Assembly: GCA_902786815.1 (NCBI GenBank)
Contig: CADADV010000022.1
Coordinates: 1-34,906 of the forward strand
Origin: an uncultured Eubacteriales bacterium
GTDB lineage: Bacteria; Bacillota; Clostridia; Peptostreptococcales; Anaerovoracaceae
Reading direction: 5' to 3'
DNA length: 34,906 nucleotides
Shown piece by piece: positions 1-34,906 of this stretch. The notes beneath the pieces were generated by a model. That model worked only from the letters and a program-made list of their open reading frames with translations, was not told the DNA's origin and did no database searches. The position numbers and the translations under genes were made by a program. Positions within the stretch are counted from its first letter, which is position 1, and each line of letters opens with the position of its first letter.

Positions 1-147
1 CTGTGAGATGCGTGTCCATACTCTTCCGTTGCGTTCTATGGATTCCAGATCCCTGTCCAGAAGTTCCCATAAATAAGTGGCGATCACGGACTCTCTCAGA
101 CCGTAATCTCTGGCGATATCCTTATTAAAATCGATTGTATTTACCAT
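1..147 (-). CDS. Partial HTH/replication-type protein (N-terminus only)
   Basis: An open frame of 49 codons starts at an ATG at 145-147 and runs off the window edge without a stop. A GGAGGG ribosome binding site lies 7-12 bases upstream of the start. The visible residues begin MVNTIDFNKDIARDYGLRES and continue with a helix-rich stretch ending in TRISQ. This resembles the N-terminal winged-helix segment of replisome-organiser or DnaD-like proteins common in phages and conjugative elements. It follows the adhesin gene on the same strand, behind that gene's terminator. The function is inferred from general resemblance only. Confidence 0.6.
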   Translation of the reverse strand, partial: MVNTIDFNKDIARDYGLRESVIATYLWELLDRDLESIERNGRVWTRISQ

Positions 148-167
148 TTTTCTTTCCCTCCATATGA

Positions 168-194
168 TGAAAGGGAGACGGTGATCCGCCTCCC
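168..194 (-). terminator. Rho-independent terminator of the surface-protein gene
   Basis: On the minus strand a 9-bp stem (GGGAGGCGG with CCGTCTCCC, one G-T wobble) with a 4-base loop is followed by TTTCATC. It begins 10 bases after the stop codon of the adhesin. The T-run is short, so termination may be partial. Confidence 0.6.
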
Positions 195-203
195 GGTCTT
201 GCT

Positions 204-3200
204 TTATTCCACTATTTCTTCACTATCGTCATCATCGTCTGTCTTTGCGGCTTTTCTGCGCTTAAGCAGTACGTACAGGACTTCTGCCGCAAGCAGCATC
301 AGTGCAACGGCCAGTACGATATGAACATTGTCCCCTGTCTTCGGAGAATGCTCGATCGGCGTACCCGGTTTAACGACCTTGACCGTCTGGTCCTTGTCCT
401 TCAGGTCCTTATGCTCCGCAACGATGGTCTTTGGAGCCTTCTCTACGTCGTCGCCCTTCTTGTAGCCATCCAGTCTGTAGGCTGTTTCAAAGGCAACGAG
501 TTCTTTCCCTGCAAGGCCTTTGGTATTGACCTCAAAAGTGACCTTCACCTTGCCGTTCTTAAGCAAAGGCTTGAATGGCTTGCTGGTGACAGTGATCGGG
601 GTGCCGTTTTCCACAAGCGGATCTCCGGTATCCTTGACCATCAGCTCGCCGGTGAAGACGTACCACTTGGACGTATCCAGGGCTTTGTAGGCGATGGTAT
701 CAACCAGAACCGTTTTCTCTCCCTCGACAACTGCCTTGTCACCGTTCTTCGCGGTCAGAGTCGTTCCGATCTCAGGCTTCTGCACAGGTGTCTGCGCGTA
801 GTCTTCCTTAGGCTCCAGCGTTCCCGGCTCGTCCGGGTTTTCCGGATTCGGATAGGTCACGTTGGTGCAGGACGCCGTGTTCCAGTAGCCGTCATGATCA
901 TCAGTTTCGTTCTTCTGATAGACGATATTGGTGTCATTTCCCTTCTCATCCAGTGAGTCGGAATCCTTTGCTGCAGCTGCCAGATATTCCTTCGCCTCAT
1001 CCTTTACCTTGGCGGTATAGGTGATCGTGGCCTTCTCTTTCGGATTCAGGGTGATGTTGGCAACGAACTTGTCCTTGCCCTGGTTGTTCCAGGTTCCCTG
1101 ACCCGTGAATACCGCGCTCTTCAGCTCCGGAACCGTGAAATAATCAACGCCTTCCATGAAGGTATCGGTCACATCCATGGTCAGAGCGATGTTGCCGGTG
1201 TTCTCGATATGGACCTCGTATTCGACCTCATCCTGCGCAAAGAAGCCGTACTTATCGCCCTTGGACGGAGCTTTGGTCGTTCTGATCTTGTACATCTCGT
1301 ACGCAGGATTCAGCTTCTCCCAGGTGACAGTCTGGCCTTCGTCTTCAAGATCTTCGTGCTTGGCAGTGATATGGCCTTCTGTATCATAGACTGCTTCAAA
1401 GACTACAGTATCCTTGCCGTACATCAGGCTTCCGTCGAAGGTGAATTCGACTTTGACCTTGCCATTTGAGAAATGAGCCGTGAATTCCTGTTCGGCAGCA
1501 ATTTCCTTACCGGCAGCGTCTTTCACGACTTCACCCGTCTTCTTGTCCATGAGACGTCCCTGAGCCACGTATTTCTGCCCTCTGACGAGATTTTTGTACT
1601 CAATGGTATCAATGAGCGTGATCTGCTTATCTGGCGTGATATTGGCTTTTTCGCCGTTTACAGCAGCAGTCGTTCCGATCTCCGGCACATCATCTGTGAT
1701 GGTCTCCAGATCCACGAATCCGTTCTGCGACTTCTGATCTACGGTGAAATAGAACTTCTGCAGGATATATCCTTCGTTCGCTTCACATGGCATCTCCTCC
1801 AGGATATAGGAATCGTACGGGAGCGCACCGAACTTGTTGTTCATCTCGGCTGTGCTGCCGAACTCGCCGGTGCCGAACCATACGCCCTGCAGGATCTGCT
1901 GCGCTCTCTTCTCAAGATCTGCGGATTTGATTTCCTTGGCTTCAAGCAGATCATCGAACGGGTTCTGGACTCTCGCGGTATCCGCGTCCTCATCCTCATC
2001 CAGATCGCCTGCGGCTCTTCTGTCTTTGGTGGAGAAGAATCCGTTCTTATCCGTTACGACCACATGGCTCTCTCCGTTGGTCACACTGATGATCTTGAAC
2101 GGCACGAAGCTGAAGCGCTTGGAGTCGCCGTCGCCGATCTTGGTGCCCTGCACGTCAGAGCGGTACACATAGTCATCAAATGTCAGAGGGGCTTCGTTGT
2201 TTCCATCATCATAGGAATAGATGGTTCCGTCCTCTCTGACCTCAAACATGTGCTCCGTCTTGTCGGTTCTCTGGTAGGTGGCGTTGGTCTTGGACTCACG
2301 GATGGTGTAGGTTCCGTACGGCAGATCATCACTGAGTGTCTCAGCAGTGTAGGCTTTCTTGTCCGCGTTCCAGTGGACCGTGATCTTGCCTACGTCCTCG
2401 CCGGACTTCACTCTTTTGATTGTGCCTGCTTCAAAGAGCTCTGCCTTGGACTGCAGCTCCTTCCAGTTGACCTTATCGGTCTTGTTGTCCAGGTCTTTTC
2501 TGACGACCACGTCACGTCCGGAAACGTTCTTGATGGTCATGACGATGCCGCTTAGGTTCGCTCCGCCAAGGGCCTCGGACTTCTTCAGTTCCTTATCGCG
2601 CTTGATGATCTGTACGCCGCCTCTTTCCACGGCCTCTCTGACCTTATCCGCGGTCAGATCGATCATTTCTCCGTCTGTACGGATACGGAAAGCTCTGGAC
2701 CACTTCTCATTGAGAAGATATCCTTCGCTCGGCTTTGTTTCCTTCACAAGATAGGATCCATATGGCAGAACCTTCTGCGCGGATGTCGCGATGCCCTCTG
2801 CGTTCGTTGTGATCACAAGGGCAGCGCCGTCGACAGCGATCTCCTTGCCGCCAACCATGACGGATTCCTTGGATTTGTTGTAGATGGTGAACTCTGCGCC
2901 TTCCAGCGTGGCGTCGCCCTGCGCGTAGGCTTCATCCAGATCATTATCGATCTTGGCCAGCTTCACGCCGCCGCGGATGATTGTTTCATCTCCTTTGATG
3001 GACTCATTGTAAGTCTTCACATGGAGATTGTCTGTGCCGTCCTCTGTGATGTGGACGACCAGCTTCTCGTTATTGAGAAGATAACCTATGGATGGTGTCA
3101 CTTCCTGAATGACATAAGTCCCCAGCGGATAGCAGATCTTGCCGTCCTTATCCTTATAGAAGGCGGAATTGGTCTTTCCATCTGCTTTCACAGGATTCTG

Positions 3201-4370
3201 TCCGTTGATCTTGCCGTTTGCGTCTGTGACGAAGTGCCATGTGGCGGTCGCGTTTCCGGATCCTTCAGCTGCAGCAGCAGTACTGTACTGTCCGTCATAG
3301 TAGCTGAACTTGAATACAGCTCCCGCAAGCGTTGCATCACCTTCACCATGGTCATGCGGATAACCTGCCGGATTCTTTGTCAGAAGCAGGTTCACAAGGT
3401 CCGTGATCGGCTCTTCCTTGGCTGTGAAGGTCGTGGTCTCGTCGGACTCCACATTCACAGTATAGGTTGACGTGTCTTTGGCGTATCCCGGAGGCGCTGT
3501 CGTTTCTTTAACAGTATATGTGCCCTCCATTACCTCGATGGTGTTGCTGGTCCCGTCTGCCTTGACCGTCAACGTCCCGACAGTCTTTCCGTCAGAGTCA
3601 TACACCGTATAGACTGCACCTTTGATGCTGTAGCAGGCGTTGCCGTCTGTGATGGACGTTCTGTTGGACGCCTTCTTCATGTTGATATAGCCCGGCGCTT
3701 CCATATATCCGACGATCATATCCTGTACGCCGGACATATAGCAGATGAATACCTTGAAGCTGTCGGGAACAGCATCATCCTTTGCGGAGTCCGGTGACCA
3801 CATCGCATCGCCCAGTCTCTTTGCCTTTGTCCAGACATCTCCCAGATCAGACGCGTGGGTTCCGCCCCAGGTCGCCATATCAGACGGTCTTCCGGCGTAG
3901 ATATAGGACAGCGCAAGGTGCGCGATGCCCCAGTCCTTGCTGAAGTTCCCTGTGTAATAGGTCTCCTTGACGTTCTTCACGTTGTTGTCGTAACCGGGAT
4001 AGGACGGTGAGTAATAGACGACGTTCCTCAGGGCGTTCCATTTGCCTGTGTCGTTGTCGTCTGTGATGACCTTATCTACGGTCACGGTGCCTGTTCCCGG
4101 TGACGCCTTGGATGGCTGCACGCAGTAGGAATAACGGGTGCCCAGATCGTCGTCCAGGTCGCACTTTCTGGAGTTGCTGTATCCGCCGTTTCCGGACCCG
4201 TATGTGATCTGGCCGCCGTCCCATACGGTGTATTTACTGCCCTTCTTGCCTGTAAAGGCAGCATAGGATGGATCCGTGATCAGCCCCGCAAACAGGCTGA
4301 AGACCATGAGGACGGCGATTCCCATGGTCAGGATCCGTTTCGTTTTGTTGTTTCTTACGTAATCTGTCAT
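204..4370 (-). CDS. LPXTG-type surface adhesin with Cna-B/SpaA and VaFE (T-Q ester) repeats
   Basis: This 1388-residue cell-wall-anchored protein is probably an adhesin or pilin-like stalk displayed outside the cell. The frame is open further upstream, but the ATG at 4368-4370 has a GGAGGAA site and begins a typical signal peptide (TKRILTMGIAVLMVFSLFAG, cleavage likely after PSYA at about residue 37). An N-terminal domain with YCVQP (Cys83) and HLALSYIY (151-158) resembles the thioester-type head domains of such adhesins. Several SpaA/Cna-B prealbumin-like repeats follow, each ending in motifs such as ETTAPPGY, QEVTPSIGY and KETKPSEGY. Two VaFE/T-Q ester-bond domains lie near residues 870-1010 and 1190-1320 (VVFE, VAFE and the DLxDxxQTV endings). 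They flank a DUF11-like domain. The C-terminus has the sortase signal SPKTGDN, a hydrophobic segment, KRRK and an unusually acidic tail. The family call is firm; the ligand is unknown. Confidence 0.92.
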   Translation of the reverse strand: MTDYVRNNKTKRILTMGIAVLMVFSLFAGLITDPSYAAFTGKKGSKYTVWDGGQITYGSGNGGYSNSRKCDLDDDLGTRYSYCVQPSKASPGTGTVTVDKVITDDNDTGKWNALRNVVYYSPSYPGYDNNVKNVKETYYTGNFSKDWGIAHLALSYIYAGRPSDMATWGGTHASDLGDVWTKAKRLGDAMWSPDSAKDDAVPDSFKVFICYMSGVQDMIVGYMEAPGYINMKKASNRTSITDGNACYSIKGAVYTVYDSDGKTVGTLTVKADGTSNTIEVMEGTYTVKETTAPPGYAKDTSTYTVNVESDETTTFTAKEEPITDLVNLLLTKNPAGYPHDHGEGDATLAGAVFKFSYYDGQYSTAAAAEGSGNATATWHFVTDANGKINGQNPVKADGKTNSAFYKDKDGKICYPLGTYVIQEVTPSIGYLLNNEKLVVHITEDGTDNLHVKTYNESIKGDETIIRGGVKLAKIDNDLDEAYAQGDATLEGAEFTIYNKSKESVMVGGKEIAVDGAALVITTNAEGIATSAQKVLPYGSYLVKETKPSEGYLLNEKWSRAFRIRTDGEMIDLTADKVREAVERGGVQIIKRDKELKKSEALGGANLSGIVMTIKNVSGRDVVVRKDLDNKTDKVNWKELQSKAELFEAGTIKRVKSGEDVGKITVHWNADKKAYTAETLSDDLPYGTYTIRESKTNATYQRTDKTEHMFEVREDGTIYSYDDGNNEAPLTFDDYVYRSDVQGTKIGDGDSKRFSFVPFKIISVTNGESHVVVTDKNGFFSTKDRRAAGDLDEDEDADTARVQNPFDDLLEAKEIKSADLEKRAQQILQGVWFGTGEFGSTAEMNNKFGALPYDSYILEEMPCEANEGYILQKFYFTVDQKSQNGFVDLETITDDVPEIGTTAAVNGEKANITPDKQITLIDTIEYKNLVRGQKYVAQGRLMDKKTGEVVKDAAGKEIAAEQEFTAHFSNGKVKVEFTFDGSLMYGKDTVVFEAVYDTEGHITAKHEDLEDEGQTVTWEKLNPAYEMYKIRTTKAPSKGDKYGFFAQDEVEYEVHIENTGNIALTMDVTDTFMEGVDYFTVPELKSAVFTGQGTWNNQGKDKFVANITLNPKEKATITYTAKVKDEAKEYLAAAAKDSDSLDEKGNDTNIVYQKNETDDHDGYWNTASCTNVTYPNPENPDEPGTLEPKEDYAQTPVQKPEIGTTLTAKNGDKAVVEGEKTVLVDTIAYKALDTSKWYVFTGELMVKDTGDPLVENGTPITVTSKPFKPLLKNGKVKVTFEVNTKGLAGKELVAFETAYRLDGYKKGDDVEKAPKTIVAEHKDLKDKDQTVKVVKPGTPIEHSPKTGDNVHIVLAVALMLLAAEVLYVLLKRRKAAKTDDDDDSEEIVE

Positions 4371-4384
4371 TGGTTCCTCCTCTC

Positions 4385-4525
4385 TCAGATCATGACTGCC
4401 AGAATGATGAACGGCAGGGTCAGGACCCAGGCGATCCTGGACGCCGCTTCCTCTGACAGTGCTACGTAGATGCCGTCGTCGCATCTGCAGATGATGGTTT
4501 CTTCGTTTTCTCTTTTTTCTTTCAT
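4385..4525 (-). CDS. 46-residue putative single-span membrane peptide
   Basis: This short ORF begins with an ATG at 4523-4525, has an AAAGGGGAAG ribosome binding site and ends with TGA at 4385-4387. It starts MKEKRENEETIICRCDDGIY. The first half is charged with two cysteines (CRC). The second half, from about residue 31, is hydrophobic (WVLTLPFIILAVMI) and looks like a C-terminal membrane anchor. It lies 14 bases upstream of the adhesin start and immediately downstream of the parB terminator, so it is probably the first gene of the adhesin transcript. I do not recognise a family. Confidence 0.6.
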   Translation of the reverse strand: MKEKRENEETIICRCDDGIYVALSEEAASRIAWVLTLPFIILAVMI

Positions 4526-4540
4526 GCTTCCCCTTTCCGG

Positions 4541-4571
4541 CAAACAAAAAACGCCGGATCTCTCCGACGTT
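4541..4571 (-). terminator. Terminator after parB
   Basis: On the minus strand the stem AACGTCGGA/TCCGGCGTT (one G-T wobble) with loop GAGA is followed by TTTTTTGTTTG. It separates the parA-parB transcript from the downstream adhesin genes. Confidence 0.85.
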
Positions 4572-4689
4572 GTTGTTGCCTGTATTGAATTGTCTTAGTT
4601 ATATATTCTCTTTTTCAGTAAGTACTGGTTGTTTAAACAGGTTGGGTTATAGGGAAGGATCAGGAATCTGTGCTCCCACTGTGATTCTC

Positions 4690-5631
4690 TTATCTTGCGT
4701 CATCCCGACTCTTCTGCTTCACCCTGTGCCTGCTGTAATACTCCATGGCTGCCGCCACATAGTCCTCTCGCTTTGCCGGCGGCAGTTCCGGCGGGAACAG
4801 TTCCTTGAAGCGTTCTCCCCGAAGCACGATTCGTTCCTTCTGATTCGGTTTTTCCTCAAGCATGATATCTTCAATGGCGTCCGCAGTGAGCTCACCCTTA
4901 TCCAGCAGTTTTCTCATGCGGATGGTCTGGGCATGAGATGGCGTACACTGCTCCATGTCGATACAGTCCGCAAGAATCTCCTGCAGATCCTTTGGCAGAT
5001 AGGAGATCTCAACAGCAGGCCGCATGGCGATTTTTTTCTCATCAACCAGTTCCAGAAGCTCCGGAATAAGCTCCGTGAGACGGATATATCGACGAACCTG
5101 TTCTCTGCTCTCTCCAACTTCATTCCCAACCTTTTCGTTACTTCTGAACTTTGACACCACTGGTGTCGAAGTTAGATCCGTCCTCTTGCCCTGTCTGTTC
5201 ATCGCCTCCAGTCTCATCTTATACGCAAAGGCCTTCTCGCTTGGGAGTACGGTGTTCCTGTGGATATTGGACTCCACCATAAATATCGTGGCTTCATCCT
5301 TACTCAATTCCACGACCTCACACCGTAACGTCTCTATGCCGGCGAGCATGCACGCTCTCATTCTGCGGTGCCCGGACAGCATTTCATATCTCCCATTGCG
5401 CTTTTTCCTGACGATAGCAGGCGTAATGACTCCGTTTTCTTTGATGGATTCCACCAGATTCTTCATTTCCTCATCATTCCTGACTTTGTATGGATGATCC
5501 GGGAAAGGATCGATCTCAGTCAGCGGAATCTCATAGATGCGCTTAAGCTTTGCGTCATCCCGCTCTTCTTGTGAGGAAAACAGATCATCGAGCGACGGCA
5601 GCTTTATTGTACTTTCTTTCTCTCTCGGCAT
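4690..5631 (-). CDS. parB: ParB/Spo0J-family partition protein
   Basis: This 313-residue DNA-binding partition protein would bind parS-like sites and act with the ParA encoded just upstream. The ParB/Sulfiredoxin nuclease-like domain covers about residues 32-125, with NGVITPAIVRKK and the conserved GHRRMRA motif (87-93) that forms the nucleotide-binding pocket of ParB CTPases. A central helix-turn-helix segment follows (around 150-190, SREQVRRYIRL). The start at 5629-5631 has an AAGGAGGTG site located inside the end of parA. The two genes overlap by 47 bases, so translational coupling is likely. A mobile-element ParB is more likely than the chromosomal Spo0J, because it sits with ICE-type genes and the origin region is not visible. 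Confidence 0.93.
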   Translation of the reverse strand: MPREKESTIKLPSLDDLFSSQEERDDAKLKRIYEIPLTEIDPFPDHPYKVRNDEEMKNLVESIKENGVITPAIVRKKRNGRYEMLSGHRRMRACMLAGIETLRCEVVELSKDEATIFMVESNIHRNTVLPSEKAFAYKMRLEAMNRQGKRTDLTSTPVVSKFRSNEKVGNEVGESREQVRRYIRLTELIPELLELVDEKKIAMRPAVEISYLPKDLQEILADCIDMEQCTPSHAQTIRMRKLLDKGELTADAIEDIMLEEKPNQKERIVLRGERFKELFPPELPPAKREDYVAAAMEYYSRHRVKQKSRDDAR

Positions 5632-6409
5632 CCTTCATCACCTCCTTCGTCAGTTTCTCATAAGCCTGCGCCGGACGGGAGCCTGCGTCATAGGAAAAGA
5701 TACTTTTGCCTTCCTTTGCCGCTTCGGCTGCCTTCACAGCAACCGGTATCTGTGTATCAAATATCTTGATCGACATCCCGTAATTGGTGCGGATGGTGCT
5801 GATGACCTCCTTTGCCAGATTCGTCCTGCCGTCCACCAACGTCATGACGATGCCGCCGATCTTCAGATGCTCATTGGTATGTGTCCTGACCATGTTGATG
5901 CTTCTCAGCAGCTGTGTCATGCCTTTGGCAGGCAGATACTGCGTTTGGACCGGTATGATCACGCTGTCTGCAGCTGTAAGGGCATTGATGGTGATCATTC
6001 CAAGAGACGGTGAGCAGTCCAGTAATATATAGTCGTAGTCCTTCTTCACATCCCTCAAAAGCAGCGACAGAAGTTTCTCCCTGCTCATGGCGTTCACCAA
6101 CTGGCTTTCCATAGATGAAAGGTCCAGATTGGAAGGCAAAAGATCCATTCCCTCTTCATGATGAAGGATGGTATCCCCGACAACGGGCTTGCAGTCCTGT
6201 GTTGCCAGATACATCAGTCTGCCGAGAGACTGATCCAGTTCGTCTGCCTGATAGCCAAGTGACTGTGTCAGGTCTCCCTGCGGGTCGCAATCCACGAGCA
6301 GTACACGTTTTCCTGCCTTTGCGAGGCCTGCACCCAGGTTTACGGCGGTGGTGGTCTTCCCGACCCCGCCTTTCTGATTACATATAGCGATTGTCTTACA
6401 TCCACTCAT
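5585..6409 (-). CDS. parA: ParA/Soj-family partition ATPase
   Basis: This 274-residue deviant Walker-type ATPase would drive segregation or maintenance of a replicon or excised element. The N-terminal motif KGGVGKTTT (residues 13-21) is the deviant Walker A box with the signature lysine. VLLVDCDPQGDLTQSL is the Walker A'/switch I region and YDYILLDCSPSLG is Walker B. The start is preceded by a TAGGAGG site. It follows the 196-residue hypothetical gene by 9 bases and overlaps parB, forming a three-gene operon. The length is normal for chromosomal or ICE Soj-like proteins. Confidence 0.95.
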   Translation of the reverse strand: MSGCKTIAICNQKGGVGKTTTAVNLGAGLAKAGKRVLLVDCDPQGDLTQSLGYQADELDQSLGRLMYLATQDCKPVVGDTILHHEEGMDLLPSNLDLSSMESQLVNAMSREKLLSLLLRDVKKDYDYILLDCSPSLGMITINALTAADSVIIPVQTQYLPAKGMTQLLRSINMVRTHTNEHLKIGGIVMTLVDGRTNLAKEVISTIRTNYGMSIKIFDTQIPVAVKAAEAAKEGKSIFSYDAGSRPAQAYEKLTKEVMKDAERERKYNKAAVAR

Positions 6410-6418
6410 ACAGTCCTC

Positions 6419-7009
6419 CTAATTCAGCTGATTGTTCTGCTCTCTTGCTTTTTCCCGGAGCAGATTCTCTATGGAATACAAATCTATGGCATCCGTATCG
6501 AAAAAGGCGTCCTCAAAGAAAAAAGCCACATCCTCTAAATAGTCTTTACAGATATCCAGAAGATACAGCTCAGCGGCCACGTCGATCATTCCATGACTGA
6601 GGAAAATCACTTTTAACATGGAAACAAGGCTCTCAGAGTCCGTTTTCTCAAAACATTTCACGATAGCCAGCATCGACTCTATAGATAATTGTTCTTCCTT
6701 CGCAACCTTCATCAAATTATCTGATGCACGATGTGCGAGCCAGTAGGCGATGTCTGCTGCCAGTTCTTCTGCTTCTGTTAACTCTTCATCATCGTCCCAG
6801 TCTCCATCGTTGCTGTCGTTATTCTCCGGGGAGTCTGCCTCTGCGCTTTCACTCTTCTCAATCAGTGATCCGATAATTCCCTCAAAGACCTCCGCCAGTT
6901 CATCCGGCACCTCTACAGCGATTACTTTGCCGCCCATGATGATCTCCGGTTCTTCCTTCTTATCGACTCCATTTGCAATAACTTTCATTGTTTCATTTGT
7001 AATTGCCAT
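6419..7009 (-). CDS. Acidic hypothetical protein, first gene of the par operon
   Basis: This is a 196-residue protein of unknown function. The ATG at 7007-7009 (MAITNETMKV) has an AAAGGA site 8 bases away and is preferred over an in-frame upstream start that would run through the preceding terminator. Residues about 50-80 form a very acidic, probably disordered linker (SNDGDWDDDEELTEAEEL). The C-terminal half is predicted helical (AADIAYWLAHRASDNLMKVA and following). No motif identifies a family. The 9-base gap to parA implies co-transcription and suggests an accessory role in the element. Confidence 0.75.
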   Translation of the reverse strand: MAITNETMKVIANGVDKKEEPEIIMGGKVIAVEVPDELAEVFEGIIGSLIEKSESAEADSPENNDSNDGDWDDDEELTEAEELAADIAYWLAHRASDNLMKVAKEEQLSIESMLAIVKCFEKTDSESLVSMLKVIFLSHGMIDVAAELYLLDICKDYLEDVAFFFEDAFFDTDAIDLYSIENLLREKAREQNNQLN

Positions 7010-7044
7010 AACTAATCCTTTCTCCGTAATTCCGGAATTCTGAA

Positions 7045-7076
7045 ATAACAAAAGCTCCGCATAGAGCATGCAGAGC
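7045..7076 (-). terminator. Terminator after the 46-residue ORF at 7108-7248
   Basis: On the minus strand the 9-bp stem GCTCTGCAT/ATGCGGAGC (loop GCTCT) is followed by TTTTGTTATTTC. It lies between the small ORF upstream and the par operon start. Confidence 0.75.
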
Positions 7077-7107
7077 AATGTATTCCGATATCCGGCTGAA
7101 AGGATTT

Positions 7108-7248
7108 CTAATCAACGAACCTCACGAGAAGTTCGTCTACTGCGTCAGTATATCTTCCCTCGGCGATCAGCTGGTTCTTCAGTTCCACCAGGGCGATCAC
7201 GATAACTCTGACTTCATCATATGTGAATCGGTATTTCGTCTTTGACAT
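7108..7248 (-). CDS. 46-residue hypothetical protein with strong RBS
   Basis: The ATG at 7246-7248 has an AAGGAGGTG ribosome binding site with 6-base spacing, and the frame ends in TAG at 7108-7110. The protein starts MSKTKYRFTYDEVRVIVIAL and ends LLVRFVD; it looks helical and soluble. Short proteins of this type are frequent in Clostridia conjugative elements, but I cannot name a family. It has its own terminator at 7045-7076 and lies at the edge of the element-like block. Confidence 0.7.
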   Translation of the reverse strand: MSKTKYRFTYDEVRVIVIALVELKNQLIAEGRYTDAVDELLVRFVD

Positions 7249-7290
7249 GGCTGCACCTCCTTATCCTGTCCCTTTTTCTGCAGTGTAAAT

Positions 7291-7326
7291 GAAAAAAGCG
7301 CGATCCACAATTATGCGAACCGCGCT
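7291..7326 (-). terminator. Strong hairpin terminator at the element/chromosome junction
   Basis: A 12-bp stem including G-T pairs (7297-7308 with 7315-7326, loop AATTAT) is followed on the minus strand by TTTTTT. It would stop transcripts arriving from the tRNA operon before they enter the 46-residue ORF. Confidence 0.85.
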
Positions 7327-7427
7327 GATCCGGATATGAGTCGATTCGAGTATGAAAGGCCTCAAAAAATGATGGTGATGTACTGGTATTTTCGCTTCAG
7401 AAAGCAGGCCCAAAAATCTCCTATTTC

Positions 7428-7445
7428 ATCTCCCATTTGGGAGAT
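7428..7445. repeat. 18-bp palindrome ATCTCCCATTTGGGAGAT
   Basis: The arms ATCTCCCA and TGGGAGAT are perfect with a TT centre. Additional ATCTCC copies lie on both sides (about 7416-7421 and 7447-7453). It is a candidate protein-binding site, for example for a recombination accessory protein or regulator, but nothing in the window shows what binds it. Confidence 0.5.
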
Positions 7446-7544
7446 AAATCTCCTGAAAACGTAGTTTCGATCAGTAGGAGCGGCCTCTGGGTCAGTCGTT
7501 TTGAAACGGCTGGAACCGTTGGTATTACTGGGTTTTCCGCTAAA

Positions 7545-7575
7545 TGACAAAGCTCCGGGGATTTCTCCTCGGAGC
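7545..7575 (-). terminator. Terminator of the tRNA operon
   Basis: Nine bases beyond the encoded CCA of tRNA-Gln, the minus strand forms GCTCCGAGG/CCCCGGAGC (one mismatch) followed by TTTGTCA. The T-run is modest. Confidence 0.6.
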
Positions 7576-7583
7576 CTTTATCT

Positions 7584-7658
7584 TGGCTAGGGTAGCAGGA
7601 TTCGAACCTGCGCATGACGGAATCAGAATCCGTTGCCTTACCGCTTGGCGATACCCCA
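7584..7658 (-). tRNA. tRNA-Gln (anticodon CTG)
   Basis: A full cloverleaf is visible on the minus strand. The acceptor is TGGGGTA/TACCCTA, the anticodon loop is TTCTGAT, the T-arm is GCAGG-TTCGAAT-CCTGC, the discriminator is G and the CCA is encoded (7584-7586). The anticodon is CTG. It is the last gene of the tRNA operon, so its 3' end faces the element-like block. Confidence 0.95.
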
Positions 7659-7666
7659 TCACTTTT

Positions 7667-7742
7667 TGGGGTGGATAGTGGGATTCGAACCCACGCATAA
7701 CGGAGCCACAACCCGCTGTCTTAACCACTTGACTATACCCAC
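7667..7742 (-). tRNA. tRNA-His (anticodon GTG)
   Basis: The acceptor is GTGGGTA/TATCCAC, the anticodon loop is TTGTGGC and CCA is encoded at 7667-7669. A G at position -1 (base 7743) pairs with discriminator C73, the hallmark of tRNA-His. Confidence 0.95.
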
Positions 7743-7771
7743 CACAATCAGTTTGATCGGTTTGACCGATA

Positions 7772-7846
<75 letters not shown>

Positions 7847-7932
7847 ACATCAATGCCGATTATCAGTGCCAAATTATGTAGTTTTTGTTTTTATAGACCA
7901 CAGAGCGCATTGCTGCGCTCTGCAGTCGTTCT

Positions 7933-8009
7933 TGGCGATCCGGATCAGGCTCGAACTGACGACCTCCAGCGTGACAGGCTGGCATTCTAACCAACTGAAC
8001 TACCGGACC
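7933..8009 (-). tRNA. tRNA-Asp (anticodon GTC)
   Basis: The acceptor is GGTCCGG/CCGGATC with one G-T wobble, discriminator G and encoded CCA. The anticodon loop reads CTGTCAC, giving anticodon GTC. The 86-base gap upstream of tRNA-Cys holds no further tRNA. Confidence 0.95.
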
Positions 8010-8014
8010 GTATT

Positions 8015-8090
8015 TGGTGGGAGTTACAGGGCTCGAACCTGTGACCCCCTGCTTGTAAGGCAGATGCTCTCCCAGCTGAGCTAAACTCCC
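8015..8090 (-). tRNA. tRNA-Val (anticodon TAC)
   Basis: The acceptor is GGGAGTT/AACTCCC with discriminator A and encoded CCA. The anticodon loop CTTACAA gives anticodon TAC. It is separated from tRNA-Met by a single base. Confidence 0.95.
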
Positions 8091-8091
8091 A

Positions 8092-8168
8092 TGGTAGCGG
8101 CGAGTGGAGTCGAACCACCGACCTTCCGGGTATGAACCGGACGCTCTAGCCAACTAAGCTACACCGCC
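8092..8168 (-). tRNA. tRNA-Met (anticodon CAT), elongator type
   Basis: The acceptor is GGCGGTG/CGCCGCT-type with discriminator A and encoded CCA; the anticodon loop is TTCATAC. G1 is base-paired and the initiator's GGG/CCC anticodon-stem signature is missing, so this is an elongator rather than an initiator. An Ile2 (lysidine) tRNA with CAT is possible but less likely from the overall sequence. It is the first tRNA behind the operon promoter. Confidence 0.9.
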
Positions 8169-8203
8169 AAATCGGCAGACTTTACTTAGCCGCCGCAAGA
8201 GAT

Positions 8204-8232
8204 ATACTACCATTGGAGACTGCCTATGTCAA
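8204..8232 (-). promoter_or_regulatory. Promoter of the tRNA operon
   Basis: The minus strand has TTGACA (8227-8232), a 17-base spacer and TAGTAT (8204-8209), located 36 bases upstream of tRNA-Met. The -35 box is a perfect consensus. Confidence 0.75.
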
Positions 8233-8246
8233 GGATTATTTTACTT

Positions 8247-9131
8247 TTATTCTGTCTGTGTGTCAACTTGCGTTTCGACTTCTGCCGATTCCCCTGCAGA
8301 CTTCATCTTGTCTTTCATAAAAGCCTTGATATATTCCGCGGATTTCTCCTCGATTTCGATGTCTTCCGGAGCAAGTTTCCGCCCCACTTTCACACCTGCC
8401 AGAGTCGCTGCCGCTTCGACAAGTCCTGATGTCAGATGCGGATTCTTTGTAAGCAAAGGCCCCAGCACGCCTGTATAGACCACGCCGTCGCTCACGGCGC
8501 CTTCTACTCCGTCGTCGTTGTTGCCTCTGCCGTAGACGACCTTTCCGAATGGCTTTTGCCCTTCTCCGAGTGTAACGTCAGCTACCTGGATCTGGTTGCC
8601 GATGACATCAAGGCCGTCCTCAGTTCTGACCCAGATGTCGTCACCCCAGACGGACTCCCGCTCCTTCCAGGTCATATCCAGCAGGCCGGTCCCGTTGACG
8701 ATGCTCCCGTCGTACAGCTCCACCGTCTTTGCCAGAGCTGCGCCGCTGCTGCCGTTGGCGATGAGCAGCCCGCCCCTTCTGATGAACCTTTTGATGCCGT
8801 CCATCTGACGGATCAGCGCAGCAGCCACTTTGTCCACGCACTTGAGCTCGCCTGCTGTCATATAAACGATGTGCGGCCAGCTCCAGTCCGCCTCTGCCTT
8901 CAAGTCATCCAGCCTCCTGATTTCCACAGGAATGTCCATCAGATCGCACATGTGCAAAAACGCCATCACGTCCCCGCGTCCGCCGTGGATGTTCAGCACG
9001 TCAGGATAGAGCCAAAGGATATGCAGTCTCCTGAACCCGCTCTCGCCCGTGACCTCCGACACATTAGTCAGGGTCTCGGTGCTCCTGTTGAACTGTTCGC
9101 GTATTCTGTTTAATTTATCGAAATCACTCAT
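8247..9131 (-). CDS. GatD-like amidotransferase subunit lacking catalytic Cys and His
   Basis: This 294-residue protein has the GatD/CobB-CobQ-type class I glutamine amidotransferase fold. LYPDVLNIHGGRGDVMAFL (41-59), GTGLLDMTW and KVVYGRGNNDDGVEGA (197-212) line up with canonical GatD. GatD normally releases ammonia from glutamine for amidation of D-Glu in lipid II with MurT. Here the nucleophile motif ICGGYQ is replaced by IANGSSG (Asn126 in place of Cys), the TYLHG histidine is replaced in TGVLGP (Leu223), and the GGG oxyanion-region motif is TAG. It is therefore probably a pseudo-enzyme or ammonia-independent partner. The ATG at 9129-9131 with GAGGGAG upstream is preferred to the ORF start at 9200, which overlaps murT. 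The gap to murT is 14 bases. The tail is acidic and polar. Confidence 0.8.
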   Translation of the reverse strand: MSDFDKLNRIREQFNRSTETLTNVSEVTGESGFRRLHILWLYPDVLNIHGGRGDVMAFLHMCDLMDIPVEIRRLDDLKAEADWSWPHIVYMTAGELKCVDKVAAALIRQMDGIKRFIRRGGLLIANGSSGAALAKTVELYDGSIVNGTGLLDMTWKERESVWGDDIWVRTEDGLDVIGNQIQVADVTLGEGQKPFGKVVYGRGNNDDGVEGAVSDGVVYTGVLGPLLTKNPHLTSGLVEAAATLAGVKVGRKLAPEDIEIEEKSAEYIKAFMKDKMKSAGESAEVETQVDTQTE

Positions 9132-9145
9132 TGTATTATGCTCCC

Positions 9146-10498
9146 TCACCCATTCAGTTTCTTCACGTATTCTGCCAGCGCTTCGTACTTGTGGAGCCAC
9201 GTGATCAGATACACGTTGTCGCAGTCGTACTTCTCCAGTTCATCGATGATCGTCTTGTCATCGTTCGTCGGGAGCACGGTCAGTTTTTCCTCTGCAAAAC
9301 CATCATAGAGCATGCGCAGCCCCGCGTCGTAAGCGACAGTTCCGGAGAAACAAATGCACCGTTCGATGCCGGATGCGATCAGCCTGCGGAAATCGCAGTC
9401 GAACGTGTAGAATGTATTCGTGTAATGCGGATCGAAATCCACCAGTTCATCCAGACCCAGCAGGAAGATCTTCGGCGTCGGGTCGTCCGCGATCACGTTG
9501 AGCGCCGACTGCACCGTCTCCGGATTTTCCTGTTTCATACGCAGGTACTTGATCTCTTTGGTTCCTACCTTGACGGTCTCCATTCTTCCGCCCTGTAATG
9601 CAAAATCAGCAAATGCTTCGCTGATCACATCGCTGCTTGCTCCGAACTCGGAAGCCACTGTAAGGGCCGCGATGTAGCAGTACAGGAAGTACGGTGTGCT
9701 GTATTTGAAATCATAGACCTTGTCACCGACATGGAATGTCTTTGCGTCGAAGTCGATCTCCGTGGCCAGATAGTCGTTGGCCGCGGCGCCGAATCCGCAA
9801 GTCGGGCAGTGGAAGCTGCCGATGTTGTCGATGTTGTAGTGATCGTATACGATGGCCTCATGGCAGATCGGGCACGGCGCAGTCACGGAGAAGAAGTCAT
9901 TCTTCTTATCAAAGGATGACTTGTTCCTGTCGACGCCGTACTTCACGCAGCGGCCAGCCTTCTCGCCCAGGCTCAGGGCGTTCGGCTCGTCCCCGTTCAC
10001 GTAAACGGTCATGTCTTCACTGATCACGGAAAGGATCTTCCGGCGGATGATCTCCGGCTCGCCGTTGCGCTGCACCTGATCCTTCTGCACGTTTGTAATG
10101 CAAAGGTGCTTCGCCGGAAGCTGTTTATGGATGATGGGCAGAAACCGCTCGTCGGTCTCCATGAGCACCACATCTGCGTTCAGCTGTCCTGAAAGGCTGC
10201 AGTTTTTGAGCAGCGAAACAACAACGCCGCCAATGAGGTTTGCCCCCTCGAGATTGACTGCGACTCTGAATCCGGCCTTCTTGAAAACGTGAGCCATCAG
10301 ATTGGTCGTGGTGCTTTTGCCGTTGGTCCCTGTAACAAAAATCGTTTTATCCGGATCGAGACCTTTGATGTGACTGATAAAATCCGGATCGAATTTCAGG
10401 GCGATCTTGCCGGGCAGATTGGTACCCCTTCCCTTGGCAACGATATTGATCGCCCACGCCGTAAACTTGGCGGCAAGCAATGCAAATCTGAATCTCAT
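9146..10498 (-). CDS. murT: MurT-family Mur ligase (lipid II isoglutaminyl synthase-type)
   Basis: This 450-residue Mur-ligase-like protein normally pairs with GatD to amidate peptidoglycan D-glutamate. The P-loop FVTGTNGKSTTTNL lies at about residues 54-67, the acidic METDERFLP segment at 113-121, and a MurT-specific zinc ribbon uses Cys209, Cys212, Cys231 and Cys234 (CPIC...CPTC). The C-terminal DUF1727-like domain is present, but the usual ND..ADGxDxSWxWD.DF segment is strongly altered (LDELVDFDPHYTNTFYTFDC). The start at 10496-10498 has AGGAGG only at long spacing (16 bases), so expression may be coupled to the upstream carD-like gene. Assignment to the MurT family is firm. The substrate is uncertain because both the C-terminal domain and the partner are atypical. 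Confidence 0.85.
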   Translation of the reverse strand: MRFRFALLAAKFTAWAINIVAKGRGTNLPGKIALKFDPDFISHIKGLDPDKTIFVTGTNGKSTTTNLMAHVFKKAGFRVAVNLEGANLIGGVVVSLLKNCSLSGQLNADVVLMETDERFLPIIHKQLPAKHLCITNVQKDQVQRNGEPEIIRRKILSVISEDMTVYVNGDEPNALSLGEKAGRCVKYGVDRNKSSFDKKNDFFSVTAPCPICHEAIVYDHYNIDNIGSFHCPTCGFGAAANDYLATEIDFDAKTFHVGDKVYDFKYSTPYFLYCYIAALTVASEFGASSDVISEAFADFALQGGRMETVKVGTKEIKYLRMKQENPETVQSALNVIADDPTPKIFLLGLDELVDFDPHYTNTFYTFDCDFRRLIASGIERCICFSGTVAYDAGLRMLYDGFAEEKLTVLPTNDDKTIIDELEKYDCDNVYLITWLHKYEALAEYVKKLNG

Positions 10499-10506
10499 TT
10501 GCGTAT

Positions 10507-11037
10507 TTATTCTTCCTCCTGTATGTGGAGTCTTCTTCTGATAAACGCCGGGACATCCTTAGGGTCCATGTCAAGGGCCCATGCAAATTCTTCCTCGACC
10601 AGCTTCTCCGCTGACTTCAGTGTCCCCTGGTCTGTAACGGACAGTTTCTTGCCGTTCTTCGCCAGTTCCCGCTTTTTCTCGTATATGCAGATGATCATGT
10701 TGAGGAGACGTCCGCTGACACCGTCATGCAGGATGTCTTTGAAATAATCTCCCCGTTCCCGTCTGTCGTTGATCCATTTCACGTCATCATCAGAAAGACC
10801 CATCAGTATATCTTCAATGTCTTCCCTGCACATGGGTTCTCTCAGTTTCGAGAGCATTGTTTCGTTCTTCATCGGAACAAAAAACTTATTAGAAGGGTTC
10901 TTGTTCTGCCTGAGCACATAGTAATACTCACCGGGCGCTCCCGCAGTGAAACTTATCCGCTCGATGCTGTCAACCACACAGATCCCGTTGGTTCCGTGCA
11001 CTACATATTGTCCTACCTCAAATTGAGCATCTATCAT
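10507..11037 (-). CDS. CarD-family transcriptional regulator
   Basis: The 176-residue protein begins MIDAQFEVGQYVVHGTNGIC, the typical start of the CarD/CdnL/TRCF RNA-polymerase-interacting Tudor-like domain. A helical C-terminal domain follows (SDDDVKWINDRRERGDYFKD and onwards). Such proteins bind the RNAP beta subunit and stabilise open complexes. It precedes murT by 8 bases and is co-transcribed with it. Upstream there is an extended -10 promoter (11067-11075). It is close to the usual length of Firmicutes CarD (about 160 residues). Confidence 0.9.
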   Translation of the reverse strand: MIDAQFEVGQYVVHGTNGICVVDSIERISFTAGAPGEYYYVLRQNKNPSNKFFVPMKNETMLSKLREPMCREDIEDILMGLSDDDVKWINDRRERGDYFKDILHDGVSGRLLNMIICIYEKKRELAKNGKKLSVTDQGTLKSAEKLVEEEFAWALDMDPKDVPAFIRRRLHIQEEE

Positions 11038-11066
11038 AGTGTCCTTCTTTCGTCCATGCTTGCTAT

Positions 11067-11075
11067 ATTATAGCA
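11067..11075 (-). promoter_or_regulatory. Extended -10 promoter for the carD-murT operon
   Basis: The minus strand reads TGCTATAAT, a perfect extended -10, about 30 bases before the carD-like start. No good -35 box is visible, as expected for extended -10 promoters. Confidence 0.65.
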
Positions 11076-11092
11076 GAAAACAGGTCTTTTTT

Positions 11093-11320
11093 CTACTCTT
11101 TCACGTAGGACAAAAGTGTTTCTTTTTCTTCTTCCGTCAGGTGCATTTTCTCACAGACGGTCAGTATTTCTTCCAAAGGCATCACATATTCGGGGTCAAT
11201 GCAAAGCCTTGTAAAATTGCTCTTATTGATTCCGGATCTACTGAATGTGATTTCCCCGCTCTGGATTTTTCTGTCGTAGATCGGCAGAAAGTATTGGGCG
11301 AATGTTTTCTTTTGTTCCAT
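11093..11320 (-). CDS. 75-residue hypothetical protein, possibly HTH-like
   Basis: The protein starts MEQKKTFAQYFLPIYDRKIQ and ends LLSYVKE. It is charged and mainly helical. The segment ITFSRSGINKSNFTRLCID followed by LEEILTVCEKMHLTEEEK resembles the DNA-binding part of small Cro/XRE-type proteins, but the match is weak. The start has a GAGG site 9 bases upstream. It lies between the ABM-domain gene (16-base gap) and the carD promoter. Confidence 0.6.
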   Translation of the reverse strand: MEQKKTFAQYFLPIYDRKIQSGEITFSRSGINKSNFTRLCIDPEYVMPLEEILTVCEKMHLTEEEKETLLSYVKE

Positions 11321-11336
11321 GTTGTTTTAACCTCGA

Positions 11337-11627
11337 TTATGCTCTGTCCTCGATTTGGATCTCGGTGGTTGCGTGGAACTGCTCCTTGAGCTGTCCCAGG
11401 CGTGCGAAATGCTCCGTCTGGCAGTGGACCTTCTGGTGCTCCCTGGATTCCCACTGCTCCCACAAAAACAGCGTGTTGTCAGATCCCACCGGATAGAAAT
11501 AATCATAGCGGATGCATCCGTCCTCGCCTCTTGAGATCTCGTCGATCCCCTCATCCTGGATCGCCTTCAGGTATCCGTCCCTGTCTTCCTTTGACGGCAT
11601 CGTGTAAGTAACATAAAAGTTTGTCAT
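11337..11627 (-). CDS. ABM-domain (antibiotic-biosynthesis-monooxygenase-like) protein
   Basis: This 96-residue protein is a dimeric alpha+beta-barrel domain by resemblance. MTNFYVTYTMPSKEDRDGYL, GCIRYDYFYPVGSDNTLFLW and the pattern WEQWESREHQKVHCQTEHF are characteristic of the ABM/YgiN family. Members are quinol or haem-degrading monooxygenases, or enzymes of unknown substrate. The open frame continues upstream, but the ATG at 11625-11627 has GGAGG at 7-base spacing and marks the domain start. It lies 92 bases downstream of the CobW-like gene at 11720, so it may belong to the metal-handling group. Confidence 0.8.
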   Translation of the reverse strand: MTNFYVTYTMPSKEDRDGYLKAIQDEGIDEISRGEDGCIRYDYFYPVGSDNTLFLWEQWESREHQKVHCQTEHFARLGQLKEQFHATTEIQIEDRA

Positions 11628-11719
11628 GTTGGTTCCTCCGTTGTGTTTTGACCTGTTGATCTGTTTGTCTCTCAGCTGACTTCTCAGCGTATCGCTCGGC
11701 CGACTTCTCAGCGTGTCAC

Positions 11720-12667
11720 TTAGAACGTCGCGACCTCCGGATCTGCCGGCTCGCACTTTCTGATTTTGCTGCAGATGAGCACGGGGCCTTCCTCCCCGTA
11801 TAGTTTTTCTTCCCGTATTTTTATGGTCGCGTCGACCGCAATCCAGTCGCCCGTCTTGAAATCGGTTGCTTTTGCATAAACGCACGCCAGGCCTGCGAAC
11901 TGAATGTCCGCTTCGCAGCACGTCATGACATGCCGCCCGAACACGAGATAATTGTCCGGTAAAGTGTTGTCCCTGGCAACCAGGCCTTTGACCTTGATTT
12001 TCTTGCCTTCGTAGTTGTCCTGATTTTCCGTGATGTCCCGGTACCATTCTGCGTACCACTCGTCCTTGATGGTGATGAGCGGCGCCTCCATGTCATAAGG
12101 AAGCGGATCCGGGATCTCATCAAAGACCACATTGTCCGGCTCGTATTCGTAGCAGATGTTGGATTTGCGGTTCGCCACGCGGACGAGTTTATGGTAATCC
12201 ATCTGGTCGTAGTCCTCGCTGAACCGGTTGAACACCACCAGTTCAGCAGTCTGCATCTTGTCGAAGGTCAGCTGCCGCATGTTGGTGTTGTACATCATGA
12301 ACGTGGATGCGTCTGCGAACATCATTTCCTGATAGATCGTCCAGTTCTCCGGCGCGGCGGTGAACAGATCCACCATCGGCCACATGCCGTTGTACTCAAT
12401 GAGTATCCGGTCCGCCATGTGCTTTTCCGTCAGATCCGCCAGCTTTGCCGGCTGCAGATCCTCCTTTTGGATCCTCTCCACGAAGACATCCGGAAATGCG
12501 AACTGTTCCGGATCCAGTTCCACCTCACCTTCCTCGCAAAGCAGCACCATTGTCCGTTCTCCGTCATAAAAGTCCTCGCCGCTCAAAAGGTCCATTAAAA
12601 AGGTTGTCTTTCCCGATCCCAGAAATCCGGTAAACAGATAGACCGGGACCTCTAAATTGCCCATCAT
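11720..12667 (-). CDS. CobW-like P-loop GTPase fused to a DUF1980/YcgQ-like domain
   Basis: This 315-residue protein has a G3E/COG0523 GTPase N-terminus. Walker A is GFLGSGKTT (14-22), ADRILIEYNGMW is the Walker B region and FNRF (146-149) sits at the guanine-specificity position. The metal-binding CxCC motif of classical CobW proteins is absent; the equivalent stretch is LLCEEGEVELDPE. The C-terminal part (about 218-305: YEGKKIKVKGLVARDNTLPD, then GRHVMTCCEADIQFAGLACV) resembles the OB-like C-terminal domain of YcgQ/TIGR03943 (DUF1980) proteins, including the paired cysteines 250-251. The start has GGGAG at 8-base spacing. The gene follows the His-rich CobW by 25 bases, so the two GTPases are co-transcribed and probably act together in metal trafficking. 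Confidence 0.82.
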   Translation of the reverse strand: MMGNLEVPVYLFTGFLGSGKTTFLMDLLSGEDFYDGERTMVLLCEEGEVELDPEQFAFPDVFVERIQKEDLQPAKLADLTEKHMADRILIEYNGMWPMVDLFTAAPENWTIYQEMMFADASTFMMYNTNMRQLTFDKMQTAELVVFNRFSEDYDQMDYHKLVRVANRKSNICYEYEPDNVVFDEIPDPLPYDMEAPLITIKDEWYAEWYRDITENQDNYEGKKIKVKGLVARDNTLPDNYLVFGRHVMTCCEADIQFAGLACVYAKATDFKTGDWIAVDATIKIREEKLYGEEGPVLICSKIRKCEPADPEVATF

Positions 12668-12692
12668 ATGTTTGTCTCCCTAATACCTATTT

Positions 12693-13862
12693 CTACAGTC
12701 CGAACATCTCCCGGATCGTATCCTGTTTGATATCGACGCCGATGACGCAGATCATTCCGGTAGTCTCTGCACTGCCGGTTCTCACCTGCGGCTCACCCGG
12801 CACGTAATCAAAGTGGATCCACTGACCATCCGTTCCTTCTACGATGCCCTTTGCTCTAAGCACCTGTCCGCATTTCTCTTCATCCTGCAGCGTTTCAAGC
12901 GCTGACTGGATCTGTTCCATCGTGTATTTATTGGTCGTTTCCTCACCAATGTCGCTAAACACCTCATCTGCGTGGTGGTGGCCCTCGTGACCATGGTGGT
13001 GGTGATGATGGTCGTGATCGTGGTGATCGTCGTGGTCGTGGTCCTCATGATCGTGGTGATGATGGTCATGCTCATCATGGTCGTGGTCATGATGATGATG
13101 TTCGTGTTCGTCGTGATCATGATCATGGTCATGCTCGTCATGGTCGTGGTCGTGATGGTGATGGTGGTGATGATCGTGCCCGTGTTCGTGCTGGTGCGCT
13201 TCCTCCTCCGCGTAGGCTTCTTCCCGCAGTCTATCCAGTTCGGCGGACAGAGTCTTCTTCTGCTCCATTGTTTCCAGAATCTGCTTGCCTGTCAGTTCAT
13301 CCCAGTCTGTCGTTACAATAGACGCATGGTCATTGTACTGACGGATAATGTCGACACACTCCTTGACCTTCGCCTCGCTCAGACCTTTCGTGTGGCTGAG
13401 TATGACAGAGCTGGCATGTTCCACCTGGTTCTGGTAGAATTCGCCGAAGTTCGCCATGTACATCTTGCAGAGCTTCGCGTCAACTACGGTGGTGAACCCG
13501 TTGAGTTCAATTTCCTCGATTCCGGCGTCCTGCACAGCGATGATTACATCACTCAGCTTGCCCACGCCAGACGGTTCGATCAAAATCCTTTCCGGCTCGT
13601 ACTGATCGATGACCTGCTTCAAAGCCGTCTTGAAATCACCTACCAGTGTGCAGCAAATGCACCCCGAATTCATCTCATTTATCTGAACGCCGGTGTCCTT
13701 CAGGAAGCCCCCGTCGATTCCGATCTCTCCAAACTCGTTCTCGATCAGAACCAGCTTCTCATCATAAGCTTCCTTGATCAGTTTCCTGATCAGCGTCGTC
13801 TTACCAGCGCCTAAAAAACCTGAAAAAATATCAACTTTAACTTTCTTCTCTGTATTAGCCAT
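12693..13862 (-). CDS. CobW/COG0523 metallochaperone GTPase with His/Asp-rich loop
   Basis: This 389-residue G3E-family GTPase probably inserts or distributes a transition metal (Zn, Co or Ni). Walker A is GFLGAGKTT (15-23), ENEFGEIGIDGGFL is the switch region and the metal-binding CxCC motif is GCICC (67-71). Residues about 223-298 are almost wholly His, Asp and Glu, an exceptionally long metal-binding or storage loop of about 75 residues. A CobW_C-type domain ends the protein (KCGQVLRAKGIVEGTDGQWI). The ATG at 13860-13862 is preceded by GGAGGTG; an upstream in-frame start is less likely. A sigma-A-type promoter lies at 13886-13913. The long low-complexity strand also creates a spurious Val/Met-rich ORF on the opposite strand. 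Confidence 0.92.
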   Translation of the reverse strand: MANTEKKVKVDIFSGFLGAGKTTLIRKLIKEAYDEKLVLIENEFGEIGIDGGFLKDTGVQINEMNSGCICCTLVGDFKTALKQVIDQYEPERILIEPSGVGKLSDVIIAVQDAGIEEIELNGFTTVVDAKLCKMYMANFGEFYQNQVEHASSVILSHTKGLSEAKVKECVDIIRQYNDHASIVTTDWDELTGKQILETMEQKKTLSAELDRLREEAYAEEEAHQHEHGHDHHHHHHHDHDHDEHDHDHDHDEHEHHHHDHDHDEHDHHHHDHEDHDHDDHHDHDHHHHHHGHEGHHHADEVFSDIGEETTNKYTMEQIQSALETLQDEEKCGQVLRAKGIVEGTDGQWIHFDYVPGEPQVRTGSAETTGMICVIGVDIKQDTIREMFGL

Positions 13863-13885
13863 TGTTGTCTTCACCTCCGCTATTG

Positions 13886-13913
13886 ATTCTAACACCAATC
13901 ACCCTAAAGTCAA
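13886..13913 (-). promoter_or_regulatory. Promoter of the CobW pair
   Basis: The minus strand has TTGACT (13908-13913), a 16-base spacer and TAGAAT (13886-13891), 24 bases before the CobW start. The short spacer is compatible with activator control, but no dyad is evident and this is inference. Confidence 0.6.
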
Positions 13914-13974
13914 TTCGTCACCCTGCTGTAAACAAATCATCCGGTTCACCAGCACTCATGCAATCACATCATAT

Positions 13975-15072
13975 TCACACCAATTCCCCGAGGATCTCCT
14001 TCTCTGCGAAGAAAACGGTGGATCCGCCGGTGTGCAGGAACAGCACATTGCTGCCGGCAGGAATCTGCCCGCTGCGGATATCCGCAAGGAGGCCTGCGAA
14101 TGCCTTGCCGGAGTAGACGGGATCCACAAGGATACCCTCTGTGCGGGCGAGCAGCTTGATGGCCTCAGTTGCTTCTTCGCTTGGGCACTCGTAGCCCGGG
14201 GCGTAGTGGTTCTGGTCGATCACGAAGTCGCCCGCTGTTACGGCTGATGCATCACCGGACACGGCCGGGTCATCTGCCGAGGAGCCACCTCCTCCAATCA
14301 GCTCGAGAGCTCCGTTTGCGAGGCGGGCGGCGCGTGCGGCGTAGGAGCCGTCGTCGCCGACGCCCATGGCGGTCACGGAGTGGATCACCATATCCAGGCC
14401 CAGCAGGTGCTTGCCTGCGACCAGGCCGGCCATGGTTCCGCCGGAACCGGTCGAATGATACAGGTAGTCGAATCCGACACCTGCGGCGTCCATCTGCTCT
14501 GCCAGTTCGATCATCGCATTGACATAGCCCAGACTTCCGTATTCGTTGGCGCCGCCCATGGGGATGTCATAGCAGATCACACCGGAATCGGCCAGACGAG
14601 CGATGTGGGCTTTGCCCATCTTGAAGGAGCGTCGTTCGGCGTCTTCGAAGGACTCGCCTTCTTCCAGATCCACCACATGGATCTCGGCGCCGTAAATGCC
14701 GTCCAAAAGCAGGTTGGCCTTGTAGTCATCTGGGTCAGGCGGAACGACTGCAGCCAGGTACAGGATCGGTTTCAGACCGCTTCTGACCGCTGCCCATGCG
14801 GTCTGCATTGCGTGGTTTGACTGGGTCGCGCCGTAAGTGACCACCGCCGAAGCTCCCTCGTCGAGAGCTTTTCCGATCAGGAACTCCAGTTTCCGGGTCT
14901 TGTTCCCGCCGAACAGGTTGCTTCCCGTGAAATCATCCCGCTTGATCCAGAGGTTCACGCCCAGATCCTCCGACATCCTGTCCAGACGGTACAAGGGCGT
15001 CGGGAAAAATCCGAGATGCACCCGCGGGACGCTGGTCATCATGGCTTTTGCTTCCATAATCGTTTGTTTCAT
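13975..15072 (-). CDS. D-cysteine desulfhydrase / ACC-deaminase-family PLP enzyme
   Basis: This 365-residue fold-type II PLP enzyme would release ammonia and a keto acid (with H2S if D-cysteine is the substrate). The PLP lysine is Lys58 in GGNKTRKLEF. YGATQSNHAMQ and the phosphate-binding HSTGSGGTMAG loop are typical, and VDPVYSGKAFAGL and the closing FLHTGGSTVFF match the DcyD/ACC-deaminase family. The start has an AGGAGG site. It follows a sodium:solute symporter by 24 bases, so substrate import and deamination are likely linked. D-cysteine, another D-amino acid or ACC cannot be distinguished by eye. Confidence 0.88.
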   Translation of the reverse strand: MKQTIMEAKAMMTSVPRVHLGFFPTPLYRLDRMSEDLGVNLWIKRDDFTGSNLFGGNKTRKLEFLIGKALDEGASAVVTYGATQSNHAMQTAWAAVRSGLKPILYLAAVVPPDPDDYKANLLLDGIYGAEIHVVDLEEGESFEDAERRSFKMGKAHIARLADSGVICYDIPMGGANEYGSLGYVNAMIELAEQMDAAGVGFDYLYHSTGSGGTMAGLVAGKHLLGLDMVIHSVTAMGVGDDGSYAARAARLANGALELIGGGGSSADDPAVSGDASAVTAGDFVIDQNHYAPGYECPSEEATEAIKLLARTEGILVDPVYSGKAFAGLLADIRSGQIPAGSNVLFLHTGGSTVFFAEKEILGELV

Positions 15073-15096
15073 ATCACTTTCCTCCTAACAGGTCCT

Positions 15097-16476
15097 CTAT
15101 CTATCGTATGGCATGCGGCGTACGCAGCCGATCAGCATAACCAACAATGAAATCAGAATCGATGACGCTACGCCGGCAAGCTGGCTCATCCGCATCCCTC
15201 CGGGAATGGCCATCCAGATGATCAGACCGCCGATGATGCCGGCGATGGTCGAAACTGCCGGCAGCTTTCCGAAATTGCGCTGGGAGAGACAGCCGAACAC
15301 CAGCGGAACACACGGCGCCGCGAAGAAGATGGCGCAGAACACATCGATTGTAAGCAGGCTGATGTTCTCAAGAGCAATGGTCATGGATGCGCAGGAAAGC
15401 CCGATCGCCACGATCATGATGCGCCCGAAGACGATCTTTTCACGATCTGAACCATCTTCTTTCACAATTGTACCATACAGATCGATCGAAAAAATTCCCA
15501 TCATTCCAATCATAAAGTGCGCTATGGTACTGATTCCGATCACGATAATGATAAGACTGAACACGACCTTTGCAGGACCGCGAAACAGATCCGTCACCTC
15601 ACTTCCCGATGATACGGCAGCGTATCCCATGTAGATGGATGCCGCCAGCGTAATGATTCCCCAGATAAGAATTCCGCCGAGCAGATAGGACCATCTCATC
15701 TGCTTCATGTCCCGTGCCAGATACGCCTTCAGATAATAGGCCGGATCGAAGGCAATCTGACCGAACGCAATGATAATCGCCAGAATGAAATACTGTACTG
15801 CCGATACGGTGATTCTCCCGGCCAGTCCTGAGCCGGAAGCCGTCATCTCGTGCAGCTTCACCGGAACAATGTCCGTCCCGGCAAATACACAAATTGCCCC
15901 TAGCAGGAATCCTGCCAGGATGATCATGGTTCCCAGTTTCTCCTCTACCAGCACGGATTTCATCCCGCCGACCAATACAAATCCTGTTGCTACAATGACG
16001 CTGAAGAAAGAGATGATCCTGAATGAACTCCCGAAGAATGTTTCCAGCACCATGGCAATTCCCACTCCCTGTTCAATCAGAACATATGCGGGAACAATAA
16101 CCGCAAACAGATAAAACCAGAGCTTCGTTCTCCTGCCGTAACGCACCTGCATAAACTCAAGCCATGTCGCTGCTCTGGGATAATTTCTGCGCAGAAAAGC
16201 CAGGATTCCAATCAATCCCGCAAAGGCAATACAGGCTCCAAAGACATATGTTACGGGACCCCATATGCCATAGAGCGCATAGGTTTCCGCAGAACCAAAG
16301 ACAGACGTCGTCCACATCCACGCAGCAAAAACACTGCACGTCAGTCCCAGAGAACCTACCGATCCTCCGCCGAAGATCATGCTTTCGATACTGTGCGCTT
16401 CAATATCCTTGCGCAGCACAATATAAATAATGACCAAGACCAGAATGCATCCTGCGAAAATAACATATCCTGTCAT
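15097..16476 (-). CDS. Sodium:solute symporter (SSS family)
   Basis: This 459-residue integral membrane protein has about 12-13 hydrophobic segments. It starts MTGYVIFAGCILVLVIIYIV. The region GSLGLTCSVFAAWMWTTSVF and the block FGQIAFDPAYYLKAYLARDM are typical of the SSS core. It would import an amino acid, amine or organic acid with Na+. The start has GAGAGGTGAACGG upstream, with a plausible promoter at 16506-16533 behind the terminator of the APC gene. Its closest functional link is the D-cysteine-desulfhydrase-type gene immediately downstream. The exact substrate is unknown. Confidence 0.88.
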   Translation of the reverse strand: MTGYVIFAGCILVLVIIYIVLRKDIEAHSIESMIFGGGSVGSLGLTCSVFAAWMWTTSVFGSAETYALYGIWGPVTYVFGACIAFAGLIGILAFLRRNYPRAATWLEFMQVRYGRRTKLWFYLFAVIVPAYVLIEQGVGIAMVLETFFGSSFRIISFFSVIVATGFVLVGGMKSVLVEEKLGTMIILAGFLLGAICVFAGTDIVPVKLHEMTASGSGLAGRITVSAVQYFILAIIIAFGQIAFDPAYYLKAYLARDMKQMRWSYLLGGILIWGIITLAASIYMGYAAVSSGSEVTDLFRGPAKVVFSLIIIVIGISTIAHFMIGMMGIFSIDLYGTIVKEDGSDREKIVFGRIMIVAIGLSCASMTIALENISLLTIDVFCAIFFAAPCVPLVFGCLSQRNFGKLPAVSTIAGIIGGLIIWMAIPGGMRMSQLAGVASSILISLLVMLIGCVRRMPYDR

Positions 16477-16505
16477 ATGATCCGTTCACCTCTCGTCTTT
16501 ACTAT

Positions 16506-16533
16506 ATCATACTGACGTCGGGTGATACACCAA
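16506..16533 (-). promoter_or_regulatory. Putative promoter of symporter-PLP enzyme transcript
   Basis: The minus strand has TTGGTG (16528-16533), a 16-base spacer and TATGAT (16506-16511), 29 bases before the symporter start and just after an upstream terminator. The -35 box is weak. Confidence 0.5.
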
Positions 16534-16544
16534 AGAATACACAG

Positions 16545-16585
16545 TAAAAAAAAGACTGCCGCGCCTTTGATTTGCGCAGCAGTCT
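16545..16585 (-). terminator. Terminator after the amidase-permease transcript
   Basis: On the minus strand AGACTGCTGCGC pairs with GCGCGGCAGTCT around a short loop and is followed by eight T residues. It closes the nitrilase-APC transcript. Confidence 0.9.
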
Positions 16586-16602
16586 CATGACTCTCGGAAT
16601 AA

Positions 16603-17931
16603 TTACGCGTCAATTCCAAGTTCAGGCGGCTCTTGTTTGAGGCCTCTGGTAAGAATCAGCACATAGATAATTCCCAGAACGACCCAGATGCAACCCAGTA
16701 TGATGGCCACTTTATCAAGGCTGATCAGCAGATACAGGCAGAAGAGCGCGCCGACGATCGGCAGGATCAGATAGAGGAAGATGCCTTTGCCTGAGCGTTC
16801 CTTCTGTTTCACGTAATACTGGCATATTACGGAAATGTTGACGAAAATGAACGCGACCAACCCGCCGAAGCTGATATACGCTGTTGCAGATGTAACGTCA
16901 AGGAAAATCGCGAACAGTGCGATAATTCCTGTCAGGCAAATCGCGTTCACCGGTGTTCTGCGGGTCTTGTGCAGTCTGCCGAACAGTTTCTTAGGCATGA
17001 CGCCGTCACGGGCCATCGCGTAGAGCAGTCTGGCGCCGGACGCCTGTGCAGCAAGTCCTGCCGCGAATTGACCTGCGATCAGACCGATCAGGAAGATTCC
17101 GCCGAATACGGAAGGCGCGACCTGACGTGCGATTTCATAAGCGGCACTGTCCGGGTTCGCATATTCGAAGGACGGATGTGCAAGGTGTGTGAAGTACGTT
17201 ACAATGACGAAGATCGCGCCGCAGACGATCAGCGTCAGAATGATGGATCTCGGAATGTTCTTGGTTGGGTCGATGGCATCTTCGGTAAAGGTTGTCAGCG
17301 CATCGAATCCCAGGAAGCAATAACATGCTGCCGCTGCACCGGCTACAATGAACGGGAATTCAATATTCGAATTATAGAATGGTGAGAAATCCGCCAGGGT
17401 GCCCGCACCGCCTCCTTCTGTCACATACTTGATGCTGAATGCCAGAAATGCAATGATGATCGCTACCTGAATCGCTACCAGAACAAAGTTGACAACGGTA
17501 CCGACTTCCACACCGATGATGTTGATCCCTGATGTGATGACGATAAAGAGAATCAGCCACAGCCAGGACGGAACAGCCGGAACGGCGTCTCCCAGGTACT
17601 GCGCGCCGATCAGCCAGATGGCCATCGGGAAGAATACGTAACCCAGAAGTACGATCCATCCTGCCAGCACGCCCAGCTTGGAGTTGATCGCTTTACGTGA
17701 GTATGTGTAGGTTGATCCGGCAGTTGGATAAGCCTTTGCCATATGCCCATAACTCATAGCTGTGAACAGCATGGCGATAGTTGCGAATAATACTGAACCT
17801 GTTTCAACGCCATGGGAGGCCGTTGAAATAACACCATAAATGGTGTAGGCGATCATCGGGGTCAGGAACGCGACGCCGAAGATGACCAGATGGCTCAGTT
17901 TCATGGTTCTTTTTAATGTGTTGTTTTCCAT
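16603..17931 (-). CDS. APC-superfamily amino acid/polyamine permease
   Basis: This 442-residue transporter has 12 predicted membrane segments. LSHLVIFGVAFLTPMIAYTI and AKAYPTAGSTYTYSRKAIN (the G-S-x-Y motif after TM2) are classical APC features. FLGFDALTTFTEDAIDPTKN is the TM6-7 loop signature. The profile resembles YgjI/PuuP-type putative amino-acid or putrescine permeases. It lies 45 bases downstream of the amidase gene and shares its terminator, suggesting it imports or exports a substrate or product of that amidase. Confidence 0.9.
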   Translation of the reverse strand: MENNTLKRTMKLSHLVIFGVAFLTPMIAYTIYGVISTASHGVETGSVLFATIAMLFTAMSYGHMAKAYPTAGSTYTYSRKAINSKLGVLAGWIVLLGYVFFPMAIWLIGAQYLGDAVPAVPSWLWLILFIVITSGINIIGVEVGTVVNFVLVAIQVAIIIAFLAFSIKYVTEGGGAGTLADFSPFYNSNIEFPFIVAGAAAACYCFLGFDALTTFTEDAIDPTKNIPRSIILTLIVCGAIFVIVTYFTHLAHPSFEYANPDSAAYEIARQVAPSVFGGIFLIGLIAGQFAAGLAAQASGARLLYAMARDGVMPKKLFGRLHKTRRTPVNAICLTGIIALFAIFLDVTSATAYISFGGLVAFIFVNISVICQYYVKQKERSGKGIFLYLILPIVGALFCLYLLISLDKVAIILGCIWVVLGIIYVLILTRGLKQEPPELGIDA

Positions 17932-17976
17932 TTGAAACTTCTCCTCTTTCTTGGAAGATAACGGACAGATGAATGA

Positions 17977-18870
17977 TTACAGGAACTTCTTGTAGATTTC
18001 CGGTCTGTAGTCAGGAACGCCTGTGATTTCCTTATCGACAAACAGACGTCTTTCGGCCAAAGAAAGATCAATGGTTGCCATCATCAGTTCAGCCTGATTG
18101 CCTTCCGGGCCGCCTGCGTAGTAATGCAGCATAGTCTCGTAGAACGGGGTAATCTTCGGACCCATGATGCTGCTGCCGCCGCCGAAATAGCACTCTGTAT
18201 CCATGCCGGTCAGGTTGGCTGTAGCAATGTAGATCGTGTTGCAGATCACGCCGTATTCCAGGGTTTTGCCGAAAGTCTGGCAGAATGCATCGCGGCTCCC
18301 GTCAAACGGGATCTCCTCGATGAATGCTGTCGGGTTCAGCACAAGACGGCATCCTTTCGCGCAATAGTGTCTCTGCAGTTCCGGGAACTGATAAGTATCG
18401 AAGCAGATACTGATGCCAACAGGTCCCCAGGGCGTGTCGAACATGAACGGCGTCTCACCCTTCTCACACCATACGCTCTCTGTTTCGAACGGGTGCATCT
18501 TCTGATAGGAATCTATGACGCCATCAGGTCCGATTGCGATTGCAGAGTTGTAGAGCGTTGCGTCCGGCTTGTCTTCTTTCTTTTCGGCCATTCCGAAAAC
18601 AACATAGATCCCGTATTTCTTCGCGATCTCAGCAACTGCCTGCGCTGATGGACCATCCTTGAACTCAGCCGTCTGGATTTTCTCCTCTTGCGGAATGTTC
18701 GTGTCGACATAGTAATCGTACCCATACAGACAGAGTTCCGGCAGCAGCACCAGATCCGCGCCGCGTTTCGCCGCCGCTTCCGCGTACCCACAGATTCTGG
18801 ACAAGTTGCTTTCCTTGTTGCATGCGTCGACTTTGAAGTTGACAACAGCAACTGTCATAATGTCCTTCAT
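17977..18870 (-). CDS. Carbon-nitrogen hydrolase (nitrilase superfamily amidase)
   Basis: This 297-residue cytosolic enzyme hydrolyses a non-peptide C-N bond (amide, nitrile or carbamoyl). The Glu-Lys-Cys triad is complete: Glu45 in VLLPELCLYG, Lys124 in SYQKMHPFE and Cys156 in VGISICFDTYQFPE. The length and the FGMAEKK and RDAFCQTFGK segments fit amidase or N-carbamoyl-amine branches rather than true nitrilases, but I cannot fix the substrate. GGAGGAGGTAGTT precedes the start. The promoter at 18927-18955 is followed by three 10-bp direct repeats, so transcription is probably regulated. The APC permease follows. Confidence 0.9.
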   Translation of the reverse strand: MKDIMTVAVVNFKVDACNKESNLSRICGYAEAAAKRGADLVLLPELCLYGYDYYVDTNIPQEEKIQTAEFKDGPSAQAVAEIAKKYGIYVVFGMAEKKEDKPDATLYNSAIAIGPDGVIDSYQKMHPFETESVWCEKGETPFMFDTPWGPVGISICFDTYQFPELQRHYCAKGCRLVLNPTAFIEEIPFDGSRDAFCQTFGKTLEYGVICNTIYIATANLTGMDTECYFGGGSSIMGPKITPFYETMLHYYAGGPEGNQAELMMATIDLSLAERRLFVDKEITGVPDYRPEIYKKFL

Positions 18871-18900
18871 AACTACCTCCTCCGTAAAAACAAGTTATTT

Positions 18901-18930
18901 ATTGTACATTATTGTAAACTACTGTAAGTT
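18901..18930 (-). repeat. Three 10-bp direct repeats, probable operator
   Basis: On the plus strand the repeats are ATTGTACATT, ATTGTAAACT and ACTGTAAGTT with no gaps. They lie from the -10 box into the start of the transcript of the amidase gene. The core resembles the GTACAAT palindrome in the HTH-gene promoter at 20584-20599. Confidence 0.6.
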
Positions 18931-18955
18931 TAAGATAATGGGGTTGTTTTGTCAA
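18927..18955 (-). promoter_or_regulatory. Promoter of amidase-permease transcript
   Basis: The minus strand has a perfect TTGACA (18950-18955), a 17-base spacer and TAAACT (18927-18932). The -10 box overlaps the first of the direct repeats, as expected for repression. Confidence 0.7.
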
Positions 18956-18960
18956 GACTA

Positions 18961-20367
18961 TTATGATTCTTGCGGAACGACGCTGCGTTTCAAAGGGATC
19001 AAGCTGATGAAGAGATTCAGAATACAGCAGGCACAAATATACGGCGCTTCAACGGGAATGATACCGAAGATCATCAGCAGGACGCATACAACGCCTGCAA
19101 CCATCCCAGCGAGAATGCTGTCCGTCGAGGGTTTCCGTCTGCACCATCCCAGAAAATACCCGGGTAGAAGGATGATAGAAGTCATTCCGATGCCTGTCAG
19201 CCAGAGTGACAGAATGTCATAGATATTGATGGCAAAGGTAAAGGCAACGGAACCTGTCACGACAACAAAGATGCGCGTGAAGAAAATCATTTCCCTGTCG
19301 GATGCATTCGGGATGATGAATTTCTTGATGATATCTTCGGAAACCATGATTCCCGAAGCCAGCAGAAATGAATCTGCCGAAGACATGATGGCAGCGATCA
19401 GACCTACCATGATAATGATGGTCAGGATGGAACCGCCCCGCGCGAACAGGAACGTATAAAGGACAGACTGTGAATCCTCCACTCCGCCCGATATGACTCT
19501 CTGGAACACGCCAAGATAGGAGATCAGCACAAGACTGATGAGCGTGATGATGAGCGGAAGCATAAACCCCCACTTCGCAGTGCGGCTGCCTTTGCTTGCG
19601 TAGATTCTTTCCCAGTTCGTCTGATCATTCATCAGGAAGAACAGCCCGAAGGCAGCAACATACATGACGATTTCATACCATCTCATATTTGTGTAAAAAA
19701 GGCTCAGACTGTCCATTCCCTCTTCTGCCAGATAAAACTGTTCCACGCTGCTGAGACCTCCTGCCGCGTACAATGTGACAACGATCAGAGCAATAATACT
19801 GAACGTCTGAAGTATGCCCTGGAACACATCGGTCAAAGCGACGCCCCAGAGCCCGCTGAGCACTGTATATGTGATGATAACGATGAAGATGATCATCAGG
19901 GCAAGGCTTCTGCCGATACCGAAGGTGATCGTGATCAGATATGACAAGGCGCTGAACTGCATGGCGATCATCGTAACATTTCTCACGAGAAGCGCGCCTG
20001 CAGCCGGTATCCTGACAATTCCATGATGTCCTGGATAGTTGGCCGAAAAAAATTCCGTGATGCTTCTGTACTTCTTATCCCTGATCTTCTCTATCAGGAA
20101 AAAAGCAAAGAAAAGCTCCACGATACAGGACATCGCCATGATCCAGTACTGACTCGCCCCAAAATCATGGCTTCTGCCGACAAGCCCGATGATGGTTCCT
20201 CCCCCGATCCATGTTCCAAGATAGGTAAAGAAAACGAAACCGATACTCAGGGATCTTCCGCAGTAGCTGTAGTCCTCAAAAGAAGTCAGTGCCTTCCGGA
20301 TCAGAAAGGCACTTAACACAAACAATACTATTAAATATACTCCTCCAATGATGAGCGCATTAGTCAT
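18961..20367 (-). CDS. Sodium:solute symporter (SSS family)
   Basis: This 468-residue membrane protein has about 13 hydrophobic segments. It starts MTNALIIGGVYLIVLFVLSA. Core SSS features are TYLGTWIGGGTIIGLVGRSH, SGLWGVALTDVFQG and IMSSADSFLLASGIMVSEDI. ATG at 20365-20367 with AGGT upstream is preferred over an in-frame TTG at 20376. Its start overlaps the stop of the small HTH gene by 8 bases, so the pair is translationally coupled. It is clearly different from the second SSS gene at 15097. The substrate is unknown, but the neighbouring amidase and permease suggest a nitrogen compound. Confidence 0.9.
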   Translation of the reverse strand: MTNALIIGGVYLIVLFVLSAFLIRKALTSFEDYSYCGRSLSIGFVFFTYLGTWIGGGTIIGLVGRSHDFGASQYWIMAMSCIVELFFAFFLIEKIRDKKYRSITEFFSANYPGHHGIVRIPAAGALLVRNVTMIAMQFSALSYLITITFGIGRSLALMIIFIVIITYTVLSGLWGVALTDVFQGILQTFSIIALIVVTLYAAGGLSSVEQFYLAEEGMDSLSLFYTNMRWYEIVMYVAAFGLFFLMNDQTNWERIYASKGSRTAKWGFMLPLIITLISLVLISYLGVFQRVISGGVEDSQSVLYTFLFARGGSILTIIIMVGLIAAIMSSADSFLLASGIMVSEDIIKKFIIPNASDREMIFFTRIFVVVTGSVAFTFAINIYDILSLWLTGIGMTSIILLPGYFLGWCRRKPSTDSILAGMVAGVVCVLLMIFGIIPVEAPYICACCILNLFISLIPLKRSVVPQES

Positions 20368-20548
20368 TTTTTTCAACCTGACGGTTACTTCTAACCCAGT
20401 CGATTACGTCATCCTGATCGAAGCGGATGTTCTTACCGAGTTTGATAAACGGAAGTCCTTGCTTCTTCAAGTTGTATATCGTTGTTCTAGTCACTTGGAG
20501 CATCTCGGCGACATCTTCTACCGTAAGGAACTTCATATCTCCAGCCAT
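20360..20548 (-). CDS. Small HTH (excisionase/MerR-type) DNA-binding protein
   Basis: This 62-residue protein is almost entirely a helix-turn-helix 17 domain. MKFLTVEDVAEMLQVTRTTI, YNLKKQGLPFIKLGKNIRFD and DVIDWVRSNRQ form the HTH and wing of excisionase-like regulators. In this position, coupled to a transporter, it is more likely a local regulator than an excisionase; no integrase is nearby. AAGGAG precedes the start at 10-base spacing. Its own promoter carries a palindrome overlapping the -10 box, consistent with autorepression (inference). Confidence 0.85.
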   Translation of the reverse strand: MAGDMKFLTVEDVAEMLQVTRTTIYNLKKQGLPFIKLGKNIRFDQDDVIDWVRSNRQVEKND

Positions 20549-20583
20549 TTCACCATATCTCCTTTCAATTAATGTATTTTAAC

Positions 20584-20619
20584 GTATACAATTGTACACC
20601 ACGTTTTTTATCGAATCAA
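20584..20619 (-). promoter_or_regulatory. HTH-symporter promoter with overlapping palindromic operator
   Basis: The minus strand has TTGATT (20614-20619), a 17-base spacer and TACAAT (20591-20596). The -10 box lies inside the palindrome GTATACAATTGTACAC (20584-20599), in which 7 of 8 arm positions match. This is a typical repressor-site arrangement. Confidence 0.7.
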
Positions 20620-20627
20620 GTATGGTT

Positions 20628-20660
20628 TAAAAAAAGAACTGCTGCATCTACAGCAGTTCT
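20628..20660 (-). terminator. Terminator of hsp20
   Basis: On the minus strand a perfect 10-bp stem AGAACTGCTG/CAGCAGTTCT with loop TAGATG is followed by seven T residues. It begins 20 bases after the hsp20 stop. Confidence 0.95.
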
Positions 20661-20679
20661 CATCGTTCAATTCTCCGGC

Positions 20680-21135
20680 TTACCCTTCGATCGCGATGAC
20701 CTTCTTTTCAGGCGGCTTCGGCGCGTCTTTCTTCGGTACGGACAGTTTCAGAACGCCGTCCTCGAAGCGGGCCTTGATGTCTTCTTCTGTGATGTATTCG
20801 CCAACATAGAAGCTTCTCTGCATTGCGCCCATGTAACGTTCCTGACGGATGACCTTGCCTTCTTCGTTCTTCTCTTCTTCGTTTACGTTTCTGGATGTGC
20901 TGACGGTCAGGTTGCCGTTGTCCAGTTCCAGACTGATTTCTTCCTTCTTGAAGCCAGGCAGGTCGATGTTCACTTCGTAGTGGTCTTCATGCTCCAGCAC
21001 GTCGGTCTTCATGATTGCCGGTGACTGCTTACCGTAGAGTTTTCTCTCGGCGTTGCCGGCCGGTACGAATCTCGGGAAATCGAGGTTCATCAGATCGTCA
21101 AACAGGTTGTCGTTAAAAATACTTGGATATAACAT
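20680..21135 (-). CDS. hsp20: Hsp20/alpha-crystallin small heat-shock protein
   Basis: This 151-residue cytosolic holdase prevents aggregation of unfolded proteins. The start MLYPSIFNDNLFDDLMNLDF has a GGGGGAAG site and is preferred over the longer open frame, which would include the promoter. The alpha-crystallin domain spans about residues 42-140, with VNIDLPGFKKEEISLELDNG, MGAMQRSFYVGEYITEEDIK and ARFEDGVLKLSVPKK, followed by a short tail ending VIAIEG. Expression is controlled by a CIRCE element at 21237-21263 that overlaps the -35 box, so HrcA repression is likely. Confidence 0.96.
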   Translation of the reverse strand: MLYPSIFNDNLFDDLMNLDFPRFVPAGNAERKLYGKQSPAIMKTDVLEHEDHYEVNIDLPGFKKEEISLELDNGNLTVSTSRNVNEEEKNEEGKVIRQERYMGAMQRSFYVGEYITEEDIKARFEDGVLKLSVPKKDAPKPPEKKVIAIEG

Positions 21136-21220
21136 TTTTCTTCCCCCTTTACAGTATATTCTGTCGATATGTTCTTCTGAGCAATAGAACGGTTTTTCTC
21201 TGTTCCCTTGTTCTGGACAT

Positions 21221-21249
21221 ATCATAGCACCGTTTGTTAGCACTGTCAA
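21221..21249 (-). promoter_or_regulatory. hsp20 promoter
   Basis: The minus strand has a perfect TTGACA (21244-21249), a 17-base spacer and TATGAT (21221-21226). The -35 box falls inside the CIRCE operator. Confidence 0.9.
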
Positions 21250-21263
21250 GAGGTGAGTGCTAA
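21237..21263. promoter_or_regulatory. CIRCE element (HrcA operator)
   Basis: The sequence is TTAGCACTG, nine bases, GAGTGCTAA. The consensus is TTAGCACTC-N9-GAGTGCTAA, so 17 of 18 arm bases match. It covers the -35 box of hsp20. CIRCE normally controls groESL and dnaK operons; use on hsp20 is less common. Confidence 0.93.
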
Positions 21264-21331
21264 AAATCGAACGAAAAATTACGGGAATCATTTGCATGCA
21301 AAATCATTCCCGCTCTTTAGTCCCTCAGTTT

Positions 21332-21487
21332 TTAGAAGAACACGGATGGGATCAGTGTGATCGCGACCGTGATGCAAAGCAGGATTACGATGATCCTGAC
21401 GAACCATACCTTCGCCGGGGAATAGTAGCTCGTGAATTCAAAACCCTTGTTCTTGCCGTTGTTCTTCGCGTATTTCTTACTGCTCAT
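21332..21487 (-). CDS. 51-residue putative membrane protein
   Basis: The ATG at 21485-21487 has AAAGGTG upstream at 7-base spacing and the frame ends in TAA at 21332-21334. The protein starts MSSKKYAKNNGKNKGFEFTS and has one C-terminal hydrophobic span of about 25 residues (VWFVRIIVILLCITVAITLI). It has a positively charged N-terminus, suggesting the N-terminus is cytoplasmic. It overlaps in antisense a spurious N-terminal extension of the DUF937 frame. No family is recognised. Confidence 0.65.
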   Translation of the reverse strand: MSSKKYAKNNGKNKGFEFTSYYSPAKVWFVRIIVILLCITVAITLIPSVFF

Positions 21488-21647
21488 AGTATCACCTTTC
21501 GTTTTCGTTTTCTTGATGCCGGACGTTCCGGCTTTTGTATTATACCATCTTCAGGCGTTTTATACGACAATTTTTGTCTTTTTGATTTATTGCTTTTGCG
21601 TTATAATAAATGCAAATATCACTCGCATAATGAGAAGGAGAATGAAT

Positions 21648-22217
21648 ATGAATTTACTTACTGTACTTTTATTATCACTTCTGAGCGGCAAATCACTTGG
21701 CGCGCTCTCCAATAACACAGGCGTAAACCAGATCGATCTGAAGAAACTGCTGATTCTGGCTCTGCCGCTGATCATCAAGTACATGACCAGCAATTCCCAG
21801 TCACAGTCAGGTCTGTCCTCACTCTTCGGCGCTCTGGGAGCACACCAGAACAGAGGCTCTGTTGAATCACAGATTGCAGATGCAGACGTTGAAGACGGCC
21901 AGAAAATCATCGGCCACATCCTGGGCGACGATCAGGATCAGGTTGTCGAAGAGCTTTCCAGAGAATCCGGTGTTGACGCAGGCGACGTCCTGAACGTACT
22001 CGGCACCATCGCTCCGTACATCATGAGCGGACTTTCCGCAGCTACAGAGAGCGCTCAGACACAGCAGCAGGCTCAGGCAGCCCCGGCTGGCGGTTTCGAT
22101 TTGGGCGGACTCATGTCCATGTTCGGTGCACAGCCGCAGCAGGAACCGGAACCAGCACCGGCTCCATCCGTTGACGGATCACAGCTCCTCAACGCACTGC
22201 TCTCCATGATGAAATAA
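21648..22217 (+). CDS. DUF937-family protein
   Basis: This is a 189-residue protein of unknown function. The open frame starts much earlier, but ATG at 21648-21650 is chosen because AAGGAG lies 7 bases upstream; the in-frame ATG at 21642 is too close to that site. Features are a hydrophobic N-terminus with GKSLGALSNNTG, two helical DUF937-like repeats (SSLFGALGAHQNRGSVESQI and DDQDQVVEELSRESG...IAPYIMSGLS), and a Gln/Pro/Ala-rich linker ending in SQLLNALLSMM. DUF937 proteins resemble YidB. The gene is followed by a strong terminator. Confidence 0.82.
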   Translation: MNLLTVLLLSLLSGKSLGALSNNTGVNQIDLKKLLILALPLIIKYMTSNSQSQSGLSSLFGALGAHQNRGSVESQIADADVEDGQKIIGHILGDDQDQVVEELSRESGVDAGDVLNVLGTIAPYIMSGLSAATESAQTQQQAQAAPAGGFDLGGLMSMFGAQPQQEPEPAPAPSVDGSQLLNALLSMMK

Positions 22218-22238
22218 ACTTCATGCAAAAGCAATAAC

Positions 22239-22270
22239 TAAGACCGCAGCTCCGGGCTGCGGTCTTTTCA
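22239..22270 (+). terminator. Terminator of the DUF937 gene
   Basis: The stem AAGACCGCAGC/GCTGCGGTCTT (loop TCCGG) is followed by TTCATT. The 11-bp stem is perfect. Confidence 0.9.
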
Positions 22271-22278
22271 TTGACCCG

Positions 22279-22313
22279 AAATGTGTCAAAGGGACGGTTC
22301 TTTTGACACATTT
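22279..22313. repeat. 12-bp perfect inverted repeat, AAATGTGTCAAA type
   Basis: AAATGTGTCAAA (22279-22290) and TTTGACACATTT (22302-22313) flank GGGACGGTTCT. The sequence matches a dispersed intergenic repeat that I recall from many Firmicutes genomes. It lies between convergent genes and has no T-run, so it is not a classical terminator. Confidence 0.8.
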
Positions 22314-22323
22314 TACTCTGCGT

Positions 22324-23037
22324 TTACTCTGCGATGACGACTTCCGGCTGGGCTGCTGTCGCGAGCGCTTTCGTCACTGTTCCGCCCAGTTCTGTTTCGA
22401 TCATGGATTTCAGCTCGTCCAGCGCGGCGTCAATGTTGGCTGCGCTGTCGGCGTCGTGCGCTTCGATGATCATGAAGGCGTTCACCGTATCCTCAGTCAG
22501 CATGGTGCGCTCCGCTTCCCGCCAGTTCCAGCACCGGCAGACTGCGCCGAAGTCGTCACGGTAGATGACCTCGCCCGGACTTGGCGGTTCGCTTTTGCCG
22601 CCTGCGCCGTAGGTCACGAAGTCTTCCCCGCCTTCTGCGATGGTCAGGCGCATGTCGCCCTCGAACTTATCGATGTCCTCTCCACCGATCGGCACGCCGT
22701 ACTTCAGGGAGATGCCATTGTAGATGTCCACCAGAGGGATGATCGTTCCGATCTGGTTGCCCTTGGCCACACGTTTGAGAAGCGCTTCGATGGAGCAGCG
22801 TGCGCCCTTCTTCGTTTTGAATTTATAGAATGCGTCCCGCCATCCTCTGATGACCGGGTTCGACGTAAACTCCGGGTTCTCCGTATACTGCTTTGAGATC
22901 TCTTCACACTCCCGCAGCCAGCTTACATATTTGTTTTCGTCTTTCTCATGGTTGTCGATGCCGTTGCATACCAGGATCCCGATCTGCGCCTGAGGGAACA
23001 GTTCCAGGAAATCCTGTTCCAGTCTGAATTTTTTCAT
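22324..23037 (-). CDS. B3/B4-domain (tRNA-binding-domain-like) protein
   Basis: This 237-residue protein resembles the free-standing B3/B4 domain of the phenylalanyl-tRNA synthetase beta subunit, found in proteins suspected of tRNA editing. Features are NPVIRGWRDAFYKFKTKKGA, SIEALLKRVAKGNQIGTIIP, LVDIYNGISLKYGVPIGGED and the later GEVIYRDDFGAVCRCWNWRE. The ATG at 23035-23037 has AGGAGG upstream; an earlier in-frame start would include the promoter region of the divergent gene. The deacylase function is known only for the family in general. Confidence 0.85.
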   Translation of the reverse strand: MKKFRLEQDFLELFPQAQIGILVCNGIDNHEKDENKYVSWLRECEEISKQYTENPEFTSNPVIRGWRDAFYKFKTKKGARCSIEALLKRVAKGNQIGTIIPLVDIYNGISLKYGVPIGGEDIDKFEGDMRLTIAEGGEDFVTYGAGGKSEPPSPGEVIYRDDFGAVCRCWNWREAERTMLTEDTVNAFMIIEAHDADSAANIDAALDELKSMIETELGGTVTKALATAAQPEVVIAE

Positions 23038-23085
23038 GCACGTCCTCCTTGTTTTTTTCTCATTATAGCATTGCCGGGATGCTTT

Positions 23086-23094
23086 TGGTATAAT
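23086..23094 (+). promoter_or_regulatory. Extended -10 promoter of the zinc-ribbon gene
   Basis: TGGTATAAT is a perfect extended -10 sequence 45 bases before the start. No clear -35 box is present. Confidence 0.6.
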
Positions 23095-23138
23095 TGTATT
23101 CACGGAATATATCAGAAAGCCGGAAAGGAACAGAACTT

Positions 23139-23792
23139 ATGATTTGTGAAAAATGTGGCGCCACACTGCCGGAGGATGCAACCTTCTGCGGCGAGTGCGG
23201 AGCGAAAGTCGTCAAGAAAAAGAAAAACCCTGCCGCCTTAGAGAAAGCAAAGGCACAAGCGAAGAGGTACAAGATTTCTTCAATCATACTGGCTTGCCTT
23301 TGCATTGTGCTGACCATTGGCTGGGCGGTCACATCCCAGAACCCCTACCGGAATATAGACAACTATGAGAAAGAAGCCGTTGAGGTCGATCGCGCCGGCA
23401 TAGAGCTGACGGGGACGTATGTCGTCGGCGAAGACAGTGAGCTTCCGGAAGGACGATATAACATTTATCCGGCGGAAGGCGAAAGCTACGTGGATGTCGA
23501 TATCTATGAGACGAAAGAGGACGCGAAGAAAAAGTTTACCGACGATTACAAGTCCCTCGCCATTGATCATATCTATTCAATGGTCAGAGGTTATAAGCTG
23601 AAAGCGGGACAGATCGTTGTCATCGATTACGGCAGCGCTTTCTTCGAGCTTGTTGCAGAAGAACCGGTGGAGACAGAAGAACCGACGGAAACAGAAAGCA
23701 CCGAAGCCACTGACGTCACCGACGCATCAGCGGCAGAACCCACCGAATCCCCGGAAACTCCGGAAACAGATAGCACCGAAGCAAACGATTAA
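23139..23792 (+). CDS. Zinc-ribbon membrane protein with exposed Glu/Thr-rich tail
   Basis: This 217-residue protein begins with a zinc ribbon using Cys3, Cys6, Cys17 and Cys20 (MICEKCGATLPEDATFCGEC). A basic stretch follows, then one membrane span (SSIILACLCIVLTIGWAV, about 48-65). The outer part contains a small beta-rich domain (GTYVVGEDSELPEGRYNIYP), and the C-terminal 45 residues are Glu/Thr/Pro repeats, probably disordered. This domain order resembles Firmicutes zinc-ribbon membrane proteins of unknown function. The gene is co-directional with the XpaC-like gene (15-base gap), suggesting a shared function. Confidence 0.8.
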   Translation: MICEKCGATLPEDATFCGECGAKVVKKKKNPAALEKAKAQAKRYKISSIILACLCIVLTIGWAVTSQNPYRNIDNYEKEAVEVDRAGIELTGTYVVGEDSELPEGRYNIYPAEGESYVDVDIYETKEDAKKKFTDDYKSLAIDHIYSMVRGYKLKAGQIVVIDYGSAFFELVAEEPVETEEPTETESTEATDVTDASAAEPTESPETPETDSTEAND

Positions 23793-23807
23793 AAAGGAAC
23801 AACGACT

Positions 23808-24572
23808 ATGAGTAACAAAGATACGAAACCACTCGGAAAAGGTAAAACAGCACTGATCATCATCCTGCTGTTTTTCGGTCTTTGCTGGCTGATGGGAAGT
23901 CATGCTGTGCTTTCGATCATCTTTTATCTTGCCGCTTTCTATTTCATTTTCGGTAAAGGTTTCGAAGGTAAGTCAACGAAGCGCAAGCCGGCAGCAGAAC
24001 CGCCGGAAGCAAAATACGATCCGGCGGAGCACGGTGCTCCCATGGAATGCCCCTTCTGCGGCAAGGAAGTTCCATCCGATGTCAATTTCTGCTTCTACTG
24101 CGGCAAGCCGCTGGAATCCTTCAAGCGGATCGACGCTGCACGTAAAATGTGGCTCTATCAGCTCGACGAGGCTTTGGACAACATCAAAAACGGCACGGGC
24201 ACAAAAGCCAGCCTGAACAGCGCGGCAAAGATCCGGGATCTGACAGACAAGATCCTCACCAAATACGCGAAGGATCCGGAAGACCGTGACGACTACGATC
24301 GCTTCATTGAATACTATCTTCCGAAGACTGCCGCAGCCGTTGAACAGTACGGTGTTCTCTGCACACTGGAAGACCTTGACGCTGAACAGACAAACGCAAA
24401 AAAACAGCTGGCTGAATCCATCGATCTTCTGGATGACGCATTTACCAACATCTACAACAGGATCTCCACAGAAGGTCTGTTCGATATTTCAACTGATATC
24501 ACTGCCCTCGAGAACATACTGAAACTCGAAGGGCTGGCCGAATCCGACTTCAAGCTGCAGGCCCGGCCATAA
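23808..24572 (+). CDS. XpaC-like membrane zinc-ribbon protein
   Basis: This 254-residue protein has two N-terminal membrane spans (about 14-30 and 32-48), then a zinc ribbon using Cys81, Cys84, Cys95 and Cys98 (CPFCGKEVPSDVNFCFYC), then a helical domain. The helical part (residues 110-245) with LTDKILTKYAKDPEDRDDYD and FIEYYLPKTAAAVEQY matches the XpaC family, named for 5-bromo-4-chloroindolyl phosphate hydrolysis in Bacillus and usually neighbouring TelA-type tellurite/toxic-anion genes. No TelA gene is seen here. The start has AAAGGAAC upstream. Confidence 0.85.
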   Translation: MSNKDTKPLGKGKTALIIILLFFGLCWLMGSHAVLSIIFYLAAFYFIFGKGFEGKSTKRKPAAEPPEAKYDPAEHGAPMECPFCGKEVPSDVNFCFYCGKPLESFKRIDAARKMWLYQLDEALDNIKNGTGTKASLNSAAKIRDLTDKILTKYAKDPEDRDDYDRFIEYYLPKTAAAVEQYGVLCTLEDLDAEQTNAKKQLAESIDLLDDAFTNIYNRISTEGLFDISTDITALENILKLEGLAESDFKLQARP

Positions 24573-24616
24573 AGCAGAAGACGAAAACAGAAGGTAAAAA
24601 CAGAAGGTGAAGACTT

Positions 24617-25465
24617 ATGAACTATGAAGAACTCCAAACCGAGGATCTCCAAAAGCAAATCGAAAAGCTGGCCCTTGCGGCCGGCGGGATGATACTGGAC
24701 GCGCAGGATACTGCCCTCCGCGATGTGAGTGTTACAACCAAAACCGGACGGCGGGACTTTGTCACGTCCATGGATCTGGCGATCCAGCAGATGCTCATGA
24801 CCGAGCTGATGAAGATCGTTCCCGGATGCCGCTTCCTGGTGGAAGAAAGCATCCCTTCCCTTTCTGATGTTATCATTTCCGATGGCGATCTGACGACAGG
24901 CGACGCAGCGGATCCTGGTCTGCGCGACGTCTGCTTCATCATCGACCCCATCGACGGGACGGCCAATTTCGTCCATGGCAACCGCCATTCCTGCACCTCC
25001 ATCGCCATGACAGTGGATGGAGAGGCGCAGATCGGCGTCGTCTACGACCCCTACCGGGACGAACTTTTCAGCGCGCGCAAAGGCTCCGGAAGTTATCTGA
25101 ACGGCAAGCTCCTTCCAGCCTTTGACGCATCCATCGAAAACGAAATCACCGTATTCGGGACAGCTCCCTACGACGATTCCACAAACGGCCCGACATTCCA
25201 GCTCGCCCAAAAGCTTTACGAGCTGTCGGCCGATGTGCGGCGCACAGGCTCAGCCACCCTGGACTGCTGCTGGACCGCATGCGGCAGGTTCGGACTGTAT
25301 GCGGAACTGAGCCTTTCCGCCTGGGACTTCGCTGCCGGCAAACTCATCGCCGAAGAGACCGGCTGCGTTGTCATGAACATCGACGGCAGCCCCCTTTCTT
25401 ACAAAGGCAAACCAACCATTCTCTGCGGGCGGCCGACAGCCGTCGATCAGTTCCGTCAAGGCTGA
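24617..25465 (+). CDS. Inositol-monophosphatase-family phosphatase
   Basis: This 282-residue enzyme is a lithium-sensitive-type, Mg2+-dependent phosphatase. The metal-binding motifs are FLVEES (Glu76, Glu77), IDPIDGTANFVH (Asp110, Asp113) and AWDFAAGKLIAEETG near the C-terminus. Substrates in the family include inositol monophosphate, PAP and fructose-1,6-bisphosphate. The context does not decide between them. The start is preceded by a GAAGGTGAAGAC sequence. A GAAAACAGAAGGT direct repeat lies just upstream (about 24584-24608). A terminator follows at 25529. Confidence 0.92.
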   Translation: MNYEELQTEDLQKQIEKLALAAGGMILDAQDTALRDVSVTTKTGRRDFVTSMDLAIQQMLMTELMKIVPGCRFLVEESIPSLSDVIISDGDLTTGDAADPGLRDVCFIIDPIDGTANFVHGNRHSCTSIAMTVDGEAQIGVVYDPYRDELFSARKGSGSYLNGKLLPAFDASIENEITVFGTAPYDDSTNGPTFQLAQKLYELSADVRRTGSATLDCCWTACGRFGLYAELSLSAWDFAAGKLIAEETGCVVMNIDGSPLSYKGKPTILCGRPTAVDQFRQG

Positions 25466-25528
25466 TTGCACGTTCTGCTCGAACATACCACGTGATATCC
25501 CATACGTCGCACACATGGCTCATCACAC

Positions 25529-25564
25529 AGCATACCGCACAGCAATTACGCGGTATGCTTTTTT
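25529..25564 (+). terminator. Terminator after the phosphatase gene
   Basis: The 9-bp stem GCATACCGC/GCGGTATGC is followed by TTTTTT. The region from 25565 to 25707 then holds the leader of the CoA-transferase gene; no clear promoter was found. Confidence 0.88.
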
Positions 25565-25707
25565 GCATGCAGTAATATGCTTTTGCGCATTTATTATCTG
25601 AATAAAGTGATAAATCGTCTTCCCTATTCCTATATCATGTTCTAAAATGAATACATCAGATGATTCATAGAATCCAAACGCAGGAAACAAGAACAGGAGG
25701 AACGACC

Positions 25708-27057
25708 ATGTCAGATAAAATCCCGAGCCCCATGAACTGGAGAGAGGACTACGAAAAGAAATTAACCACTGCTGAAGAAGCCGTGAAACTGATCAAATCA
25801 CATGATCACGTCATCTTCGGTCACTGCATCTGCGAACCGGAAGGCCTGATCGATGCCATGGTCGCAAACCATGACGCGTACCGCGGCGTGCACATCACGC
25901 ACATGGTCTCCCTCGGCAAGGGCGAATACACCAACCCGGAATACAAGGACAACTTCACATTTGACGGCATCTTCTTCGGAGCCGGCACCAGAAACAGCAT
26001 CGCCCACGGCAACGGCGACGTCATCCCGGTCTACTTCTCAGAGCTACCGATCTGGATGCGGCGCGGCATCCTGAACTTCGACGTCTGCCTGGTCATGGTT
26101 TCCCCGCCGGATCAGTGGGGTTACTGCAACCTGGGCGTTGAGTCAGGCTACACTTTCCAGGCCATGCGCTCCGCAAAGACCGTCATTGCGCAGGTCAACA
26201 GCAATATGCCGTTCGCTTACGGCGATACACACATCCATGTCAGCCAGCTGGACGCCATCGTGGAGATGGACATGCCGCTGATGGAATCCCAGCCCGCGAA
26301 AGTCGGCGATGTGGAAATGGCCATCGGCGAATACTGCGCGTCCCTCATTGAAGACGGCTCCACACTGCAGCTTGGTATCGGCGCCATTCCTGACGCGGTA
26401 CTGGCTTCCCTGAAAAACCACAAGCATCTGGGCATCCACTCTGAGATGATCGCAGACGGCGTGCTGGATCTGGTCGAAGCAGGCGTCATCGACTGCTCCG
26501 AAAAGTCTTTGCACCGCGGCCAGATCGTCGTCACATTCCTGATGGGCACCAAGCGTCTGTATGATTTTGCGGACCGCAATCCGATGCTCATGCTGCGTCC
26601 TGTAGATTATGTCAACGACCCGACCGTCATCGCGAAGAACAACAAGATGGTTTCTATCAACTCCGCTTTGCAGGTCGACTTCATGGGTCAGGTCGTCGCC
26701 GCTTCCATCGGGACCAAACAGTTCTCCGGCGTAGGCGGACAGGTGGACTTCGTCCGCGGCGCATCAAGAGCTGAAGACGGCAAAGGCATCTCCATCATCG
26801 CGATGCCATCCATCGTAACCAAAAAAGACGGCACGATCATTTCCAAGATCGTCCCGACGATCGACCAGGGAGCCGCCGTCACCACGAACCGTTATGACGT
26901 CGACTACATCATCACAGAATACGGAATCGCCCACATGAAAGGCAAGACCTTAAGAGAGCGTGCCCGCGCCCTCATCGGCATCGCCCACCCGTCTGTCGTC
27001 GACGACCTCTCCAAGGCGTTCGAAGAGAGATTCAACACACCGTACGTGGACGAATAA
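25708..27057 (+). CDS. Acetyl-CoA hydrolase/butyryl- or 4-hydroxybutyrate CoA-transferase
   Basis: This 449-residue CoA-transferase of the acetyl-CoA hydrolase/transferase family would move CoA between acetate and an acyl group, a terminal step of butyrate or amino acid fermentation. The catalytic Glu lies in GIHSEMIADGV (Glu246). The motif GGQVDFVRGA and the C-terminal EYGIAHMKGKTLRERARALI are typical of But/4HbCT-type enzymes. ATG at 25708 has AGGAGG at 7-base spacing; an in-frame ATG at 25660 is less likely. No other fermentation genes are nearby, so the acyl substrate remains open. A MITE-like element follows its stop by 23 bases. Confidence 0.92.
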   Translation: MSDKIPSPMNWREDYEKKLTTAEEAVKLIKSHDHVIFGHCICEPEGLIDAMVANHDAYRGVHITHMVSLGKGEYTNPEYKDNFTFDGIFFGAGTRNSIAHGNGDVIPVYFSELPIWMRRGILNFDVCLVMVSPPDQWGYCNLGVESGYTFQAMRSAKTVIAQVNSNMPFAYGDTHIHVSQLDAIVEMDMPLMESQPAKVGDVEMAIGEYCASLIEDGSTLQLGIGAIPDAVLASLKNHKHLGIHSEMIADGVLDLVEAGVIDCSEKSLHRGQIVVTFLMGTKRLYDFADRNPMLMLRPVDYVNDPTVIAKNNKMVSINSALQVDFMGQVVAASIGTKQFSGVGGQVDFVRGASRAEDGKGISIIAMPSIVTKKDGTIISKIVPTIDQGAAVTTNRYDVDYIITEYGIAHMKGKTLRERARALIGIAHPSVVDDLSKAFEERFNTPYVDE

Positions 27058-27177
27058 GCAAAACGGCTCTCAATGGCGCTCGAACTTCGGATTGTCGTAG
27101 ATATTCCTCTGAAAACAGACAAAAACTACGACTATCTACTACTACCCACTGCTGACGAGCGTTTTCATGAAGCATTA

Positions 27178-27210
27178 ACGACCTGTGCAAGTGCACAGGT
27201 CGTAGTTTTT
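27178..27210 (+). terminator. Terminator within the MITE (CoA-transferase side)
   Basis: An 11-bp perfect stem, ACGACCTGTGC/GCACAGGTCGT with loop AAGT, is followed by AGTTTTTG. Confidence 0.75.
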
Positions 27211-27274
27211 GTTACAGATCGACCATGAAACTACTATCTGCCCTTCCCGAGAGACTCTGATTTCTTATGCAAAA

Positions 27275-27320
27275 TCAAAAAGTCGTAGTTATGATTCCCT
27301 TTTGGTGTCATAACTACGAC
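27275..27320 (-). terminator. Terminator within the MITE (lipoprotein side)
   Basis: On the minus strand a perfect 13-bp stem GTCGTAGTTATGA/TCATAACTACGAC spans a 13-base loop and is followed by TTTTTG. It lies 20 bases past the lipoprotein stop. Confidence 0.8.
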
Positions 27321-27339
27321 AATCCGAAGTTCGCGCTTG

Positions 27340-28200
27340 TTATTTCTTCGTCTGATCCATCAGATCCGTGAAGAACACGGTGTAATCGAAGCTGTCATCC
27401 CCTTCTTCCACGTGCCATTCCGGATGGAACTGTACACCGACGACATAGGAGCAGTCAGTCCGCTCCAGGCCTTCGATCATTCCGTCCTCTGAAGTCGCCG
27501 TGACTTTGAGGTTATCGCCCACTTCTTTGATGCCCTGGTGGTGCCAGGAATTTGCGTTCAGGACAGCATCTCCGACGATCCTTCCAAGCTGGGAGTCTTT
27601 CTCGATCGTCAGTTCATGGTAGGTGAAGTCTTCCTCAGCAGGGTCTCTGTGCTTGATCTTATCCTGTGTATCCTTGTACTGGTCTGAGGTCGGGATATCC
27701 TGTATGAGGGAGCCGCCGCTCACAACATTCAGCAGCTGCATGCCTCTGCAGGTGCAGAGCACCGGCATGTCTTCATCGATGGCCTCCTGCAGCATCGCCA
27801 TATCGGAAACATCACGGTCCTTGTTCACCTCTTCCAGATTCGGATCCGGCTCCTCGCCATAGTACGACGGGTCGATGTCTTCACCGCCGGTCATAACCAG
27901 ACAGTCCACCTTCGCCAGCTCTGCCTTTGCACCTTCCTGATCTTTCACAAGATCCAGGAGCACCGGTTCACCGCCGGCTTTCTCTACGGTATGGATATAC
28001 GCCAACAGGTCCTCGCCGTGCTCTTCCTGGTTGATGTCCTCCTGCCAGGAAATGCCCACCGCGACCTTTGCCGCAGCATCTGTAGCTTCCGTGTCTTCTG
28101 TGGCTGCTTCATCGCTGCTTCCCCCGCACGCCGTGAACGACATGGCCATTGCGAGAATCAGCGAAACGATGACAGCCAGCCAAAGTTTATGTTCTCTCAT
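27340..28200 (-). CDS. Lipoprotein gamma-glutamyl-GABA hydrolase-like amidotransferase (peptidase C26)
   Basis: This 286-residue protein has a lipoprotein signal: a hydrophobic N-terminus and lipobox SFTAC with Cys25, followed by an acidic Gly/Ser-rich linker. The rest is a class I glutamine-amidotransferase-like domain close to PuuD. LVMTGGEDIDPSYYGEEPDP, the nucleophile Cys151 in VLCTCRGMQLLNV and the His259-Pro-Glu261 segment in VGVQFHPEW complete the triad. PuuD enzymes are normally cytosolic and hydrolyse gamma-glutamyl-GABA. An exported, membrane-anchored form suggests action on extracellular gamma-glutamyl compounds or peptidoglycan peptides (inference). It follows the FeoA-like gene by 50 bases and shares the riboswitch-controlled transcript. 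Confidence 0.9.
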   Translation of the reverse strand: MREHKLWLAVIVSLILAMAMSFTACGGSSDEAATEDTEATDAAAKVAVGISWQEDINQEEHGEDLLAYIHTVEKAGGEPVLLDLVKDQEGAKAELAKVDCLVMTGGEDIDPSYYGEEPDPNLEEVNKDRDVSDMAMLQEAIDEDMPVLCTCRGMQLLNVVSGGSLIQDIPTSDQYKDTQDKIKHRDPAEEDFTYHELTIEKDSQLGRIVGDAVLNANSWHHQGIKEVGDNLKVTATSEDGMIEGLERTDCSYVVGVQFHPEWHVEEGDDSFDYTVFFTDLMDQTKK

Positions 28201-28250
28201 CGCATTCTCCTTTACTATTTACGCAGCAACGGTCAACTTGATTATACTGC

Positions 28251-28463
28251 TTACACCGTGACCCCGGCAACTGCCTCTGCGCTAACAGAGAACAGCCCGG
28301 CTTCCGATCTGAGCAGGATGCTTCCCAGACGGCTGTTGCTGATGCCTGTGATCTCCTCACCGACTTCGATCCGGATTTCCTTCAGAAGTCTGACGAGTTC
28401 CGGTTCTGTGAAGATCCATTTGACCGTGTACCTTCCTGCCTTTGCATTGGATAATTTCTGCAT
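28251..28463 (-). CDS. FeoA-domain protein
   Basis: This 70-residue protein resembles FeoA, the small SH3-like partner of the ferrous iron transporter FeoB. The features are MQKLSNAKAGRYTVKWIF, LLKEIRIEVGEEITGISNS and a closing AGLFSVSAEAVAGVTV, matching the FeoA pattern of LxxL...GIxxG...hydrophobic strand. No feoB is in the window. AGGAG precedes the start at 7-base spacing. The gene is first behind the riboswitch-like leader. A stand-alone FeoA could be a regulator or a sensor for another transporter, but this is inference. Confidence 0.7.
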   Translation of the reverse strand: MQKLSNAKAGRYTVKWIFTEPELVRLLKEIRIEVGEEITGISNSRLGSILLRSEAGLFSVSAEAVAGVTV

Positions 28464-28511
28464 AGTAGTCTCCTTTCTGTTTCCGCGCTGCGCGCTTCGG
28501 GGATCCGCTAA

Positions 28512-28621
28512 TTAGAAAAGCACATGAAGCGTGGTCTCACTGTCCCGCTCATGTGCTTCCAATACGCTCATTTGCTGCCGCGTACGGCCCGGCTCCTGTC
28601 GGCCTGATCAGATTTGAGTCT
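28512..28621 (-). ncRNA. NiCo (czcD-type) riboswitch-like leader
   Basis: Read on the minus strand, the leader contains CTGATCAGGC, then GGAGCCGGGCCGTACG with a GCCG-TACG-CGGC hairpin, CAGCA, and GCGGGACAGTGAG. These match, in order, the CTGAGCAGGC, GCAGCCGGGCTGC, GCGGCAACA and GTGGGACAG elements that I recall from the NiCo riboswitch aptamer. A 10-bp hairpin, AAGCACATGA/TCATGTGCTT (28518-28558), followed by TTCT overlaps the GGGACAG segment, forming an expression platform terminator. The P2 arm appears unusually short. Family members respond to Co2+/Ni2+ and have been reported to respond to Fe2+. The match is by eye only. Confidence 0.65.
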
Positions 28622-28644
28622 GCTTATGACTTTCTGTTTCGTAA

Positions 28645-28674
28645 ACTATACAATCCTGATGGGATGTTAGTCAA
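28645..28674 (-). promoter_or_regulatory. Promoter of riboswitch-feoA transcript
   Basis: The minus strand has TTGACT (28669-28674), an 18-base spacer and TATAGT (28645-28650), giving a leader of about 175 bases before the FeoA-like start, long enough for the riboswitch. Confidence 0.75.
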
Positions 28675-28734
28675 TCGCAACTTTTGCCGGCTGCAATGCA
28701 AAAGCATCACGCACTTTATTGTTCTTCTTTATTC

Positions 28735-28743
28735 TGCTATAAT
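28735..28743 (+). promoter_or_regulatory. Extended -10 promoter of the small membrane-protein gene
   Basis: TGCTATAAT is a perfect extended -10 motif 27 bases before the ATG at 28770. Confidence 0.65.
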
Positions 28744-28769
28744 CGTTTCAGACGAAAGGAACATAGCAT

Positions 28770-28946
28770 ATGAAAAATCGGTTTATCAATTTCTTTACTT
28801 TTGTTGTCGCCCTCGGGTTCCTGTTTTTTGTGGCCCTGATGCTCTTTGGCTACGTTGACGTGGAGCACAAAGGCAGAGTCTTCCTGCTCGTCGCAATGGC
28901 ATTTGCCGTCATCTACCTGAACATGCGCAGACAGGGGAAAAAATAG
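28770..28946 (+). CDS. 58-residue two-span membrane protein
   Basis: The ATG at 28770 has AAAGGA upstream at 9-base spacing and an extended -10 promoter, and the frame ends in TAG at 28944-28946. The protein starts MKNRFINFFTFVVALGFLFF. It has two hydrophobic spans (about 8-25 and 35-50) joined by a polar loop GYVDVEHKGR, and a basic C-terminus. I do not recognise a family. It is transcribed towards the APC permease gene at 28972, which is on the opposite strand. Confidence 0.75.
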   Translation: MKNRFINFFTFVVALGFLFFVALMLFGYVDVEHKGRVFLLVAMAFAVIYLNMRRQGKK

Positions 28947-28971
28947 GTCCCGGCTATTCGTCTGATTTCTG

Positions 28972-30609
28972 TTATTCGTCCACCTTCCGTCCGGCAAGCC
29001 ACACAATCAAACCGACTGCCAGGCACACGATCCCGATCACAAGAATCACCGTAAGCATCCCGTCAAAGCTGGCGAAGATGCCGCTTTCGTATTCCTCCAG
29101 ATAATACTCCGGACCCCAGTCTCCCTCATACCAATCCAGGAAGAACCGCGCAAAAACAGCAAACACGCCGATGCCCGCGTACAGGAGTCCGATCTTTTTC
29201 ACGTCCCCAAACCCCAAATGGGTGCGAGGGTTGATCGGATAAGCGTCCGGCTCGTCGATGGTGGAGCCTTTGTATTTCCATTTTGCGATCACATAGAGGA
29301 TCGGCACAGCCAGGATCCATATCATGCCGCCCATGAAATAATCGGTTCCGTTGACCAGCGTCGACAGGACGCAGATCGCCAGGATGGCCACGCCGAACAA
29401 GGTGTGGATCGCTGTTCCGCCAGGGATTGTGAAGTGGAACTCTTCCTTCGGAAGCCTCCTCTTCAGGATCATGCAGGCGATGACGGTCAGGGACGTGACC
29501 ATGATCATAAAGAACACATCCACCACGACCAGGAATGTGAAATCAAATGGGACCAGCAGCATGGTAGCGACCGCCACCACGATCAGCCCCACATAAGGTA
29601 CGCCCCGCTTCTTCGTCAGGTTGGCGACGAACTTCGGTCCGAAGTGTTCGTCTGCCAGCATGAGCATGCACCGGGAGCCCGTGGTGATGCAGACATTGAA
29701 GATCGACGCCTGCCCGATGATCGCCACGATCATAAACAGCACACCCGCGACAGGTCCCGCGAACTGTGTCAGGACTGCGGAGTACCCTACCCCATCCGGT
29801 TCTGTCGTCCAGTCAGCCCACTCGCCAACAGAACACAGTCCCGCCATGGTCGGCAGGATGTAGGTCATCGCAATCAGAGGCACCACGATCATCATCGCCT
29901 TCGGGATGATCTTTTGGGCGTTCTTGACTTCCCCTGCTATGATCGACAGTTCATCAAATCCGGAATACATCCAGATCCCTATGGCCAGCCCCGCGCCGAT
30001 GTGCCCGAAAGCCGTGTCATACTCGTCCGAAAAGAACGGCGTGACCGGGCTCTGGTTCCAGTTCATAAATCCTACGACCGTCACTACTGCAAAAGCAACC
30101 ACGATGATGATGGAAAGCACGGTGCTCACAATGCTGACATCCCGGACACCCAGGATGTTGATGATGAAGAAAATCAGGATCATGATCACCTTCAGGGCCA
30201 TGCTCTGGAAATCCGTCAGGGGCACGATCTTGCCCAGATACCCGATGGCCAGCACCACGTAGACCGTATTGCAGACCAGCGACCACAGCACGTTGCAGAA
30301 AACCATGATGGCAAACCAAAACTCGCCCAGTGCCTCCTTGACCCACATGAGATTGCCGCCTTCCACCGGCCTGGCGGAGCCCATCTCCGCACAGATCAGC
30401 GCATAAGGCAAAGCCCACACCACCGGCAGGACCAGCAGCATGACAATGGTCAGCCCAGGTCCGCACTCGGGGATCATCTCCTCGATACCGAAGGCACCCG
30501 CGCAGCAGATAGCGTAGAACATGGCGACGACCGAAAGGACGCCGACGTTAGAAACGACGACATCTTTCGCGCCATGCCGCTTTTGTAGAGTTGTTCCTGC
30601 TTCAGACAT
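28972..30609 (-). CDS. APC-superfamily amino acid permease
   Basis: This 545-residue permease has 12 or more membrane segments. GIEEMIPECGPGLTIVMLLV and EMGSARPVEGGNLMWVKEAL are the TM1-TM3 APC signature; YSGFDELSIIAGEVKNAQKI is the TM6-7 loop. The length and the long C-terminal extension suggest an amino acid transporter of the polyamine/basic amino acid type. ATG at 30607-30609 has only a GGGGGCTGC site. A GCTCCTG hairpin lies directly upstream (30622-30644), which may sequester the GGAG (inference). It is separated by 35 bases from the MscS gene, so the pair is probably one transcript. Confidence 0.9.
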   Translation of the reverse strand: MSEAGTTLQKRHGAKDVVVSNVGVLSVVAMFYAICCAGAFGIEEMIPECGPGLTIVMLLVLPVVWALPYALICAEMGSARPVEGGNLMWVKEALGEFWFAIMVFCNVLWSLVCNTVYVVLAIGYLGKIVPLTDFQSMALKVIMILIFFIINILGVRDVSIVSTVLSIIIVVAFAVVTVVGFMNWNQSPVTPFFSDEYDTAFGHIGAGLAIGIWMYSGFDELSIIAGEVKNAQKIIPKAMMIVVPLIAMTYILPTMAGLCSVGEWADWTTEPDGVGYSAVLTQFAGPVAGVLFMIVAIIGQASIFNVCITTGSRCMLMLADEHFGPKFVANLTKKRGVPYVGLIVVAVATMLLVPFDFTFLVVVDVFFMIMVTSLTVIACMILKRRLPKEEFHFTIPGGTAIHTLFGVAILAICVLSTLVNGTDYFMGGMIWILAVPILYVIAKWKYKGSTIDEPDAYPINPRTHLGFGDVKKIGLLYAGIGVFAVFARFFLDWYEGDWGPEYYLEEYESGIFASFDGMLTVILVIGIVCLAVGLIVWLAGRKVDE

Positions 30610-30644
30610 TGTGCAGCCCCCGCTCCTGCTTTTGCATCAGGAGC

Positions 30645-31466
30645 TTATTTGTTCTCGTTGATAATGTTGTAAGCCGGCAGCGGTCCGCCAACGCCTGCTT
30701 CTCCCAATGCAGTCGGGATTGCTTCCATCAGACCGAAGTACACATCCCAGTAATCCTCTGTCTTGGTCCATGCTCTCGCCGTGAAGGACATGCCGCCAGG
30801 GATTCCTTCGAGAGGCTCTGCCATCGGCGGTTCCGGCGTATCCAGAACTTTATCGTTCGCCTTCATTTGCTCGACCATGACTTTGCGCGCGCCTGCGATG
30901 TCCGCACCGCTGACGTTGAAGGTCAGATCCACACGACGCAGATCTTCCTTCGTCATGTTGGTGATGTTGCCCGCCATCAGGTTGCCGTTCGGGATGGTGA
31001 TGGTCTGGTTGTCCAGTGTTGTGATGACCGTGTAGAACAGGTTCATCTCCTTGACGATGCCCTGCGCGTCTGCGCTCATGATCAGATCACCGATGTTGAA
31101 CGGACGGAAGACCAGCAGCATGATGCCGCCTGCCAGATTGCCCAACGCGCCCTGAAGCGCCATGCCCAGCGCCAGTCCGCATGTAGCCAGCACGGTGATG
31201 ACGGATGCCATCGGCACACCCAGTACACTGATGATCGAGATGACCAGGATCACATAGAGCGCGATCTTGATGAAGTTCATCAGGAATGATCTGACCGCAG
31301 CATCGATCTTCTCGAACGCCTTGATTTTGCCGAAGACCTTCAGGATCTTGCCGATAACGATGCGGCCGATGATGAAGATCAGCAGTGCCAGAATGAGTTT
31401 GACGCCCACTGCGGAGCAAATGTCGACGAGCTTCGCAGCCCATACGCTGATAGTACCAGTGTCCAT
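30645..31466 (-). CDS. mscS: MscS-family mechanosensitive ion channel
   Basis: This 273-residue protein is a small-conductance mechanosensitive channel protecting against hypo-osmotic shock. Three hydrophobic segments are visible, the last being VLATCGLALGMALQGALGNLAGGIMLLV, the pore helix with Gly/Ala packing. FNIGDLIMSADAQGIVKEMN and TITIPNGNLMAGNITNM are the middle beta-domain signature. The start has AGGAGG at 6-base spacing. The length is typical for MscS. Downstream in the same direction lies the APC permease. Confidence 0.95.
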   Translation of the reverse strand: MDTGTISVWAAKLVDICSAVGVKLILALLIFIIGRIVIGKILKVFGKIKAFEKIDAAVRSFLMNFIKIALYVILVISIISVLGVPMASVITVLATCGLALGMALQGALGNLAGGIMLLVFRPFNIGDLIMSADAQGIVKEMNLFYTVITTLDNQTITIPNGNLMAGNITNMTKEDLRRVDLTFNVSGADIAGARKVMVEQMKANDKVLDTPEPPMAEPLEGIPGGMSFTARAWTKTEDYWDVYFGLMEAIPTALGEAGVGGPLPAYNIINENK

Positions 31467-31535
31467 AATGTTCCTCCTGTTTTGTTGATTTATGTAGAAA
31501 TAAGTTCAAACGGTTTTATTGTGCTCTATCGCGTT

Positions 31536-32858
31536 TTATTGCTTTGCTTGCGTTTCATTGTGCCTATTGTGCGGTTTCCCTCCGAGCAGCGCGCCGACCT
31601 TTCCCCCGATGGCGGCAGCCAGGAAGATCCAGAGCGCCAGCCGGAATGGGAAACTGATCATCAGCAGCATCGTCACCGCGAAAGGCTTCTTCAGCTGTGC
31701 GCCCAGCGTCGCCGCCGTCACCACCGCCGCCGCGAACACCGCATGGACCCCCGCCGCACCGCCGAACACCAGCAGCGCGAGTCCGAACCCCATGCAGCTG
31801 CACGCGTAGATGAGCGGGAAGAAATGTCCTCCCTTCATCCCGAACTCAATGCAGAAGGTGGTCATCAGGATCTTGACCAGACCCACCCCGATCAGCGCAG
31901 CCGGCGCGTACGCCGTGAACGCATCGGGCAGCATCCCCATCTGCTCCTCTCCGGAGAACAGCACCGCCGGCAGCACAAGGGCAACGCCTCCAATGCAAAG
32001 CCCGCAAATTGTTTCTTTGACCACTGCGGGGATCTTCCCTGCGATGATCATCATCAGTTTTTTCGAATACAAGTACGCCAGGAACAGGATCAGCCCGACG
32101 GCGACATACGGCAGGAGCATCGCATAGTCCGCCGCCCCGGCGCCGTCCGCCTCATATCCCGGAAAGCCTTCACCCGCTGCGCCGAATACAGCGCCCAGTC
32201 CTTTCATGACCAGCAGCGCCGTTGCCGCTGAAAGCCCGTATAGCAGAATCTTGCTGATCTTCGGGATGTTGGGAGTCTCTCCGTTTTCGCTTTCCTCTAC
32301 TGCGAAGATCCCAAACAAGGGCGCGTGGAACAGTGTTCCCAGCATGACTGCCGCGCCGATATCCGAATACTCAGCCGCGTGGCTTTTTGCATATTTCACA
32401 TTATCGCCGATCCAGTAGCATAGCCCGGCGATGATCCCTGTCAGTCCTGCCTCCGGTCCCACGCTGGCGCCAAACACCAGCGGCAGGAACGCGCACACGA
32501 GCATGACCGGCATCGGATGATAATCGTAATGCCTGTTCCTCTTGATTTTGCCCAGGACCACCGGCAGCTCCTCCGGGTAGTCCCCGTACTTCCGGCGCAC
32601 CAGCCCCATGATCAGCCCGCCGGCCGCGCAGATCGCGACCATGACAACGCCGGCAGCAGGATTTCCGCCGAACGCGCCTAAAGCGCTGCCGCCGCTAGCG
32701 ACTGCACCACCGCCGAGGGCCTGCGGGAGCATCTCCCACAATAGCCTCGTGCACAGCTGGATTGCCTTCAGGAACACCCACAGGATCACACCGACCGCCG
32801 CGCCAAGAGCGATCACGAACAGATACAGTTTCAGGTTGTTGATGATTTTGTATTTCAT
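31536..32858 (-). CDS. ClC-family chloride channel/transporter
   Basis: This 440-residue membrane protein has the ClC fold. GASVGPEAGLTG is the GxxGPE anion-selectivity motif and FGMKGGHFFPLIYACSCMG is the GxFxP-type motif, both in expected positions. A broken Tyr motif and the VVLGKIKRNRHYDYHPMPV segment are typical. It would carry Cl-/H+ or fluoride-type exchange. ATG at 32856-32858 has only a weak ribosome site (AACAGGAT). It follows the GNAT gene by 27 bases, with a 16-bp direct repeat spanning that junction. It is the last gene of the right-end operon. Confidence 0.92.
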   Translation of the reverse strand: MKYKIINNLKLYLFVIALGAAVGVILWVFLKAIQLCTRLLWEMLPQALGGGAVASGGSALGAFGGNPAAGVVMVAICAAGGLIMGLVRRKYGDYPEELPVVLGKIKRNRHYDYHPMPVMLVCAFLPLVFGASVGPEAGLTGIIAGLCYWIGDNVKYAKSHAAEYSDIGAAVMLGTLFHAPLFGIFAVEESENGETPNIPKISKILLYGLSAATALLVMKGLGAVFGAAGEGFPGYEADGAGAADYAMLLPYVAVGLILFLAYLYSKKLMMIIAGKIPAVVKETICGLCIGGVALVLPAVLFSGEEQMGMLPDAFTAYAPAALIGVGLVKILMTTFCIEFGMKGGHFFPLIYACSCMGFGLALLVFGGAAGVHAVFAAAVVTAATLGAQLKKPFAVTMLLMISFPFRLALWIFLAAAIGGKVGALLGGKPHNRHNETQAKQ

Positions 32859-32885
32859 ATCCTGTTTACCGGATTCACTTACTAT

Positions 32886-33416
32886 TTACCGGATCCACTT
32901 GTCCGTCGGGGTCGGTTCCGGATACCCCCAGTCTTCGTCCGCGTTGTGGACCACCAGGTCAAAACCGGCAGCGGCGGCGGCTTTTGCAGCGGGCTTGTTC
33001 ACGATCATCGTACTGGCAGTGATGATTTCAATGCCCTTCTCCTTATAAAGGTAATCCGTCATTAGCCGGAGCGCTTTTGCGACGATGCCTTGCCCCCAGT
33101 ATTCTTCCAAAAGCCGGGCGCCTACGCTGATCTTATGGATCTCCTCCCGGTAGCCGTACATCTCCGCCAGCCCGCAGAATGCCCCGTCCCGGTAGATTCC
33201 CAGGATCAGCGAATCCTCCAGGCATTCGTCGTAGAGATGATTGATTACATACTCCATGTCGTCATACTGCTGCTCGAACAGGAACGTCGGCAGATACCGC
33301 TGCACGGCCGGGCTGTCTACCAGCGCCTGCATGCCGTCTTTGTCCGCCAGGGTCACTGCCTTCAGCGTGATTCCCTCACCCTCCAAGTATGGAATTTTCT
33401 CAAACAACTTCTTCAT
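32886..33416 (-). CDS. GNAT-family N-acetyltransferase (RimJ/RimL type)
   Basis: This 176-residue protein uses acetyl-CoA to acetylate an amine. The fold is recognisable from GEGITLKAVTLADKDGMQAL, the LILGIYRDGAFCGLAEMYGY strand and LLEEYWGQGIVAKALRLMTD, where the GQGIV segment is the acetyl-CoA pyrophosphate loop. The start at 33414-33416 has GAGG at 9-base spacing; an upstream in-frame TTG is less likely. It follows the other GNAT gene by 10 bases. Substrate unknown. Confidence 0.9.
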   Translation of the reverse strand: MKKLFEKIPYLEGEGITLKAVTLADKDGMQALVDSPAVQRYLPTFLFEQQYDDMEYVINHLYDECLEDSLILGIYRDGAFCGLAEMYGYREEIHKISVGARLLEEYWGQGIVAKALRLMTDYLYKEKGIEIITASTMIVNKPAAKAAAAAGFDLVVHNADEDWGYPEPTPTDKWIR

Positions 33417-33426
33417 CAGCGCTGCC

Positions 33427-33987
33427 TCACACAAGCTTCTTCTCGATCAGGACCAGGTCGACCCCGGGGATCCCGTTGAACACAGTCGGCACGATGCAAA
33501 TCTCCGTGTAGCCGTGCTTCTTGTAAAACGCCCTCGCGGCTTTGTTCCTGGCGTTGGTGTCCAGCCTCAAATACCGGCATCCGTTCTCTAATGCAAAAGC
33601 TTCATAGTAGTCGAGGAACTGCTTGCCGAGGCCCTTCTCCTCTGTTTTCCTTGAGATGATCAAGGTGTGCAGGACCATGACCTCATTGTCTTCCGCCGGA
33701 TACTGCCAGTCGCCGTCAGCGTAAACGTCCACCTGGATCTGGTTGATGATCCCCGTGCCGACGATCCGGCCGCCGATTTCCTGCACGAACATGTCGCCGC
33801 GGGCGACGGCGTCCTCTGCCGTCTTCCGGACCGGATACACATCACGAAGCCAGCCGGTGGTGGTTTCACCAGCTGCTTCCCTGTCATGGATCTCGTCGTA
33901 TAATGCCGCGATGGCCGGAATGTCTTCCGGTGTTGCCTTGCGGATTGTAGTTGTCTGTGCAGTTGTGGATGATGTCTGCCGCGTCAT
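33427..33987 (-). CDS. GNAT-family N-acetyltransferase
   Basis: This 186-residue protein has the GNAT signature ISRKTEEKGLGKQFLDYYEA (the Q/RxxGxG/A loop) and LRLDTNARNKAARAFYKKHG at the C-terminal half. The preceding segment IRKATPEDIPAIAALYDEIH is the first strand and helix. The N-terminal 14 residues are Thr/Ser-rich and probably disordered. A GGAGGAAAG site precedes the start. It is located between the cupin gene and the second GNAT gene, all co-directional. Confidence 0.93.
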   Translation of the reverse strand: MTRQTSSTTAQTTTIRKATPEDIPAIAALYDEIHDREAAGETTTGWLRDVYPVRKTAEDAVARGDMFVQEIGGRIVGTGIINQIQVDVYADGDWQYPAEDNEVMVLHTLIISRKTEEKGLGKQFLDYYEAFALENGCRYLRLDTNARNKAARAFYKKHGYTEICIVPTVFNGIPGVDLVLIEKKLV

Positions 33988-34027
33988 TTTTCTCTTTCCT
34001 CCGGGCCGTTTCCCTCGGCTCGCTGCC

Positions 34028-34372
34028 CTACAGAAAATCCTCCCGCATGGGCGCGAACATATCGATCAGCAGCGAGTCTTCCAAAGCGACCGCGCTGTGA
34101 ACCTGATGAGGCGCGATGAACACCGAATCGCCGTCCCTAAGCACCTTCGTCTCCCCTTCCAGCGTGAACTGCAGCGCGCCGCGGATCACATAAGTGATCT
34201 GCGTGTGGTAGTGCTCATGCTCCGGCGCCGTATCTCCCGTGGAAAACGTATTCTCAACCATCATCATATCCTGTCCGTGGGCGACGATGCGCCTGGCTTC
34301 CCACGTCGGCATCTTTTCCGCCAGTACGTCCTCATGAAACACCCAGGCCTGTCCTGTCTTTGTCTTTTCCAT
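34028..34372 (-). CDS. Cupin-domain protein
   Basis: This 114-residue single-domain cupin contains the metal-binding motif 1 HEHYHTQITYVIRGALQFTL (GxHxHx...E type) and motif 2 DGDSVFIAPHQVHSAVALED. It could be a small enzyme, an isomerase or a sensor domain. The start has a GAGAGGATG site at 6-base spacing. It is between the small membrane protein gene and the GNAT gene. Confidence 0.9.
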   Translation of the reverse strand: MEKTKTGQAWVFHEDVLAEKMPTWEARRIVAHGQDMMMVENTFSTGDTAPEHEHYHTQITYVIRGALQFTLEGETKVLRDGDSVFIAPHQVHSAVALEDSLLIDMFAPMREDFL

Positions 34373-34450
34373 AGTATCATCCTCTCCGGTATCATTCCGT
34401 TATGGCTGTCTTGCTTTTGCTGTATTCTCACGCCTACTGATATCCCTCGG

Positions 34451-34597
34451 TTACAGATACACCTCAACGATCATGGCCAAAATGAGGATCACGCAGGCAA
34501 CACCAAGAACCAGAACCATCCTGCGCGCCCGCTCCTTGTTGTGCTCTTTTCGCTCATCGTATCCAATTCGATCGCCCATGCCGTTTTTGTTCGCCAT
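34451..34597 (-). CDS. 48-residue single-span membrane protein
   Basis: The ATG at 34595-34597 has AGGAG at 8-base spacing. The protein starts MANKNGMGDRIGYDERKEHN and has one C-terminal hydrophobic span (MVLVLGVACVILILAMIVEV) ending at residue 48. It is the first gene behind the promoter at 34668-34696. The family is unknown. Confidence 0.7.
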   Translation of the reverse strand: MANKNGMGDRIGYDERKEHNKERARRMVLVLGVACVILILAMIVEVYL

Positions 34598-34667
34598 TTC
34601 GTTTCTCCTGAGGCCGACCCAGCCGGTGCCGGCCCTATTCTGTTTTTTCACTCTGTTTTCTGGTGAT

Positions 34668-34696
34668 ATTATACTACTTCACGGTGGCGCGGTGAA
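34668..34696 (-). promoter_or_regulatory. Promoter of the right-end operon
   Basis: The minus strand has TTCACC (34691-34696), a 17-base spacer and a perfect TATAAT (34668-34673), 70 bases upstream of the small membrane-protein ATG. Confidence 0.65.
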
Positions 34697-34733
34697 GATG
34701 AAGATGGATCGATGTGCAAACGAAAAGAGTTTC

Positions 34734-34906
34734 AACCAACACCCAACGCCTGGAACCCTTATTCCTTCGTTTCTCTGTTGGTTGAAAGTCGCCTCTCGGC
34801 CTTCCGTAACCAACACCCGATGCCTGAAACCCTTGATTCTTCGTTTCTCTGTTGGTCGAAAGCCGCCTCTCGGCCTTCCGCAACCAACACCCGATGCCTG
34901 AAACCC
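34734..34906. repeat. 74-bp tandem repeat, running off the window
   Basis: Copies begin at 34734, 34808 and 34882 with exact 74-bp periodicity; the third is cut by the window edge. Each copy begins AACCAACACCC and contains CTGTTGGT, forming an internal ACCAACA/TGTTGGT inverted repeat, and ends with CGGCCTTCCG. The unit length is not a multiple of three, so it is unlikely to be coding. It lies upstream of the right-end operon promoter. Confidence 0.85.

Follow-up and report, generated by a model that had tools for sequence, protein, structure and literature searches.

A MurT/GatD-like gene pair without a glutaminase triad in an uncultured Eubacteriales bacterium: a possible amino acid ligase of the cell wall

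MurT and GatD are known elsewhere as a two-protein cell-wall enzyme that uses ammonia from glutamine to modify peptidoglycan. The window analysed here, a stretch of 34,906 nucleotides from an uncultured Eubacteriales bacterium, carries a pair of this kind in which the GatD-like partner appeared to have lost its catalytic residues. This raises the question of whether the pair still draws on glutamine and, if not, which nucleophile MurT would use.

The window pair and its former glutaminase site

Both genes lie on the minus strand, murT first, with 14 bases from the murT stop to the gatD start. The murT-like Mur ligase gene (9146..10498, stop included; coding 9149-10498) encodes 450 aa, and the gatD-like gene (8247..9131, stop included; coding 8250-9131) encodes 294 aa, most likely starting from the ATG at 9131. 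A CarD/RID-domain gene (Pfam PF02559; 10507..11037, minus strand) is located directly upstream and a cluster of six tRNA genes (7584..8168, minus strand) downstream, both of them context outside the enzyme. Further away, the window encodes a DUF1980 C-terminal domain fused to a CobW-type GTPase domain (11720-12667, minus strand), a second CobW gene (12693-13898) and a surface-type protein of 1447 aa with a thioester domain, SpaA folds and T-Q ester-bond domains (204-4547, minus strand).

The window MurT matched Pfam MurT_C at 51.6 bits, above the cut-off, and Mur_ligase_M was also matched; the GatD-like protein had no Pfam match, GATase_3 included, up to E 1. NCBIfam scores were below the cut-offs for both proteins (57.2 versus 400 bits for GatD, NF045636; 168.3 versus 800 for MurT), a weak test given that the MurT cut-off was passed by none of 61 genomes, including two with a canonical GatD. 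The nearest solved relatives of both proteins were GatD and MurT chains. In Foldseek searches with single-chain AlphaFold models, the GatD-like protein (pLDDT 88.5) matched Staphylococcus aureus GatD (6h5e_A) with a TM (target) of 0.92 at 21% identity, and the top PDB matches of MurT (pLDDT 85.7) were MurT. The window pair thus shares adjacent murT-gatD genes and both predicted folds with the lipid II isoglutaminyl synthase of S. aureus, S. pneumoniae and S. pyogenes, as well as the P-loop, the Mg-binding acids, the GAN motif and the Cys4 zinc ribbon. MurT belongs to the same superfamily as the Mur ligases MurC-MurF and differs from them in having a GatD partner and a zinc ribbon. Unlike MurC-MurF, it is without a uridine-binding N-terminal domain, in line with the accessible part of an earlier report (PMC6085368).

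For residue numbering, S. aureus GatD and MurT sequences from the public record were aligned to the window and its relatives. In the window, the catalytic Cys94 is replaced by Gly127 (codon ggc, 8751..8753), the catalytic His189 by Leu223 (ctg, 8463..8465) and the glutamine-binding Arg128 by Val161 (gtc, 8649..8651), all on the minus strand; Tyr17 is His49 and Asp19 is Gly51. The third triad residue, Asp349 of MurT, is Asn361 (aat, 9416..9418, minus strand). The nucleophile-elbow stretch reads ANGSSG and the His stretch TGVLGP, and both the Cys and the His of class I glutamine amidotransferases are missing. The first-pass annotation, made from the window alone, had reported both losses and placed the His at Leu223, as found here; its Asn126 falls at the position of Ile93, and the Cys position is Gly127. 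It had also described the C-terminal region of MurT as altered, and the alteration proved stronger than that, since the changed residue is the proposed third member of the triad.

According to the accessible parts of the S. aureus studies, the GatD variants C94G, C94S, C94A, H189A and R128A lost the tested activity, and MurT D349N had activity that was abolished (legend) or severely reduced (text) (PMC6113224, PMC6085368, PMC5871853). Asp349 was proposed there as the third triad residue (PMC6113224), and only a reduction in activity followed when the corresponding Asp of S. pneumoniae was changed to alanine (PMC6085368). Gly127 and Asn361 of the window are thus the same residues as in the inactive mutants C94G and D349N (PMC6113224, PMC6085368). 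Judged by sequence, the glutaminase of the window pair is almost certainly dead.

Conservation of the changed site

The same losses were found well beyond the window. Cys, His and Arg128 are gone in 19/19 aligned GatDs of the window's lineage, here called clade A, and in 10/10 further members from four other families of the class, where Asn also replaces MurT Asp349; in one alignment of clade A MurTs, 14 of 15 carry this Asn, the exception being L050. The genome is a 45-contig draft, which would leave room for a sequence error or a decaying pseudogene, yet the losses recur in these 29 sequences (19 + 10), dN/dS is low and the frame in the window is intact, so that we reject this explanation as having a negligible chance of being right. 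For the window pair against five relatives, dN/dS was 0.04-0.14, with one gatD pair undefined; together with the conserved motifs, this bears out the earlier view that the gene is not simply broken. A glutaminase that survives by using a nucleophile elsewhere, such as Cys98 in the GELKC motif, is likewise rejected as very improbable: Cys98 is invariant in a 16-row genus-level alignment, but it is missing in distant clade members (e.g. L045, L050, L052, L053 and L054), and GatD has also lost its catalytic His and its glutamine-binding Arg. Purifying selection acts on a clade that has lost both the triad and Arg128; glutamine is therefore very probably no longer a substrate of the pair, as the first-pass annotation had proposed.

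The ligase partner has kept most of its machinery. In an 18-row clade alignment, G57, N59, G60, K61, S62 and T63 of the MurT P-loop region (VTGTNGKSTT, residues 55-64; 10307..10336, minus strand) are invariant, as are the Mg-binding acids E114, D116 and E117, the GAN motif and all four cysteines of the zinc ribbon (Cys209, Cys212, Cys231 and Cys234; 9797..9874, minus strand), in agreement with the earlier description of the P-loop and zinc ribbon. At the adenine pocket, the window has Cys274 in place of Asn267, so that the case for an intact ATP site is weaker; Asn267 is retained in 9/10 clade A members from other families of the class. In addition, a conserved PHYTNT-type segment stands in place of the MurT DNAAD/GRD segment.

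The former GatD pocket is conserved as well. Six former active-site motifs, chosen by us from S. aureus numbering, had a conservation of 0.756 compared with 0.608 for all columns, and none of 10,000 random sets was as high. Conservation above the random level suggests a pocket that has been rebuilt, not one in decay. A separate observation concerns L026, whose murT is 99% identical to that of the window but whose gatD is only 89% identical (dS 0.13 and 0.37); a mixed bin or a recombination event may lie behind this mismatch.

Relatives and a second, independent Cys loss

We searched the own genome and 60 relatives (61 genomes in all). The window GatD was closely matched in 18 of them (E 4e-31 or better; one match is a 75-residue fragment), and three more had weak matches. 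MurT was present in 30 genomes: the 18 with clade A, two with a canonical GatD (G036 and G059) and ten others. In nine of these ten the GatD partner could be read and belongs to a second Cys-less kind, type B, with one partner split over two frames; G005, among the ten, ends at a contig edge. The first-pass annotation had suggested that the window pair might be a neofunctionalised paralogue beside a canonical pair. This was not supported for the own genome: in its assembly, which is 91.9% complete, we found a single MurT, and the only other GATase_3 match, considered as a second GatD, sits among his genes and reads as HisH.

Type B GatD (motif LITGNAMELFG and the like) also adjoins MurT, and Cys and His are missing in 7/7 aligned sequences; the alignment to S. 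aureus numbering took in six of the nine close-sample type B partners. Type B loci (L092, L093, L098, L099, L100, L103, L104, L119, L123, L124 and L285) were found in same-genus genomes, one same-order genome and Vescimonas fastidiosa, in which the protein is annotated as hypothetical. Type B differs from the window GatD in its replacement motifs and in keeping Tyr17 in 5/7 sequences, and its MurT falls in a separate tree group. By reading of the sequence, a MurC-like gene comes next after the type B pair in L092.

A record scan with two short peptides as its only queries gave 30 loci, mostly titled Firmicutes, Bacillota, Clostridia or Clostridiales, and including a Mogibacterium record, a Family XIII record and one Propionibacteriaceae MAG. 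The class sample comprised 341 genomes, of which 38 matched the clade profile at E 1e-35. Besides the own genome we read 29 of these, ranking above the remaining eight: 10 belong to clade A, 17 are canonical and 2 are Cys-less in other ways. One clade A member, G883, is very probably Acetobacterium woodii. Together with the 19 aligned GatDs, the 10 class members speak against chance and against a sequence error, in that none of them has the Cys or the His. In a sample from the class of the Propionibacteriaceae MAG (345 genomes), that MAG alone belonged to clade A by score (7e-99; next match 5e-29). It also has a second GatD fragment with the canonical His and a GFENH motif, its Cys region lying beyond the contig end.

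The other Cys-less GatDs read in this class came from nine genomes, all of one actinomycete family, which is probably Microbacteriaceae judging from its sequences: the 16S is about 92% identical to Arthrobacter, and one canonical GatD of the family is 85% identical to a Leifsonia plasmid protein, plasmid genes being prone to move. The murT-gatD pair on a Leifsonia plasmid (L284), with a canonical GatD, adjoins a predicted vanY-like peptidase. We read 70 loci of the family for the Cys, among the matches listed, with 115/398 genomes having no match: the 30 best matches were all Cys-less, and another 40, sampled along the listed ranking, comprised 28 Cys-less and 12 canonical forms. The search started from a Cys-less query, and the sample is biased towards such forms accordingly.

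In the actinomycete Cys-less GatDs, the Cys94 position holds Gly, Ala, Ser, Thr or Asn, and MurT adjoins, as in the window. Arg128 (12 aligned rows) and the MurT Asp are kept, and the His often is, so the remodelling differs from that of clade A. In the MurT tree, clade A (100/100) is far from the actinomycete Cys-less clade (100/99), and this separate clade indicates that the Cys was lost there independently.

Neighbouring genes and the proposed nucleophile

In some clade A relatives, a racemase-family gene accompanies the pair. An ornithine-racemase (orr) homologue directly follows gatD in three of 13 informative record-scan loci (L052/L166, L053 and L054), informative meaning at least 1.5 kb of downstream sequence (13 of 30 loci), and in one of ten class-sample clade A loci (L290/L324); the three scanned with the NCBIfam Orr model were all below its cut-off. 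No orr or alr-like gene was found near the pair in 10/13 and 9/10 of these loci, respectively, and no racemase gene adjoins the pair in the window. Among the 17 canonical class loci, none has an orr homologue within about 1.5 kb; in another canonical pair, L088, one lies upstream of murT with one gene between. The own genome has two orr homologues, both on contigs other than that of the window, and same-genus genomes without the clade A pair have them likewise. As a clade marker the gene was discarded, being present in 54/61 genomes with and without the pair, and in 7/8 clade genomes tested from the record scan. Since its presence is uninformative, only adjacency to the pair was used.

Among the actinomycete loci, alr-like genes occur within about 2 kb of 39/63 Cys-less pairs (28 on the same strand, 11 on the opposite strand) compared with 0/12 canonical pairs (Fisher p 4.8e-5; same strand only, 0.0026; relatedness uncorrected), the G255 locus, the source of the alr queries, being excluded from the count. 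In L171 (5329-7067, minus strand), the Cys-less gatD is followed by a short alanine-racemase-like protein (236 aa) and then by a longer one; both are below the alr cut-off, and similar pairs recur in the family.

Genes of cell-wall type were also seen near clade A pairs. In L052 and L053, murT has a divergent murE as its neighbour; a MurE-like gene is one gene away in L326, and a four-domain PGM/PMM gene (labelled GlmM-like) directly follows gatD in L320 and L321 and lies one gene further in L318. These neighbours, and the invariant P-loop, Mg-binding acids and GAN motif, argue against a role outside peptidoglycan, or a complex with a regulatory or structural task in which ATP is bound but nothing is ligated to lipid II. 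In favour of such a role are the changes at Asn267 and in the muropeptide motif DNAAD, and the window's nearest neighbours, which are tRNAs and a CarD-like gene rather than wall genes; on balance we consider it distinctly unlikely.

Our preferred reading, which we put forward tentatively and at a little below an even chance, is that the pair works as an ATP-dependent ligase that attaches an amino acid to the D-Glu alpha-carboxyl; we infer its substrate, its nucleophile and the formation of the complex. By its family and its P-loop, Mg-binding and GAN residues, MurT would bind ATP and activate the D-Glu alpha-carboxyl of a peptidoglycan precursor. GatD would be without glutaminase activity while keeping its fold and, presumably, its place in the complex, and its remodelled pocket may hold or position the amine. 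The nucleophile would then be another amine, most likely an amino acid, instead of glutamine-derived ammonia, and in some members the neighbouring racemase could provide an ornithine-type D-amino acid for this role. An amino acid is favoured because of the orr adjacency in clade A and the racemase-like neighbours of the actinomycete Cys-less loci. Several points speak against the proposal: the window pair and most clade A loci have no such neighbour, the own MurE is of the meso-DAP type, Asn267 is changed, the canonical pair L088 also has an orr homologue nearby, and the actinomycete GatDs were remodelled differently. If the proposal is right, the pair would carry out the same ATP-driven joining of an amino acid to a carboxyl as MurC-MurF.

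The main rival is free ammonia, with MurT making D-isoglutamine on lipid II and GatD acting as a scaffold. S. aureus can use ammonia directly at pH 8.5 with GatD still required, according to the accessible part of one report (PMC6085368), and some clade members come from ammonia-rich habitats (7/30 record titles mention goat gut sites or horse faeces, the rest being mostly bare codes). Against it stand the former pocket, more conserved than the rest and with new fixed motifs, the racemase-family neighbours in some relatives, and the conserved PHYTNT-type segment in place of DNAAD/GRD; we regard ammonia as unlikely. Of the ammonia, other acceptor or structural role that the first-pass annotation had left side by side, the evidence thus leans to a nucleophile other than ammonia, probably an amino acid, with ammonia kept as an alternative. 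Even with ammonia as the nucleophile, the annotation of such pairs as "glutamine amidotransferase" would need correction, because the loss runs through whole lineages.

An amino acid ligase acting at the alpha-carboxyl would bear on group B peptidoglycan. Group B peptidoglycan is generally known as a trait of the Microbacteriaceae, and the murein of A. woodii is described as group B. Accessible parts of the literature report B-type peptidoglycan for Rhodoluna lacicola, of the Microbacteriaceae (PMC4156110), and type B2alpha for members of Eubacterium (PMC11382707). In searches that covered mostly non-subscription journals, we found no literature on the murein structure of A. woodii and none joining MurT, GatD and Microbacterium, and among the papers listed no title dealt with group B ligation or with pairs lacking the Cys. 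Such pairs have arisen at least twice and could conceivably be the unassigned ligases that attach an amino acid to the D-Glu alpha-carboxyl and so found the group B 2-4 cross-link, with GatD turned from a glutaminase into an amino acid holder and D-ornithine, D-lysine, D-diaminobutyrate or glycine as candidate amino acids; we hold this broader reading to be possible but doubtful. If true, the genetics of alpha-carboxyl branching in peptidoglycan, the 2-4 cross-link long familiar from wall chemistry included, would gain a candidate gene pair, and a chemotaxonomic trait would become a genetic question that can be tested in cultured, non-pathogenic bacteria. An exact match between Cys loss and group B was rejected, since 12 of the 40 family loci sampled along the listed ranking are canonical.

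The MurE motif was considered as another correlate. Taking the best MurE match per genome and setting aside five second copies, we found the DNPR motif of meso-DAP enzymes in 7/18 clade genomes compared with 5/5 canonical controls (Fisher p 0.037, relatedness uncorrected), which makes it a weak general correlate. The own MurE carries DNPR, and a full group B wall is therefore unlikely in the organism of the window; there, the product of the proposed ligase would be a side substituent.
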